From Stutzerimonas kunmingensis (lineage in GTDB: Bacteria > Pseudomonadota > Gammaproteobacteria > Pseudomonadales > Pseudomonadaceae): 64,000 bases of DNA. The stretch's first letter is position 1, and every line of letters begins with the position of its first letter. The translations under genes and the position numbers were made by a program. The notes under the pieces were generated by a model, which worked only from the letters and a program-made list of their open reading frames with translations, ran no database searches and had not been told where the DNA came from. Of this stretch, positions 1 through 64,000 are shown one piece after another. The DNA is taken from the NCBI RefSeq assembly GCF_014764705.1, contig NZ_JACXXG010000005.1:62001-126000 (forward strand), in the 5' to 3' direction.

Positions 1-292
1 CTGCGGCGGCGTAGCAGCACTCAAGGCGCTGGGCGGGCCGTTCGGTGACATCCGCTTCTGCCCGACCGGTGGCGTCAATGCGCGCAATGCGCGGGATTAC
101 CTAAGTCTGGCCAATGTGATGTGTGTCGGCGGTACCTGGATGGTCGATGCCAAGGCCGTGCGTGCCGGCGACTGGGCCGCCATCGAAAGCGCCACGCGCC
201 AGGCCCTGCAGGCGCTGGACAGCGCGCCGGCGGTCGAGCTGCCGCGCGACTTCGACCTGCGCGCCGAGCGTGCCGAACAGCGCGAGCTGTAA
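1..292 (+). CDS. eda: KDPG aldolase, C-terminal part (partial at window edge)
   Basis: This is the last 96 codons of 2-dehydro-3-deoxy-phosphogluconate aldolase, which splits KDPG into pyruvate and glyceraldehyde-3-phosphate in the Entner-Doudoroff pathway. Reading from base 2, the frame stays open to the TAA at 290-292. It contains the family motif FCPTGGV followed by the CVGGTWM phosphate-binding segment near the C-terminus. The start and the Schiff-base lysine lie upstream of the window. A gene for a GAP-oxidising dehydrogenase follows 70 bp downstream on the same strand, which fits disposal of the GAP that this enzyme makes. Confidence 0.9.
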   Translation, partial: CGGVAALKALGGPFGDIRFCPTGGVNARNARDYLSLANVMCVGGTWMVDAKAVRAGDWAAIESATRQALQALDSAPAVELPRDFDLRAERAEQREL

Positions 293-362
293 TCGTCCCA
301 TCCCCTCGCGGCGGGCGAAGGTCCGCCGCATCTTCCCCATCTTCTCGCTACCTGGAGGTTGC

Positions 363-1991
363 ATGAGCAACGCGCGCCCGCTTTCCGAGCTTTTCCCCCG
401 TCTGGATGAGATTCCCGAGGCCTATCGTCCGGATGCACCGGTTACGCAGCGCGATTATCTGGTCGATGGCGAGCTGATGAACTGGGACGGTCCTATGGCC
501 GAGGTACGCAGCCCGGTGTTCCTGCGCGAGGCGGACGGCTGCGAGCGCCAGGTAGTCCTTGGCAGTACGCCGCTGCTGGATGCCGACGCCGCGCTACGCG
601 CATTGGACGCCGCTGTCGCCGCTTACGATAACGGCCGCGGCGCTTGGCCGACCATGCGCGTGGCTGAGCGCATCGCCCACGTCGAGAGCTTTCTGGCGCG
701 CATGCGCGAGCAGCGCGAGGCGGTGGTCAAGCTGCTGATGTGGGAGATCGGCAAGAACCTCAAGGATTCCGAAAAGGAATTCGACCGCACCTGCGACTAC
801 ATCGTCGACACCATTCATGCGCTGAAGGAGCTGGACCGCAGCTCCAGCCGCTTCGAGCTGGAGCAGGGTACGTTGGGGCAGATCCGTCGGGTACCGATGG
901 GCGTGGCGCTTTGCATGGGGCCGTACAACTACCCGCTGAATGAAACCTTCACCACGCTGATCCCGGCGCTGATCATGGGTAACACGGTGGTGTTCAAACC
1001 GGCCAAGTTCGGTGTGCTGCTGGTACATCCGCTGCTCGAAGCCTTCCGCGACAGCTTCCCGGCCGGCGTCATCAACGTCATCTACGGCCGTGGTCGCGAG
1101 ACAGTCAGTGCACTGATGGCCAGCGGCAAGATCGACGTGTTCGCCTTTATCGGCACGCACAAGGGCGCCGCCGATCTGAAGAAACTGCATCCGCGTCCGC
1201 ACCGCCTGCGTGCTGCGCTGGGGCTGGACGCGAAGAACCCGGGCATCGTCCTGCCGCAGGTCGATCTGGACAACGCGGTGGAAGAGGCCGTGACCGGCGC
1301 GCTGTCGTTCAATGGCCAGCGTTGCACGGCATTGAAGATTCTCTTCGTGCACGAGGCGGTGCTCGATGGTTTCCTCGAACGCTTCGCTGCGCGGGTCAAC
1401 GCGCTCAAGCCGGGCATGCCCTGGGAGCCGGGCGTGGCGCTGACGCCGCTGCCCGAGCCGGGCAAGACCGATTATCTGCATGCCGTGCTCGAAGACGCCG
1501 TGGCCAAGGGTGCGCGGGTGATCAATGCCGGCGGCGGCGAGTCGCACCAGACCTTCTTTCATCCGGCGGTGCTGAGCCCGGTTGATTCGTCCATGCGTGT
1601 CTATCACGAAGAGCAGTTCGGCCCGCTGGTGCCCGTAGTGCCGTACCGCGACCTGCAGGAAGTGATCGACTATGTGACCGCCTCCGATTACGGCCAGCAG
1701 CTGTCGATCTTCGGCAACGATCCGGCGCAGGTCGGCGAGCTGGTCGATGCCTTCGTCAACCAGGTCGGTCGCATCAACATCAATGCCCAGTGCCAGCGCG
1801 GGCCGGATAGCTATCCGTTCAACGGCCGCAAGAATTCGGCCGAGGGAACGCTGTCGGTACACGATGCGCTGCGGGTGTTCTCCATCCGCACCCTTGTGGC
1901 GACCCGTTTCAACGAGGCCAACAAGCAGTTGGTTGACACCATCATCCGGGAGCGTCGCTCGGGCTTCCTGACCACCGATTACATCTTCTGA
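363..1991 (+). CDS. gapN: NADP-dependent (non-phosphorylating type) glyceraldehyde-3-phosphate dehydrogenase, ALDH family
   Basis: A 542-residue aldehyde dehydrogenase superfamily enzyme of the GapN subgroup, expected to oxidise glyceraldehyde-3-phosphate to 3-phosphoglycerate with NADP. I chose the ATG at 363 because GGAGG lies 6 bases upstream; the open frame runs further 5' but overlaps eda. Visible motifs are PYNYPLNE (about 187-194), the cofactor-binding FKPAK (211-215), the catalytic cysteine in FNGQRCTALK (Cys321) and EEQFGP (416-421). Oddly, the usual ELGGK general-base motif reads GLDAK at 287-291, so the conserved Glu appears replaced by Gly. Its position directly after eda supports a role in Entner-Doudoroff carbon flow. 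The assignment to GapN rests on motifs and context, not on an alignment. Confidence 0.8.
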   Translation: MSNARPLSELFPRLDEIPEAYRPDAPVTQRDYLVDGELMNWDGPMAEVRSPVFLREADGCERQVVLGSTPLLDADAALRALDAAVAAYDNGRGAWPTMRVAERIAHVESFLARMREQREAVVKLLMWEIGKNLKDSEKEFDRTCDYIVDTIHALKELDRSSSRFELEQGTLGQIRRVPMGVALCMGPYNYPLNETFTTLIPALIMGNTVVFKPAKFGVLLVHPLLEAFRDSFPAGVINVIYGRGRETVSALMASGKIDVFAFIGTHKGAADLKKLHPRPHRLRAALGLDAKNPGIVLPQVDLDNAVEEAVTGALSFNGQRCTALKILFVHEAVLDGFLERFAARVNALKPGMPWEPGVALTPLPEPGKTDYLHAVLEDAVAKGARVINAGGGESHQTFFHPAVLSPVDSSMRVYHEEQFGPLVPVVPYRDLQEVIDYVTASDYGQQLSIFGNDPAQVGELVDAFVNQVGRININAQCQRGPDSYPFNGRKNSAEGTLSVHDALRVFSIRTLVATRFNEANKQLVDTIIRERRSGFLTTDYIF

Positions 1992-2003
1992 CGGAGCCTT
2001 GCC

Positions 2004-2867
2004 ATGGCCTCGCCCGTGCTCGCCCAGCCGCTGTTGCTGGGCATGATGCGCCTGCTGGAATACCCCGAGCTGGGTGAACCCCAGGCACTGCTGGCGTTCA
2101 TCGAACGCTGCGTCGAGCGCGGGCTGAACGGTTTCGACCATGCCGATATCTATGCTGGCGGGCGCTGCGAGGCGCACTTCGGCGTGGCCCTGCGTCAGGC
2201 GCCGGGGCTGCGTCAGCGCCTGCAGATCATCGGCAAGGCCGACATCGTACCGGCCGGGCAGGATTGTTCGCGCTGGCGGGTCAAGCACTACGACTCCAGC
2301 GCCCGCTATCTGCGCCAGGCGGTGGACGGCAGCCTGACGCGGCTGGGTGTTGAGCGGCTAGACGGTTTTCTGTTGCACCGGCCGGACCCGCTGTTGCAGG
2401 TCGACGAGGTGGCGGACACGCTGAACGACCTGATCGCCAGCGGCAAGGTCGGCTGGGTAGGGCTGTCAAACGCCGGGGTGTTGCATTGCCAGGCATTGGC
2501 GCAACGCGTGCCGCTGCGCTGCAACCAGATCGAACTCTCGCTGCAGGCCCAGCAAGGGGTATGGGACGGCGGTTTGCATGCCTTGCAGGCCGCGGGTCTG
2601 CAAGTGCTGGCCTGGTCGCCGATGGCCGGTGGGCGTTTCGGCGAGCGACTGCGCAGTGCGCTCGAGGAAGTCGCCGCTGATCGGGGCGCAACGGCCAATC
2701 AGGTGGCGCTGGCCTGGCTTCGGGAATTGCCCGGCAGCCCGTTGCCGATCCTCGGCAGCCTGCGCTGGGAACGTATCGAGGAGGCGCTGCTGGGCGCTGA
2801 ATTAGAGCTGGACCGTCCCGCCTGGTTCTACCTCAGCGAAGCGGCCCGCGGGCATGAGGCGGCGTAG
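2004..2867 (+). CDS. aldo/keto reductase (YdhF-like)
   Basis: A 287-residue aldo/keto reductase with a TIM-barrel fold expected to reduce carbonyls with NADPH in the cytoplasm. The catalytic tetrad can be read as Asp46 and Tyr50 in DHADIYAG, Lys78 in IGKADIV and His125 in FLLHRPDP. The C-terminal region carries the cofactor-binding pattern ending ILGSLRWERIEEAL. GGAG lies 7 bases before the ATG. The gene starts 12 bp after gapN and is probably co-transcribed with it. The substrate cannot be told from sequence. The overall pattern is closest to the YdhF-type oxidoreductases. Confidence 0.85.
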   Translation: MASPVLAQPLLLGMMRLLEYPELGEPQALLAFIERCVERGLNGFDHADIYAGGRCEAHFGVALRQAPGLRQRLQIIGKADIVPAGQDCSRWRVKHYDSSARYLRQAVDGSLTRLGVERLDGFLLHRPDPLLQVDEVADTLNDLIASGKVGWVGLSNAGVLHCQALAQRVPLRCNQIELSLQAQQGVWDGGLHALQAAGLQVLAWSPMAGGRFGERLRSALEEVAADRGATANQVALAWLRELPGSPLPILGSLRWERIEEALLGAELELDRPAWFYLSEAARGHEAA

Positions 2868-2896
2868 GGCTGAGTGTTCATCTGCCGCCAATCCAA

Positions 2897-2968
2897 GGTG
2901 GAAAATGCTTCGCAGTTTTCCACCCTACGGGGTGGTTCGTAGGGTGGATGACGCTTCACCCATCCACC
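2897..2968. repeat. pair of REP-like inverted repeats
   Basis: Two adjacent hairpins of related sequence. The first has perfect 9-bp arms GGTGGAAAA (2897-2905) and TTTTCCACC (2916-2924). The second has perfect 8-bp arms GGTGGATG (2943-2950) and CATCCACC (2961-2968). Both start GGTGGA, are separated by about 18 bp and lie just after the aldo/keto reductase stop. The GTAGGGTGGA-type sequence resembles the short extragenic palindromes common in Pseudomonas genomes. They could also slow transcript decay or end transcription, but there is no U tract. Confidence 0.6.
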
Positions 2969-3170
2969 GCGTGGCATTCGCGATGGGACCGCATCGGCTA
3001 CATCTTTGATGACCATGCCCACGCTCCGGCGCCGACACGGGAGCTGCTGATGGTTCCACGCTGGAGCATGGGACCAACATCGATCTCCGTTCAGCAATCA
3101 GTAAACCTGCGATCGACGGACGCTGCGAGTGGTCCAAAACAGTGCGCCGCTGTGCTAGGGTCGCGTCCGC
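2969..3170. other. non-coding stretch before the riboswitch
   Basis: About 200 bp between the REP-like hairpins and the guanidine-II riboswitch. I find no credible coding frame. It should hold the promoter and 5' leader start of the gdx transcript. A weak -10-like TAGGGT sits near 3156, but no convincing -35 is visible. Confidence 0.4.
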
Positions 3171-3218
3171 CGCGGGACGACCCGCTGGCATGTCGAATCG
3201 TGCGGGGACGGCCCTGCA
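3171..3218 (+). promoter_or_regulatory. guanidine-II (mini-ykkC) riboswitch
   Basis: Two GC-rich hairpins, each capped by an ACGR tetraloop, the defining pattern of the mini-ykkC/guanidine-II class. P1 is GCGGG (3172-3176), loop ACGA (3177-3180), CCCGC (3181-3185). P2 is TGCGGGG (3201-3207), loop ACGG (3208-3211), CCCTGCA (3212-3218), with one G-U pair. A 15-nt linker separates them. The Shine-Dalgarno GGAG (3225-3228) follows 6 nt after P2, which fits translational control in which guanidine-driven loop-loop dimerisation frees the ribosome site. The downstream gene is a Gdx/SugE-type exporter, the classic partner of this riboswitch. Confidence 0.92.
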
Positions 3219-3236
3219 GTTGATGGAGTCATCGTC

Positions 3237-3557
3237 ATGCATTCGGCCTGGATCATGCTGATCGTAGCCGGCCTTCTGGAAGTGGGTTGGGCCATTGGCC
3301 TCAAGGCTTCCGAAGGCTTCACCCGCCCGCTACCCAGCGTGTTCACCATAGCGGCCATGGCTGGCAGCTTTTTCCTGCTCGCGCGTGCCATGCAGGTTCT
3401 GCCGGTGGGTACGGCCTACGGCATCTGGGTCGGTATCGGCGCATTGGGTACCGTGCTGCTGGGCATTCTCATCTTCGGCGAAAGCGCCTCGCCCGCGCGG
3501 CTGGTGAGCGTGCTGCTGTTGCTGGCTGGGCTGGTTGGTCTGAAGCTGAGCGCCTGA
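3237..3557 (+). CDS. gdx: guanidinium exporter Gdx (SugE-type SMR transporter)
   Basis: A 106-residue small multidrug resistance family protein with four hydrophobic helices, expected to act as a dual-topology dimer that exports guanidinium in exchange for protons across the inner membrane. The essential proton/substrate glutamate is Glu15 in [12 protein letters not shown], the SugE/Gdx form of helix 1. The helix 3 motif [14 protein letters not shown] is also present. The Gdx subgroup, rather than the EmrE-type multidrug pumps, is supported by helix 1 and by the guanidine-II riboswitch directly upstream. GGAG at 3225-3228 decides the ATG. Confidence 0.92.
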
Positions 3558-3594
3558 GGAATCTCTGCGGCGCTCACTCCCGAACGTGTGCCCG

Positions 3595-4161
3595 TCAGTC
3601 CTGCAGCTTCAGATGCGATATATCCGGCACCACGGCGGTGGTGTCGCGCGGCTTTTCGCCCATGTCGCTTCCCACCGGGGCAAGGCTGAACTGAGAAAGG
3701 TCCACGCGCGGCGCCTCTGGCTCGGGCCGGGCGTCCTGCAGGTCGACACCGATCGGCGCAATACCGAAGTCCGGTGCCTCGACGTCGGCGAAGGCCGCCA
3801 TGTATTCGTCACGCGGCGTCACCTTGAGTGTGGCCGGGGCGTCGCTCGTTTTTCCTGCGCTGCTCTCGGTGCTGGCCGCGCTGGTCGCCGTCGATGCCGG
3901 AGGCGGCGCCAGTTCGATTTCCTCCACATCGACGGGCAGCGGTTTGAGTTCTACCTGCGCGCCGGCACGCTCCATCGCCTGGCGATATTTTTCGGCCGCG
4001 GCGAAGTCCAGATTCTGCTTGATCACGATGCGCCGGCCGGAGAACAGCAGCGCGATACGCTGGGCGTCGGCCTGGAACAGCTTGGTCAGGTTGGCCTCGA
4101 CCTGCTCGAGCTTGGCGCCCGGGAGCAGTTGGCCGGAAAAGGCGATCTCGTAGAGACTCAT
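3595..4161 (-). CDS. unrecognised protein with N-terminal FSGQLLPG-type domain
   Basis: A 188-residue cytoplasmic-looking protein with no signal peptide or membrane segment. I chose the ATG at 4161 because AAGGAAC lies just upstream; the open frame extends further without a ribosome site. Residues 1 to about 75 form a compact alpha/beta-like unit, from MSLYEIAFSGQLLPG to VELKPL, with GRRIVIKQNLDFAAAEKY in the middle. The remainder is Ala/Pro/Ser/Thr-rich and probably disordered, ending PDISHLKLQD. I have a memory of similar N-terminal units fused to membrane domains in other Pseudomonas proteins, but cannot name a family. It lies 145 bp downstream of the SNF2 helicase gene and probably has its own promoter. 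Confidence 0.7.
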   Translation of the reverse strand: MSLYEIAFSGQLLPGAKLEQVEANLTKLFQADAQRIALLFSGRRIVIKQNLDFAAAEKYRQAMERAGAQVELKPLPVDVEEIELAPPPASTATSAASTESSAGKTSDAPATLKVTPRDEYMAAFADVEAPDFGIAPIGVDLQDARPEPEAPRVDLSQFSLAPVGSDMGEKPRDTTAVVPDISHLKLQD

Positions 4162-4306
4162 GGTGCGGTTCCTTTTGTAACCGATGCCAGTGATCGTGGA
4201 GGCGGCGGGGCGCCTCGGGACGGAAACGTAAGCGAGGTGGCGATGATCTGGCAAAGCGCAAACTGCTGCACTCGCCGGTGTCACAAGTTTGCATGCCGCC
4301 ATAGCG

Positions 4307-6637
4307 TCAGGGTAGCGGTGCGAACAGGGCGTCGATGTCGCGTTCGCCAAGCTGCAAGCTGCCGTCGACTGCACCTTCGAGTACACCTGCCGCGAGTTCG
4401 GCCTTGCGCGCCTGCAACTCGCGGATGCGCTCCTCGACGGTGCCGCGGCTAATAAGACGATAGACGAAGACCGGCTTGTCCTGGCCGATGCGATAGGCGC
4501 GGTCGGTCGCCTGGTTCTCCGCAGCGGGATTCCACCAGGGATCGTAGTGGATCACCGTATCCGCCGCCGTCAGGTTGAGCCCGGTGCCACCGGCCTTCAG
4601 GCTGATCAGGAACAGCGGCACTTCGCCGGCCTGGAAGCGCTCGACCGGTGTGCGTCGATCATCGGTCTCACCCGTCAGCTTGACGTACTCGATGCCGCGC
4701 TTGTGCAGCGCCTGCTCGATCAACGCCAGCATCGAGGTGAACTGGGAAAACAGCAGCACCCGCCGGCCTTCGCTCATCAGCTCGTCGAGCATCTCCAGCA
4801 GGCTGTCGAGCTTGCCGGAGCTGCTGCCGCGTGCGGCTCGTGCCGGCTCACCCTTCAGCAGGCGCAGGTCGCAGCAGACCTGACGCAGCTTGAGCAGCGC
4901 CTCGAGGATGACCATCTGGCTGCGCGCGAGTCCCTTGCGCTCGATCTCGTCGCGCACCTTGCGATCCATTGCCAGCCGCAAGGTCTCGTAGACCTCGCGC
5001 TGGACGTCATTCAGTTCGACCCAGTGGACGAACTCGTTCTTGGCCGGCAGCTCAGTGGCTACCTGTTCCTTGGTGCGCCGCAACAGGAACGGCCGAATGC
5101 GGGCGCGCAGGTGCGCCAGTCGTGCATCGTCGCCGTGTTTTTCGATCGGATTGCGGTACTCCTGGGTGAAGCTTTTGGCGTCTCCAAGCCACCCGGGCAT
5201 GAGGAAGTGGAATAGCGACCAGAGCTCGCCGAGGTGATTCTCCAGCGGTGTGCCGGTCAGGCACAGGCGCTGCCGGGTCTGCATTTCGCGTACGGCCTGG
5301 GCCGCTTTGCCGGACGGGTTCTTGATGTGCTGCGCCTCGTCGAGAATGAGTAGGTGCAGCGGCTGCTCACGCAGTGCGGCTATGTCGCGCGTCAGCAGCG
5401 CATAGCTGGTCAGCAGTAGATCGTGCTCGCCAAGTTCGCCGAAGTGTTTCTGCCGGGTGCTGCCCTTGAGCGTCAATACCCGTAGCTGCGGGGCGAAACG
5501 GCTGGCCTCGTCCTGCCAGTTGGGAATCAGGCTGGTCGGCATCACCACCAGCGCCGGACGATCGAGCCGTCCTGCCTGCTTTTCGGCGAGGATGTGGGCA
5601 AGGCTCTGTAGCGTCTTGCCCAGGCCCATGTCGTCGCCGAGGATGCCGCCGGCGCCCAGCTCACGCAGCGTCTGCATCCAGACCAGGCCCTGCTGCTGGT
5701 AGGGCCGCAGTTTGCCAGCGAGCCCGGTTGGGGGCGGGCAGGCCTTGATATCAGGGTTGCGCAGGCGCCCGGCGAACTCACGCAGTCGTTCACCGCCTTT
5801 CCATTGCGGTGCCAGGCTGTCGAGCCCGGCCAGGCGCGCGCCGTCGGCCTTGCTCATACGCAGCGATGGCCCATCCATCTGCTCGCGCATGTAGAGCTCG
5901 CCGAGGGTGGCCAGAATCGGCTTGATGCGCCCCAGCGGTAGCGTCACGTGCAGCGCCTGCTTGTCGTGTTGTCCCGGCCGGTCCAGTTGCACGCGCAGCT
6001 GCTCCTCATCGCTACGCAGCGCGATGGCGCGAGGGCTGAGCAATTGAGGGTTCTGGCGGATCAGCCGCAACAGGATCGGCAGCATGCCGATACGCTGCCC
6101 GTTGACGATGATGCCGAGATCGAGATCGAACCAGTCCTCATCAGCTGACTCGTCGATCTGCGCGTACCAGCTGTCGATGGCGGTCAGGTCGTAGGCGAAG
6201 CCGGGATGGATATCGATCTGCCAGCCTTGTCGGCGCAGTTCGGGCAGTTGCTGCTGAACGAACCTGAGCCAGGCATCTTCGCCGGGCAGCTGGAACATCT
6301 CCGCCGACTCCTTCGGCAGCGCCAGGCTCTGGCGCAGCGCCGGCCGGAAGCCCAGCTGTTCAAGCTGTCTGCGCAGCGCCTGTTCGGCTTGGGGATGGCG
6401 TGCGATCAGCTGTAGCTCGTTGCCGACCAGATGGCGGACACGTTCGCCGTCGCGCTTGCCGTGGATGCGCGCGTCCCCATAGAGAAACGACAGGCCGGCG
6501 CGGTGCTGATGGTCGCTGACCATGCGCTGGTTACCCGGCTGGTAGTTGATTGCCAGATGACTGCCGAGACTGAGCAGCGGCACGGGCGGCAGATCGTCGA
6601 TCAGCCGTTCGTCGCGAGGTGCCAGCGGAGGGCTCAT
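4307..6637 (-). CDS. SNF2-family DEAD/DEAH box helicase (short form)
   Basis: A 776-residue Swi2/Snf2-type ATPase expected to translocate on double-stranded DNA. The C-terminal two thirds carry the helicase core: Walker A DDMGLGKT, the DEAQ box (LDEAQH), the LTGTPLEN motif and motif VI QATDRAYRIGQ. The N-terminal 290 or so residues match the accessory region that precedes the core in bacterial SNF2 proteins. An in-frame TAG lies 48 bases upstream of the ATG with no ATG, GTG or TTG between, so the protein cannot start earlier in this frame. Related bacterial proteins often have an extra SWIM zinc-finger region at the N-terminus; none is present here. The gene follows csiV by 73 bp. Confidence 0.85.
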   Translation of the reverse strand: MSPPLAPRDERLIDDLPPVPLLSLGSHLAINYQPGNQRMVSDHQHRAGLSFLYGDARIHGKRDGERVRHLVGNELQLIARHPQAEQALRRQLEQLGFRPALRQSLALPKESAEMFQLPGEDAWLRFVQQQLPELRRQGWQIDIHPGFAYDLTAIDSWYAQIDESADEDWFDLDLGIIVNGQRIGMLPILLRLIRQNPQLLSPRAIALRSDEEQLRVQLDRPGQHDKQALHVTLPLGRIKPILATLGELYMREQMDGPSLRMSKADGARLAGLDSLAPQWKGGERLREFAGRLRNPDIKACPPPTGLAGKLRPYQQQGLVWMQTLRELGAGGILGDDMGLGKTLQSLAHILAEKQAGRLDRPALVVMPTSLIPNWQDEASRFAPQLRVLTLKGSTRQKHFGELGEHDLLLTSYALLTRDIAALREQPLHLLILDEAQHIKNPSGKAAQAVREMQTRQRLCLTGTPLENHLGELWSLFHFLMPGWLGDAKSFTQEYRNPIEKHGDDARLAHLRARIRPFLLRRTKEQVATELPAKNEFVHWVELNDVQREVYETLRLAMDRKVRDEIERKGLARSQMVILEALLKLRQVCCDLRLLKGEPARAARGSSSGKLDSLLEMLDELMSEGRRVLLFSQFTSMLALIEQALHKRGIEYVKLTGETDDRRTPVERFQAGEVPLFLISLKAGGTGLNLTAADTVIHYDPWWNPAAENQATDRAYRIGQDKPVFVYRLISRGTVEERIRELQARKAELAAGVLEGAVDGSLQLGERDIDALFAPLP

Positions 6638-6710
6638 CTGCCGGGCCCTCTGTGCCGGAGTGCGGCAAGGCAGGCCAGCCGGCTACCGGCCGGATATCGG
6701 CGCGAAATGC

Positions 6711-7229
6711 TCATAGTGGTTTCAGTTCGATCAGCAGCCCGAGGCTGCCATGGTCGATGTAGGTCAGACGCCCAGGGACCAGGCGAACGCGCTGCGTCAG
6801 ACGCTCGCTGGCGAGCAGTTGGCCGTACTCGCCGAAGCGGTTCACCCAGAAGGTCATGTCAGTCTGCATATAGCGCCCGGGTCTGACCCTCAGCAGACCC
6901 TGAATCGGGTAGTGCTCGAATTGGCGTTGCCCCTGGTGCAGTGCAATGGTCGGCGCATCTTCGCTGACTGCTTGCTGCCAGGCGCGTTGCATCAGTACCT
7001 GGTAGCCCTGGTCCGGCGTAAGCCTGGCGGCGACATGCTCGAGGGCTGGCTGGCGTTCGGCGCGCCTGTCCAGCACCTGCGCACTATCGGCCCAGTCGTA
7101 GGGCGCGTGCTGGCTGGCTTCCAGTGGCGGGGCGTGGCGAAACAGGATCAGCTCGACGCGATATAGCGCCTCGGCGTGAGCCTGAGGCGCCAGCAGCGTC
7201 AGCAGCAAGACCAGATAGCGAAGTGGCAT
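6711..7229 (-). CDS. csiV: CsiV family periplasmic protein
   Basis: A 172-residue exported protein. Residues 1-19 form a signal peptide ending AQAHA. The mature part begins LYRVELILFRH, the typical opening of the CsiV family. In Vibrio, CsiV binds peptidoglycan and is linked to envelope processes; its job in Pseudomonas is not known to me. The ATG directly abuts the TAG of mfd, so translation is probably coupled to mfd. The central RYMQTDMTFWVNRFGEYG segment and the C-terminal YIDHGSLGLLIEL are the other conserved-looking blocks. No membrane segment follows the signal peptide. Confidence 0.75.
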   Translation of the reverse strand: MPLRYLVLLLTLLAPQAHAEALYRVELILFRHAPPLEASQHAPYDWADSAQVLDRRAERQPALEHVAARLTPDQGYQVLMQRAWQQAVSEDAPTIALHQGQRQFEHYPIQGLLRVRPGRYMQTDMTFWVNRFGEYGQLLASERLTQRVRLVPGRLTYIDHGSLGLLIELKPL

Positions 7230-10200
7230 CTACGATCCTTGCTCGTTGGGCGCCAGCCGCTCGAGCAGCGCTTCCAGCGTATTGAAGCGTTCCTCCGGGC
7301 GTTCCATCGGCACCTGGAATTTGAACAGCGTGGCGCCTTCGAACTTGTAGCGATTCGGCTGGCTCTGGATCAGCTTGATCAGCACCATCGGGTCGACCGA
7401 GGTGTCGGCTGAGAACTCGATGCGCCCACCCTGCGGGCCTGCGTCGATCTTGGTAATGCCGAGCTTTTCCGCCTGCAGCTTGAGCAGTGTCAGGCGCACC
7501 AGGTTCTTCGTCGGTTCCGGTAGCAGGCCGAAGCGGTCGATCATCTCCACCTGCAGTTCTTTCAGCCCGTCTTCGTCGGCCGCATTGGCAATGCGCTTGT
7601 AGAGGATCAGGCGGGCATGCACATCCGGCAGGTAGTCTTCCGGGATCAGGGCTGCCAGGCGCAGGTTGATTTCCGGCCCGCCGCCGAGCGGCTGCTCCAG
7701 ATTCGGCTGCTCGCCCTTGCGGATCGCTTTGACCGCGCGCTCGAGCATTTCCATATAAAGGGTGAAGCCAACCGCCTGGATCTGCCCGCTCTGGCCCTCG
7801 CCGAGCAGCTCGCCGGCGCCGCGGATTTCCAGGTCGTGGGTGGCGAGTACAAAGCCTGCACCGAGGTCCTGGGCATTGGCGATGGCCTCCAGACGCTTCT
7901 GCGCGTCATCGGTCATTGCCTTGCGGGTCGGGGTCAGCAGATAGGCATAGGCCTGGTGGTGACTGCGCCCGACCCGGCCACGCAGCTGGTGCAGCTGCGC
8001 AAGGCCGAACTTGTCGGCGCGCTCGATGATGATGGTGTTGGCACTCGGCACGTCGATGCCGGTTTCGATAATGGTCGAGGCCACCAGCACGTTGAAACGC
8101 TTGTGGTAGAAGTCGCTCATGACCTGTTCGAGGTCACGCTCGCGCATTTGCCCGTGGCCGATCGCGACGCGTGCCTCCGGCACCAGTGCCTGCAGGTCGG
8201 CGGCGCATTTCTCGATGGTCTTCACATCGTTGTGCAGGTAATAGACCTGGCCGCCGCGCAACAGCTCGCGCAGCAGCGCCTCCTTGATCACGGTGTTCTG
8301 CTGTTCCATGACGAAGGTGCGAACCGACAGCCGGCGCGCCGGCGGCGTGGCGATGATCGACAGGTCGCGCATGCCGGCGATGGACATGTTCAGCGTGCGT
8401 GGAATCGGCGTGGCGGTCAGCGTGAGAATGTCCACTTCGCTGCGCAATGCCTTGAGCTGTTCCTTCTGGCGCACGCCGAAACGGTGTTCCTCGTCGATGA
8501 TGACCAGGCCCAGGTTGCTGAACTTGACGTCATCCTGCAGTAGCTTGTGGGTGCCGATGAGAATATCGATCTTGCCCTCGGCAAGCTCGGCGATAGCGTT
8601 CTGCACTTCCTTGGCGGACTTGAAGCGGCTCATCACCTCGACCCGCACTGGCCAGTCGGCGAAGCGGTCGCGGAAGCTGTTGTAGTGCTGCTGAGCGAGC
8701 AGGGTGGTCGGCACCAGTACGCCAACCTGCCGGCCGCCATGGACGGCGATGAAGGCGGCGCGCATGGCCACCTCGGTCTTGCCAAAGCCGACGTCACCAC
8801 AGACCAGACGATCCATCGGCTTGGCCGACAGCAGGTCCTCGCGTACCGCGTCGATGGCGGCCTGCTGATCGGGCGTCTCTTCGAACGGAAAGCCTGCGGC
8901 GAACGTCTCGTAGTCGACCTGCGGGTCCTTGAAGGCATAACCCTCGCGTGCGGCGCGGCGGGCGTAAATATCCAGCAGCTCGGCCGCGACATCGCGGACC
9001 TGCTCGGCCGCCTTACGCTTGGCTTTCTGCCAGGTTTCCGAGCCGAGCCGGTGCAGTGGCGCGAGCGCGTCGTCGCTGCCTGTATAGCGGGCGATCAGGT
9101 GCAGGCTGGCGACCGGTACGTAGAGCTTGGCGTCCTCGGCGTACTGCAGCAGCAGGAATTCCTGCGCCTGGCCTTCGATCTCCAGGGTAACCAGGCCCTG
9201 GTAGCGACCGACACCGTGATCGATGTGCACCACCGGCGAGCCTTCGCGCAGCTCGGTGAGGTTCTTGATGACGTTCTCGCCACCGTCGCGACTCTTCTCG
9301 CGTCGCCGGCGCTGCATGACGCGCTGACCGAACAGCGGGCTTTCCGCAACCAGTGCGACGTCGTCCAGTTGCAGGCCTTCGTCGAGCGGAGCGATGGTGA
9401 TCGCCAGGCGCTCCTGGCTGGCGAGGAATTCCTCCCAGCCTTCGACTTCTTGCGGGCGCAGCTTCAGACGGGCGAGCAGCTCCAGCAATACTTCGCGGCG
9501 GCCGGCTGATTCGGCAGTAAACAGCACACGCCCGGCATATTCGTCGAGGAAGCGTCGTAGCTTGCCCAGCGGTTCGCTCGCCTTGGCCTCGATTGCCAGT
9601 TCCGGCAGGGCCTGCGCGGTGAAGCGTTCGCGGCCGATGCCAGGCTCGACATCCTGTTGGCTGGCGACCACACGCGGCCAGAGCTTGAGCCGAGCGAAGC
9701 AGTCCTCCACCGGCATGAACAGTTCGGCCGGCGGCAGCAGCGGTCGCTCGGGGTCGACGCGGCGTTCTTCGTAGCGATTGCGAACGTCGCTCCAGAACTG
9801 CTCGGCGGCCTGCTCGATGCCGGGCAGGGAGAACACCTGGCTGTCTTCAGGCAGGTAGTCGAAAAGCGTCGCGGTTTCTTCGTAGAACAGCGGTAGGTAA
9901 TACTCGATGCCCGCTGGGGTGATGCCGGTAGAGAGGTCCTGGTAGATCGGGCAGCGGCGGAAGTCGACGTCGAAACGCTCGCGAAAACGCGCGCGGAAGC
10001 CGGTGACTGCCTCCTTCTTCAGGGGGAACTCGCGTGCTGGCAACAGGCGGATCGACTCGACCTTGTCGATCGAGCGCTGGTTCTCCGGATCGAAGGTGCG
10101 CAGTGTCTCGATCTCGTCATCGAACAGGTCGATGCGGTAGGGCAGGGGGCTGCCCATGGGGAACAGGTCGATCAACGCGCCGCGCACGGCGAACTCGCCG

Positions 10201-10676
10201 TGCTCGTACACGGTGTCCACGCAGCGATAGCCGGCTGCTTCCAGGCGCAGGCGCATCTGCTCCACATCCAGCTTCTGCCCGACGTCCAGCACCAGGCTCG
10301 AACCCAGCAGGAAGCGCTTTGGCGCTAGCCTGTGTAGGGCGGTGGTGATCGGCACTACCAGCACGCCGTGGCTCAGCTCCGGTAGTTGGTAGAGGGCGGC
10401 AATACGCTGGGAGACGATGTCCTGGTGCGGCGAGAAGATGTCGTAGGGCAGCGTTTCCCAGTCAGGAAAATGCAATACCGCCAGCTGTGGCGCGAAGAAG
10501 GCGAGTTCTTCCTGCAGGCGCTCGGCGCTCTGGCTGTCGGCAGTGAGCAGGAGCGTGAAGCGTTTGGCGTTGCTGGCTGCTTCGGCAATCGCCAGGCTTA
10601 GCGCAGCTCCTGGAAGATTGCCCCAATGTTGCTTGCCGCTGGCGGCAGGCAGGGGGGGAAGGCGCAAGACGGACAC
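7230..10676 (-). CDS. mfd: transcription-repair coupling factor Mfd
   Basis: A 1148-residue, full-length Mfd, which removes RNA polymerase stalled at DNA lesions and recruits UvrA for excision repair. In order one sees the UvrB-like N-terminal domains, the RNA-polymerase-interacting domain (VHIDHGVGRYQGL), the RecG-like translocase with Walker A GDVGFGKTEV and DEEH box, motif VI QLRGRVGRS, and the C-terminal TRCF domain (PEDYLPD). The start is a GTG at 10676 preceded by CGGAG. A promoter lies about 40-70 bp upstream, divergent from gap. Its stop codon abuts csiV. Confidence 0.97.
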   Translation of the reverse strand: MSVLRLPPLPAASGKQHWGNLPGAALSLAIAEAASNAKRFTLLLTADSQSAERLQEELAFFAPQLAVLHFPDWETLPYDIFSPHQDIVSQRIAALYQLPELSHGVLVVPITTALHRLAPKRFLLGSSLVLDVGQKLDVEQMRLRLEAAGYRCVDTVYEHGEFAVRGALIDLFPMGSPLPYRIDLFDDEIETLRTFDPENQRSIDKVESIRLLPAREFPLKKEAVTGFRARFRERFDVDFRRCPIYQDLSTGITPAGIEYYLPLFYEETATLFDYLPEDSQVFSLPGIEQAAEQFWSDVRNRYEERRVDPERPLLPPAELFMPVEDCFARLKLWPRVVASQQDVEPGIGRERFTAQALPELAIEAKASEPLGKLRRFLDEYAGRVLFTAESAGRREVLLELLARLKLRPQEVEGWEEFLASQERLAITIAPLDEGLQLDDVALVAESPLFGQRVMQRRRREKSRDGGENVIKNLTELREGSPVVHIDHGVGRYQGLVTLEIEGQAQEFLLLQYAEDAKLYVPVASLHLIARYTGSDDALAPLHRLGSETWQKAKRKAAEQVRDVAAELLDIYARRAAREGYAFKDPQVDYETFAAGFPFEETPDQQAAIDAVREDLLSAKPMDRLVCGDVGFGKTEVAMRAAFIAVHGGRQVGVLVPTTLLAQQHYNSFRDRFADWPVRVEVMSRFKSAKEVQNAIAELAEGKIDILIGTHKLLQDDVKFSNLGLVIIDEEHRFGVRQKEQLKALRSEVDILTLTATPIPRTLNMSIAGMRDLSIIATPPARRLSVRTFVMEQQNTVIKEALLRELLRGGQVYYLHNDVKTIEKCAADLQALVPEARVAIGHGQMRERDLEQVMSDFYHKRFNVLVASTIIETGIDVPSANTIIIERADKFGLAQLHQLRGRVGRSHHQAYAYLLTPTRKAMTDDAQKRLEAIANAQDLGAGFVLATHDLEIRGAGELLGEGQSGQIQAVGFTLYMEMLERAVKAIRKGEQPNLEQPLGGGPEINLRLAALIPEDYLPDVHARLILYKRIANAADEDGLKELQVEMIDRFGLLPEPTKNLVRLTLLKLQAEKLGITKIDAGPQGGRIEFSADTSVDPMVLIKLIQSQPNRYKFEGATLFKFQVPMERPEERFNTLEALLERLAPNEQGS

Positions 10677-10714
10677 GAGTGGGCGTGGCTCCGATCAAAA
10701 AATAGGCCGCCGGG

Positions 10715-10744
10715 ATTGTAACTATCGAGGCGCTTGGCTGTCAG
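10715..10744 (-). promoter_or_regulatory. putative sigma-70 promoter of mfd
   Basis: On the minus strand, CTGACA (10744-10739) and TACAAT (10720-10715) are separated by 18 bp. Each matches the consensus at five of six positions. The expected start lies about 30 nt before the mfd GTG. Confidence 0.55.
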
Positions 10745-10762
10745 TGTTTCGTCCGCTGCAGA

Positions 10763-10791
10763 TTGCCGGCGCTAGGGTGCGCCGTCATAAT
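10763..10791 (+). promoter_or_regulatory. putative sigma-70 promoter of gap
   Basis: TTGCCG (10763-10768) and CATAAT (10786-10791) with 17-bp spacing, placing the start about 37 nt before the gap GTG codon. It is arranged back to back with the mfd promoter, their -35 elements being about 18 bp apart. Confidence 0.55.
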
Positions 10792-10834
10792 GTAGCCCCT
10801 TTTCTCAGCCCCTACATGTTGGAAGGAACTGCCC

Positions 10835-12286
10835 GTGACTCAGAAGCCCGACCAGTGTCTTGGTGAATGGATTGACCGCGAAGCGCTCGCCGAAGCGATG
10901 ATTCCGCTGATTGGTCAGCTGTATCGCAACAACAACGTGGTGACTTCGATCTACGGCCGTGGCCTGATCAATCGTTCGGTGATCGCCATCCTCAAGGCAC
11001 ACCGTTTCGCCCGTCACCGCATCGCCGACGAAACCGAGCTGTCGGTGCACGACACCTTCCAGATCCTCAAGACGATGAGCGAAATGAACCTGGGCGCCGC
11101 TTCGGTGGACCTGGGCAAGCTGGTCGCCAAGTACAAGGAAGTGGGCAACGGTCGCAATCTCGAGCAGTTCGTCCGTGAAGAGCTGGCTGAGGTGGCCGAC
11201 AAGCGTCACGCCGCAGCTGGTCACAAAGGCACTGACGTGGTTCTCTACGGGTTCGGCCGTATCGGCCGTCTGCTGGCGCGTATCCTGATCGAGAAAACCG
11301 GTGGTGGCGACGGCCTGCGCCTGCGCGCCATCGTCGTGCGCAAGGGCGCGGACAACGATCTGGTCAAGCGTGCCAGCCTGCTGCGTCGCGACTCGGTGCA
11401 TGGTCCTTTCGATGGCACCATCACCATCGACGAAGAGAACAGCACCATCACCGCCAACGGCAACCTGATTCAGGTGATCTACTCCAACGATCCGTCCTCG
11501 GTGGATTACACCCAGTACGGCATCGAGAACGCGCTGCTTGTCGACAACACTGGCAAGTGGCGTGACGCTGAAGGCCTGGGTCAGCACCTCAAGTGCCCGG
11601 GTGTTGCTCGCGTCGTATTGACCGCGCCGGGCAAGGGTGAGCTGAAGAATATCGTGCATGGCATCAACCATGGCGACATCACCGCCGATGACAAGATCAT
11701 CTCCGCCGCATCCTGCACCACCAACGCCATCGTGCCGGTGCTCAAGGCGGTGAACGATCAGTACGGCATCGTCAACGGTCACGTGGAAACGGTGCATTCG
11801 TACACCAACGACCAGAACCTGATCGACAACTTCCACAAGGGCAGTCGTCGTGGTCGCAGCGCTGCGCTGAACATGGTGATCACCGAAACGGGTGCCGCCA
11901 CCGCTGCAGCCAAGGCACTGCCGGTGCTTAAAGGCAAGCTGACTGGCAACGCGATCCGCGTCCCTACGCCGAACGTGTCCATGGCAATTCTCAACCTGAA
12001 CCTGGAGAAGGCCACCAGTCGCGAAGAGATCAACGAGTACCTGCGCCAGATGGCCATGCACTCGGATCTGCAGAAACAGATCGACTTCGTCAACTCTCAG
12101 GAAGTTGTATCCACTGATTTCGTCGGATCGCGCCATGCTGGCGTGGTGGATGCCGAAGCGACCATTTGCAACGACAACCGTGTCGTGCTTTACGTCTGGT
12201 ACGACAACGAGTTCGGCTACAGCTGTCAGGTCGTGCGGGTGATGGAAGACATGGCAGGGGTTAACCCGCCAGCCTTCCCGCGCTAA
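10835..12286 (+). CDS. gap: glyceraldehyde-3-phosphate dehydrogenase, long form with N-terminal extension
   Basis: A 483-residue phosphorylating GAPDH, well over the roughly 335 residues usual for the family. The NAD-binding fold starts at GFGRIGR (about residue 139) and the catalytic cysteine is Cys294 in SAASCTTN. The substrate-binding region and YDNEFGYSCQ near the C-terminus are intact. The first 135 or so residues, mostly predicted helical, have no GAPDH counterpart and I recognise no domain in them. Such long forms are, to my knowledge, usual in Pseudomonas. The GTG start has GGAAGGA 7 bases upstream. A strong terminator follows. Whether the main direction is glycolytic or gluconeogenic cannot be read from sequence. 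Confidence 0.93.
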   Translation: MTQKPDQCLGEWIDREALAEAMIPLIGQLYRNNNVVTSIYGRGLINRSVIAILKAHRFARHRIADETELSVHDTFQILKTMSEMNLGAASVDLGKLVAKYKEVGNGRNLEQFVREELAEVADKRHAAAGHKGTDVVLYGFGRIGRLLARILIEKTGGGDGLRLRAIVVRKGADNDLVKRASLLRRDSVHGPFDGTITIDEENSTITANGNLIQVIYSNDPSSVDYTQYGIENALLVDNTGKWRDAEGLGQHLKCPGVARVVLTAPGKGELKNIVHGINHGDITADDKIISAASCTTNAIVPVLKAVNDQYGIVNGHVETVHSYTNDQNLIDNFHKGSRRGRSAALNMVITETGAATAAAKALPVLKGKLTGNAIRVPTPNVSMAILNLNLEKATSREEINEYLRQMAMHSDLQKQIDFVNSQEVVSTDFVGSRHAGVVDAEATICNDNRVVLYVWYDNEFGYSCQVVRVMEDMAGVNPPAFPR

Positions 12287-12306
12287 ACGCTGCGGACGGT
12301 GAAATC

Positions 12307-12340
12307 GAAACGGGAGCCTCGGCTCCCGTTTCGCGTTTCT
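12307..12340 (+). terminator. rho-independent terminator of gap
   Basis: Perfect 10-bp arms GAAACGGGAG (12307-12316) and CTCCCGTTTC (12323-12332) around a 6-nt loop, followed by a short T-rich run. It begins 20 bp after the gap stop codon. The stem is AT-rich at its base, so it may work in both directions. Confidence 0.8.
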
Positions 12341-12454
12341 GGGCGGTAGTAATAGCGCGAGCTGCCGGGGTTGAGCGGCCGAGCGGTCGGCTCGATTTCG
12401 TGCGCCGCTAATTTTGCTTCTCTTGTTTCGAGTCAAAAATCCGCAATGCTTGGG

Positions 12455-12484
12455 TGGTCAGTCAAGGTCCGCGACCTCTATAAT
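12455..12484 (+). promoter_or_regulatory. putative promoter of the nqr operon
   Basis: A perfect -10 TATAAT (12479-12484) with TGGTCA (12455-12460, four of six matches) 18 bp upstream. This lies within the 334-bp gap between gap and nqrA and leaves a leader of about 130 nt. Apart from this promoter and the gap terminator, I see no other element in the gap. Confidence 0.6.
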
Positions 12485-12599
12485 CGGGCGGATTTTTTAC
12501 CTGGGTCCGCGACATGGTGTCGCGTCAATAACGTATTGGCGCGCGCGGCGCAATCCTACTTTGCGCCATGCCGCTGGGCCTGCAAAAAAAGCTTTCTAA

Positions 12600-13958
<1,359 letters not shown>

Positions 13959-13961
13959 GGC

Positions 13962-15173
13962 ATGGGCATTCGCGCATTCCTCGACAAGATCGAGCATCAT
14001 TTCGAAAAAGGCGGCAAGTACGAGAAGTGGTACGCGCTTTACGAAGCGGCCGACACCTTCCTCTATCGTCCCGGCAGCGTCACCAAGACCACGGCCCACG
14101 TGCGCGACGGCATCGACCTCAAGCGCATGATGATCACCGTCTGGATGTGTACCTTCCCGGCGATGTTCTTCGGCATGTGGAACACCGGCTACCAGGCCAA
14201 CCTGATCTTCGCGCAGAGCCCTGATCTGCTCGCAGCTCAGGAAGGCTGGCGCTTCGGTCTGATCGGCGCACTGGCGGGCTTCGATCCGAACAGTCTCTGG
14301 GATAACTTCATCCAGGGCGCAGCCTACTTCCTTCCGATCTACGCGGTGACCTTCATCGTCGGTGGGTTCTGGGAAGTGCTGTTCGCTTCGATCCGCAAGC
14401 ACGAGGTCAACGAGGGCTTCTTCGTTACGTCCGTGTTGTTCGCCCTGATCCTGCCGCCGAGCATTCCGCTGTGGCAGGTCGCGCTGGGTATCAGCTTCGG
14501 CGTGGTAATCGGCAAGGAAATCTTCGGTGGTACCGGCAAGAACTTCCTGAACCCGGCGCTTACTGCGCGGGCGTTCCTGTTCTTCGCCTACCCGGCACAG
14601 ATGTCCGGTGACGGCGTCTGGACTGCGGTCGATGGCTATGCCGGCGCAACTGCGCTGAGCCTCGGTTTCGTCGGCGGTATCGAAAACGTGATCGACAACG
14701 GCATCACCTGGATGGACGCCTTCGTCGGTACCATTCATGGCTCGATCGGTGAAACCAGCACGCTGGCGATCTTCATCGGCGGCGTGATCCTGATCGGTAG
14801 CAAGATTGCCTCCTGGCGCATCGTTTCCGGTGTGATGCTCGGCATGATCGGTCTGAGCTTCCTGTTCAACCTGATCGGTTCCGACACCAACCCGCTGTTC
14901 GGCATGCCCTGGTACTGGCACATGGTCGTCGGTGGCTTCGCCTTCGGCATGATCTTCATGGCGACCGACCCGGTGTCGGCCTCCATGACCAATACCGGCA
15001 AGTGGGTGTTCGGCATCCTGATCGGTGTGATGGTCGTGCTGATCCGCGTGGTCAACCCCGCCTTCCCGGAAGGCATGATGCTGGCGATCCTGTTCGCCAA
15101 CCTGTGTGCGCCGCTGATTGACCATTTCGTCATTCAGGCCAATATCAAGCGGAGGCTGGCACGTAATGTCTAG
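13962..15173 (+). CDS. nqrB: NQR subunit B
   Basis: A 403-residue polytopic membrane subunit of NQR, carrying covalently bound FMN, riboflavin and the ion path. About nine or ten hydrophobic helices are visible. The flavinylation site is the Thr at about residue 230 in [10 protein letters not shown], the motif recognised by ApbE. The N-terminal cytoplasmic segment ([20 protein letters not shown]) is typical. It starts 3 bp after nqrA and its end overlaps nqrC by 8 bp, indicating tight translational coupling. Confidence 0.97.
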
Positions 15174-15960
15174 TCAGAAAGAATCCACCGTTCGCACGCT
15201 GACGGTAGCCCTGTTGGTCTGCCTGGTGTGCTCCATCTTCGTGGCTGGCGCCGCCGTGGCGCTTCGCCCGACTCAGCAGGAAAACCGTCTGCTGGACAAG
15301 CAGCGCAGCATCCTGGCGATCGCCGGTCTGGGCGAGGCGGGCATGTCCGGTAATCAGGTCAAGCAGTTGTTCAACGAGCGCATCGTCGCCCGTCTGGTCG
15401 ATCTGGAAACCGGCAAGTTCAGCGATGAATTCGAAGCCAAGACCTTCGATCCGCTCGCCGCTGCCAAGGACCCTGCGCTGTCCCAGGCGCTGCCTGGGGA
15501 GCAGGATATTGCCTCGATCAAGCGTCGCGAGCGTTACAGCACCGTTTATATCGTCGAAGGGCAGGGCGAGGGCGAGATCGATACGCTGATCCTGCCGGTT
15601 CGTGGCTACGGTCTCTGGTCGACGCTCTATGGCTTCATGGCAGTCGAGGGTGACCTGAATACCGTTGCCGGCTTCGGCTTCTACCAGCACGGTGAAACCC
15701 CGGGCCTTGGCGGTGAGGTCGACAATCCGAAGTGGCGCGGCATGTGGCCCGGCAAGGAACTGTACGACGACAACGGCAAACTGGCGGTGCAGATCGTCAA
15801 GGGCGGTGCCGACCCTCAGAGCCCGAAAGCCGACCACCAGGTCGATGCCCTGGCCGGTGCGACCCTGACCAGCAACGGCGTCAACTCGCTGTTGCACTTC
15901 TGGTTGGGCGAGAACGGCTTCGGTCCATTTATCGCTAATCTGCGCGCTGGGGAGGCTTGA
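15166..15960 (+). CDS. nqrC: NQR subunit C
   Basis: A 264-residue subunit with one N-terminal membrane helix (about residues 12-33) and a large periplasmic FMN domain. The covalent FMN site is Thr233 in [12 protein letters not shown], an exact ApbE target motif. I set the start at the ATG at 15166 because GGAGG lies 10 bases upstream and the protein then begins MSSQKEST, typical of the family; the open frame reaches further upstream inside nqrB. It overlaps nqrB by 8 bp. Confidence 0.96.
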
Positions 15961-15962
15961 TC

Positions 15963-16630
15963 ATGTCGCAACCCACTGTCAAAGAAGTTCTGCTCAATCC
16001 GATCTTCAATAACAACCCCATCGGCCTGCAGATTCTCGGAATCTGCTCGGCGCTGGCCGTCACCTCCAACCTGAACACAGCGCTGGTGATGTCTGTCGCG
16101 CTGACCCTGGTGGTGGCGTTTTCCAACCTGTTCATCTCGATGATCCGCAGCCAGATCCCCAACTCGATCCGCATGATCGTGCAGATGGTGATCATCGCCT
16201 CGCTGGTGATCCTGGTGGATCAGGTGCTCAAGGCCTACGCGTTCTCGCTGTCCAAGCAGCTCTCGGTGTTCGTCGGTCTGATCATCACCAACTGCATCGT
16301 GATGGGGCGTGCGGAAGCGTTTGCCATGCAGAACCCGCCAATGCTGTCGTTCTTCGACGGTATCGGCAACGGGCTGGGCTATAGCGCCATGCTGATTGCA
16401 CTCGGCTTCATTCGCGAGCTGACTGGTGCTGGCAAACTGATGGGTTACACCATTCTGCCCGTCGTCAACGACGGCGGTTGGTATCAGCCCAACGGCATGA
16501 TGCTGCTGCCGCCTTCGGCATTCTTCCTGATCGGCCTGTTCATCTGGGGCATTCGTGCCTGGAAGAAGGAGCAGGTCGAAAAGCCTGCCTTCAAGATGGC
16601 GCCGCAAGTCTCGAACAAGGAGGCTTACTA

Positions 16631-16631
<1 letters not shown>
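15963..16631 (+). CDS. nqrD: NQR subunit D
   Basis: A 222-residue membrane subunit with about six helices, related to NqrE and RnfA/E. It starts [19 protein letters not shown] and contains the conserved [14 protein letters not shown] segment, whose Cys, together with one in NqrE, binds the intramembrane iron centre in known structures. The ATG at 15963 is favoured by GGAGG 7 bases upstream over the TTG at 15957. Its TAA overlaps the ATG of nqrE. Confidence 0.97.
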
Positions 16632-17239
<608 letters not shown>

Positions 17240-17254
17240 GGACGGAACGAACTG

Positions 17255-18478
17255 ATGAGTTACGAAATTTTCCTCGCCATCGGTATGTTCACCGCCATCG
17301 TGCTTGCGCTGGTGGTGATCATCCTGGCTGCACGCGCCAAGCTGGTATCCAGCGGTGACGTGTCAATCGAAATCAACGGTGAGCGTACGATTACCGTGCC
17401 CGCCGGTGGCAAGTTGCTGCAGACTCTGGCCGCCAACAACATCTTCCTCTCGTCAGCCTGTGGTGGCGGCGGTACCTGCGCGCAGTGCAAGTGCATCGTC
17501 GAGAGCGGTGGTGGCGAGATGCTGCCTACCGAGGAGTCGCACTTCACCCGTCGCGAGGCGGGCGAGGGCTGGCGCCTGTCCTGCCAGACTCCGGTCAAGG
17601 CGGACATGAAGATCGAAGTGCCGGAAGAAGTCTTCGGCGTGAAGAAGTGGGAATGCACCGTTGAGTCCAATCCGAACGTCGCGACCTTCATCAAGGAACT
17701 GACACTCAAGCTGCCGGAAGGCGAGAACGTCGACTTCCGCGCTGGTGGTTATGTGCAGCTCGAGTGCCCGCCGCATGAAGTGCGTTACCGGGACTTCGAC
17801 ATTCAGGAAGAGTATCGCGGCGACTGGGACAAGTTCGACCAGTGGAAGTACGTGTCGAAGTGCGACGAGACCGTCATTCGCGCCTACTCCATGGCGAACT
17901 ATCCGGAAGAGCGTGGCCTGGTGAAGTTCAACATCCGTATCGCCTCACCGCCGCCAGGCCGTGACGATATTCCGCCGGGCAAGATGTCATCCTATGTCTT
18001 CAGCCTGAAGCCGGGCGACAAGATCACCGTTTACGGACCGTTCGGCGAGTTTTTCGCCAAGGACACCGACGCCGAGATGGTCTTCATCGGCGGTGGCGCG
18101 GGGATGGCACCGATGCGCTCGCACATCTTCGACCAGCTCAAGCGTCTCAAGTCCAAGCGCAAGATGAGCTTCTGGTATGGCGCGCGCTCCATGCGCGAGG
18201 CATTCTACGTGGAAGAGTACGACCAGTTGCAGGCGGAGAATCCGAACTTCCAATGGCATCTGGCCCTGTCCGATCCGCTGCCGGAAGATAACTGGGATGG
18301 TCCGACCGGCTTTATCCACAACGTGCTGTACGAGAACTATCTGAAGGATCATCCGGCTCCGGAAGATTGCGAGTTCTACATGTGCGGGCCGCCCATGATG
18401 AACGCATCGGTGATCAAGATGCTCACCGACCTCGGCGTCGAGCCGGAGAATATTCTGCTCGACGACTTCGGCGGCTAG
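17255..18478 (+). CDS. nqrF: NQR subunit F (NADH-oxidising)
   Basis: A 407-residue subunit that takes electrons from NADH. After one N-terminal membrane helix (about residues 5-27) comes a ferredoxin-like domain with Cys69, Cys75, Cys78 and Cys110 for the 2Fe-2S cluster ([10 protein letters not shown]). A ferredoxin-reductase-like FAD domain ([11 protein letters not shown]) and an NADH-binding domain ([22 protein letters not shown]) follow, ending LLDDFGG. It lies 15 bp after nqrE and 1 bp before apbE. Confidence 0.97.
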
Positions 18479-18479
18479 C

Positions 18480-19532
18480 ATGACCCGAGCGTCACTGCAG
18501 GCTCTCCATGCTGTCGTGTACCTCCGGCCCGTCATCGCTGTCGCTCTCGCGGCAGCCCTGACGGGCTGTCTGTTTCAGGACAGGGTCGAGGTCATCAGCG
18601 GCCCAACGATGGGCAGCACCTATACCGTCAAGTACGTAAGCAGCGGCGACGTCCCGTCCAGGGAGGAGCTGCACGGTGAAGTCGAGGCCATTCTCGGCGA
18701 CATCGACAAACAGCTGTCCACCTACCGAAGCGATTCCGATGTCGAGCGCTTCAATGCGCTGCCCGCCGGAAGCTGCGAGTCGATGCCGGATACGGTGCGC
18801 GAATTGGTCGCAGCGGGCGATCAGCTATCGGCCGACAGCGATGGCGCGTTCGATCTTACACTCGAGCCATTGCTGAACCTTTGGGGCTTCGGTCCGCAAG
18901 GTCGTGCCGAACAGGTTCCATCCGCGGCGGATATCGAGGCTGCGCGGGCGTTGACCGGCCATCGGCATCTACGTATCGATGGCGATCAGTTGTGCAAGAC
19001 GGTGGCGCTGCAGCTGGACTTCAACAGTATTGCTGCCGGTTATGCGGTTGATCGCGTTGTCGATCGTTTGAAGGCGCTCGGCGTAGAGAGTTACCTCGTT
19101 GAGATCACTGGCGAGCTCAAGGCTGAGGGCCGCAAGCCCGATGATTCACCGTGGCGCATAGCCATTGAAGCGCCCAGGGATGACCAGCGGGTTGCGCAGA
19201 AGATCGTCGAACTCGATGGTCTGGGCGTATCCACCTCCGGCGACTATCGAAACTATTTCGAGCAGGACGGCCGGCGTTATTCACATACCCTGGACCCGCA
19301 AAGCGGCAGACCGATCGAGCATCACCTCGCTGCGGTGACGGTCATCGATAAATCGACTTTGCGTGCTGACGGGTTGTCTACCGCGTTGATGGTGCTCGGC
19401 CCCGAGCGGGGGCTGGCACTGGCAGAGCGTAATGCGATCGCCGCGTTCTTCGTCGTGCGCGAGGGGCAAGGCTTCGTAACAACGAGCACCAAGGCTTTTG
19501 ACGAGCTGTTCGGTGCGGGAGTAGAGCAATGA
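18480..19532 (+). CDS. apbE: FAD:protein FMN transferase ApbE
   Basis: A 350-residue lipoprotein that transfers FMN from FAD to Thr residues of periplasmic targets, here presumably NqrB and NqrC. A lipobox LTGC puts the lipid-bearing cysteine at residue 30. The family motif GPTMGSTYTVKY follows, then the Mg/FAD-binding region with STSGDYRNYF and SHTLDPQSGRP. It begins 1 bp after nqrF and its end overlaps nqrM by 4 bp, so the flavinylation factor is made with its substrates. Confidence 0.96.
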   Translation: MTRASLQALHAVVYLRPVIAVALAAALTGCLFQDRVEVISGPTMGSTYTVKYVSSGDVPSREELHGEVEAILGDIDKQLSTYRSDSDVERFNALPAGSCESMPDTVRELVAAGDQLSADSDGAFDLTLEPLLNLWGFGPQGRAEQVPSAADIEAARALTGHRHLRIDGDQLCKTVALQLDFNSIAAGYAVDRVVDRLKALGVESYLVEITGELKAEGRKPDDSPWRIAIEAPRDDQRVAQKIVELDGLGVSTSGDYRNYFEQDGRRYSHTLDPQSGRPIEHHLAAVTVIDKSTLRADGLSTALMVLGPERGLALAERNAIAAFFVVREGQGFVTTSTKAFDELFGAGVEQ

Positions 19533-19756
19533 CTTGGTTACTGGTTTTTCTGGTGATGCTGCTTGTGGTATTCGGCATGGCCATCGGCGTGATCATGGGA
19601 CGCAAGCCCATCGCGGGTTCCTGCGGGGGTATCGCCAATCTGGGCATCGAGAAGGAGTGCTCCATCTGTGGCGGTAGCCGCGAGAAGTGCGAAGAAGTGA
19701 ACGAGGCGAAGAACGCGGGTAACGCCGATCTCGCCTACGACGCCACCAAGCGTTGA
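19529..19756 (+). CDS. nqrM: NQR maturation protein NqrM
   Basis: A 75-residue protein with one N-terminal membrane helix (about residues 3-23) followed by a short tail with four cysteines: Cys32, Cys44, Cys47 and Cys54 (SCGG, CSICGG, EKC). This is the NqrM (formerly DUF539) pattern. In Vibrio it is needed to assemble NQR, probably by delivering iron to the NqrD/E site. It overlaps apbE by 4 bp and closes the operon. Confidence 0.95.
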   Translation: MTWLLVFLVMLLVVFGMAIGVIMGRKPIAGSCGGIANLGIEKECSICGGSREKCEEVNEAKNAGNADLAYDATKR

Positions 19757-19774
19757 TGTGAACCTTTGCGCGTC

Positions 19775-19800
19775 CAGGCAGCCCTGAGCGGGCTTGCCTG
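19775..19800 (+). terminator. stem-loop after nqrM (possible terminator)
   Basis: CAGGCA plus GCCC (19775-19784) can pair with GGGC plus TGCCTG (19790-19800) with one bulged base. It lies 19 bp after the nqrM stop. There is no clear U tract, so rho-independent termination is uncertain. Confidence 0.35.
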
Positions 19801-19885
19801 ACCGGGCTCCTGATGGGCACGGCGCGCGCAGAGCTTGAAAGAAGTGGCTGGTTTGCGTCTTTGGACATCGGCGAATTCGTTGACA

Positions 19886-19909
19886 GCAGCGGCGTCTCCC
19901 GCTGCGTTT
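19886..19909 (+). terminator. stem-loop immediately before sthA
   Basis: Perfect 7-bp arms GCAGCGG (19886-19892) and CCGCTGC (19899-19905) are followed by GTTTT. The loop ends 5 bp before the sthA ribosome site CAGGAG. It could terminate read-through from the nqr operon or modulate sthA expression. Confidence 0.35.
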
Positions 19910-19921
19910 TCAGGAGTGTAT

Positions 19922-21316
19922 ATGGCGGTCTATAACTACGATTTGGTGGTATTGGGTTCCGGTCCGGCCGGGGAGGGCGCGGCAATAAATGCCGTCAAGG
20001 CGGGACGCAAGGTCGCCGTGGTAGATAACCGTCCGCTGGTTGGGGGCAACTGCACACACCTGGGCACCATCCCGTCCAAGGCCTTGCGCCATTCGGTACG
20101 GCAGATCATGCAGTACAACACCAACCCGCTGTTCCGCCAGATCGGCGAACCACGCTGGTTCTCCTTTCCGGACGTGCTGAAGAGTGCCGAGAAGGTCATC
20201 AGCAAGCAGGTCACTTCCCGCACGAGTTACTACGCGCGTAACCGCATCGATACCTTCTTCGGGACTGCCAGCTTCTCCGATGAGCAGAGCGTCGAAGTGG
20301 TCTGCCTCAATGGCATGGTGGAAAAGCTGGTTGCCAGCCAGTTCGTCATCGCCACCGGCTCGCGCCCGTATCGACCGGCTGATATCGACTTCAATCACCC
20401 GCGTATCTACGACAGCGACACCATTCTTACTCTCAGTCACACGCCGCGCCGGATGATCATCTATGGGGCCGGCGTCATCGGTTGCGAATATGCATCGATC
20501 TTCAGCGGTCTGGGCGTGCTGGTCGATCTGATCGACAACCGCGAGCAGCTGCTCAGCTTCCTCGATGACGAGATTTCCGATGCGCTCAGCTATCACCTGC
20601 GCAACAACAACGTGCTGATTCGCCACAACGAAGAGTACGAGCGGGTCGAGGGGCTGGAGAACGGCGTCATCCTGCATCTTAAGTCGGGCAAGAAGATCAA
20701 GGCAGACGCATTCCTCTGGAGCAACGGACGTACCGGTAATACCGACAAGCTCGGGCTGGAGAACATCGGGCTCAAGGCCAACAGTCGTGGTCAGGTCCAG
20801 GTTGATGAGCACTACCGCACCGAGATCGGCAATATCTACGCTGCCGGCGATGTGATCGGTTGGCCGTCGCTGGCCAGTGCCGCTTATGACCAAGGCCGCT
20901 CGGCAGCGGGCAGCATCGTCGAGAATGACTCCTGGCGTTTCGTCGATGACGTACCGACCGGTATCTACACCATTCCCGAGATCAGCTCGATCGGCAAGAA
21001 TGAGCGCGAACTGACCCAGGCGAAGATTCCCTATGAAGTCGGTAAGGCGTTCTTCAAAAGCATGGCGCGGGCGCAGATTTCGTTCGAGCCAGTGGGCATG
21101 CTGAAGATTCTCTTCCACCGCGAAACGCTGGAAGTGCTCGGTGTGCACTGCTTCGGTTATCAGGCTTCGGAGATCGTGCACATTGGCCAGGCGATCATGA
21201 ACCAGAAGGGGCCGGCGAACAGCATCAAGTACTTCGTCAACACAACCTTCAACTACCCGACAATGGCCGAAGCCTACCGCGTCGCTGCGTTCGACGGGCT
21301 CAACCGGCTTTTTTGA
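19922..21316 (+). CDS. sthA: soluble pyridine nucleotide transhydrogenase
   Basis: A 464-residue flavoprotein that exchanges reducing equivalents between NADPH and NAD in the cytoplasm. The FAD-binding motif [10 protein letters not shown] is at residues 12-21. At the position of the disulfide of the related lipoamide dehydrogenases it reads CTHLGT, with Cys44 and Thr49. This lack of the second cysteine is typical of SthA. A second Rossmann motif [13 protein letters not shown] binds the pyridine nucleotide. The ATG at 19922 is preceded by CAGGAG; the longer open frame is not needed. Its place after the nqr operon fits NADH/NADPH balancing. Confidence 0.96.
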
Positions 21317-21413
21317 GCAGCTCCGGCCGCTGGCCTGAGGCGGCTGGAGAGGGCGGCGACTCCCGTAATTGGCATTGGCCTAACCGGGAGAGCTTCTGAT
21401 CAGGTGAGGGTGA

Positions 21414-21440
21414 ATCCGGCAGCGGCCTGCGCTGCCGGAT
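21414..21440. terminator. stem-loop between convergent sthA and phosphodiesterase genes
   Basis: Perfect 10-bp arms ATCCGGCAGC (21414-21423) and GCTGCCGGAT (21431-21440) around a 7-nt loop, lying between two convergent genes. No U tract is present on either side, so it may stabilise transcript ends instead of terminating by itself. Confidence 0.4.
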
Positions 21441-21461
21441 CGTGCCGCGGTGCGTTGGCTG

Positions 21462-22184
21462 TCAGGATCGCGATAGCGTACTGACAGCCAGGCCGGGGTA
21501 GTCGGTGATCAGGCTGTCGACGCCGAGGTCGGCCAGGCGGCGCATCAGGGCTGGTTCATTGACTGTCCACACCGATACATGCAGGCCCTGTTTACGCGCT
21601 TTTTCCAGACGCTCCGGGGTGCACAGCGTCCACTTCAATGCCAGCAGGCTGCAGCCATATTGACGGGCGACCTTCAGTGGGTCGAGCCAGTTGTGCTCGG
21701 CTACCAGCCCGCGTGATATCTCTGGCGCCAGCCGGTTCAGCGCACGCAGGACTTCACGAGAACTCGACGTGACGGTGATGCGATCGAGCAACCGATGCTG
21801 TTCGGCCAGCTCCTTGATCGCCATGACCGTACGCGCGGCGCGCACCCGTGAAGCACTCTTGACCTCAAGCTGCCAGTGCTCGAAATCGCATTTTTCGAAC
21901 AGCTCGCTCAGCCTCGGAATAGGGCAGGGTGTCTTCCAGCCAGGTCCGCCTTCCCGGGCGTCGTAGTTCACAAGCTCGTCGGCATCATGTTGCACGACTT
22001 TTCCCCGGCGACCGGTGGTGCGCTTGAGTGTCGGGTCGTGGATGACCATCAATTCGCCGTCGCGGGAAAGATGCAGATCCAGCTCGCAGCGGCGCACGCC
22101 GTGCTGGAGGCATTGCTCGAAGCTCACCAGGGTGTTTTCTGGCGCTTCGCCCTTGGCGCCGCGATGGCCGTAGATGAGTGTCAC
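21462..22184 (-). CDS. glycerophosphodiester phosphodiesterase (UgpQ/GlpQ-like)
   Basis: A 240-residue GDPD-family enzyme with a TIM-barrel fold that hydrolyses glycerophosphodiesters to glycerol-3-phosphate and an alcohol. Catalytic and metal-binding residues are visible in YGHRGAKGEAPENT (His7, Arg8, Glu13), in CELDLHLSRDG (Glu34, Asp36) and in VIHDPTLKRTT (His49). There is no signal peptide, so it should be cytoplasmic, like UgpQ. The C-terminal VWTVNEP and DSLITDYPG motifs are typical. It is followed on the chromosome by the convergent sthA. Confidence 0.93.
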   Translation of the reverse strand: MTLIYGHRGAKGEAPENTLVSFEQCLQHGVRRCELDLHLSRDGELMVIHDPTLKRTTGRRGKVVQHDADELVNYDAREGGPGWKTPCPIPRLSELFEKCDFEHWQLEVKSASRVRAARTVMAIKELAEQHRLLDRITVTSSSREVLRALNRLAPEISRGLVAEHNWLDPLKVARQYGCSLLALKWTLCTPERLEKARKQGLHVSVWTVNEPALMRRLADLGVDSLITDYPGLAVSTLSRS

Positions 22185-22199
22185 GGTTGCAAGTCTTCC

Positions 22200-22490
22200 T
22201 TAGGGGGATGATGGGGGGCGTTGATGATGGCGCACGCTGCTGATCACCCGGTCGCCTTCGAAGTACACGGAAAACTCCCGGTAATCCCAGCGGGTGATCG
22301 GCGGCTGGCCGACGGCGGGTCGCTCTTCATCGGCCAGGCCGAAGCGGTCCAGAACCTGGTTCTTCGAGTCGCCACGACTCGGCATGGTCATTTCCGGCAG
22401 GCCTTGTTGGCCAACAGGTATCCGAATGTCTTCGGCGAACAGGGGGGGACTGAATGTCAGTACGAGCAGCAGAGTCGCCAGGCGGCGCAT
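22200..22490 (-). CDS. small secreted protein of unknown function
   Basis: A 96-residue protein with a signal peptide at residues 1-19 (ending PPLFA). The mature 77 residues include SRGDSKNQVLDRFG, TRWDYREFSVYFEGDRVI and a Pro/Ser-rich tail. The pattern of a DRFG-type turn followed by WDY and VYFEGDRV recalls small SmpA/BamE-like periplasmic folds, but this is only a resemblance. It sits 15 bp before the phosphodiesterase and 3 bp after the PilZ gene on the same strand, probably in one operon. Confidence 0.75.
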   Translation of the reverse strand: MRRLATLLLVLTFSPPLFAEDIRIPVGQQGLPEMTMPSRGDSKNQVLDRFGLADEERPAVGQPPITRWDYREFSVYFEGDRVISSVRHHQRPPSSP

Positions 22491-22493
22491 CGG

Positions 22494-23066
22494 TCAATCT
22501 CCTTGCAGGCTTTCCAGGGCCAGGCGCCGCTCCAGCGCCTGTTTCTGCAGGATATGTCGTGCGAGCAACTGTCGCTGTGCATCAGTCAACGCTTCGAACT
22601 CTGTGCCGATATCGTAACGCCCGTCATCCATCGGCGTGCAGTAGATAACCCGCGCGGCCAGCACAAGGCCAAGCCCCTGGGGCAGCAGAATCAGCTTCAG
22701 TGTGAGCCCCTCTCCTTCAGCTTTGGGCTGCTCGCTGGCGAAGCTGATACCGCCTTCGGACAATATCACCGGCTGCGGTGCGCCCTGATCCTTCAGCAGA
22801 TCCTGCGCCAGTGCCTGGCCCAGGAGTTCGATTCGTTTGTTCTGCACCTTCAGGTAATTGGCCAGCGTGCGATTGCTCTCGGCAATCTGCCGCAACAAAT
22901 GCTGCGCTTCGAAATCAAGTTGGTGCAGCTCGCCGAGCAGGCTGAAAAGCGGCGGTAGGGGCGCTGCGTCGGCCTCCTGGCCTTGGCCGGCCGGGATGAT
23001 TTCCAGTGCCACACGATCCTCGATACGGTAGTATTCGCGGCGTTCTTCAGTGTCTTGTGTCGGCAT
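22494..23066 (-). CDS. PilZ-domain protein
   Basis: A 190-residue cytoplasmic protein. The N-terminus RREYYRIEDRVALEI carries a degenerate PilZ-type RxxxR opening. A helical stretch of about residues 40-95 (LHQLDFEAQHLLRQIAES) resembles a coiled coil. The remainder holds LSEGGISF, the D/NxSxxG-like second motif in altered form, and a C-terminal helix. Whether it binds cyclic-di-GMP is uncertain because both motifs deviate. I set the start at the ATG at 23066; the frame is open much further upstream, antisense to lolC. Confidence 0.75.
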   Translation of the reverse strand: MPTQDTEERREYYRIEDRVALEIIPAGQGQEADAAPLPPLFSLLGELHQLDFEAQHLLRQIAESNRTLANYLKVQNKRIELLGQALAQDLLKDQGAPQPVILSEGGISFASEQPKAEGEGLTLKLILLPQGLGLVLAARVIYCTPMDDGRYDIGTEFEALTDAQRQLLARHILQKQALERRLALESLQGD

Positions 23067-23165
23067 GGCGATACCCCGGATGCAGTAATGGCCAGAGTGT
23101 ATCAGGCCCCGCGGTGACGTCAGCTGCATGTTGTTTCTTCCCCCGCCAGCGAACCCGTCGATCTT

Positions 23166-24413
23166 ATGTTCAGACCGCTGTCCGTCTTTATCGGCGCGCG
23201 TTACACCCGCGCCAGACGTCGTAGCCTCTTCGTCTCCTTCATCTCCCTGACATCCATGATCGGGCTCGCCCTGGGTGTGCTGGTGATGATCGTCGTGCTT
23301 TCCGTGATGAACGGCTTTGATCACGAGATGCGTACCCGCGTGTTGGGCATGGTGCCGCATGCGACGATCGAAAGCCCGACGCCAATTGGCGACTGGCAGA
23401 CACTTGGGAAGCGCCTCGAAGGGCACTCCCAGGTCGCGGCGACGGCACCTTTCATTCAAAGCCAGGGGTTGCTGACCCATCAGGGGCAGGTGACCAAAAT
23501 CCTGATCAACGCAGTGGACCCCGAGGCCGAACGGCGGGTTTCGATCATCGATCAGTTTTTCCGCGAGGGTTCGCTGGACGATCTCGCCGCAGGCGAGTTC
23601 GGTATCGTCATCGGTGACAAGGCTGCGACCAAGCTCGGTGTCGGCGTGGGGGACAAGATCACCTTCGTGGCGCCCGAAGTCATCGTGACTCCAGCTGGGA
23701 TGTTCCCGCGCATGAAGCGTTTTACCGTGACCGGAATCTTTCATGTCGGAGCCGGCGAGATCGATGGCTACGTTGCGCTGGCGAACATCGCTGACATAGC
23801 ACGGCTGCAGCGCTGGAAGCCGGACCAGGTCCAGGGAGTTCGTCTGCGTTTCGACGACCTGTTCCAGGCGCCCCGCATTGCCTGGGAGCTGGCCGGCCAG
23901 CTCGGCGATGATTTCTATTCCCGTGACTGGACCCGCACCCATGGCAACCTGTACCAGGCGATTCGCATGGAGAAGGCCATGATCGGACTGTTGTTGCTGC
24001 TGATCGTGGCGGTGGCGGCGTTCAACATCATTTCGACGCTGGTGATGGTAGTAACCGACAAGCGCGGCGATATCGCCATCCTTCGCACGCTGGGCGCGAC
24101 CCCGAAACAGATCATGGCGATATTCATGGTCCAGGGTACGGTGATCGGCGTCGTCGGCACCTTGGTCGGGGCGCTGCTGGGCATGTTCGCGGCAGTCAAT
24201 GTCAGCAGCTGGATCGCTGCCCTGGAACGCCTGATCGGACACAAGTTTCTCAGCGCCGACGTCTATTTCATTGACTATCTGCCGTCACGGCTGATGGCGG
24301 CCGACGTCATCCAGGTCTGTGTTGCCGCGCTGGTCCTGAGTTTCCTCGCGACCCTGTATCCGGCCTGGCGCGCTGCGCGCACCCAGCCGGCAGAGGCGCT
24401 ACGTTATGAGTGA
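23166..24413 (+). CDS. lolC: lipoprotein-releasing system permease LolC
   Basis: A 415-residue inner-membrane permease of the LolCDE exporter, which extracts outer-membrane lipoproteins from the inner membrane and passes them to LolA. It has one N-terminal membrane helix (about 25-50), a large periplasmic domain and three C-terminal helices with an FtsX-type fold ([36 protein letters not shown]). It starts [19 protein letters not shown], nearly the same as the downstream LolE. Its last 8 bp overlap lolD. The LolC/LolE assignment of the two paralogues follows gene order. Confidence 0.93.
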
Positions 24414-25119
24414 ACAGGTTATGAACGAGCTTTCTTCGCAAAAGCACGCGGTGCTGAGCTGCCGCAATCTTGGCAAACGCTACGAGCAGGGTCCGGAGTC
24501 GGTGGAAGTGCTGTCCGGCCTGCAACTCGAGTTGTTCCCGGGGCAGCGCGTCGCCATCGTCGGCAGTTCCGGCTCGGGCAAGAGCACCCTGTTGAACCTG
24601 CTTGGCGGGCTGGATACGCCCAGTGAGGGCAGTGTCTGGCTGGCCGGTGAGGAGCTTTCGGCGCTCAACGAAAAGGATCGCGGGTTATTGCGTAACCGCG
24701 CGCTGGGCTTCGTTTACCAGTTCCATCACCTGCTCGCCGAATTCACTGCACTGGAGAATGTCTGCATGCCGTTGCTGATCGGGCGGACGCCGATCCCGAA
24801 AGCGCGGCAGAAGGCCGCTGCGCTGTTGACGCGTGTCGGACTCGGGCATCGCCTTGAGCACAAACCGGCGGAGCTCTCGGGCGGTGAACGCCAGCGTGTG
24901 GCGATTGCACGGGCGCTGGTGAACGAGCCGGCGCTGGTACTGCTCGACGAACCTACCGGAAACCTTGACCATCACACGGCGCAAGGCATCCAGGACCTCA
25001 TGCTGGAGCTCAGCAAGTCGTTGCAGACTGCCTTCCTCGTGGTTACCCATGACCGTCAGCTTGCCGCGCAGATGGATCAGATCCTGCGGTTAGAAGACGG
25101 ACGTCTGGTGGTCGAATGA
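24406..25119 (+). CDS. lolD: lipoprotein-releasing system ATP-binding protein LolD
   Basis: A 237-residue ABC ATPase powering LolCE. The Walker A motif GSSGSGKST starts at about residue 53. The signature is [15 protein letters not shown], Walker B is [12 protein letters not shown], and a switch His is present (VVTHDRQLA). The start at 24406 overlaps lolC by 8 bp, and an internal ATG at 24421 is an alternative. The end overlaps lolE by 4 bp. Confidence 0.97.
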
Positions 25120-26363
25120 TGTTCAGGCCTCTGAGTGTCTTTATCGGCAGCCGCTACACCCGTGCCAAGCGGCGCAACCATTTCATCTCGTTCATCTCCC
25201 TGACCTCGCTAATCGGCCTGGCACTTGGCGTGTTGGCGATGATCATGGTCCTGTCCGTGATGAACGGATTTCAGCGCGAGATGAGTTCGCGCATTCTCGG
25301 GATGGTGTCCCACGCCACCGTCATCGGTGATCAGCCATTGGACGACTGGCAGGCCGTTGCGTCGCGCCTGTCGGCGCATCCTCAGATTGTCGGCAGTGCA
25401 CCCGTCACCCAGCTCGAAGGCATGCTGTCATTCAAGGGCAGCATGCAGCCGATACAGATCAGCGGTATCGATCCGCAGGCTGAGGCGGATGTATCCATCG
25501 TCGGTGATCGCCTGGTCGGGGGCAGTCTGGATGCGCTGAAACCGGGTGAGTTCGGCGTCATCATCGGCTTGATGACCGCCCGGCGCTTCGGTCTGAAGCT
25601 GGGCGACAAGTTGACACTGATCGTGCCGGAAGTGAGCTCCTCGCCCGGTGGAGTCACGCCTCGCATGCAGAGGCTGAATGTGGTTGGCGTTTTCAAGGTG
25701 GGCGCCGATCTGGACGGCAGCCTGGGGATGATCCACCGCGCCGATGCTGCGCAGATCCATCGTTGGGCGCCGCAGCAGGTGCAGGGCGTGCGGCTCAAGC
25801 TGAGCGACCTGTATCGGGCGCCGGAGGTGGCAGCGCAGGTGGCTGAAATGCTCGGTGATGGCTACCGCGTGGAGGACTGGTCTTATACGCAGGGCAGCCT
25901 ATTCAGCGCGATGAAGATGGAAAAGACCATGATTGGGCTGTTGTTGATGCTGATCGTTGCGGTGGCTGCCTTCAATATCATTGCGACGCTGATCATGGTC
26001 GTTGCCGACAAGCGAGCCGATATCGCGATTCTGCGCACGCTTGGCGCGACTCCACGGCAGATCATGGCGATCTTCATGGTTCAGGGCAGCATCATTGGCT
26101 TCAGTGGCACCGTGATAGGCGTGATTCTGGGCGTACTCGGTGCGCTGAACGTAAGTGCTCTGGTGGCCTGGCTGGAAAAAGTGTCAGGCCAGCATATCTT
26201 TAGTTCCGACGTCTACTTCATCAGCACCCTGCCATCGGAGCTGCGTCTGGAGGACGTGGTGCTGGTATCGGTCGCGGCGCTGACCTTGAGCTTCTTGGCT
26301 ACGCTCTATCCGGCATGGCGAGCCGCGCAGACCCAGCCGGCCGAGGCACTGCGCTACGAGTGA
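25116..26363 (+). CDS. lolE: lipoprotein-releasing system permease LolE
   Basis: A 415-residue paralogue of LolC with the same layout: an N-terminal helix, a periplasmic domain and three C-terminal helices with the FtsX motif. The first 50 and last 150 residues are very similar to the upstream LolC, while the periplasmic domains differ more, as expected for the two non-identical halves of the transporter. It overlaps lolD by 4 bp. The convergent DUF2062 gene begins 6 bp after its stop. Confidence 0.93.
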
Positions 26364-26369
26364 TGGCCG

Positions 26370-26885
26370 TTAGCGCCGGCCGTTCTGTCGCCGGCGCCAG
26401 CTGCGCCCGACCCACCAGCGCCAGTAGGCCTGAGTTAGAACGTAGCCGAGAATGGCGAAAACGACGCCCGAAACCAGCGAGCCCAGATACAGCGGCTGCC
26501 AGTTGTGCTGCAGCATGTGACTTACCCAGGCCAGGCTCAATTCTGCCGGCATGTCAGAGGCCGGTGTATCCAGCAGCCAGGTTCCGACCTTGTAATTGCA
26601 ATAGAACACCGGAGGCATGGTCAGCGGGTTGGTCAGCCAGACCAAACCTACCGCGATGGGCAGATTGGCTCTCGCGGGAAGCGCACAGACGGCCGCCGCG
26701 AGCATCTGCATGGGCATCGGAATCATCGCCCAAAACAGGCCGATAGCCATGGCTCGCGCCACCGAGTGCCTATTGAGATGCCAGAGATTGGGATCGTGAA
26801 TCAGCGCGCCGAGAAAACGCAGGGACTTGTTAGTCTTGATGCGATCGGGGTGCGGCATGTAGCGTTTGAAAAAGCGACGCGGCAT
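26370..26885 (-). CDS. DUF2062 membrane protein
   Basis: A 171-residue inner-membrane protein with the DUF2062 pattern. A basic N-terminus MPRRFFKRYMPHPDRI is followed by the membrane region AIGLFWAMIPMPMQMLAA, then VWLTNPLTMPPVFYCNYKVG and a final hydrophobic helix before a basic tail. The family has no established role that I know. I chose the ATG at 26885; the open frame reaches 26999 without better support. It converges on lolE and diverges from comEC. Confidence 0.85.
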   Translation of the reverse strand: MPRRFFKRYMPHPDRIKTNKSLRFLGALIHDPNLWHLNRHSVARAMAIGLFWAMIPMPMQMLAAAVCALPARANLPIAVGLVWLTNPLTMPPVFYCNYKVGTWLLDTPASDMPAELSLAWVSHMLQHNWQPLYLGSLVSGVVFAILGYVLTQAYWRWWVGRSWRRRQNGRR

Positions 26886-27035
26886 GAAGGTTCTCTGGCA
26901 GGCTGCAGCCCGGCGATTATGCCTCGAATCGCGATGCGGCGCTGACAGGAGTTTTGTGACATTAGGTCTACGCCCGCGACAAATTGACCATCCGCCCACA
27001 GCGGTCCCGGAATGGATTCCAGGAGTCGAAAAAGC

Positions 27036-29261
27036 ATGCGCACATGGATGTTGGCGCTCGCGGCAGGCCTCGTCTTGCCCCGTTTCTTACCGGCGTTGCC
27101 CTCTGTCTGGATCTTGTGCGTGCTTGGCGTGCTGGGGGGCTTGCTGCTTTCGCGTCGGCGCTGGGCGTCGTCCGGGTTGCTTCTCCTCGGGTTCGCCTGG
27201 GCATGCTGGCAGTGCCAGAGTGCCATTGATGATCGCCTGCCCGTTTCGCAAGATGGCCGGACATACTGGATCCAGGGGACGGTCAGTGGATTGCCCACCA
27301 GCACGGGCGATGTCGTGCGCTTCGAGTTGGAGGATATCGAGTCGAGGCATGCTGGGCTGCCGTCGAAGGTGCGTCTGTCCTGGTACGGCGGCCCGCAAGT
27401 GCGGGCCGGCGAGCGCTGGCGGCTTGCGGCTCGACTGAAACGTCCGCGTGGCCTGGTCAATCCGCATGCGTTCGACTACGAAGCCTGGTTGCTGGCGCGT
27501 CGCATTGGCGCGACCGGTTCGGTCAAGGCGGGAGAGCGCCTCTTCGCGCCGCACTCCGTGAATAGTTGGCGCGACCGCTTGAGGCTCCGTCTGATGGAGG
27601 TCTCCGCGTCCGGTCGACAAGGCGCGATTGCGGCACTGGTGGTCGGTGATGACTCCGGCCTGAGTCATGAGGATTGGCAGGTGTTGCAGGACACCGGCAC
27701 GGTGCACCTGATGGTCATATCCGGACAGCACATCGGCATGCTGGCTGGCTTGCTATACGGACTGGTTTCGCTAGCAGCTCGATGGGGCTTCTGGCCCAGC
27801 CGTTGGCCCTGGCTTCCATGCGCATGCGCGTTGGCTCTCGCTGGCGCGCTTTCCTATGGATGGCTCGCGGGGTTCGATGTGCCGGTGCGTCGTGCGTGTC
27901 TCATGGTCGCCGTGGTCCTGCTCTGGCGCTTGCGCTTTCGTCATCTGGGTGTCTGGCAGCCGCTGTTGCTGGCGCTGAATGGTGTCCTGCTGGTCGACCC
28001 CCTGGTCTCGTTGCAGCCGGGGTTTTGGCTCTCATTCGGGGCCGTTGCGGTGCTCGCGCTGGCGTTCTCCGGTCGGCTCGGCCGATGGAAGTGGTGGGCG
28101 ACGCTGACGCGCGCCCAATGGGCAGCTTCCCTCGGCCTGCTGCCTCTGTTACTGACGCTGGGACTGCCGGTCAGCGCCAGCGGGCCTTTGGCCAATCTGA
28201 TTGCCGTACCCTGGGTAAGCCTCACCGTTCCCTTCGCGCTGCTCGGTACGTTGCTTCTGCCGTTGGGCGCTATCGGCGAGACGCTACTCTGGTTGGTCGG
28301 CACCTCGCTGGCGCTGCTGTTCGAGCTGCTGTCCGCCATGGCTACCTGGCAACCCGCCTGGCTGGCGGTCGGTATACCCATCTGGGCCTTGCTGATGATT
28401 GGGCTGGGTGTGCTGTTGATGTTATTGCCGTCAGGTGTGCCGGTGCGTGCGCTCGGACTGGTGCTCCTCGCGCCGTTGGTGTATCCCCCGTATTCCGAAG
28501 TAGCCGAAGGACGGGCGCAGGTCTCGGTGCTGGATGTGGGGCAGGGGCTTTCGGTACTGGTGCAGACCCGGGAGCACGCGTTGCTCTACGATGCGGGACC
28601 GAGGCAGGGTGATTTCGATACCGGCGAGCGTGTCGTGTTCCCGTCGCTGCGAAGCCTGGGCGTGAAGAGGCTGGACATACTGCTGCTGAGCCATGCGGAT
28701 AACGATCATTCCGGTGGCGCTCAGGCGATCCGTCGACTGCTTCCGGTCGCGCGGACCGTCAGTGGGGAGCCGCAACGACATGCGACCGATCTGAATGCCA
28801 AGCCCTGTGAAAACGGTGCCGAGTGGCGGTGGAACGGCGTGCGTTTCAGTCTCTGGCAATGGCAGACGGCCCGGGAAAGCAATCAGACGTCATGCGTTCT
28901 GCTGGTCGAGGCCAATGGCGAACGGGTTCTGCTTACCGGCGATATCGATCAGGCCGCGGAGCAGGCTTTGCTGCTCAGCGGACAGGACGTAAAGGCGCAG
29001 TGGTTGCTATTGCCTCATCACGGCAGCCTCAGCTCATCGTCGGAGCCATTCCTGCGAGCGGTGGAACCGAGCGCCGCGCTGATCTCACGGAGCCTGCACA
29101 ACGCTTTCGGTCATCCTCATCCGACTGTGACCGCTCGCCTCGAAGCGTCCGCGATCGACGTTTACGACACTGCCTTGCACGGCGCGATCCGCATCGATCT
29201 CGGCGATTTCTCGGTGGCGGAGATACAGCGTGCGGAACGTCGGTTCTGGCGGGAAAAATGA
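27036..29261 (+). CDS. comEC: ComEC/Rec2-type DNA internalisation protein
   Basis: A 741-residue polytopic protein forming the inner-membrane channel for DNA uptake in naturally transformable bacteria. In order: N-terminal membrane helices and an OB-like DUF4131 domain, the Competence domain with many helices (VHLMVISGQHIGMLAGL is its hallmark), and a C-terminal metallo-beta-lactamase-like domain with LSHADNDHSGG. I prefer the ATG at 27036, which has AGGAG at 27021-27025; another ATG at 27012 has no ribosome site. The gene is intact, consistent with a potentially transformable host. Confidence 0.92.
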   Translation: MRTWMLALAAGLVLPRFLPALPSVWILCVLGVLGGLLLSRRRWASSGLLLLGFAWACWQCQSAIDDRLPVSQDGRTYWIQGTVSGLPTSTGDVVRFELEDIESRHAGLPSKVRLSWYGGPQVRAGERWRLAARLKRPRGLVNPHAFDYEAWLLARRIGATGSVKAGERLFAPHSVNSWRDRLRLRLMEVSASGRQGAIAALVVGDDSGLSHEDWQVLQDTGTVHLMVISGQHIGMLAGLLYGLVSLAARWGFWPSRWPWLPCACALALAGALSYGWLAGFDVPVRRACLMVAVVLLWRLRFRHLGVWQPLLLALNGVLLVDPLVSLQPGFWLSFGAVAVLALAFSGRLGRWKWWATLTRAQWAASLGLLPLLLTLGLPVSASGPLANLIAVPWVSLTVPFALLGTLLLPLGAIGETLLWLVGTSLALLFELLSAMATWQPAWLAVGIPIWALLMIGLGVLLMLLPSGVPVRALGLVLLAPLVYPPYSEVAEGRAQVSVLDVGQGLSVLVQTREHALLYDAGPRQGDFDTGERVVFPSLRSLGVKRLDILLLSHADNDHSGGAQAIRRLLPVARTVSGEPQRHATDLNAKPCENGAEWRWNGVRFSLWQWQTARESNQTSCVLLVEANGERVLLTGDIDQAAEQALLLSGQDVKAQWLLLPHHGSLSSSSEPFLRAVEPSAALISRSLHNAFGHPHPTVTARLEASAIDVYDTALHGAIRIDLGDFSVAEIQRAERRFWREK

Positions 29262-29332
29262 GAACGGCGGCCGTCGGCGACCCCGCGACCCTATGCTAGA
29301 GTGGCGCCACTTTTTCGAGGGGGATTCATCTC

Positions 29333-29965
29333 GTGTGGGAGCTGGTCAAAGCAGGCGGCTGGATAATGCTGCCAATCATCCTGTGTTCCATCGCCGCCGC
29401 CGGCATCGTTGCTGAGCGCCTGTGGACACTGCGCCCGAGTCGTGTCACGCCGCCGCATCTGCTTGGCCAGGTGTGGAAGTGGATCAAGGACAAGAAACTC
29501 AGCAACCAGAAGCTCAAGGAGCTGCGCGCGGATTCGCCTTTGGGTGAGATTCTTGCCGCCGGCCTCAGCAACTCCAAGCGTGGTCGCGAGATCATGAAGG
29601 AGTGCATCGAAGAGGCGGCCGCGCGCGTCGTTCACGACCTGGAGCGCTACCTCAACGCCCTTGGCACCATTGCCGGCATCGCGCCCTTGCTTGGCCTGCT
29701 GGGAACGGTGCTGGGCATGATCGAGATCTTTAGCGCCTTCATGGGCTCTGGCATGGCCAACGCGCCGCTGCTCGCCGGCGGTATCGCCAAGGCGCTGATC
29801 ACCACCGCGGCGGGCCTGATGGTCGGTATCCCAGCGCTGTTCTTCCATCGTTTCCTGCAACGCCGCGTCGACGAGCTGGTCGTTGGCATGGAGCAGGAAG
29901 CGATCAAGCTGGTGGAAGTGGTGCAGGGCGACCGCGATGTCGATCTCGGTGAGGGCAAGGCGTGA
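29333..29965 (+). CDS. exbB: MotA/TolQ/ExbB proton-channel family protein
   Basis: A 210-residue inner-membrane protein with three hydrophobic helices: one near residues 10-30 and two in the C-terminal half (IAGIAPLLGLLGTVLGMIEIF and ITTAAGLMVGIPALFFHRF). This is the TolQ/ExbB layout that, together with an ExbD/TolR partner, converts the proton gradient into mechanical work. The GTG start is preceded by GAGGGGG. The end overlaps exbD by 4 bp. It is not next to tonB or tolA, so its partner cannot be named from this window. Confidence 0.9.
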   Translation: MWELVKAGGWIMLPIILCSIAAAGIVAERLWTLRPSRVTPPHLLGQVWKWIKDKKLSNQKLKELRADSPLGEILAAGLSNSKRGREIMKECIEEAAARVVHDLERYLNALGTIAGIAPLLGLLGTVLGMIEIFSAFMGSGMANAPLLAGGIAKALITTAAGLMVGIPALFFHRFLQRRVDELVVGMEQEAIKLVEVVQGDRDVDLGEGKA

Positions 29966-30390
29966 AATTCCGTCGCAAACCCCGGGAGAACGTGGAGATT
30001 GGGCTGGCACCGCTGATCGACGTGGTCTTCATTCTGCTGTTGTTCTTCGTGGTCACCACGACCTTCACCCGTGAAACGCAGCTCAAGGTCGATCTTCCGG
30101 AAGCCGCCAGCGGTACACCGCCGCAGGATGCCGAGGTCCGCCAGCTGGAAGTGCTGATCGACGTGGCCGGCAATTATTCGCTCAACGGCAAAGCGCTACT
30201 GAAGAGCGACCTCAATTCGCTGATGGCGGCGTTGAGCAAGGAATCAGGCGGCGACAATCGGCTGCCGATGGTCATCAGCGCCGATGGTAAGACCCCGCAT
30301 CAGGCGGTGATCACCGCGATGGATGCCGCCGGCAAGCTGGGCTTCGGCCAGCTGCGCATCACCACGGTCGAGGCGCAGGCCTCTCCCTGA
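29962..30390 (+). CDS. exbD: ExbD/TolR family biopolymer transport protein
   Basis: A 142-residue protein with one membrane helix ([18 protein letters not shown]) containing the conserved proton-carrying Asp near its start, followed by a periplasmic domain. This is the standard ExbD/TolR form, working with the ExbB-like protein encoded just upstream. The ATG... TGA junctions are tight: GTG at 29962 overlaps exbB and the last base of the stop is the first of the lpxK ATG. Its operon partners (lpxK, kdsB) suggest an envelope role. Confidence 0.92.
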
Positions 30391-31394
30391 TGTCATTCGC
30401 CGATCGCCTGCAACGCGCCTGGTATCAGGGGCATCCGGCCCTATGTGTGCTGGCTCCGCTGGAGCTACTCTATCGGCGCGTTGTCGAGGCAAAGCGACGG
30501 CGCTTTCTCAAAGGTGAAAGCGCTGCCTATCGCGCACCAGTGCCGGTCATCGTGGTGGGTAACATCACCGTAGGTGGAACAGGCAAGACTCCACTGATTC
30601 TCTGGCTGATCGAGCATTGCCGTAGCCGCGGGCTGCGCGTCGGCGTCGTCAGCCGCGGCTACGGTGCCAGGCCGTCGGCGCTGCCCTGGCGCGTTCAACC
30701 CGAACACTCGGCGGAGCAATCAGGCGACGAGCCGCTGTTGATCGTGCAGCGTACCGGCGTGCCGCTTATGATAGATCCCGACCGATCACGCGCGGTACGG
30801 TGCCTGCTGGAGACCGAATCGCTTGACCTGATCCTTTCCGACGATGGCCTGCAGCACTATCGGCTGGCCAGGGACCTCGAACTCGTACTGATCGACGCGG
30901 CACGCGGGCTGGGCAACAGGCGCTGCCTGCCGGCTGGCCCCTTGCGCGAGCCGGCCGAACGCCTGAATAGCGTGGATGCTGTGCTGGTCAACGGCACCGA
31001 TTCGGATACCGCCGACGGCTATGCGTTCAGCCTCAAGCCGGTCGCGCTGGTCGAACTGTGCTCCGGCGAGCGCTGGCCTCTCGATCACTTTCCCGCCGGC
31101 CAGCGGCTGCACGCGGTGGCTGGCATCGGCAACCCGCAGCGTTTCTTCACCACGCTCGAAACGCTACACTGGCGTCCGATTCCGCACCCCTTCGCCGATC
31201 ACGCCGCCTACAGCCAGGAGCAGCTGGAATTCAGCCCCGCCCTGCCGTTGGTGATGACCGAGAAGGATGCGGTGAAATGCCGGGCATTCGCACCGCCGGG
31301 TTGGTCATATCTTCAGGTGCACGCCGTACCTTCTGCGGCTTTCGTCACCTGGTTCGACGGCCAGTTGGCGCGATTGCTGCCCGATCACTCTTAA
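30390..31394 (+). CDS. lpxK: tetraacyldisaccharide 4'-kinase LpxK
   Basis: A 334-residue membrane-associated kinase that phosphorylates the 4' position of the lipid A precursor. The P-loop [13 protein letters not shown] lies at about residues 56-68, and the DDGLQH motif ([16 protein letters not shown]) is at about 145-160. The N-terminal hydrophobic helix ([16 protein letters not shown]) anchors it to the membrane. It shares one base with the exbD stop codon. Confidence 0.96.
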
Positions 31395-31439
31395 GCCGCT
31401 CGCACTGCCATCGCAGTCGAACGCTTCCAAGGACTGCGC

Positions 31440-31625
31440 ATGGATACCAAACTGCTCGACATACTGGCCTGCCCACTATGCAAGGGGCCGCTGAAGCTGA
31501 CCGATGACAAGTCGGAACTGATCTGCAAGGCCGACGCCCTGGCGTTTCCCGTGCGCGATGGCATCCCGGTGATGCTCGAGAGCGAGGCCCGTACGCTGGA
31601 CGTGGATGAGCGCCTCGACAAATGA
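31440..31625 (+). CDS. Trm112-like zinc-ribbon protein (YcaR-like)
   Basis: A 61-residue protein of the Trm112/UPF0434 family. It begins [18 protein letters not shown], with Cys11 and Cys14, and has a further Cys at 29 ([20 protein letters not shown]). The role in bacteria is not settled; the eukaryotic relative activates methyltransferases. It lies between lpxK and kdsB, the usual place in Gammaproteobacteria, and its stop overlaps the kdsB ATG by 4 bp. Confidence 0.93.
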
Positions 31626-32386
31626 GCACTGCCTACACTGTCGTGATTCCCGCCCGCTATGCCTCGACCCGCCTGCCTGGCAAGCCATTGCAGGACATCG
31701 CCGGCAAGCCGATGATCCAGCACGTGTGGGAGCAGGCAAGCAAGAGCACGGCTCAGCGCGCGGTCATCGCCACCGACGACTCGCGCATCGTCGATGCCTG
31801 CTCGGCATTCGGTGCGCAGGTTGTTTTGACCCGCCCCGACCACAACTCCGGCACCGACCGGCTGGCTGAGGTGTGCGAGCAGCTTGGTCTGCCGAGTGAC
31901 GCCATCGTGGTCAACGTGCAGGGCGACGAGCCGCTGATTCCCCCGGCAGTCATTGATCAGGTTGCCGCCAATCTGGCTGCGCACCCCGAGGTGGCCATCG
32001 CCACGCTCGCCGAACCATTGAGTGATGTGCAGGCGCTGTTCAATCCAAACGTGGTAAAGGTGCTCTCGGACACCAATGGCCTGGCGCTGACCTTCAGTCG
32101 GGCGCCGCTGCCCTGGGCAAGAGATGCGTTTGCCGCCGATCGCAGCGTACTGCCTGCTGGCGTGCCGTACCGCCGGCACATTGGTATCTACGCCTATCGC
32201 GCCGGTTTCCTCGCTGATTTCGTTTCCTGGGGTCCTTGCTGGCTCGAGGACACCGAGTGTCTGGAGCAGTTGCGCGCGCTCTGGCACGGCCAGCGTATTC
32301 ACGTTGCAGACGCGGTACAGGCACCGCCTGCGGGGGTGGATACCGCGGAAGACCTGGAGCGGGTCCGTCGTCTGCTGGGCGGCTGA
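31622..32386 (+). CDS. kdsB: 3-deoxy-manno-octulosonate cytidylyltransferase
   Basis: A 254-residue CMP-KDO synthetase that activates KDO with CTP for lipopolysaccharide inner-core synthesis. The nucleotidyltransferase opening [16 protein letters not shown], the [10 protein letters not shown] metal-binding block and [12 protein letters not shown] are clear. The length is normal. It overlaps the Trm112-like gene by 4 bp and is separated from the phosphatase gene by 1 bp. Confidence 0.97.
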
Positions 32387-32387
32387 G

Positions 32388-32852
32388 ATGAGAATCCTGT
32401 TCGTCTGCATGGGCAACATCTGCCGTTCGCCCACCGCCGAAGGCGTGTTTCGCCAGCGCGTCGAGCAGGCCGGGCTCGGCAGTCGGATCGAGATCGATTC
32501 TGCTGGGACCGGCGATTGGCATGTGGGCAAGGCTCCGGACTCGCGTGCTTGCGCCGCGGCCGGCAAACGCGGCTATCGGCTGACAGCGCTGCGCGCGCGC
32601 CAGGTGCAGCCGGAAGACTTCCTGCGTTTCGACCTTATTCTGGCGATGGATCACGACAACCTGGCTCGACTGGAGGCCTTGCGCCCCGAAGCGAGCAGGG
32701 CGGAGCTTGATCTGTTGCTACGCCGTTGCGGACTGGCGCGTGACGTGGTGCCAGACCCTTACTACGGCGAGGCAGGCGGCTTCGAGGAAGTGTTGGATCT
32801 CCTCGAGGAGGCCTGTGATGCGCTGCTTGCGGAATTGAAGGGGCAACTGTGA
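32388..32852 (+). CDS. low-molecular-weight protein-tyrosine phosphatase
   Basis: A 154-residue cytoplasmic phosphatase. The active-site P-loop is Cys7-MGNIC-Arg13-Ser (VCMGNICRSPTAEG) and the acid/base loop is DPYYGEAGGFEEV. The product could act on tyrosine kinases of polysaccharide synthesis or on small phosphates; nothing nearby names the target. The start at 32388 lies 1 bp after kdsB and the end overlaps murB by 4 bp, so it belongs to the same operon. Confidence 0.94.
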   Translation: MRILFVCMGNICRSPTAEGVFRQRVEQAGLGSRIEIDSAGTGDWHVGKAPDSRACAAAGKRGYRLTALRARQVQPEDFLRFDLILAMDHDNLARLEALRPEASRAELDLLLRRCGLARDVVPDPYYGEAGGFEEVLDLLEEACDALLAELKGQL

Positions 32853-33868
32853 GCCTGATCCTCGAATCGAACCGATCACTCAAGGCATTCAACACGTTCG
32901 CTGTCGATCAGCGTGCGCGCTACTTCGCGGCCGCTCATAACGATGAGGATGTTCGTGACGCGCTCGCCCAGGCGCGTCGGCTCGACGTTCCGCTGCTGCC
33001 GATCGGTGGTGGCAGCAACTTGCTGCTGACTCGTGACGTGCCGGCGCTTGTCCTGCATATGGCCAGCCGTGGCAAACGCATCATCGATGAGTCTGCCGAG
33101 CAGGTTCTGGTCGAGGCGGAGGCAGGCGAGCCCTGGCACCCATTCGTGCTCTGGACGCTGGATCAAGGCTTGGCGGGCCTCGAGAATCTGAGCCTGATAC
33201 CAGGTACCGTTGGTGCATCACCAATCCAGAATATCGGTGCCTACGGTGTCGAGATCAAGGACGTATTTGCAGGGCTCACTGCGCTGGATAGTGAAACTGG
33301 GATCATCCGTGAGTTCAGCGAGGACGACTGCGCATTCGGTTATCGCGACAGTCTGTTCAAACAGCAGCCCGGGCGTTTTCTGATTCTGCGAGTGCGTTTC
33401 GCGTTGCGTCGCCAGGCAGCGCTGCATCTTGAGTATGGGCCGATCCGCCAGCGTTTGGCGGAGCAGGGGATTACCGTACCTTCCGCGCAGGATGTGAGCC
33501 GAGCTGTTTGTGCCATCCGCAGTGAAAAGCTGCCGGATCCACAGCAGCTGGGCAATGCCGGGAGTTTCTTCAAGAATCCGCTGGTGCCGGCTGCCGCTGC
33601 TCAGACGCTGCGCGACCGTTACCCCGAGCTGGTCGGTTATCCGCAAGCCGACGGTCAAGTGAAACTGGCGGCTGGCTGGCTGATCGAGAAGGCTGGCTGG
33701 AAGGGATTTCGTGACGGCGACGCAGGGGTGCATCGGCTGCAGGCGTTGGTGCTGGTCAATCATGGCCTGGCCACGGGGGTGCAGCTGCTGGACCTGGCGC
33801 GACGTATCCAGGCCGATGTGCTGGAGCGCTTCGGCGTAAGCCTTGATATCGAGCCAAATGTGCTCTGA
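32849..33868 (+). CDS. murB: UDP-N-acetylenolpyruvoylglucosamine reductase
   Basis: A 339-residue FAD enzyme of type I MurB that makes UDP-N-acetylmuramate for peptidoglycan with NADPH. It begins LKAFNTFAVDQRARYF, has the FAD-binding PIGGGSNLLLT, then IPGTVGASPIQNIGAYG, the type I loop FGYRDSLFK, and the catalytic-serine region LGNAGSFFKNP. The GTG start overlaps the phosphatase stop (GTGA). It is the last gene of this operon. Confidence 0.97.
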   Translation: MSLILESNRSLKAFNTFAVDQRARYFAAAHNDEDVRDALAQARRLDVPLLPIGGGSNLLLTRDVPALVLHMASRGKRIIDESAEQVLVEAEAGEPWHPFVLWTLDQGLAGLENLSLIPGTVGASPIQNIGAYGVEIKDVFAGLTALDSETGIIREFSEDDCAFGYRDSLFKQQPGRFLILRVRFALRRQAALHLEYGPIRQRLAEQGITVPSAQDVSRAVCAIRSEKLPDPQQLGNAGSFFKNPLVPAAAAQTLRDRYPELVGYPQADGQVKLAAGWLIEKAGWKGFRDGDAGVHRLQALVLVNHGLATGVQLLDLARRIQADVLERFGVSLDIEPNVL

Positions 33869-34153
33869 CTACGACTCGTACGGTCAGTTCTCGCTGCGTT
33901 AAAGCCAGGCCGTGCGGTGGTGTAGATATCTGGTTCCGGTCGCTTGAGTTGTACTGATCTCGTACTTCGGTTCGCCTAGCGCGGGCAACCAAGCAGAACC
34001 TGCGATGTGCATCGGATGTAAGCGAGCTCAATTTCGACCTGCAGCCGGTCCGGCTTCTCAAGCTTGCAGTGACGGCTTTTTCGGGGAGAGATGGGGCAGT
34101 GAATAGCCTTGCTGACTGCGCCGCACCCCTTCTGCCATGAGCGTTCTCCTGAT
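33869..34153. other. non-coding stretch between murB and rne
   Basis: About 285 bp between two convergent genes, in which I find no open frame with coding character and no tRNA-like fold. Composition is close to the surroundings, with slightly lower GC. The stem-loop and rne terminator downstream are listed separately. Confidence 0.5.
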
Positions 34154-34181
34154 GAATAAGACGAAGGTGTAAACCTTATTC
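34154..34181. other. competing inverted repeats near the rne terminator
   Basis: GAATAAG (34154-34160) is complementary to CTTATTC (34175-34181). Inside, AAGGT (34164-34168) and ACCTT (34173-34177) form a second hairpin with loop GTAA. The two pairings share bases and cannot form together. The function is unknown. Confidence 0.4.
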
Positions 34182-34196
34182 AGGACGGGACAATGC

Positions 34197-34220
34197 AAAA
34201 AAAAGGATGCCGAAGCATCC
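34197..34220 (-). terminator. rho-independent terminator of rne with UUCG loop
   Basis: Read on the minus strand: GGATGC, loop TTCG, GCATCC, then eight T residues. It begins about 20 bp after the rne stop codon. A run of A residues on the other side of the stem (T on plus) suggests it may also work for transcripts coming from murB. Confidence 0.92.
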
Positions 34221-34240
34221 CTTTTTTAGGCCGGCGGTGT

Positions 34241-37200
34241 TTAGCCTTGCGGCTTCTCACGGTTATCTGGCTGGTCACCTTCTGCAGCTTGTTCCGGCTC
34301 CTGGGGTGATGGCTGAACCACTTCCTCAGTTGTCGGTGCTTCTGGCTTCTGCTCGTCTACTTCAGCGGTCGACACCTGTGCTTGTTCGGCGGGCTCGTCA
34401 GCCTCGGCGAGCGACTGCTCGTGGAGGGTGGTGACTGGCTCGGCGAACTGCTCAGGCTGGGCGTCGGCAGCCACCGGCTCCGCAACTTGTTCAACTTGCG
34501 CTTCGACGACTGGCTCGCTGGCGACGATCTCCGGGCTGGCCAGAGGTTGCTCCGCTGCGGCCTTGGCGTCGGCTTCTGCCGCTTCCTTGGCCAGACGCTC
34601 GGCTTCACGCTGACGGCGACGGACCTCGCGCGGATCATTAGGCGCGCGTCCGCTCGGCGCCAGTACTGGCGCCACGGCCGGTGCGACTTCGACTTTCTCG
34701 ACCACCGGCTCCGGGGCAGGCTGCGGGGTGACGTCGGCTTGGACGACCTGTGCTGCTTCGCTCGGCGCAACTTCGGCAGCGTGTGTCGATGTCTCGTCTG
34801 CAGCTTCGATAGCTATCGACTGCTCGGCCACAGTGCGCTGCTTGTCCGTACTTTCCACGCTTGGCGCATGCTCGACAATCGTCGCTACACCATCGGTGCT
34901 GGTTTGAATCACGGCGTCATCAGCGAGCTTAGCCTGTGGAGCCGCTTCGGTGTCGGCGGTGTTCGCGGCCAGGGCGGCGGCTGTTGCTGCGACGGCGATT
35001 TCCTCGGTTTTCACCGGGGCGTTGCTCTCGTCGACCTCGTCGATTTCGTTACCGTTGGCGTCACGCTGACGCTCACGGCGATTGCTGCGACGACGCTGGC
35101 CGCGGGAGCGGCGGCGTGGGCGGTCGCCGTCGTTGCCTTCGCTGCCCTCGTTGGAGTCCTGGGCGTCCTCGGCTTCGTTCGCATCCTCGGTTTGCTGCAG
35201 CAGCTCATCGGCGGCTACCGGGGCTTGCCGTTCGGCGCGCGGCTTGCGCTCTTCGCGCGGGGCGCGTGGTTGCCGCTCGGCCTGCTCTTCTTCTGCTGCT
35301 ACAGCGATCGGAGCTTCGTCGATTGGTGCTCGCAGTTCGCGCTTACGCTCCTCGCGGGGCTTGCGGTCCTCGCGTGGGGCTCGCTCGCGGCGCGGCTGGC
35401 TTTCGGCAACTTCGGCCTGTTCACGGGGTTTGCGTTCCTCGCGTGGTGGGCGCGGCTGGCGCTCTTCGCGGGGCTGACGCTCCTCGCGAGCTTGGCGCTC
35501 CTCACGGGGCTGGCGTTCTTCGCGCGGCTTGCGCTCCTCATCACGGCCACCGCGCGAATCGCGGCGACGGTTCTGCTGGCGTCCGCTGCGGCGCTCGTCA
35601 TTGCGCTGCGGGCGCGGCGAGGCGGGCTTCTTCTCGACTTCGGCTGTGGCCTGCGGTTCTTTCGTCTCGCCTGCGAACAGTCCGACCAGGGATTTGATCA
35701 GGCCCTTGAACAGACTTGGTTCCTGCACCGGCGCGGCAACGGGTGTTTCGGCTGGCGCTGCGGCGGCTGCCGCCGGTGCGGTGCGCTGCGGTGCGGTCTT
35801 GACCGCCGCTTCCTGACGAACCAGGGTGCGTGTGGAGCTGACCGGCTGAGCTTCTTCGGCCTCGGTCGGGCTCATTTCGTAGCTGGCTTGGCCTGCCATG
35901 ATTTCTGGGCTGTCGTCACGCAGTCGCTGAACTTCGAAGTGCGGCGTTTCCAGGTGATCGTCCGGCAGTATGAAGATGCGCGCACGGGTGCGCAGCTCGA
36001 TCTTGGTGATCGCGTTGCGTTTCTCGTTGAGCAGGAATGCTGCTACCTGGAACGGCACGCGGGCGCGAACCTCGGCGGTGCGGTCCTTGAGGGCTTCTTC
36101 TTCGATCAGGCGCAGAATCGCCAGCGACAGCGATTCGACGTCACGAATGATGCCTTGGCCGTTGCAGCGTGGGCAGACGATGCCGCTGGTCTCGCCCAGA
36201 GAGGGGCGCAGACGCTGGCGGGACATTTCCAGCAAACCGAAGCGCGAGATACGGCCGACCTGGATACGTGCACGGTCGGCTTCCAGTGCTTCGCGCATCT
36301 TCTCCTCGACGGCGCGCTGGTTCTTGGCAGGGGTCATGTCGATGAAGTCGATGACGATGAGTCCGCCGATGTCGCGCAAACGCAGCTGGCGGGCGATTTC
36401 CTCGGCCGCCTCCAGATTGGTCTGCAGGGCGGTTTCTTCGATGTCGCCACCCTTGGTGGCGCGAGCCGAGTTGATGTCGATGGATACCAATGCTTCGGTC
36501 GGATCGATGACGATAGAGCCGCCGGAAGGCAGTTTTACTTCACGCTGGAAGGCCGTCTCGATCTGGCTTTCGATCTGGAAGCGGTTGAACAGCGGTACGG
36601 AATCTTCGTACAGCTTGATCTTGCTGGCGTACTGCGGCATCACCTGCTGGATGAAGCTCAATGCCTCGTCCTGTGCTTCGACACTGTCGATCAGCACTTC
36701 GCCGATGTCCTGGCGCAGGTAGTCGCGGATGGCGCGGATGATGACGTTGGATTCCTGATAGATCAGAAATGGCGCGGGGCGATCCTGGGACGCATCCTTG
36801 ACTGCGGTCCAGAGCTGCAACAGATAGTCGAGGTCGCACTGCAGCTCTTCGCTGGAGCGGCCCAGGCCTGCCGTGCGGACGATCAGACCCATGTCAGCGG
36901 GGATATCGAGACCGTTCAGGGCTTCACGCAATTCATTGCGTTCTTCACCTTCGATGCGGCGCGAAATGCCACCAGCACGCGGATTGTTCGGCATCAGGAC
37001 CAGATAACGGCCGGCCAGACTGATGAAGGTGGTCAGTGCAGCGCCTTTGTTGCCGCGCTCTTCTTTTTCGACCTGAACGATGACTTCCTGGCCTTCGCGC
37101 AGGACGTCCTTGATGTTCACGCGGCCTTCAGGCGATTTGCTGAAGTATTCGCGAGAAATTTCCTTGAGGGGGAGGAAGCCATGGCGCTCGGCGCCGAAGT

Positions 37201-37375
37201 CGACGAAAGCAGCTTCGAGACTGGGCTCGACGCGGGTGATCTTGCCCTTGTAGATGTTGGCTTTCTTCTGCTCGCGGGCACCTGATTCGATGTCCAGATC
37301 GAACAGACGTTGGCCGTCGACCAGTGCGACACGCAACTCTTCGGGCTGAGTTGCGTTAATTAGCATTCTTTTCAT
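34241..37375 (-). CDS. rne: ribonuclease E
   Basis: A 1044-residue endonuclease, the scaffold of the RNA degradosome. It starts [30 protein letters not shown], the typical N-terminus, so I use the ATG at 37375 instead of the upstream open frame. Visible parts are the S1 RNA-binding domain (about 35-120), the catalytic RNase E/G domain with [14 protein letters not shown], and the zinc-link CPRCNGQG (Cys401, Cys404). A disordered tail of over 500 residues carries an Arg-rich block of repeated PREERQ units and the segment NDPREVRRR near the end. Such REER and NDPR motifs are, as I recall, described in P. aeruginosa RNase E as partner- or RNA-binding sites. Confidence 0.96.
35421..35541 (-). repeat. 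imperfect 18-bp tandem repeats within rne
   Basis: About five imperfect repeats of an 18-bp unit encode [18 protein letters not shown], interrupted by PRP. Further diverged units ([12 protein letters not shown]) follow toward 35340 and again near 35250. The unit is in frame, so copy-number change would lengthen or shorten the Arg-rich RNase E tail without a frameshift. Confidence 0.75.
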
Positions 37376-37385
37376 GTAGTACCGT

Positions 37386-37410
37386 CGGTTTCCGTGGCAT
37401 CCGGAAACGG
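37386..37410 (-). other. hairpin in the rne 5' leader
   Basis: CGGTTTCCG (37386-37394) pairs with CGGAAACGG (37402-37410) except for one mismatch, 11 nt upstream of the rne start codon. It could affect ribosome access. In E. coli, rne is autoregulated through hairpins in its leader; whether the same occurs here is inference. Confidence 0.4.
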
Positions 37411-37932
37411 CGTTCGGCACACACGACTCTCGCGGTCGGTGTCAGGTGAGTCAGGAATGGCTGTAAAGCACTCCAGTGTCCAGCGATGTGCGGCCAAATG
37501 GGCCGGCGTCGCGACGACGTCTCCTGCTTGCTGTCGGAACAGAAGCAATGGTTCGGGAGGAGGAATCAGGCATCGGTAGCGGACGGAATGAAGCGTCTGT
37601 GAAAGCCTTTGCTACGCAATCCGATGCTGTGCATCTCCACCCAACACGCATACTTTGAAAATCGGGTGCCGCTCGCAGAATCCGGGGAGCGGGTTGTCGA
37701 TTATCGCGATTCCCATAGGGGGCACGCATCATGTCTTCAAGGCTTGTTTCGCAACTTCTCCGCTACTTGAGGGAAGCTCCGTCGGACGGCCTCACGTCCT
37801 AGAACATTTTTTTGCCGGTCTGGGTTGGCGGTATCGCTGGCATCCCTGGACCTGACCGCTTTTGGCGGCGTTCGCGACTATAACAGCAATGTTTAAGTGC
37901 TTCAATTCCATGAAAATTGATATGATGCCGCG
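37411..37932. other. long intergenic region between divergent rne and rluC
   Basis: About 520 bp with no convincing coding frame. It must hold the promoters of both genes and a rne leader of possibly several hundred bases. TATAAC at about 37878 is a candidate -10 for rluC. I cannot place the rne promoter with confidence. Confidence 0.5.
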
Positions 37933-38886
37933 ATGACCAATACCCCCTCCCAGACCTCCGGTGTGCAAATACTCGAGGTCGCGCCGGAACTTGCCGGCCA
38001 GCGCATTGATAACTTTCTCCGCAATCAGCTCAAAGGCGTGCCCAAGACGTTGATCTACCGCATCTTGCGCAAGGGCGAGGTGCGTGTGAACAAAGGGCGC
38101 ATCAAGCCTGAGTACAAGTTGCAAGCCGGTGATCTGGTGCGCGTGCCGCCGCTGCGCCTGGCCGAGCGCGACGAGCCTGAGCCGCTTGCTCAAGGACTGT
38201 TGGAAAGGCTGGAAAAGGCCATCGTGCACGAGGACAAGGCGCTCATCGTACTGAATAAACCGGCCGGCATAGCTGTGCATGGTGGTAGCGGGCTCAGCTA
38301 CGGGGTGATCGAGGCTTTGCGGCAACTGCGTCCTGATGCCAAGGAGCTTGAATTGGTGCATCGACTGGATCGCGATACCTCCGGTCTGCTGATGGTCGCC
38401 AAGAAGCGCAGCATGTTGCGCCACCTGCATCAGGCGTTGCGCGGTGACGGTGTAGACAAGCGTTATATGGCTCTGGTGCGTGGTCGCTGGGAAACGTCGA
38501 AGAAGCAGGTCAATGCGCCGTTGCTGAAGAACACACTGCGCTCTGGTGAGCGAATGGTCGAGGTGACCGAAGACGGCAAGGAAGCGCTGACATTGTTTCG
38601 CGTGCTTCGTCGCTTTGGTGACTTCGCAACGCTAGTGGAGGCCAAGCCAGTTACCGGTCGCACGCACCAGATTCGTGTGCACGCGCGCCATGCCGGGCAC
38701 AGCATCGCCGGCGACAGCAAGTACGGTGATGAGGAGTTCACTCGCGAGATTCGCGAACTAGGCGGCAAGCGATTGTTCCTGCATGCATACGCGCTGAAGG
38801 TTCCCTTGCCTGATGGCGGTGAGTTATCCCTGGAGGCGCCCGTCGACGAAATGTGGGCGCGAACGCTGGAGCGTCTCGGTGAGTGA
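37933..38886 (+). CDS. rluC: 23S rRNA pseudouridine synthase RluC
   Basis: A 317-residue pseudouridine synthase of the RluA family, expected to modify positions 955, 2504 and 2580 of 23S rRNA. An S4 RNA-binding domain (about residues 18-80, with [14 protein letters not shown]) precedes the catalytic domain with HRLDRDTSG, in which Asp146 is the nucleophile. The C-terminal [20 protein letters not shown] is typical. Divergence from rne is the common arrangement in Gammaproteobacteria. Its last 8 bp overlap the HAD gene. Confidence 0.95.
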
Positions 38887-39565
38887 GTACCGGGTTCTGA
38901 TATTTGATTGGGATGGCACGCTGGTCGACTCGATCGGGCGTATTGTCGAATCGATACATGTTGCGGCGCAAAATTGTGGTTTGCCGCAGGTCGATGATGC
39001 CTCGGTCAAGGGCATCATCGGGTTGGCCTTGCCGGAAGCGATTGGCGTGTTGTATCCGGATCAGGCGGATGTCGCGCTGATCGAGGATTTTCGTCACTGC
39101 TATAGCGAGTATTATCTGTCCCTGGAGACCCAGCCTTCAGCTCTTTATCCGGGAGTCGCCAAGGCGTTATCCGAGTTCCGTGACGCCGGGTATATGCTCG
39201 CTGTCGCGACTGGAAAGGGGCGTCGCGGCCTTGATCGCGTTTTGGCTGGGCAGGGGTGGGAGGACTTCTTCGATATCACCCGTTGTTCGGACGAGACGGC
39301 AAGCAAGCCCGATCCACTGATGATCCACCAGATTCTTTCTCACTGCGGTGCTCGTCCGGAGCAGGCGCTGATGGTCGGTGATTCGGTGTTTGACCTGCAG
39401 ATGGCTCATCGCGCGGGTGTGGATGGCGTAGCTGTCGCTTATGGCGCACAACCACTGCACATCCTGCAGCAGTGCAAGCCGCGCACTGCGATCAATCATT
39501 TTTCGGAGCTTGGTGATTGGCTGCGCTCCTTGGCGGTTTCTGAGGTGAATGCAAATGTCGGATGA
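38879..39565 (+). CDS. HAD-family phosphatase (Gph-like)
   Basis: A 228-residue HAD superfamily hydrolase of the phosphoglycolate-phosphatase type. Motif I is [10 protein letters not shown] with Asp10 and Asp12, motif II lies at [11 protein letters not shown], and motif III/IV covers SKPDPLM and [12 protein letters not shown] use the GTG at 38879, which has GGAG 9 bases upstream and gives [13 protein letters not shown]; the open frame begins earlier inside rluC. The substrate is unknown. It overlaps rluC by 8 bp and sppA by 11 bp, so the three are translated together. Confidence 0.9.
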
Positions 39566-40538
39566 GTGGAAGGCTCCGGTAGACGAGTCCAAGGGTGATC
39601 GTAATAGCTGGAAGCTGCTGGAGAAGACGCTGCTTGCAGGGGTTCAGGAGCAGCGGCGCGCTAGGCGCTGGGGTATCTTCTTCAAGTTATTGACCTTCAT
39701 TTACCTGTTCGGCGCGCTGGCACTGTTTTCCCCGGCGCTGCAGTTTGGTTCCAGCAAGGGCGCGGAGGGTAGTCATACGGCGGTCATCAATGTGCGCGGC
39801 ATGATCGCGGATGAAGAGCCTGCCAGCGCCGATAACGTCGTCGGTGCCTTGCGGGCAGCCTTCGAGGACGCCAATACCAAGGGTGTGGTGCTGCGAATCA
39901 ACAGCCCGGGGGGCAGTCCGGTGCAGTCGGGCTATATATATGACGAAATCCGGCGTTTGCGCGGCGAACATCCGACCATCAAGGTCTATGCGGTGATTAC
40001 CGACCTGGGGGCGTCGGGTGCGTACTACATCGCTAGCGCCGCGGACGAAATTTATGCTGACAAGTCCAGTCTGGTGGGGTCGATCGGTGTAACCGCGGCC
40101 ACCTTTGGCTTCGTTGATACCATGGAAAAGCTCGGCGTCGAGCGGCGTGTCTATACGGCGGGTGAGCACAAGGCTTTTCTGGATCCGTTCCAGCCGGAAA
40201 AGCCTGAGGAGACCCAGTTCTGGCGAGGCGTGCTGGCTACCACCCATCAGCAGTTCATCGACAGCGTCAAGCGTGGTCGCGGCGATCGCCTTCAGGAGGA
40301 GCAGCATCCGGAGTTGTTCTCAGGTCTGATCTGGTCTGGGGAGCAGGCATTGGAGCTCGGGTTGATCGATGGTTTGGGAAGTACGGCGCATGTCGCGCGC
40401 GAGGTGATCGGTGAGCCCGAGCTGGTGGACTTCACTGTCAAAGAGTCGCCGCTGGATCGTTTTACCAAGAAACTTGGTGCTGGCGTCGCCGAACGCTTGG
40501 CTGTTCTGGTTGGGGTGCAGGGGCCGGTGTTGCGATAG
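39555..40538 (+). CDS. sppA: signal peptide peptidase SppA (S49 family, short form)
   Basis: A 327-residue S49 protease that degrades signal peptides in the inner membrane. One membrane helix lies at about residues 38-58 (LLTFIYLFGALALFSPALQF). The protease core has RINSPGGSPVQSG and DLGASGAYYIASAADEIYAD, which holds the nucleophilic serine. There are two ATG candidates (39549 and 39555); GAGGTG spacing favours 39555. The short form has one protease domain, unlike the 67-kDa E. coli enzyme. Confidence 0.92.
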   Translation: MSDEWKAPVDESKGDRNSWKLLEKTLLAGVQEQRRARRWGIFFKLLTFIYLFGALALFSPALQFGSSKGAEGSHTAVINVRGMIADEEPASADNVVGALRAAFEDANTKGVVLRINSPGGSPVQSGYIYDEIRRLRGEHPTIKVYAVITDLGASGAYYIASAADEIYADKSSLVGSIGVTAATFGFVDTMEKLGVERRVYTAGEHKAFLDPFQPEKPEETQFWRGVLATTHQQFIDSVKRGRGDRLQEEQHPELFSGLIWSGEQALELGLIDGLGSTAHVAREVIGEPELVDFTVKESPLDRFTKKLGAGVAERLAVLVGVQGPVLR

Positions 40539-40552
40539 CAGCCGGCTCGCGC

Positions 40553-41131
40553 TCACGGAACGTCGTAGCCTGCGTTCAGTAGCATGTCCACTAGGCGGAT
40601 GAGCGGAAGGCCTACCAGGCTGGTAACGTCCTCGCCTTCGGTGGCGCGGAAAAGACTGATGCCTAATCCTTCAGCCTTGAAACTGCCCGCGCAATCGTAG
40701 GGCTTTTCAATTCTCAGATAGCGCTCGATTCGGGCTTCATCTAGTTCTCTGAAGTGTACGGTGAACGGTATGCAGTCGGTCTGAATTCTGCCTGTCGCGC
40801 TGTCGAGGAGCGCCAGTCCGGTCAGAAATCGGACGCTGTTGCCGCTGGCGGATTGCAGTTGCTGTTTTGCCCGCTCGAACGTGTGCGGTTTGCCGATAAT
40901 CTTCGAGTCCAATACTGCAGTCTGATCGGAGCCGATAATCAGGTGATTCGGATACCGCTCGGCAAGCGCTCTGGCCTTCTGCTCGGCGAGTCGGTTTACG
41001 AGTTGTTCGGCGCTTTCTCCGGGTAGATGGGTTTCATCGATATCCGGGGCGCAGCTTTCGAACGGCAGTCCCAGCCGGGAGAGCAATTCCTGTCGATAGG
41101 GTGAGCTGGATGCAAGCAGCAGGCGGCGCAT
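40553..41131 (-). CDS. Maf-like nucleoside triphosphate pyrophosphatase (YceF type)
   Basis: A 192-residue Maf/Ham1-fold pyrophosphatase. It begins LLLASSSPYRQELLSRLGLPFE, with the SSSPYR motif characteristic of the YceF (7-methyl-GTP) subgroup as opposed to dTTP-type Maf. IIGSDQTAVLD holds the catalytic Asp. The ribosome site AAGGAGG lies close before the ATG. It is transcribed opposite to sppA, converging on it, and divergent from yceD. Confidence 0.92.
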   Translation of the reverse strand: MRRLLLASSSPYRQELLSRLGLPFESCAPDIDETHLPGESAEQLVNRLAEQKARALAERYPNHLIIGSDQTAVLDSKIIGKPHTFERAKQQLQSASGNSVRFLTGLALLDSATGRIQTDCIPFTVHFRELDEARIERYLRIEKPYDCAGSFKAEGLGISLFRATEGEDVTSLVGLPLIRLVDMLLNAGYDVP

Positions 41132-41196
41132 GATTCCTCCTTTATATACAGGTGCGAGATTGTATGCGTTGCGTCGTGAAGCTGGGCGGAATTCCT

Positions 41197-41225
41197 TTGA
41201 CAGGCTGCGGGCGCGTCCCTAGAAT
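41197..41225 (+). promoter_or_regulatory. near-consensus sigma-70 promoter before yceD
   Basis: TTGACA (41197-41202), a perfect -35, and TAGAAT (41220-41225), five of six matches, with optimal 17-bp spacing. The start should fall near 41231-41233, only two to four bases before the yceD ATG at 41235, so the transcript would have almost no leader. Confidence 0.85.
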
Positions 41226-41234
41226 GCCGCGCTT

Positions 41235-41762
41235 ATGTTGAAAGGACCGATACCACCGCACGTTGATCCGCGCAAGCTCGCCGACCGAGCGGCCACCCTA
41301 GCCGGTGAGCTGCAATTGTCGCAGCTGAAGCGGCTCGCCGATCCTCTTGAAGAGGATCAGGGTGTGGTGCGCGCCAGTTTTGCCTTTGGGCGCGACGAGC
41401 AGCGTACTGCGGTTATCCGTAGTCAGCTCGACGTTGAAGTCAAAATGATTTGCCAGCGTTGTCTGGAGCCGGTTGTTCTGCCGATTCACAGCGAGTGCGA
41501 TTACGCGGTTGTGAATGAAGGGGCGAGCAGCCAGCACCTGCCCAAAGGGTATGACGTGCTGGAAGTGGGAGAGGATCCTCTGGATCTGCTGGCGCTGGTC
41601 GAAGACGAGCTGTTGCTCGCTCTGCCGATTGTTCCACTCCATGACCCTGAAATTTGCCAGCCGCCGGTTGGGCCAGATGAGCCTGAACCGAGTGAGGACG
41701 AGGTAACGCGGTCCAACCCGTTCAGCGTACTGGCGCAGTTAAAGCGTGACCCAAACGTTTAG
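41235..41762 (+). CDS. yceD: YceD/DUF177 family 23S rRNA accumulation protein
   Basis: A 175-residue DUF177 protein, needed in E. coli and plants for normal 23S rRNA levels. The zinc-binding-like CQRCLEP motif is at about residues 74-80, and the acidic DPLDLLALVEDELLLALPIVP block is typical. It begins MLKGPIPPHVDPRKLADR, in line with the family. There is no Shine-Dalgarno upstream and the near-consensus promoter lies so close that the message may be leaderless. It is followed 12 bp later by rpmF, the usual partner. Confidence 0.93.
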   Translation: MLKGPIPPHVDPRKLADRAATLAGELQLSQLKRLADPLEEDQGVVRASFAFGRDEQRTAVIRSQLDVEVKMICQRCLEPVVLPIHSECDYAVVNEGASSQHLPKGYDVLEVGEDPLDLLALVEDELLLALPIVPLHDPEICQPPVGPDEPEPSEDEVTRSNPFSVLAQLKRDPNV

Positions 41763-41774
41763 GAGTTGATCCAA

Positions 41775-41957
41775 ATGGCTGTTCAGCAGAACAAAAAATC
41801 CCGTTCCGCCCGTGACATGCGTCGTTCCCATGACGCTCTCGAGCCGAGCGCGCTGTCCGTGGAAAAGAGCACCGGTGAAGTTCACCTGCGTCACCACGTG
41901 TCCCCGGACGGTTTCTACCGTGGTCGCAAGGTGATCGACAAGGGCGCTGACGAGTAA
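41775..41957 (+). CDS. rpmF: 50S ribosomal protein L32
   Basis: A 60-residue L32 that begins [20 protein letters not shown]. This form lacks the four zinc-ligand cysteines of some L32 proteins ([17 protein letters not shown] instead of CxxC patterns). AGGAG at 41761-41765 precedes the ATG; a non-ATG start at 41766 is less likely. It sits between yceD and plsX, the conserved order that links ribosome and lipid synthesis. Confidence 0.98.
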
Positions 41958-41960
41958 TCC

Positions 41961-43031
41961 TTGTCCGCTCCGGTCATCGCGATCGATGCAATGGGTGGGG
42001 ACTTCGGTCCCCACTGCATTGTTCCTGCCAGTCTGTCCTGTCTGGCTGAAAGCCCCTCGCTGCATCTGGTCCTTGTCGGCCAATCTTCCCTTCTCGAACA
42101 GCTTGTCGCCCAGCATCCTGGGGTCGATCGTTCGCGCCTGAAAATCGTCGATGCGCCTGAAATCATTGGTATGGCTGAACGCCCGGCTCAGGCATTGCGT
42201 GGCAAGCCACGCTCTTCCATGCGTATTGCCCTCGAGCAGGTTCGCGACGGTAATGCCAATGCTTGTGTAAGCGCCGGTAACACCGGCGCGCTGATGGCAT
42301 TGGCGCGCCAGGTTCTGAGAACGCTGCCAGGTATCGATCGGCCGGCGATGGTGACAGCGCTCCCTACGCAGGCTGACCCATGCCTGCTGCTGGACCTGGG
42401 CGCAAATGTCGATTGCCCGCCCGAGCAGCTTTTCCAGTTTGCTGTCATGGGGGCTGTGGCGGCCGAATCGCTGGGGCGACAACAGCCTAGGGTCGCGCTG
42501 CTGAATGTCGGTACCGAAGAGATCAAGGGCAATCAGCAGGTCAAGCAAGCCGCGCTGCTGTTGCAGCAGGCCGCTGATCTCAACTATCAGGGCTTCATCG
42601 AGGGGGATGGTCTGTATCGCGGTGAAGCCGACGTGGTCGTATGCGATGGCTTTGTCGGCAACATATTGCTCAAATCCAGCGAGGGCTTGGCTGGGATGCT
42701 GGTCGCCAGAGTCGAGGCGCTTTTCAAACGTTCGCTTGGCGCGCGCATTGTCGGTGCTGTCGTATTGCCGTTGTTGCGCCGTCTGCGGGCGGATCTCAAT
42801 CCGGCTCAGTACAACGGTGCGAGCTTTCTCGGGCTGCAGGGAATTGTCGTCAAGAGTCATGGTAGTGCCGGCGCGGAGGGCTTCAAAGCAGCGATCCGGC
42901 GCGCGGCGCAGGATGTCGAGCATGATCTCCCTGGGCAACTGAGGAGCAGGCTGGGGCATTTTCTGCGGCCGCCTCATCCGTTCGATGATGTGGATGATGT
43001 GACCGCAGGTGGTGGCCAGCCATCCAACTGA
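41961..43031 (+). CDS. plsX: phosphate acyltransferase PlsX
   Basis: A 356-residue peripheral membrane enzyme that makes acyl-phosphate from acyl-ACP for phospholipid synthesis. It begins [21 protein letters not shown] and has [19 protein letters not shown] and [21 protein letters not shown]. The start is a TTG at 41961, 3 bp after rpmF; no strong ribosome site precedes it, so translation probably depends on coupling to rpmF. No better start is visible, since the conserved [10 protein letters not shown] sits only four residues in. Confidence 0.95.
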
Positions 43032-43093
43032 AATTCGCGACGCCGGTCCCTGGCGTATTCTTCAGACGAACAGAACCACAAGAGAGTCGTTTC

Positions 43094-44032
43094 ATGTCCG
43101 CATCACTTGCTTTCGTCTTTCCCGGTCAGGGGTCTCAGTCCCTTGGCATGCTGGCCGAGCTGGGTGCCCAGCAAAGCGTGGTCGTCGATACTTTTGCCGA
43201 GGCATCTTCGGCGCTCGGGTACGACCTTTGGGCGTTGACCCAGACCGGTCCGGAAGAACAGCTGAATCAGACCGACAAGACCCAGCCGGCGATTCTTGCC
43301 GCCTCCATTGCAATCTGGCGTTTGTGGCAGACAGAAAGCGGCGCGCAGCCCGCATTCGTTGCCGGACACAGCCTCGGTGAGTACTCCGCTCTGGTGGCGG
43401 CGGGCAGCCTGCCGTTCGCTGACGCCATCAAGCTGGTTGAATTGCGCGGTCAATTGATGCAGCAGGCAGTGCCGGCCGGGCAGGGCGGCATGGCCGCCAT
43501 TCTCGGGCTGGAAGATGCCGATGTATTGGCCGCCTGTGCCGAGGCCGCGCAAGGTGAGGTGGTCAGTGCGGTCAACTTCAACGCTCCGGGTCAGGTGGTG
43601 ATTGCCGGCAGTGCGGCGGCGGTAGAGCGCGCGATCGAAGCGTGCAAGGCCAAGGGTGCCAAGCGTGCGATGGCTTTGCCGGTGAGTGTCCCCTCTCACT
43701 GCGATCTGATGCGCCCGGCTGCCGAACGCTTCGCTTCCTCGGTGGAGTCGATCGAATGGCAAGCGCCGCAGATTCCGTTGGTGCAGAACGTCAGCGCAGC
43801 AGTCGTCGCGGATCTGGAAGTGCTCAAGCGTGATCTGCTGGCACAGCTCTACAGTCCGGTGCGCTGGGTCGAGTCCATGGTTGCTCTGGGAGACCGTGGC
43901 GTCACCTCGCTGGTCGAGTGCGGACCCGGCAAGGTTCTGTCGGGCCTCAACAAACGCTGCGTCAAGGGCGTCAGCACCTACAATCTGGATACCCCCGAGG
44001 CCTTCGCGGCCGCTCGTGCCGCATTGGCTTGA
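43094..44032 (+). CDS. fabD: malonyl-CoA:ACP transacylase
   Basis: A 312-residue enzyme that loads malonate onto acyl carrier protein. The FPGQGSQS motif near the N-terminus and the catalytic Ser93 in GHSLGEYSAL are present, and VSVPSHCDLM holds the catalytic His. It follows plsX by 62 bp and precedes fabG by 14 bp. Confidence 0.98.
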   Translation: MSASLAFVFPGQGSQSLGMLAELGAQQSVVVDTFAEASSALGYDLWALTQTGPEEQLNQTDKTQPAILAASIAIWRLWQTESGAQPAFVAGHSLGEYSALVAAGSLPFADAIKLVELRGQLMQQAVPAGQGGMAAILGLEDADVLAACAEAAQGEVVSAVNFNAPGQVVIAGSAAAVERAIEACKAKGAKRAMALPVSVPSHCDLMRPAAERFASSVESIEWQAPQIPLVQNVSAAVVADLEVLKRDLLAQLYSPVRWVESMVALGDRGVTSLVECGPGKVLSGLNKRCVKGVSTYNLDTPEAFAAARAALA

Positions 44033-44046
44033 ACAAGGAGAATGCT

Positions 44047-44790
44047 ATGAATCTGCAAGGTAAGGTGGCGTTGGTAACCGGCGCGAGCCGCGGTATTGGC
44101 CAGGCCATTGCCCTTGAGTTGGGCCGCCAGGGCGCGATCGTAATTGGTACTGCGACCACGCCAACCGGCGCCGAGCGCATCGCCGAGACACTGAAGGAAA
44201 ACGGTATCGAAGGCGCTGGGCTGGTGCTCGATGTTGGCAACGATGAATCTGTCAGCAGCACTCTTGAGCACATTCAGCAGCATCTCGGGCAGCCGGCAAT
44301 CCTGGTCAACAATGCCGGTATTACCCGCGATAACTTGATGCTGCGCATGAAGGATGATGAGTGGCATGACGTCATCAACACCAACCTGAATAGCCTGTAT
44401 CGCCTTTCCAAGGCCGTGCTGCGCGGCATGACCAAGGCTCGCTGGGGGCGAATCATCAATATCGGTTCGGTGGTTGGTGCCATGGGCAACGCCGGACAGG
44501 TAAACTACGCGGCAGCCAAGGCCGGTCTGGAGGGTTTCAGCCGTGCATTGGCTCGTGAGGTCGGTTCTCGTGGTATCACGGTAAATTCCGTGGCGCCTGG
44601 TTTCATTGATACCGACATGACTCGCGAGTTGCCGGAAGCCCAGCGTGATGCGCTCGTGGGGCAGATTCCCCTGGGACGTCTCGGTCAGGCCGAAGAAATT
44701 GCAAAGGTCGTTGCGTTTCTCGCTTCGGACGGCGCTGCCTACGTCACCGGTGCTACCGTTCCGGTGAATGGCGGCATGTACATGAGCTGA
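44047..44790 (+). CDS. fabG: 3-oxoacyl-ACP reductase
   Basis: A 247-residue short-chain dehydrogenase that reduces 3-oxoacyl-ACP with NADPH. The cofactor motif TGASRGIG, NNAGITRDNL, and the catalytic Ser141, Tyr154 and Lys158 (IGSVVG, YAAAKAG) are intact. The ATG at 44047 is preceded by AAGGAGA. A longer open frame overlapping fabD is rejected. A weak terminator-like stem follows, so acpP may be partly separate. Confidence 0.98.
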   Translation: MNLQGKVALVTGASRGIGQAIALELGRQGAIVIGTATTPTGAERIAETLKENGIEGAGLVLDVGNDESVSSTLEHIQQHLGQPAILVNNAGITRDNLMLRMKDDEWHDVINTNLNSLYRLSKAVLRGMTKARWGRIINIGSVVGAMGNAGQVNYAAAKAGLEGFSRALAREVGSRGITVNSVAPGFIDTDMTRELPEAQRDALVGQIPLGRLGQAEEIAKVVAFLASDGAAYVTGATVPVNGGMYMS

Positions 44791-44810
44791 GTGTGACGCC
44801 TACGCAGGAG

Positions 44811-44832
44811 GACAGTCTTAGAGGCTGTCTTT
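44811..44832 (+). terminator. putative terminator after fabG
   Basis: GACAGTC (44811-44817) pairs with GGCTGTC (44823-44829) with one G-U pair, followed by TTTAAATT. It may be a partial terminator that lets some read-through into acpP. Confidence 0.45.
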
Positions 44833-44839
44833 AAATTAG

Positions 44840-44864
44840 CTATAAAACCGCAGCTGGTTTATAG
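44840..44864 (+). other. inverted repeat upstream of acpP
   Basis: CTATAAAACC (44840-44849) can pair with GGTTTATAG (44856-44864) with one bulged A. It lies upstream of the acpP promoter, so it could be an operator or part of the fabG transcript end. Confidence 0.35.
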
Positions 44865-44905
44865 ACAGAAGGTTGAAGGCGGCGTCATGCTTGCCTGCTT
44901 CCAGC

Positions 44906-44933
44906 TTGAAATGCGGAAAACGCTTTCTATACA
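44906..44933 (+). promoter_or_regulatory. putative strong promoter of acpP
   Basis: TTGAAA (44906-44911) and TATACA (44928-44933) with 16-bp spacing, each near the consensus. The start would be about 44 nt before the acpP ATG. A strong separate promoter suits the very high need for acyl carrier protein. Confidence 0.7.
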
Positions 44934-44983
44934 CTACCGCGCAAACCAGCTGCCTGATTTTTCCATAGGAGTGAAAACAAGGT

Positions 44984-45220
44984 ATGAGCACCATCGAAGA
45001 ACGCGTCAAGAAAATCGTTGCCGAGCAACTTGGCGTTAAAGAAGAGGAAGTAACCAACAGCGCTTCCTTCGTCGAAGACCTGGGTGCCGACTCTCTTGAC
45101 ACCGTTGAGCTGGTGATGGCTCTGGAAGAGGAATTCGAGACCGAGATCCCGGACGAGCAAGCTGAGAAGATCACCACCGTTCAGGAAGCCATCGATTACA
45201 TCAACGCGCACGCGCAGTAA
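44984..45220 (+). CDS. acpP: acyl carrier protein
   Basis: A 78-residue acidic acyl carrier protein. The phosphopantetheine attachment serine is Ser37 in [10 protein letters not shown]. It begins [23 protein letters not shown] and ends DYINAHAQ, typical of Pseudomonas. It has its own promoter and a strong terminator, which allow expression above that of the neighbouring fab genes. TAGGAG lies upstream of the ATG. Confidence 0.99.
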
Positions 45221-45247
45221 GTTGTAATCTGCTTCAGAAACAGGAAC

Positions 45248-45287
45248 AGCCGCACTGCCTTTGAACGAGGTAGTGCGGCTTTTCTTT
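45248..45287 (+). terminator. rho-independent terminator of acpP
   Basis: Arms AGCCGCACTGCC (45248-45259) and GGTAGTGCGGCT (45269-45280), 12 bp with one G-U pair, followed by TTTCTTT. It lies 27 bp after the acpP stop. Confidence 0.9.
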
Positions 45288-45393
45288 GAGAGGGATTCAT
45301 CCAGGTCGCGGGGGCTCCATTGCACCCAACCGGGGATGGTTCCTGTCTTGGCGGGAACCGAGCCAAGTACGTTTAGGTATAGGAGTAATCGCT

Positions 45394-46638
45394 GTGTCGC
45401 GTAGACGCGTCGTAGTCACCGGGATGGGCATGCTATCGCCACTGGGTAACGATGTGCCAAGCAGCTGGCAGGGAATTCTCGCCGGCCGCAGTGGTATCGG
45501 CCTGATCGAGCACATGGATCTTTCTGCCTATTCCACTCGTTTTGGCGGGTCGATCAAAAGCTTCGATGTCGAGCAGTATCTGCCGGCAAAAGAGGCACGC
45601 AAACTCGACCTCTTCATTCAGTACGGCCTTGCCGCGAGTTTCCAGGCGGTGCGTGATTCCGGGCTGGAGGTCACTGACGCCAATCGGGAGCGCATCGGCG
45701 TCGCGATGGGGTCCGGTATCGGCGGCCTGACCAATATCGAAAACAGCTGCAAGGCACTTATCGAGCAAGGTCCGCGGCGTATATCTCCCTTCTTCGTGCC
45801 GGGCTCCATCATCAACATGGTGTCTGGTTTCCTGTCGATCCATCTGGGATTGCAGGGCCCCAACTATGCGATCGCTACCGCCTGTACCACGGGCACCCAC
45901 TGCATTGGCATGGCCGCCCGTAACATTGCCTATGGCGAGGCGGATGTCATGGTGGCCGGCGGTTCCGAGATGGCTGCCAGTGGGCTTGGTATCGGAGGCT
46001 TTGCAGCAGCACGCGCACTGTCCACCCGCAACGATGACCCGGCGGCTGCGAGCCGGCCCTGGGACAAGGGGCGCGACGGTTTCGTCCTCTCCGATGGTGC
46101 CGGTGCGCTAGTGCTGGAGGAGCTGGAGCATGCCAAGGCCCGGGGGGCGCACATCTATGCCGAACTGATCGGTTTCGGCATGAGCGCCGATGCGTTCCAC
46201 ATGACCTCGCCGCCCGACGACGGCGCCGGTGCTGCGCGCTGCATCCGCAATGCGCTGAAGGACTCCCAGTTGAATGTCGATCAGGTGCATTACATCAATG
46301 CACACGGCACCTCGACTCCCGCAGGTGACAAGGCCGAGGCTGCTGCTATTCGCAGCGTATTCGGTGATCACGCCTATGAGCTGTCGGTCAGTTCGACCAA
46401 ATCCATGGTCGGCCACCTGCTGGGTGCTGCCGGTGCGGTGGAAGCGATCTTCAGTGTTCTGGCTATTCGTGATCAGGTCGCTCCGCCGACCATCAATCTG
46501 CATGAGCCGGATGAAGGCTGCGACCTTGATTTCGTTCCGCACGAGGCCAAGCCCCGACCGATCGAAGTGGCGGTGTCCAACTCGTTCGGTTTTGGCGGAA
46601 CCAACGGTTCGCTGGTATTCCGCCGGTTCGCCGAGTGA
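45394..46638 (+). CDS. fabF: 3-oxoacyl-ACP synthase II
   Basis: A 414-residue condensing enzyme that elongates acyl-ACP. The catalytic triad can be read as Cys164 in [10 protein letters not shown], a His in [11 protein letters not shown] and a His in [10 protein letters not shown]. The start is a GTG at 45394 with AGGAG 8 bases upstream; the frame is open further up but without support. The stop overlaps pabC by 4 bp. It opens the chain of overlapping genes through holB. Confidence 0.97.
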
Positions 46639-47452
46639 CATTGAGCTGGCTGAACGGGGAGCCCTGTGATGGGCTGCCCATTCATGATCGAGGACTGGCC
46701 TACGGCGATGGGCTGTTCGAGACTATTCGCGTCGCAGGTGGCCAGGCGCGGTTGGTCGAACGCCATCTGCAGCGGCTGCAAGATGGGTGTGAGCGCCTCG
46801 CCATTCCCGTTGATGCAAATCTGCTGCGCAATGAGCTGATGCGCTTCTGCCGGGCACTGGGGCAGGGCGTCGCCAAGCTCATCGTCACGCGTGGCGCCGG
46901 ACAGCGTGGTTATGCAACGCCACAGCCGTGTCAGCCGCAGCGTCTGCTGTTAGGCTCGTCCTCTCCATCTTATCCGCCACAGCATGCTGAAACCGGCATC
47001 AGGCTATTTCCGTGCGAGACCCGGCTTGCCGAGCAACCGCGACTCGCCGGCATCAAGCATCTGAATCGCCTGGAACAGGTGTTGGCGCGTGCCGAGTGGC
47101 ATGATCCGGTCTACGCGGAAGGGTTGATGCGCGATATGTCCGGCCGAGTGGTGGAGGGCGTTTTCAGCAATCTGTTCATCGTGGAAGCCGGAAAACTGCG
47201 TACCGCGCCGCTGACTCGTTGCGGAGTCGCTGGGGTCATGCGTGCGGAGATCATTGCGCGCGCAGCACAGCACGGGCTCCCGGTCGTGATCGACGACATC
47301 AACTATGCCGAGCTTGTGCAGGCCGATGAGGTATTCCTCTGCAACAGCCTTTACGGCATCTGGCCCGTGACAGCTTTGGCCGAGTGCGTCTGGCCCGTCG
47401 GTCCGCTGACCCGTAAACTGCAGTCCGTTGTCGCCGACCTGTTGAGTGATTC

Positions 47453-47456
<4 letters not shown>
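46635..47456 (+). CDS. pabC: aminodeoxychorismate lyase
   Basis: A 273-residue PLP enzyme of fold type IV that makes p-aminobenzoate for folate. It begins with the typical [20 protein letters not shown], has the PLP lysine in [10 protein letters not shown] and ends with the [10 protein letters not shown] and [13 protein letters not shown] blocks. The GTG start overlaps the fabF stop; the end overlaps mltG by 4 bp. The order fabF-pabC-mltG-tmk-holB is conserved in Gammaproteobacteria. Confidence 0.95.
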
Positions 47457-50131
<2,675 letters not shown>

Positions 50132-50162
50132 AATCGACTGGAATTTTCGTTAGGAACACCGC

Positions 50163-50519
50163 ATGAGCCTGCCAGCAAATCTTGGTCCGCGTAATGGCAT
50201 CCTGTCCCTGACCATCAAGGACAAGTCGGTGCTCTATGCCGCGTTCATGCCCTTCATCAAGCATGGAGGTCTGTTCATCCCGACCAACAAGAGCTACAAG
50301 CTTGGCGACGAAGTGTTCATGCTGCTCAACCTGATGGACGAGCCGGAAAAGATTCCCGTTGCCGGCAAGGTCGTCTGGATCACCCCAAAGGGTGCCCAGG
50401 GCAGTCGCGCTGCGGGAATTGGCGTGCAGTTCAACGAAGGCGACAGTACCGCACGCAACAAGATCGAAACCTATCTAGCCGGTGCGCTCAAATCCGACCG
50501 TCCGACCCACACGATGTAA
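50163..50519 (+). CDS. pilZ: type IV pilus protein PilZ
   Basis: A 118-residue PilZ, the founding member of the family, needed for type IV pilus biogenesis in P. aeruginosa. It begins MSLPANLGPRNGILSLTIKDKSVLYAAFMPF. It lacks the RxxxR and D/NxSxxG motifs for cyclic-di-GMP, as is normal for true PilZ. The position directly after holB is the classic one. It follows a TAGGAAC site. Confidence 0.96.
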   Translation: MSLPANLGPRNGILSLTIKDKSVLYAAFMPFIKHGGLFIPTNKSYKLGDEVFMLLNLMDEPEKIPVAGKVVWITPKGAQGSRAAGIGVQFNEGDSTARNKIETYLAGALKSDRPTHTM

Positions 50520-50577
50520 CGCTCTGAGTCACTGAACGTCATCCCTCGCCAGACGGCAGGGTGTTCGTTGGCCTTTC

Positions 50578-50604
50578 CTGACAACCGGCCATTTGCTCTA
50601 CAAT
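50578..50604 (+). promoter_or_regulatory. possible promoter of tatD
   Basis: CTGACA (50578-50583) and TACAAT (50599-50604), each five of six matches, but with a short 15-bp spacing. The start would lie about 28 nt before the tatD ATG. Confidence 0.4.
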
Positions 50605-50638
50605 CGCCCCTTTTTCGCGATAGCAAGTAGTGCATTTC

Positions 50639-51424
50639 ATGCTGGTAGATTCCCACTGTCACCTTGACCGACTCGACCTGACCGCACATGACGGTTCACT
50701 GGATGCCGCGTTGGACGCTGCGCGCTCGCGCGGTGTCGGGCATTTCCTCTGCATCGGCGTTAGCGCCGACAACGCAGCGACGGTCAGATCGCTGTCCGAG
50801 CGCCATGCCGACGTGGATTGCTCGATCGGTGTTCATCCTCTGGATCTCGAGCCGACGAGCCAGCCGGTGCTGGACTGGTTGCTTGGCGAGCTCCAGCATC
50901 CGCATGTGGTTGCCATTGGTGAAACCGGTCTGGATTACCACTACGAGCCCGAAGCTGCGCAGATGCAGCAGCAGTCCTTCCGGCTGCATCTTGAAGCAGC
51001 CAGGCTGACCGGCAAACCGGTCATCGTGCACACCCGGGCTGCCCGCGCCGATACGCTGGATCTGCTGCGTGAAGCGGCGCTGCCGCAGGCGGGTGTATTG
51101 CATTGCTTTACCGAGGACTGGGACATGGCCAAGGCTGCGCTTGATCTCGGTTTCTATATCTCGCTGTCGGGGATCGTCACGTTCCGCAATGCCGATGCGC
51201 TGCGCGATGTGGCCCGCAGAGTTCCGGCTGATCGCTTGCTGGTCGAAACCGATTCGCCGTATCTGGCGCCGGTTCCCCACCGTGGCAAAGCCAACCTGCC
51301 GCAGTATGTGCGGGAGGTCGCCGAGTTTGTTGCGGAGTTGCGTGGCGTTCCGTTCGAGGCTCTGGCTGAGCAAACCACTGCCAACTTCAAGACACTGTTC
51401 CCGCTGGCCAGGGTGCGCAGCTGA
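50639..51424 (+). CDS. tatD: TatD family metal-dependent deoxyribonuclease
   Basis: A 261-residue TIM-barrel hydrolase. Metal ligands are visible in DSHCHLD (His6, His8), GETGLDYH, VIVHTR, LHCFT and ETDSPYLAP. Family members show 3'-5' exonuclease activity on DNA or RNA; the YcfH type is the one found after holB/pilZ. I favour the ATG at 50639 over the GTG at 50630 because MLVDSHCH is the family opening; neither has a strong ribosome site. Confidence 0.93.
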   Translation: MLVDSHCHLDRLDLTAHDGSLDAALDAARSRGVGHFLCIGVSADNAATVRSLSERHADVDCSIGVHPLDLEPTSQPVLDWLLGELQHPHVVAIGETGLDYHYEPEAAQMQQQSFRLHLEAARLTGKPVIVHTRAARADTLDLLREAALPQAGVLHCFTEDWDMAKAALDLGFYISLSGIVTFRNADALRDVARRVPADRLLVETDSPYLAPVPHRGKANLPQYVREVAEFVAELRGVPFEALAEQTTANFKTLFPLARVRS

Positions 51425-51532
51425 CGTCGCCGCCGCGCAGGGTTGATGCTTTCCAGCACGTCCGGTGCGCTGCGTTCTTTCTCGCCGACACGAGCGGCGC
51501 TTTTCTTGCCCTGAAGATCCACAAGGTGGCGT

Positions 51533-52930
51533 ATGACCGCTGAAACGCTGCACACCGGACCGCTCCAGCGCGGTCTGAAGAATCGCCATATCCAGCTGAT
51601 CGCCCTGGGCGGAGCGATTGGAACGGGACTGTTCCTGGGCTCGGCCGGAGTTCTGAGAAGTGCCGGCCCGTCGATGATCCTGGGTTATGCGATCGGCGGC
51701 TTCATCGCTTTTCTGATCATGCGCCAGCTGGGGGAGATGATCGTCGAGGAGCCGGTCGCAGGGTCGTTCAGCCATTTTGCACACAAATATGGCGGCGGTT
51801 ATGCGGGGTTCCTTTCCGGCTGGAACTACTGGGTGCTGTACGTCCTGGTGGGCATGGCCGAGCTGACGGCGGTCGGCAAGTACGTACAGTTCTGGTGGCC
51901 TGATATTCCCGCCTGGGCCACAGCCGCTGCGTTCTTCGTGCTGATCAATCTGATCAATCTCAGCAACGTCAAGGCTTTCGGTGAGGCCGAGTTCTGGTTT
52001 GCCATCGTCAAGGTCGCCGCCATCGTCGGCATGATCCTGCTCGGGCTTTTCCTGCTGGTCAGTGGCCAGGGGGGCGAGCAGGCAAGCATCAGCAACCTGT
52101 GGACGCACGGTGGCTTCTTCCCTAACGGCTTCAGCGGCATGCTGCTGGCGCTGGCGATCATCATGTTCTCCTTCGGTGGACTGGAGCTAGTCGGCATCAC
52201 GGCGGCAGAAGCGGCGGAGCCAAAAACCGTGATTCCCAAGGCGATCAATCAGGTCGTCTATCGCATTCTGATCTTCTACATAGGCGCGCTGACGGTGCTG
52301 CTGGCGCTGTATCCCTGGGACGCGCTGTTGCAGACGCTGGGCTCCGCGGGCGACCCCTACAGCGGCAGCCCCTTCGTGCAGATATTTTCGCTGATCGGCA
52401 GCGATACGGCGGCGCTTCTGCTGAACTTCGTCGTGCTGACGGCTGCGCTTTCGGTCTATAACAGCGGCGTGTATTGCAACAGCCGTATGCTGTACGGCCT
52501 GGCAGAGCAGGGCGATGCGCCGCGCAGCCTGATGAAGATCAATGCCCGGGGTGTCCCGGTGCTAGCGGTGGGCGTGTCGGCCCTGGTAACCCTGCTCTGC
52601 GTGGCGGTGAACTACCTGTTTCCGCAGGGCGCGCTCGAACTGCTGATGTCCCTTGCGGTGGCTGCGCTGGTAATCAACTGGGCGATGATCAGCCTTGCGC
52701 ACCTGAAATTTCGTCGCGCCATGCAGCGCCAGGGCGTTGAGCCGAGCTTCAAGGCGTTCTGGTTCCCGCTGAGCAATTACCTGTGCCTGGCCTTCGTCAG
52801 CGGGATCCTGGTCATCATGCTGTGGCTGCCCGGCATCCGCATGTCGGTGTTCGCGATTCCGGTCTGGGTCGGGTTTCTCTGGCTGTGCTACCGGCTGCGG
52901 ACTCGTTTGCTGGCGCAGCCCCAGACCTGA
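51533..52930 (+). CDS. amino-acid permease (AroP/APC family)
   Basis: A 465-residue APC transporter with about twelve membrane helices. The helix 1 motif LIALGGAIGTGLFLGSAGVL and the amino-acid-permease signature SFGGLELVGITAAEA are clear. The sequence is of the AroP/ProY group, which imports aromatic or other neutral amino acids with protons. The exact substrate is not certain. AAGGTGG precedes the ATG. It lies alone between tatD and a convergent aminotransferase gene. Confidence 0.9.
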   Translation: MTAETLHTGPLQRGLKNRHIQLIALGGAIGTGLFLGSAGVLRSAGPSMILGYAIGGFIAFLIMRQLGEMIVEEPVAGSFSHFAHKYGGGYAGFLSGWNYWVLYVLVGMAELTAVGKYVQFWWPDIPAWATAAAFFVLINLINLSNVKAFGEAEFWFAIVKVAAIVGMILLGLFLLVSGQGGEQASISNLWTHGGFFPNGFSGMLLALAIIMFSFGGLELVGITAAEAAEPKTVIPKAINQVVYRILIFYIGALTVLLALYPWDALLQTLGSAGDPYSGSPFVQIFSLIGSDTAALLLNFVVLTAALSVYNSGVYCNSRMLYGLAEQGDAPRSLMKINARGVPVLAVGVSALVTLLCVAVNYLFPQGALELLMSLAVAALVINWAMISLAHLKFRRAMQRQGVEPSFKAFWFPLSNYLCLAFVSGILVIMLWLPGIRMSVFAIPVWVGFLWLCYRLRTRLLAQPQT

Positions 52931-52934
52931 GAGC

Positions 52935-52964
52935 AAAAAAAACCCGGTTTCCAGGGAAGCCGGG
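52935..52964 (-). terminator. terminator for the class V aminotransferase gene
   Basis: Arms CCCGGTTTC (52943-52951) and GGAAGCCGGG pair over about nine positions with one G-U, preceded on the plus strand by eight A residues. Read from the minus strand this is a hairpin followed by a T run. It lies about 170 bp after the aminotransferase stop and may also mark the end of the permease transcript. Confidence 0.65.
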
Positions 52965-53008
52965 CCAAGACCATTAGGAGTATGAAATCGCAATCCTAGC
53001 GACCTCAT

Positions 53009-53040
53009 CTGGCTGGGCAGTGGGGGGATTGCCCGGCCAG
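53009..53040. other. stem-loop between permease and aminotransferase genes
   Basis: CTGGCTGGGCA (53009-53019) pairs with TGCCCGGCCAG (53030-53040) over 11 bp with one G-U. It has no U tract. It may protect the ends of the convergent transcripts. Confidence 0.4.
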
Positions 53041-53134
53041 TTACTCAAGTATTAACGCTGCTCCGCGGGTTTGCCGGCGGATTTCCCTGATTTTTAAACG
53101 CATTTGGAATACAAGTCTCGCTGGCTGATCGCCT

Positions 53135-54268
53135 TCAGTGCGCAGCCAGGTCATGCAAAAGGCCTAGCGTTTCGTCTATGACGTGCTCCGGCGTGTAGAA
53201 ATGTGGCGAGAAGCGGATGCCGCCGCCGCGTTGTGCACACACCACCTGTTCAGTCTTGAGTCGCTCGAACAGAGTGGCATTGGGCCAACCGTCGAGGCGG
53301 AACGTGACGATGCCGGAGCGTCTCTCCGCTTGGCCTGGCGAGAGGGTTTCTACTCCTTTCAGCTTGCTGATCCCGTGAGTCAGCCACTCGATTCGCTCGT
53401 CCAGCGATCGGGCGACTTGCTCCATCCCCACGTCCTCCAGCAGCGACAGGCTGGCTTCGAGTGCCATTGCCCCCAGCATGTTCGGGCTGCCGCACTCGAA
53501 CCGCCTGGCACTGCGTGCGGGCTCCCAGTCGCTACGGTCGTAATCGCCGGCGTGCTCCAGCATGTGCCAGCCGTACTCGTGCAGTTTCAGTTGCTCGCGT
53601 AGGTCGCTGCGACAATAGAAAACACCGAGTCCTTCCGGGCCGAGCATCCACTTGTGACCATCCGCCATGGCGAAGGCGCAACGGTTCTGCTGGACATCGA
53701 AGGGCAGGGCGCCCAATTGCTGGATTGCATCGATGCACAGAAGCACGCCGCGTTGCTCGCAGCCTTCGCCCAGGCGCGGAAGATCCAATCGCATGCCGCT
53801 CGCATATTGCACGGCGCTGATCGACATCAGGCGTACCCGAGGACCACACGCTGCAAGGAGGTCAGCCTCGGGATCGACACCCTTGAGACTGACCTGAATG
53901 ACTTCCACGCCGAGCGGCCGCAATGCCTCCCAGACCACCCGATTGGACGGAAACTCCTGGTCGCTGATCACGATCTGGTCACCGCTTTTCCAGTCCAGCC
54001 CGAAGGCGACGAATGAGAGCGCTTCGGAAGTGTTCTTGACCAGCGCCACATCGGCACTGCTCGGCGCGTTGAGCAGTCGCGTCAGGCGTTGGCGCAGGCT
54101 GCGTTCCACTGTGAGCCATTCGGGGTAGTCGCGCGCGCCCAAGGTTGCATTCTGCTCGGCAAAGGCGCTCACGGCCCGAGCGGCCCGCCTGGGCCAGGGA
54201 GCGACGGCAGCATGGTTCAGATATCGCAAACCGACTATTTGCGGGAATTCGTCATTTATTTGAATCAT
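53135..54268 (-). CDS. class V aminotransferase (PLP-dependent, SufS-like fold)
   Basis: A 377-residue fold type I PLP enzyme of the aminotransferase class V / cysteine desulfurase superfamily. It begins YLNHAAVAPWP, has NTSEALSFVAFGLDW in the PLP-phosphate region, and the PLP lysine in MADGHKWMLGPEGLG. I see no desulfurase-type catalytic Cys loop near the C-terminus (QRGGGIRFSPHFYT instead), so a role in isopenicillin-epimerase-like or amino-acid transformations is possible. I use the ATG at 54268. The gene is divergent from the TetR gene, which might regulate it. Confidence 0.85.
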   Translation of the reverse strand: MIQINDEFPQIVGLRYLNHAAVAPWPRRAARAVSAFAEQNATLGARDYPEWLTVERSLRQRLTRLLNAPSSADVALVKNTSEALSFVAFGLDWKSGDQIVISDQEFPSNRVVWEALRPLGVEVIQVSLKGVDPEADLLAACGPRVRLMSISAVQYASGMRLDLPRLGEGCEQRGVLLCIDAIQQLGALPFDVQQNRCAFAMADGHKWMLGPEGLGVFYCRSDLREQLKLHEYGWHMLEHAGDYDRSDWEPARSARRFECGSPNMLGAMALEASLSLLEDVGMEQVARSLDERIEWLTHGISKLKGVETLSPGQAERRSGIVTFRLDGWPNATLFERLKTEQVVCAQRGGGIRFSPHFYTPEHVIDETLGLLHDLAAH

Positions 54269-54343
54269 GGTTGGATGCCCCGTGCATTTCATGACCGGTT
54301 AGGCATAATGGCTGCCTCGTTTTTCACCTCAAGCAGCCTTCCT

Positions 54344-54964
54344 ATGCAGAATGAACCTCGTAAGGTCCGCGAATTTCGTCGCCGCGAACAGGAAATCCTC
54401 GATACCGCGTTGCAGCTTTTTCTCGACCAGGGAGAGGACAGCGTTACTGTCGAGATGATTGCCGATGCGGTCGGTATCGGCAAAGGCACGATCTACAAGC
54501 ACTTCAAGTCCAAGGCCGAAATCTACCTGCGGCTGATGCTGGACTACGAGCGCGACCTGAACCAGATCCTCCACTCTCCCGACCTGGACCGCGACAAGGA
54601 AGCGCTTTCGCGCGCCTACTTCGAGTTCCGCATGCGCGACCCGCAGCGCTATCGGCTGTTCGACCGCCTCGAGGAGAAAGTGGTCAAGGGCAATCAGGTG
54701 CCGGAAATGGTCGAGCAGCTGCACAGCATCCGCGCCTCCAACTTCGAACATCTGACCCAGTTGATCAAAGGCCGTATTGCCGAAGGCAAGCTGGAAGACG
54801 TGCCGCCGTATTTCCACTATTGCGCCGCCTGGGCGCTGGTGCATGGTGCGGTGGCGCTGTACCACTCGCCGTTCTGGAGCAACGTGCTGGAAGATCAGGA
54901 CGGCTTCTTCCAGTTCCTCATGGATATCGGCGTACGCATGGGCAACAAGCGCAAGCGTGACTGA
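54344..54964 (+). CDS. TetR family transcriptional regulator
   Basis: A 206-residue TetR protein. The helix-turn-helix lies at about residues 28-58 (VTVEMIADAVGIGKGTIYKHFKSK, written here as the family pattern VxxIADxxGIGKGTIYKHFxSK). The ligand-binding half is helical with the WALVHGAVALYHS segment. I prefer the ATG at 54344 (MQNEPRKVREF). An earlier ATG at 54308 overlaps a likely -10 CATAAT (54304-54309) and so is less likely. Targets are unknown; the divergent aminotransferase or the downstream radical SAM gene are candidates. Confidence 0.88.
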   Translation: MQNEPRKVREFRRREQEILDTALQLFLDQGEDSVTVEMIADAVGIGKGTIYKHFKSKAEIYLRLMLDYERDLNQILHSPDLDRDKEALSRAYFEFRMRDPQRYRLFDRLEEKVVKGNQVPEMVEQLHSIRASNFEHLTQLIKGRIAEGKLEDVPPYFHYCAAWALVHGAVALYHSPFWSNVLEDQDGFFQFLMDIGVRMGNKRKRD

Positions 54965-55002
54965 ATCGGCGGCAGCGTGAAGATCGAACAGGCGTGGACG
55001 CA

Positions 55003-55899
55003 ATGAACGTGAGCGAGTTTCCCATCCGCTACATCGAGCCGGTATTTCGGCCGCCCAGCGAGGCGCATTCGCTGATCCTGCCGGTGACCAATGGTTGTTC
55101 CTGGAACAGCTGTACCTTCTGTGAGATGTATACCTCGCCGCAGAAGAAGTTTCGTGCTCGCGATGAGGCGGAGGTGCTCGACGAGATCCGTCGTTGCGGC
55201 GAGCAGTTGATCGTGCAACGCGTATTCCTCGCCGATGGTGACGCCTTGGTGTTGCCGACCCACCGGCTGTTGAGAATCCTTGAACAGATCCGCCAGTGCC
55301 TGCCCGAAGTTCAACGTGTCTCGAGCTATTGCCTGCCACGCAACCTGCGCAAGAAGTCGGTTGCCGAGCTGCAGGAACTGGCGGATGCGGGGCTCGGCAT
55401 GGCCTATGTCGGTGCCGAGTCCGGCGACGATGAGGTGCTGGCGCTGGTCAACAAGGGGGAGACCTATGAATCGACGCTCAGCGCGCTGGATAAGCTGGGG
55501 GCGGCGGGCATCGCACGCTCGGTGATGATTCTCAACGGGCTTGGCGGTCGCCAACTGAGTCGCCAGCACGCACGCAATTCGGCGCGGCTGATGAATGCAG
55601 CGCAGCCCGAGTTTCTGTCCACGCTGGTGGTCAGTTTTCCGCAGGGTGAAGCGCGTTTTCGGCAAACCTTCGAGGATTTCGAGCCGCTGGTGCCGGCCGA
55701 TCTGTTTCGCGAACTGGAGTGGTTGCTGGAGGATCTGGAGCTGACCGATACGGTTTTTCGCAGCGATCACGCGTCCAATTATCTGGTGCTTAAAGGCATT
55801 TTGGGTGCCGATAAGCCTGGCCTGCTGCGTCGGGTACGTGAGGCCATCGAAGACCCGCGTAACGCTCCGTTGCGTCAGGAGTGGCAGCGAGGGCTGTAG
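55003..55899 (+). CDS. radical SAM domain protein
   Basis: A 298-residue radical SAM enzyme. The 4Fe-4S cluster cysteines are Cys32, Cys37 and Cys40 in CSWNSCTFC, a CX4CX2C spacing, where the classic form is CX3CX2C. The AdoMet-binding glycine-rich stretch and FLADGDALVLP, AYVGAESGDDEVL and MILNGLGG follow in the usual order of the TIM barrel. The substrate is not known. The ATG at 55003 lies 36 bp after the TetR stop; a GTG at 54994 is an alternative. Confidence 0.88.
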   Translation: MNVSEFPIRYIEPVFRPPSEAHSLILPVTNGCSWNSCTFCEMYTSPQKKFRARDEAEVLDEIRRCGEQLIVQRVFLADGDALVLPTHRLLRILEQIRQCLPEVQRVSSYCLPRNLRKKSVAELQELADAGLGMAYVGAESGDDEVLALVNKGETYESTLSALDKLGAAGIARSVMILNGLGGRQLSRQHARNSARLMNAAQPEFLSTLVVSFPQGEARFRQTFEDFEPLVPADLFRELEWLLEDLELTDTVFRSDHASNYLVLKGILGADKPGLLRRVREAIEDPRNAPLRQEWQRGL

Positions 55900-56028
55900 C
55901 CGCCTCGTTCGAGCGGGGAGTCGAGAGCATCCAGCTGAACCGGCTCGCCTCGGTGCTGGAAGTGGCGTGGATGCTGCATTGGCTGTCGAATCGTCGGTTT
56001 TTCGTCGCCGTCCTATGAGGTGAGTTTC

Positions 56029-56643
56029 ATGCGATTTCTGTTACTGGCAGTGCCAGGCTTGCTTGCATTGCTCTTGCTTTCTGGCTGCATGAAGGTCAGC
56101 GACATGGCGGAGGGTACCCGTTATCACCTTCGCGATGCCGGAATTCTGGATCATAGCGAAACCCGTCGTTCCAACTCCTGGCGCCTGCAGGCGGACTCAT
56201 TCATCTATATCGCGCAGGGACATTTCGTGCCGCCCGGTGACGCATACCCGCGGCCGAACGTCGTGGCCGAAGAGGCCTTCAGCGGGTTTGTCGAGTACTT
56301 CCCAATGGTTCGTCGAGCCCGTGGCCCGCTCGGGCTCGAGGAGGCAATGGCCGAAGCGTCGGCAATGGGGGCGCATTATCTGCTGTATCTGCGGTTTGCC
56401 GCGGCTGATGATCGCATCGGCAGTTTCGACGAGCTGAACGATCAGCGCGCACTGGATCGCCTTGGTGTCGATTCCGGCGTGGTGCAGTTGATGCTGGTGG
56501 AAACCGGAACTCGCTATCTGGTCGATACCGCTCGCATTCGTAATCGTGGCGGCGTGCTCGGCATCTACGATGCCAAGCCGGAGCAACTCTTGCGTCCGCC
56601 ACTGCAGGACTATGCTCGTCGTTTGTTGGGCCTGTCACGTTGA
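56029..56643 (+). CDS. DUF4823-type lipoprotein
   Basis: A 204-residue lipoprotein. The lipobox LSGC places the lipid-bearing cysteine at residue 20, after a hydrophobic signal of [16 protein letters not shown]. The mature domain ([21 protein letters not shown], [18 protein letters not shown] block, [15 protein letters not shown]) fits the DUF4823 family, with no known function. The ATG at 56029 has TGAGG 8 bases upstream. It precedes the DUF1285 gene by 55 bp. Confidence 0.82.
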
Positions 56644-56698
56644 GCGATGTGGCAGTATCGGGAACAGGCGATTACCTCATTCAATCGAGGAGGACCGA

Positions 56699-57268
56699 AT
56701 GACCGATACAGGCAAGGCTGGGGATCTGCTGGCGCAGCTGTCCGCTGGCGGGAAGAAGAAAGGGTTGCCGCCGGTGCATCTGTGGAACCCTCCGTTCTGT
56801 GGCGATCTGGACATGCGCATCGCGCGCGACGGGACCTGGCACTATCAGGGTTCGCCGATCGGGCGGCCGGCAATGGTGCGTTTGTTTTCCACGGTGATTC
56901 GCCGCGACGGCGACGACTACTTCCTGGTGACACCGGTAGAGAAGGTCGGTATCCAGGTCGAAGATGCGCCTTTCGTTGCGGTCTGGCTGGAAGTCAGTGG
57001 CGAGGGTGAGACGCAAAGCCTGCGCTTTATCACCAATGTCGAGGACGAGGTCGAGGCTGGTGAAGAGCACCCTTTGCGCGTTGTCACCGACCCGCAAACG
57101 CAGGAGCCGGCGCCATATGTGCATGTGCGTGCCAACCTCGAGGCACTGATCCATCGCAATGTGTTTTATGAGCTTGTGGAGCTGGCGGTGCCCGGCAAGG
57201 TAGATGGCAAGGATTACCTCGGTGTGTGGAGTGGCGGGACGTTCTTCCCGATTGGCGCCGCTGAGTAG
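56699..57268 (+). CDS. DUF1285 protein
   Basis: A 189-residue cytoplasmic protein of the DUF1285 family. Typical blocks are [59 protein letters not shown] and a C-terminal [17 protein letters not shown]. The family has a two-domain beta-rich fold known from structural genomics but no function. GAGGAGG lies before the ATG. It ends at a bidirectional terminator shared with the ETF-QO gene. Confidence 0.88.
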
Positions 57269-57285
57269 CTGTTTCGTTACCCATG

Positions 57286-57319
57286 ATCAAAAAAGGCTCC
57301 CGAGGGAGCCTTTTTTGAT
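57286..57319. terminator. bidirectional terminator between DUF1285 and ETF-QO genes
   Basis: A perfect 15-bp inverted repeat (57286-57300 and 57305-57319) with loop CGAG. GGCTCC/GGAGCC forms the core and A6/T6 tracts flank it, so it works for both converging genes. Confidence 0.95.
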
Positions 57320-57323
57320 GGTC

Positions 57324-58979
57324 TTACATGTTGGGGTAGTTCGGTCCGCCGGTACCTTCGGGCGCGACCCAGGTGATGTTCTGCGCCGGGTCCTTGATGT
57401 CGCAGGTCTTGCAGTGCACGCAGTTCTGCGCGTTGATCTGGAAGCGCTTGCTGCCATCGTCGTTGCTCACGACCTCGTAAACGCCGGCCGGGCAGTAACG
57501 CTGTGCCGGTTCGTCGTACATCGGCAGGTTCTTTTCGATCGGAATGCTCGGGTCGGTCAGTTTCAAGTGAACCGGCTGCTCTTCCTCGTGGTTGGTATTG
57601 GAGAGGAATACCGAGGAGAGCTTGTCGAAGCTCAGCTTGCCGTCCGGCTTGGGGTAGTCGATTTTCTTCGACTCTGCAGCCGTCTTGAGACAGGCGTAGT
57701 CCGGCTTGGTGTCGTGCAGGGTGAAGGGGATCTTGCCACCGAAGATGTTCTGATCGATGAAGTTGAACGCGCCACCCTTGATTGCGCCCCACTTGTGAAT
57801 GGCAGCGCCGAAGTTGCGGCTCTTGTATAGCTCGTCGTACAGCCAGCTGGACTTGAAGCCCTCTTCGTACGCGGTCAGTTCGTCGCCACCTTCGCGTCCG
57901 GCCAGCAGTGCGTCCGCAGCGGCTTCGGCAGCCAGCATGCCGGACTTCATCGCCGTGTGGCTGCCCTTGATCTTGGCGAAGTTCAGGGTGCCGGCGTCGC
58001 AGCCGATCAGTGCACCGCCATTGAATACCATTTTCGGCAGGCAGTTGATGCCGCCCTTGGCGATCGCACGTGCGCCATAGGAAACGCGCTTGCCGCCTTC
58101 CAGGTACTGCTTGATCACCGGATGGTGCTTGTAGCGCTGGAATTCGTCGAACGGCGACAGATACGGGTTGCTGTACGACAGGTCGACGATCAGGCCGACG
58201 ACCACCTGATTGTTTTCCAGGTGATAAAGGAAGGAGCCGCCGGTGTTTTCGTCGTTCAGCGGCCAGCCCGCGGTGTGTACCACCAGGCCCTGCTCGTGCT
58301 TGGCCGGATCGATGTCCCACAGTTCCTTGATGCCGATGGCGTAGTGCTGCGGGTCGACGTTGGCGTTGAGCTGGAAGCGGTTGATCAGCTGCTTGCCGAT
58401 ATGACCGCGGCAGCCTTCGGCGAACAGCGTGTACTTGGCGCGCAGCTCCATGCCTGGCGTGTACATGCCTTCCTTCGGATTGCCTTCGCGGTCGACGCCA
58501 AGGTCACCGGTGACGATACCGCGCACGACGCCGTTTTCGTCGATCAGCGCTTCCTGAGCGGCGAAGCCTGGGTAGATCTCGACACCCAGGTTCTCGGCCT
58601 GCTGGGCCAGCCAGCGGCACAGGTTGCCGAGGGAAATGATGTAGTTGCCTTCGTTGTGCATGGTCTTGGGGACCAGTGCATTGGGCAGCTTGCTGGCGGC
58701 TTCGGCGGTCTTGAGCAGGTAGATGTCGTCACGCTTGACCGGCGTATTGAGCGGGGCGCCGAGCTCTTTCCAGTCAGGGAACAGCTCATTCAGTGCGCGC
58801 GGCTCGAAGACTGCGCCGGATAGAATATGGGCGCCTACTTCGGAGCCTTTCTCAACGACGCATACACTGATTTCTTGACCAGCGTCGGCGGCTTTCTGCT
58901 TCAGGCGGCAGGCTGCGGATAGGCCTGCAGGGCCGGCGCCGACGATGACAACGTCGAATTCCATGTATTCGCGTTCCAT
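57324..58979 (-). CDS. electron transfer flavoprotein-ubiquinone oxidoreductase
   Basis: A 551-residue ETF-QO (EtfD/FixC-like), which passes electrons from reduced ETF to ubiquinone at the inner membrane during fatty-acid and amino-acid oxidation. The FAD motif VGAGPAGLSAACRL is at about residues 13-26. The 4Fe-4S cluster cysteines lie near the C-terminus (YCPAGVYEV, NCVHCKTCDIKDP). AGGAGA lies 9 bases before the ATG at 58979, and an internal ATG at 58964 is possible. It is divergent from etfBA, with a shared control region. Confidence 0.96.
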   Translation of the reverse strand: MEREYMEFDVVIVGAGPAGLSAACRLKQKAADAGQEISVCVVEKGSEVGAHILSGAVFEPRALNELFPDWKELGAPLNTPVKRDDIYLLKTAEAASKLPNALVPKTMHNEGNYIISLGNLCRWLAQQAENLGVEIYPGFAAQEALIDENGVVRGIVTGDLGVDREGNPKEGMYTPGMELRAKYTLFAEGCRGHIGKQLINRFQLNANVDPQHYAIGIKELWDIDPAKHEQGLVVHTAGWPLNDENTGGSFLYHLENNQVVVGLIVDLSYSNPYLSPFDEFQRYKHHPVIKQYLEGGKRVSYGARAIAKGGINCLPKMVFNGGALIGCDAGTLNFAKIKGSHTAMKSGMLAAEAAADALLAGREGGDELTAYEEGFKSSWLYDELYKSRNFGAAIHKWGAIKGGAFNFIDQNIFGGKIPFTLHDTKPDYACLKTAAESKKIDYPKPDGKLSFDKLSSVFLSNTNHEEEQPVHLKLTDPSIPIEKNLPMYDEPAQRYCPAGVYEVVSNDDGSKRFQINAQNCVHCKTCDIKDPAQNITWVAPEGTGGPNYPNM

Positions 58980-59060
58980 TGGGCTTTCTCCTACTCAGGG
59001 CTTGGTTGTTATATAAGTGGTGGAGGGCTGTGATCGGTCCTGACCGAGCCGGGCCGGCGC

Positions 59061-59089
59061 ATTATATATAGACGCTCGAATCGGTCCAA
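59061..59089 (-). promoter_or_regulatory. promoter of the ETF-QO gene
   Basis: On the minus strand, TTGGAC (59089-59084) and a perfect TATAAT (59066-59061) with 17-bp spacing. The -35 lies 3 bp from the putative operator at 59092-59105. Confidence 0.7.
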
Positions 59090-59091
59090 TA

Positions 59092-59105
59092 CAAACGTTT
59101 GTTTG
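59092..59105. promoter_or_regulatory. PsrA-like operator between ETF-QO and etfBA promoters
   Basis: CAAAC (59092-59096), GTTT spacer, GTTTG (59101-59105). This matches the published P. aeruginosa PsrA consensus, (G/C)AAAC-N2-4-GTTTG(G/C), as I recall it. The left part is also a perfect 12-bp palindrome ACAAACGTTTGT (59091-59102). It overlaps or abuts the -35 regions of both divergent promoters, the usual place for a repressor. Confidence 0.7.
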
Positions 59106-59129
59106 AATTTTCTGGAAGCCTGTTAGAAT
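59103..59129 (+). promoter_or_regulatory. putative promoter of etfBA
   Basis: TTGAAT (59103-59108) and TAGAAT (59124-59129) with 15-bp spacing; a 17-bp alternative -35 (GTTTGA, 59101-59106) overlaps the operator. The leader to etfB would be about 170 nt, in which I see nothing further. Confidence 0.55.
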
Positions 59130-59308
59130 CGCCCGAACCGCGTCGTTATGACGGGTCATATGCGTTGTTGACCCCGTCCGCGGCCTGCGGTCAAGATACG
59201 GACGGTTTGCACTCGCCGAACAGGGCAGCGGCTATCAAAACCCAAGCCACGAGCAAGGCTCGGTTCGCCTCGGCGGAATTCTATTCACCGGAGAGTAACG
59301 AGGAATCC

Positions 59309-60058
59309 ATGAAGGTTCTTGTAGCTGTCAAACGAGTGGTCGATTACAACGTCAAGGTTCGCGTCAAGGCGGACAATTCGGGCGTTGACCTCGCCAACGT
59401 CAAGATGTCGATGAACCCCTTCTGCGAAATTGCCGTGGAAGAAGCCGTACGCCTGAAAGAGAAGGGCGTGGCGAGCGAAATCGTTGTCGTCTCCATCGGT
59501 CCGACCGCTGCCCAGGAGCAGCTGCGCACCGCGCTGGCGCTGGGCGCCGACCGCGCCGTGCTGGTCGAGTCCAACGACGAACTGAACTCCCTGGCTGTCG
59601 CCAAGCTGCTCAAGGCCGTGGTCGACAAGGAGCAGCCGCAGCTGGTCATTCTCGGCAAGCAGGCGATCGACAGCGACAACAACCAGACCGGGCAGATGCT
59701 CGGTGCACTGACTGGCTATGCCCAGGGCACCTTCGCCTCCAAGGTGGAAGTGGCTGGCGACAAGGTCAACGTGACCCGCGAAATCGACGGCGGCCTGCAG
59801 ACCGTCGCGCTCAGCCTGCCGGCGATCGTCACCACGGACCTGCGTCTGAACGAGCCGCGCTACGCGTCGCTGCCGAACATCATGAAGGCCAAGAAGAAGC
59901 CGCTGGAAACGCTGACTCCAGATGCGCTGGGCGTCACCATCACGTCTACCGTGAAGACCCTGAAAGTCGAAGCGCCGGCTGCCCGCAGCGCCGGTATCAA
60001 GGTCAAGTCCGTGGCTGAACTGGTCGAGAAACTGAAGAACGAGGCGAAGGTACTCTAA
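59309..60058 (+). CDS. etfB: electron transfer flavoprotein subunit beta
   Basis: A 249-residue ETF beta subunit that binds AMP and accepts electrons from acyl-CoA and other dehydrogenases. It begins [20 protein letters not shown] and has [29 protein letters not shown] and the ETF-beta signature in the [20 protein letters not shown] region. The ATG at 59309 has GAGGAA upstream; the open frame extends 70 codons further without support. It abuts etfA. Confidence 0.97.
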
Positions 60059-60988
60059 ATGACTATCCTGGTTATCGCTGAACACAATAATGCCGTCCTC
60101 GCGGCCGCTACCCTGAACACCGTTGCCGCCGCCAAGGCCATTGGTGGCGACATCCACGTACTGGTAGCCGGCAGTGGCTGCGGTGCTATCGGTGAAGCAG
60201 CCGCGCAGATCGAAGGCGTGGCCAAGGTATTGGTCGCTGACGACGCGGCTTACGCCAATCAGCTGCCGGAAAACGTCGCGCCGCTGATCGCCCGCCTGGC
60301 GAAGAACTACAGCCACGTGCTGGCTGCAGCGACCACCAATGGCAAGAACTTCCTGCCGCGCGTTGCTGCTCAACTGGATGTCGATCAGATCTCCGAGATC
60401 ATCGCTGTGGAAAGCGCCGATACCTTCAAGCGCCCGATCTATGCCGGTAACGCCATCGCTACCGTGCAGTCCAGCGCTGCCATCAAGGTCATCACCGTGC
60501 GTGCCACCGGCTTCGATGCCGTGAATGCCACCGGCGGTTCGGCTGCGGTCGAGCAGGTCTCAGGCGCTGGCGATGCTGGCAAGTCGGCTTTCGTTGGCGA
60601 AGAGCTGGCCAAGTCGGATCGCCCCGAGCTTACCGCTGCCAAGATCGTCGTTTCCGGCGGTCGTGGCATGCAAAACGGCGAGAACTTCAAGCACCTGTAC
60701 TCGCTGGCCGACAAGCTCGGCGCGGCTGTTGGTGCCTCCCGTGCCGCGGTCGATGCCGGCTTCGTGCCGAACGACATGCAGGTCGGCCAGACCGGCAAGA
60801 TCGTTGCACCGCAGCTGTACATCGCGGTGGGTATCTCCGGTGCCATCCAGCACCTGGCAGGCATGAAGGACTCCAAGGTGATCGTCGCGATCAACAAGGA
60901 CGAGGAAGCGCCGATCTTCCAGGTTGCCGACTACGGCCTGGTGGGCGACCTGTTCGAGATCGTGCCGGAGCTGGAAAAGCTCGTCTGA
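60059..60988 (+). CDS. etfA: electron transfer flavoprotein subunit alpha
   Basis: A 309-residue ETF alpha subunit that binds the FAD. The FAD-binding C-terminal domain is clear: [50 protein letters not shown] and [17 protein letters not shown]. The ATG follows the etfB stop directly. A strong terminator closes the unit. Confidence 0.98.
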
Positions 60989-61007
60989 AGCTGATTGCTG
61001 TTGAAGA

Positions 61008-61032
61008 AACCCGCTCATGTAGCGGGTTTTTT
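61008..61032 (+). terminator. rho-independent terminator of etfBA
   Basis: Perfect arms AACCCGCT (61008-61015) and AGCGGGTT (61021-61028) with loop CATGT, then a T run to 61032. It begins 20 bp after the etfA stop. Confidence 0.93.
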
Positions 61033-61114
61033 CATGGGCGATGGGCGGGTTCGTCGGTGTACCATCGGCGAACTTCGACCAGCATCAGTTAACTCGCGCA
61101 ATAAGGGGATCTTC

Positions 61115-61939
61115 ATGCGTTTCGCTTTTCCGTTGAAATTGGCCATGGTCGCGCTGGTGTTGGCAACGCCATTCACGGCAGCGGCAGCGGGGAAGTGCGA
61201 CCGTCTGGTGGCGACTGGCGCAGCGGACAACCCTCCCTTTCTCTGGCGCGATCCGCAGAACCCGAAGCGTCTGATCGGGGCCAATGCGGACCTGCTTGGG
61301 CAGATCGCCGACTCGCTCGATCTGAAACTGGACCTGCTTTACACCGGTGACCGAACCAAAGCGCTCGAAGAGGTGCGCAGTGGCCGGGTCGACGTACTGG
61401 CCGATGCGACGCTGACGGTGCAGCGACTCGAAGAACTGGATTTCGTCCACCCGGCCATCCTGCAATTGCAGACCGTCGCCTGGGTACGCAATGAGCCCGG
61501 CTTCTTCTATGCCAGCCGTGAAGATCTTGGAGGCCACGCCGGCTTGATCGCTGGCACCAGCCGCTTCGGTAGCGAGTTCGACGCCTTCGCGAAAAAACAC
61601 CTGCAATTGCAGCCGGTCGCCGACCTCGCTCAGGGGCTGAAGCGGATCGTTGCGGGCAATGGCGACTACTTGCTGCATGAGCGGTACAGTGCAGTCGCGG
61701 CGGCTGATGCATTGGGGCTGCTGGACAAGGTGCAGCGTCTCGAACCTCCAGTGGTAGGCCGGGATATGCACCTGGCCATTTCGCACGACTCGGCCTGCAA
61801 TGATCCCTGGCTGCGCGGACAACTGGCGCGGAAGATGACAGAATTGCGCGCCGCCGGTGTGCCTGAGCAACTGGTGGCGCACAACCTGACCGTCTGGAAG
61901 AACCAGCAGTCAGAGCGGGCAAAGGCTTCGAAAAAGTAG
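61115..61939 (+). CDS. periplasmic solute-binding protein (family 3 type)
   Basis: A 274-residue protein with a signal peptide (cleavage after about residue 26, TAAAAG/KCD) and a bacterial extracellular solute-binding protein family 3 fold, usual for amino-acid ABC transporters. It shows DNPPFLWRDP, GANADLLGQIADSL and RSGRVDVLADATLTVQRLEELDF, which align with the ligand-binding block of the family. No ABC permease or ATPase lies nearby, so it may be a sensor-like or orphan binding protein. AAGGGG precedes the ATG. Two lipoprotein genes follow within 8 bp, suggesting one operon. Confidence 0.85.
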   Translation: MRFAFPLKLAMVALVLATPFTAAAAGKCDRLVATGAADNPPFLWRDPQNPKRLIGANADLLGQIADSLDLKLDLLYTGDRTKALEEVRSGRVDVLADATLTVQRLEELDFVHPAILQLQTVAWVRNEPGFFYASREDLGGHAGLIAGTSRFGSEFDAFAKKHLQLQPVADLAQGLKRIVAGNGDYLLHERYSAVAAADALGLLDKVQRLEPPVVGRDMHLAISHDSACNDPWLRGQLARKMTELRAAGVPEQLVAHNLTVWKNQQSERAKASKK

Positions 61940-61947
61940 GACTCGCC

Positions 61948-62304
61948 GTGTTGAAAAGACTTTTCGCCAGCCCATTTCTGGTCCTGGTTTTCCTGACTGG
62001 CTGTGCCAGTGATCCCGCCCCGACAGAACAACTGCGCCTGAGCTCGCAGGCCGTGGCGCAGGCACGCTCCGTAGGCGCAACCGATGCGTACGAGGAGCTG
62101 GTGCTGGCCGAAAGCAAGTTGAGCAAGGCCCAGGAGGCACTCGAGGCGGGCGATAATCGCAAAGCCCGGCTGCTGGGCGAGCAGGCGGAGCTGGATGCTC
62201 GTCTGGCGGAGAGCAGGGTTCTGAAGGACAAGCGCGAGGCGCAGATCGACGATCTGAATCGTCGCATTCAGCGGCTACGGCAGTTGCTGGGGGAGGCCAG
62301 GTGA
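61948..62304 (+). CDS. DUF4398 lipoprotein
   Basis: A 118-residue lipoprotein with lipobox LTGC (Cys19). The mature part is an alpha-helical region of the DUF4398 type: SQAVAQARSVGATDAYEELVLAESKLSKAQEAL, followed by a coiled coil rich in Arg, Glu and Leu. The GTG start is preceded by TAGGA. The 3' end overlaps the OmpA-domain gene by 4 bp. The function is unknown. Confidence 0.85.
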   Translation: MLKRLFASPFLVLVFLTGCASDPAPTEQLRLSSQAVAQARSVGATDAYEELVLAESKLSKAQEALEAGDNRKARLLGEQAELDARLAESRVLKDKREAQIDDLNRRIQRLRQLLGEAR

Positions 62305-63098
62305 GAAGTGGATTTGCGATAGCCCTGGCTGGGCTGATACTGGCCGGTTGCTCGACGCCGCAGACCGAGCTCGAATTGAACCGCGCATCTGCGGCGCTGC
62401 AACGCATTCAGGCTGACAGTATGGTCCAGCGCAGCGCGCCGAAGGATGTTCAGCGTGCGCTCGAGACGCAGCAACGCGCCGAGCGTTTCAACCAGTACTG
62501 GGGGGGCGCCGCCGACGCCCGGCATTACGCCTACCTGAGTCAGCGCTACAGCGAAATCGCCGCGCAGCAGGGTGAGCTGCTGCAGCATCAGGAACAGGTC
62601 GCACGCCTGGAGATGGAGCGCGACCGGTTGCGGCGCATGCTGCAGGACGCCAGGTTGATGACCGCCGAGCAACAGGGTCGCTGGCTGGAAGACCAGATGA
62701 TGAGCCTGGCTGCCAGCGAAACCGATCGCGGCATGGTCATGACGCTGGGCGACGTGCTATTTCGTGCCGGCAGTGCCGACCTCAGCCACACGGCCAATCG
62801 CACCTTGCTCAAGCTGGTGCATTTCCTCCAGCTCAATCCGCAGCGCAAGATTCGCATCGAGGGATACAGCGACAGCCGCGGCGATGCCCAGGAGAATCTC
62901 GCGCTGTCACAGGCGCGGGCGCAAACGGTGGCGGATCTGCTGATCAATCTTGGCGTCGCTGCCGAGCGGGTAGAGGTGCGCGGCTATGGTGAGCGCTTTC
63001 CGTTGGCCGAGAACGCCTCGGCACGCGGTCGCGCGCAGAACCGTCGCGTTGAGATCCTGTTCTCCGACGCGGAAGGCAATCTCGGTCCCGACCGTTAG
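62301..63098 (+). CDS. OmpA-domain lipoprotein with DUF4398-like N-terminal region
   Basis: A 265-residue outer-membrane lipoprotein. The lipobox LAGC has Cys17. The N-terminal half is helical and coiled-coil-like (ELNRASAALQRIQADS, QQGELLQHQEQVARLEMERD), resembling the DUF4398 unit of the preceding gene. The C-terminal OmpA domain has FRAGSADLSHTANRTL, RIEGYSDSRGDAQENLALSQ and GYGERFPLAENASARGRAQNRRVEI, including the peptidoglycan-binding Asp and Arg. It probably tethers the outer membrane to peptidoglycan. It overlaps the upstream gene by 4 bp. Confidence 0.9.
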   Translation: MRSGFAIALAGLILAGCSTPQTELELNRASAALQRIQADSMVQRSAPKDVQRALETQQRAERFNQYWGGAADARHYAYLSQRYSEIAAQQGELLQHQEQVARLEMERDRLRRMLQDARLMTAEQQGRWLEDQMMSLAASETDRGMVMTLGDVLFRAGSADLSHTANRTLLKLVHFLQLNPQRKIRIEGYSDSRGDAQENLALSQARAQTVADLLINLGVAAERVEVRGYGERFPLAENASARGRAQNRRVEILFSDAEGNLGPDR

Positions 63099-63208
63099 TC
63101 GCGCGGCCATCTGAGCAGACTGTTTCGCCTAGACGTGACCTAACTGTATTGGTCTGGGTCTCCAGCAGTGCGCTACTGTTACGGTTCAGTTGGCAGGAGA
63201 CCGGCGAG

Positions 63209-64000
63209 ATGACCAATCTGTTGCTCTATCAGCGCATTGCCCAGCAGCTTGCCGAAGATATTCGGCGCGGCGTATATCGCCCCGGTGAGCGCGTGCCGTC
63301 GGTACGCAAGATGAGCCGACAGCTGAGTGTCAGCCACGCCACGGTGTTGCAGGCGTACGCCAATCTCGAAGATCAGGGCATGATCCGTGCGCGCCCGCAG
63401 TCCGGCTTCTACGTCCACCAGACGCCCGTACTCACTGCGCCGACGCCGGATATTGCCCAGGTCGAGCGGCCGAAACTGGTCACCCGCAGCAGCATCATCA
63501 ATCAGGTGCTCAGCGAGTCGCGCCGTGAGGGGCTGATTCCGCTGGGCGCGGCCGTGCCGCATGTGGATTATCTGCCGGTGCGGGCGTTGCACCAGCAGTT
63601 GGCCAAGGTCACGCGGTTTCACAGCCCTCGGGCATTCAGCTACATGTTCAGCCCGGGCTACGAGCCTCTGCGCCGCCAGGTGGCGATTCGCATGCGCGAT
63701 GCCGGTGTGGTGGTGGATTCGAGCGAGATCGTCATCACCCACGGCTGCGTCGACGCGCTGCAGATGTCACTGCGGGTCCTGACCAAGCCGGGCGATCTCA
63801 TCGCCGCCGAGTCGCCGACCTATTACGGCTTGCTTCAACTGGCCGATCTGCTCGGACTGAAGGTCATCGAGATCCCCAGCGACCCGGATACCGGAATGAG
63901 CCTTGAGGCGCTGCAGCTTGCGGCAGGGCAGTGGCCGATCAAGGCCCTGGTGCTGACCGCGCGCCTGAGTAATCCGCTGGGCGTGAGCATGCCTGACCAC
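63209..64000 (+). CDS. GntR/MocR-type regulator with aminotransferase domain, N-terminal part (cut by window edge)
   Basis: An open frame of 264 codons from the ATG at 63209 to the end of the window without a stop; the gene continues beyond. An N-terminal GntR-type winged helix (about residues 5-72, with RPGERVPSVRKMSRQLSVSHATVLQAY) is followed by a fold type I aminotransferase-like domain (FSPGYEPLRRQVAIRM, ITHGCVDALQMSL, AESPTYYGLL). The PLP lysine lies outside the window. MocR regulators usually control amino-acid, vitamin B6 or metabolic genes next to them. CAGGAGA precedes the ATG. Confidence 0.9.
   Translation, partial: MTNLLLYQRIAQQLAEDIRRGVYRPGERVPSVRKMSRQLSVSHATVLQAYANLEDQGMIRARPQSGFYVHQTPVLTAPTPDIAQVERPKLVTRSSIINQVLSESRREGLIPLGAAVPHVDYLPVRALHQQLAKVTRFHSPRAFSYMFSPGYEPLRRQVAIRMRDAGVVVDSSEIVITHGCVDALQMSLRVLTKPGDLIAAESPTYYGLLQLADLLGLKVIEIPSDPDTGMSLEALQLAAGQWPIKALVLTARLSNPLGVSMPDH

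Follow-up and report, generated by a model that had tools for sequence, protein, structure and literature searches.

A predicted PsrA operator shared by the divergent ETF-QO and etfBA units of Stutzerimonas kunmingensis, with a putative second etfBA promoter outside it

A link between PsrA and the ETF genes has been known since 2005. According to a 2026 review (PMC13104628) citing Kojic et al. 2005, PsrA of Pseudomonas aeruginosa controls PA2952-PA2951 (etfBA) negatively and PA2953, the ETF-QO gene, positively, and a passage of PMC7641640 that cites the same work describes the Etf genes as negatively regulated by PsrA. PsrA originally came to light through its activation of rpoS (PMC13104628); its consensus has been described at fadE1, and free long-chain fatty acids bind and release P. 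aeruginosa PsrA (PMC11890623). PsrA regulons have also been derived by comparison (PMC5343134 and PMC3223726), in the available main text of which the etf genes are not named. The site described here is an ordinary orthologous case of this control: regulator family, genes and class of site (G/CAAAC-N2-4-GTTTG/C) are the same as in P. aeruginosa, the likeness being one of description and not of operator sequence.

The window, i.e. the whole 64-kb stretch of S. kunmingensis DNA analysed, contains the ETF-QO gene and etfBA as divergent neighbours of the motif, as the Pfam domains from which ETF-QO, etfB and etfA were named bear out (Table 1). The intergenic region between ETF-QO and etfB is 330 bp long, and the nearest named locus is that of Stutzerimonas zhaodongensis (95% identity in ETF-QO). 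RNA structure in the etfB leader was unsupported (z-score 0.18), and two Rfam matches were both under their gathering scores and outside the intergenic region.

Table 1. Genes, predicted promoter boxes and repeats around the ETF-QO/etfB intergenic region, numbered by position in the window
Feature	Positions	Strand	Basis or remark
TetR-family gene, likely PvrA (PA2957) orthologue	54344-54964	+	TetR_N
ETF-ubiquinone oxidoreductase (ETF-QO) gene	57324-58979	-	Pfam PF05187, PF21162
ETF-QO promoter, -10 box TATAAT	59061-59066	-	Consensus scan
ETF-QO promoter, -35 box TTGGAC, 17-bp spacer	59084-59089	-	2 bp from operator
12-bp palindrome ACAAACGTTTGT	59091-59102		Present and perfect; judged incidental
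PsrA operator (predicted), CAAAC-GTTT-GTTTG	59092-59105		Sequence; conserved arms; motif also at psrA, an acyl-CoA dehydrogenase gene and rpoS
etfBA promoter P1, -35-like box TTGAAT, 15-bp spacer	59103-59108	+	3-bp overlap with operator
P1, -10 box TAGAAT	59124-59129	+	TAnnnT offset count
Second etfBA promoter P2, -35 box TTGACC	59168-59173	+	Family pattern matches
Inverted repeat TTGACC-N15-GGTCAA, speculative PvrA site	59168-59194		Overlaps P2
P2, -10 box CAAGAT, 18-bp spacer	59192-59197	+	Box scores, family pattern
etfB	59309-60058	+	Pfam PF01012; ATG at 59309 preceded by GAGG
etfA	60059-60988	+	Pfam PF01012, PF00766

The 14-mer CAAACGTTTGTTTG matches CAAAC-N4-GTTTG exactly, as had been claimed for this site, and agrees with the PsrA palindrome G/CAAAC-N2-4-GTTTG/C at 10 of 10 positions. 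It is the sole exact match in the window, where 0.08 were expected; at least one exact motif appeared in 8 of 100 dinucleotide shuffles of the window, and a perfect one in 1 of 5000 dinucleotide shuffles of the intergenic region. With one mismatch allowed, the window holds 3 matches (1.44 expected). Genome-wide, the exact motif occurs at 8 sites, compared with 3 for the reversed pattern, and the relaxed form SAAAC-N4-GTTTS at 16, compared with 12. Since the exact motif is only mildly enriched in the genome, the argument is borne by the place of the site and its conservation. On this footing, CAAACGTTTGTTTG is very probably a PsrA binding site.

Judged by sequence, the genome encodes one PsrA orthologue. 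A single protein carries PF17939 (2.2e-28), and its best PDB match (6e-119 over 228 residues) is 2fbq, an entry titled probable transcriptional regulator, which we take to be P. aeruginosa PsrA; against the NCBIfam PsrA model the protein scored 232 bits, under the cut-off of 300. Four of the eight exact genomic sites are located at genes of a kind known as PsrA targets. The psrA promoter has tandem sites, GAAACGTAAGTTTC and CAAACAGTTGTTTG, which overlap and lie 13 bp apart, and the same overlapping tandem with the same distance is found upstream of an acyl-CoA dehydrogenase gene (L005); these sites fit the consensus described for the psrA and fadE1 operators of Pseudomonas (PMC13104628, PMC11890623), whereas the ETF site is single. 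Another exact site (L003:3423) is located within nlpD, 420 bp upstream of rpoS, which fits PsrA as a regulator of rpoS, and fadB (L126) has two 9-of-10 sites upstream, again 13 bp apart. Three exact sites (in L006, L007 and L008) are inside open frames. The psrA upstream regions of relatives contained a perfect motif in 14 of 30 cases and one with at least 9 of 10 positions in 21 of 30; in a second set, 23 of 30 had a site of at least 9/10. Two further sites are worth noting: an exact one (L004:3539) upstream of an OprD-family porin gene, possibly a further PsrA target, and CAAACAACTGTTTC (L121:2513), about 170 bp upstream of the gene for a transhydrogenase alpha subunit.

Conservation of the operator was assessed at 44 divergent ETF-QO/etfB loci, these being the named loci, from 80, in which a divergent ETF-QO gene lay within the available stretch (the other 36 were omitted). 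The perfect motif was present in 28 and a motif of at least 9/10 in 37, with shuffle means of 0.1 and 2.7, respectively. Comparison of orthologous intergenic regions, the check proposed with the original prediction, found the exact 14-mer in all 15 close divergent Pseudomonas/Stutzerimonas loci; its flanks, CAATA and GAA, are also kept in the 14 aligned close loci (the alignment and the spacing table omit L017, nearly identical to L018). Divergent regions outside the family had a perfect site in 13 of 29 and a site of at least 9/10 in 22 of 29, with various spacers. Anywhere in the genome, the 14-mer occurs in 305 of 398 family genomes (the reversed pattern in 6) and, within the genus, in 53 of 56, the present genome included; two of the three genomes lacking it are 71-73% complete and the third (G229) carries CAAACGTTCGTTTG. 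Where the position of a family 14-mer site was read, 43 of 45 were 73-76 bp from P2; L144 and L147, among the loci fetched by the 14-mer, have no P2 near the site and were taken as other places. Together with the PsrA orthologue, the close loci and the regions beyond the family support a PsrA-type operator common to both ETF units, and the regulation described for P. aeruginosa very probably holds, as far as sequences can tell, across much of Pseudomonadaceae and several other gammaproteobacterial genera.

Exact arms were found in 65 of 91 distinct divergent regions, with 12 different spacers, the sites always starting with C and ending with G; since the 14-mer had served to pick 30 loci (L137-L166), and its absence to pick 26 of 27 further genomes, neither this proportion nor the 56 operator-bearing regions among 63 in the family is a frequency, the less biased figures being 305/398 family genomes and 28/44 loci. 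No site of at least 9/10 was found in seven of the 44 loci (L045, L049, L052, L060, L065, L073 and L074); PF17939 was lacking only in the genome of L074, and its match was weaker in that of L045. Several genomes thus have PsrA and no etf operator. In one genus (g5), PF17939 was found in 8/8 genomes searched, each with a site of at least 9/10 at psrA, and no operator was found in the three divergent etf regions read (L181, L192 and L193), nor the 14-mer in any of 37 genomes. These cases indicate that control of ETF by PsrA can be lost. The three g5 regions keep P2, and in L181 and L193 the -10 region of ETF-QO can be made out by eye. Co-occurrence of PsrA and operator was dropped as proof, since PF17939 was present in 42 of 43 genomes (the L082 genome left out) and offered too little contrast.

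The motif had been described as lying between back-to-back promoters. Boxes are present on both strands, the limits originally drawn (59061 and 59129) being the ends of two -10-like boxes on opposite strands, but the consensus promoter scan found only the minus-strand ETF-QO promoter and neither P1 nor P2. The scores in the window are 10.9 for the ETF-QO promoter, 9.6 for P1 and 6.9 for P2. In the family, a distance of 25 bp separates the ETF-QO -10 box and the operator in 48 of the 56 operator-bearing regions. On the plus strand, 29 of these 56 show TAnnnT at an offset of 31-33 from the operator, other offsets having a mean of 0.87 and a largest count of 8, and the P1 -10 box is clear in these 29 only. 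In L041, L058 and L085, too, the edge of the operator holds a TTGA box that is accompanied by a plus-strand -10-like box. The P2 pattern is present in all 56 operator-bearing regions and in the 7 other family regions (63/63), although one of the seven counted as lacking the operator, L182, has a 9-of-10 site. The distance from operator start to P2 is 74 bp in 44 of the 56 and 76 bp in the window, and 15 named family loci that were not selected by motif have operator and P2 together in 15/15. Outside the family, a P2-like promoter (slightly looser pattern) was found in only 7 of 29 regions. In the P. fluorescens-type leaders L016, L020 and L022, the stretch between P2 and the etfB start is about 170 bp longer, with the operator-P2 spacing unchanged.

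We hold it highly likely that the 14-mer constitutes one PsrA operator, with P1 repressed, the ETF-QO promoter under control of either sign and P2 independent of PsrA. Motif, conserved arms, spacings, PsrA orthologue and P2 boxes are read directly; from them we infer binding, ligand, promoter use and sign as follows, with transcription starts placed from promoter boxes alone. PsrA, as a dimer carrying no long-chain fatty acid, would occupy the operator, where it would cover the P1 -35 region, thereby repressing P1, and abut the -35 box of ETF-QO. At the latter promoter its centre would be at about -44.5, a position from which either repression or activation is possible. Long-chain fatty acids would release PsrA, and ETF output would shift together with the other PsrA targets, while P2 would keep etfBA expressed without PsrA, as would suit an ETF that also serves amino-acid oxidation.

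By analogy with P. aeruginosa, the sign of PsrA control may differ between etfBA and the ETF-QO gene. The original prediction had assumed one repressor for both units, which is at odds with the account of the review, where etfBA is repressed and the ETF-QO gene activated (PMC13104628). Nor did control of the whole ETF branch from one site hold up: the predicted P2 lies outside the operator and, in the family regions read, is kept even where the operator is absent. Its presence near the operator suggests that PsrA does not control everything, and a second etfBA promoter would limit how much PsrA alone controls. The prediction is thus partly supported, right on the site and the regulator and too strong on control of the whole branch.

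The same observations bear on a narrower possibility, in which the operator acts chiefly on ETF-QO, and etfBA is run by P2 and hardly affected by PsrA. The presence of the P2 pattern in every family region read, with or without the operator, speaks for it, as does the ETF-QO promoter, which has the top score in the window and was the sole find of the consensus scan. However, i) in P. aeruginosa, according to the review, PsrA acts negatively on etfBA, ii) P1-like -10 boxes recur at a set distance from the operator much more often than background would give, iii) P1 outscores P2 in the window, iv) the operator-edge TTGA box of L041, L058 and L085 is likewise paired with a -10-like box on the plus strand, and v) beyond the family, more regions have the operator than a P2-like promoter. 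We therefore regard an operator acting mainly on ETF-QO as unlikely, and prefer a PsrA operator acting on both units.

The perfect 12-bp palindrome that had been pointed out, ACAAACGTTTGT, is indeed present, but the importance given to it was not borne out. Some relatives, with CAAACGTTCGTTTG or CAAACGCTCGTTTG for example, have intact N4 arms and a disrupted palindrome; as the arms are constant and the spacer drifts, the functional unit would be the PsrA operator and the inner palindrome incidental, the latter being ruled out as a functional unit by this drift. Comparison thus fixes the true operator as the N4 arms. Binding of the palindrome by another TetR regulator, such as the product of the gene at 54344-54964, has in its favour the perfection of the palindrome and a distance of about 4 kb between that gene and the operator. 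This product matched PDB chain 7w2o_C (407 bits; entry titled probable transcriptional regulator) and is likely the orthologue of PvrA (PA2957; PMC10805311), whose published half-sites are CGGTCA/TGACCG (PMC13415123). Moreover, the motif is kept in Marinobacter and Colwellia loci whose genomes are without a close relative of this TetR protein. With the palindrome broken and the PsrA arms kept in relatives, the neighbouring regulator was rejected as binder of the 14-mer, and such a reading is very improbable. A chance match, or plain conservation of -35 sequence, for which the modest genomic excess of eight exact sites over three could be adduced, is hardly credible against 28 perfect sites in 44 loci, where shuffles gave a mean of 0.1, and a perfect site, with varied spacers, in 13 of the 29 regions from beyond the family.

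PvrA is a palmitoyl-CoA-responsive TetR regulator and a sensor of long-chain acyl-CoA. The inverted repeat overlapping P2, TTGACC-N15-GGTCAA, is the sole copy in the window (0.01 expected) and one of 4 in the genome, compared with 1 for the reversed pattern; the shorter TGACC-N13-17-GGTCA has 67 genomic sites, compared with 27. Of the 63 family regions, 50 have TGACC together with GGTCA, and 31 have both complete half-sites, TGACCG and CGGTCA. This dyad resembles the published PvrA sites in its half-sites (the motif is given as GGTCA in PMC11890623) and in having a likely PvrA gene nearby, and differs from them in that its half-sites in the window are TGACCC and CGGTCA, with TGACCC in place of TGACCG on the left, and that TTGACC doubles as a -35 box. 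Among the matches listed, the literature contained no passage linking PvrA to etfBA, which is not proof of absence; PMC11890623 mentions both, but in its available text not together in one passage. A relative of the TetR protein (84-95% identity) is present in 15/15 close genomes, all of which also have the dyad. In seven more distant genomes with a TetR relative (52-59% identity) the dyad shows 2-4 mismatches, and L065, without a close TetR relative, has a dyad with just 1 mismatch. The extended dyad TTGACC-N13-16-GGTCAAGATA is found in 238 of 398 family genomes but, within the genus, in no more than 20 of 56, and the nearest relative (L029) has AGTCAA at this place.

Control of P2 by PvrA is speculative. 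The region might join two fatty-acid sensors, PsrA on the one hand, acting at P1 and at the promoter of ETF-QO, and PvrA on the other, acting at the dyad over the operator-independent P2, a reading that we put forward tentatively and consider doubtful, weakened as it is by the scarcity of the extended dyad in the genus and by distant genomes that have a PvrA relative without the dyad. If true, ETF supply would follow both arrival and activation of the substrate, and opposite signs of control on the two units would be possible.

Between the ETF units of L058, L066, L069 and L077, which comprise Colwellia loci and a MAG of the Alteromonadaceae, there are two operators 19 bp apart; in L077, one of the two matches at 9 of 10 positions.
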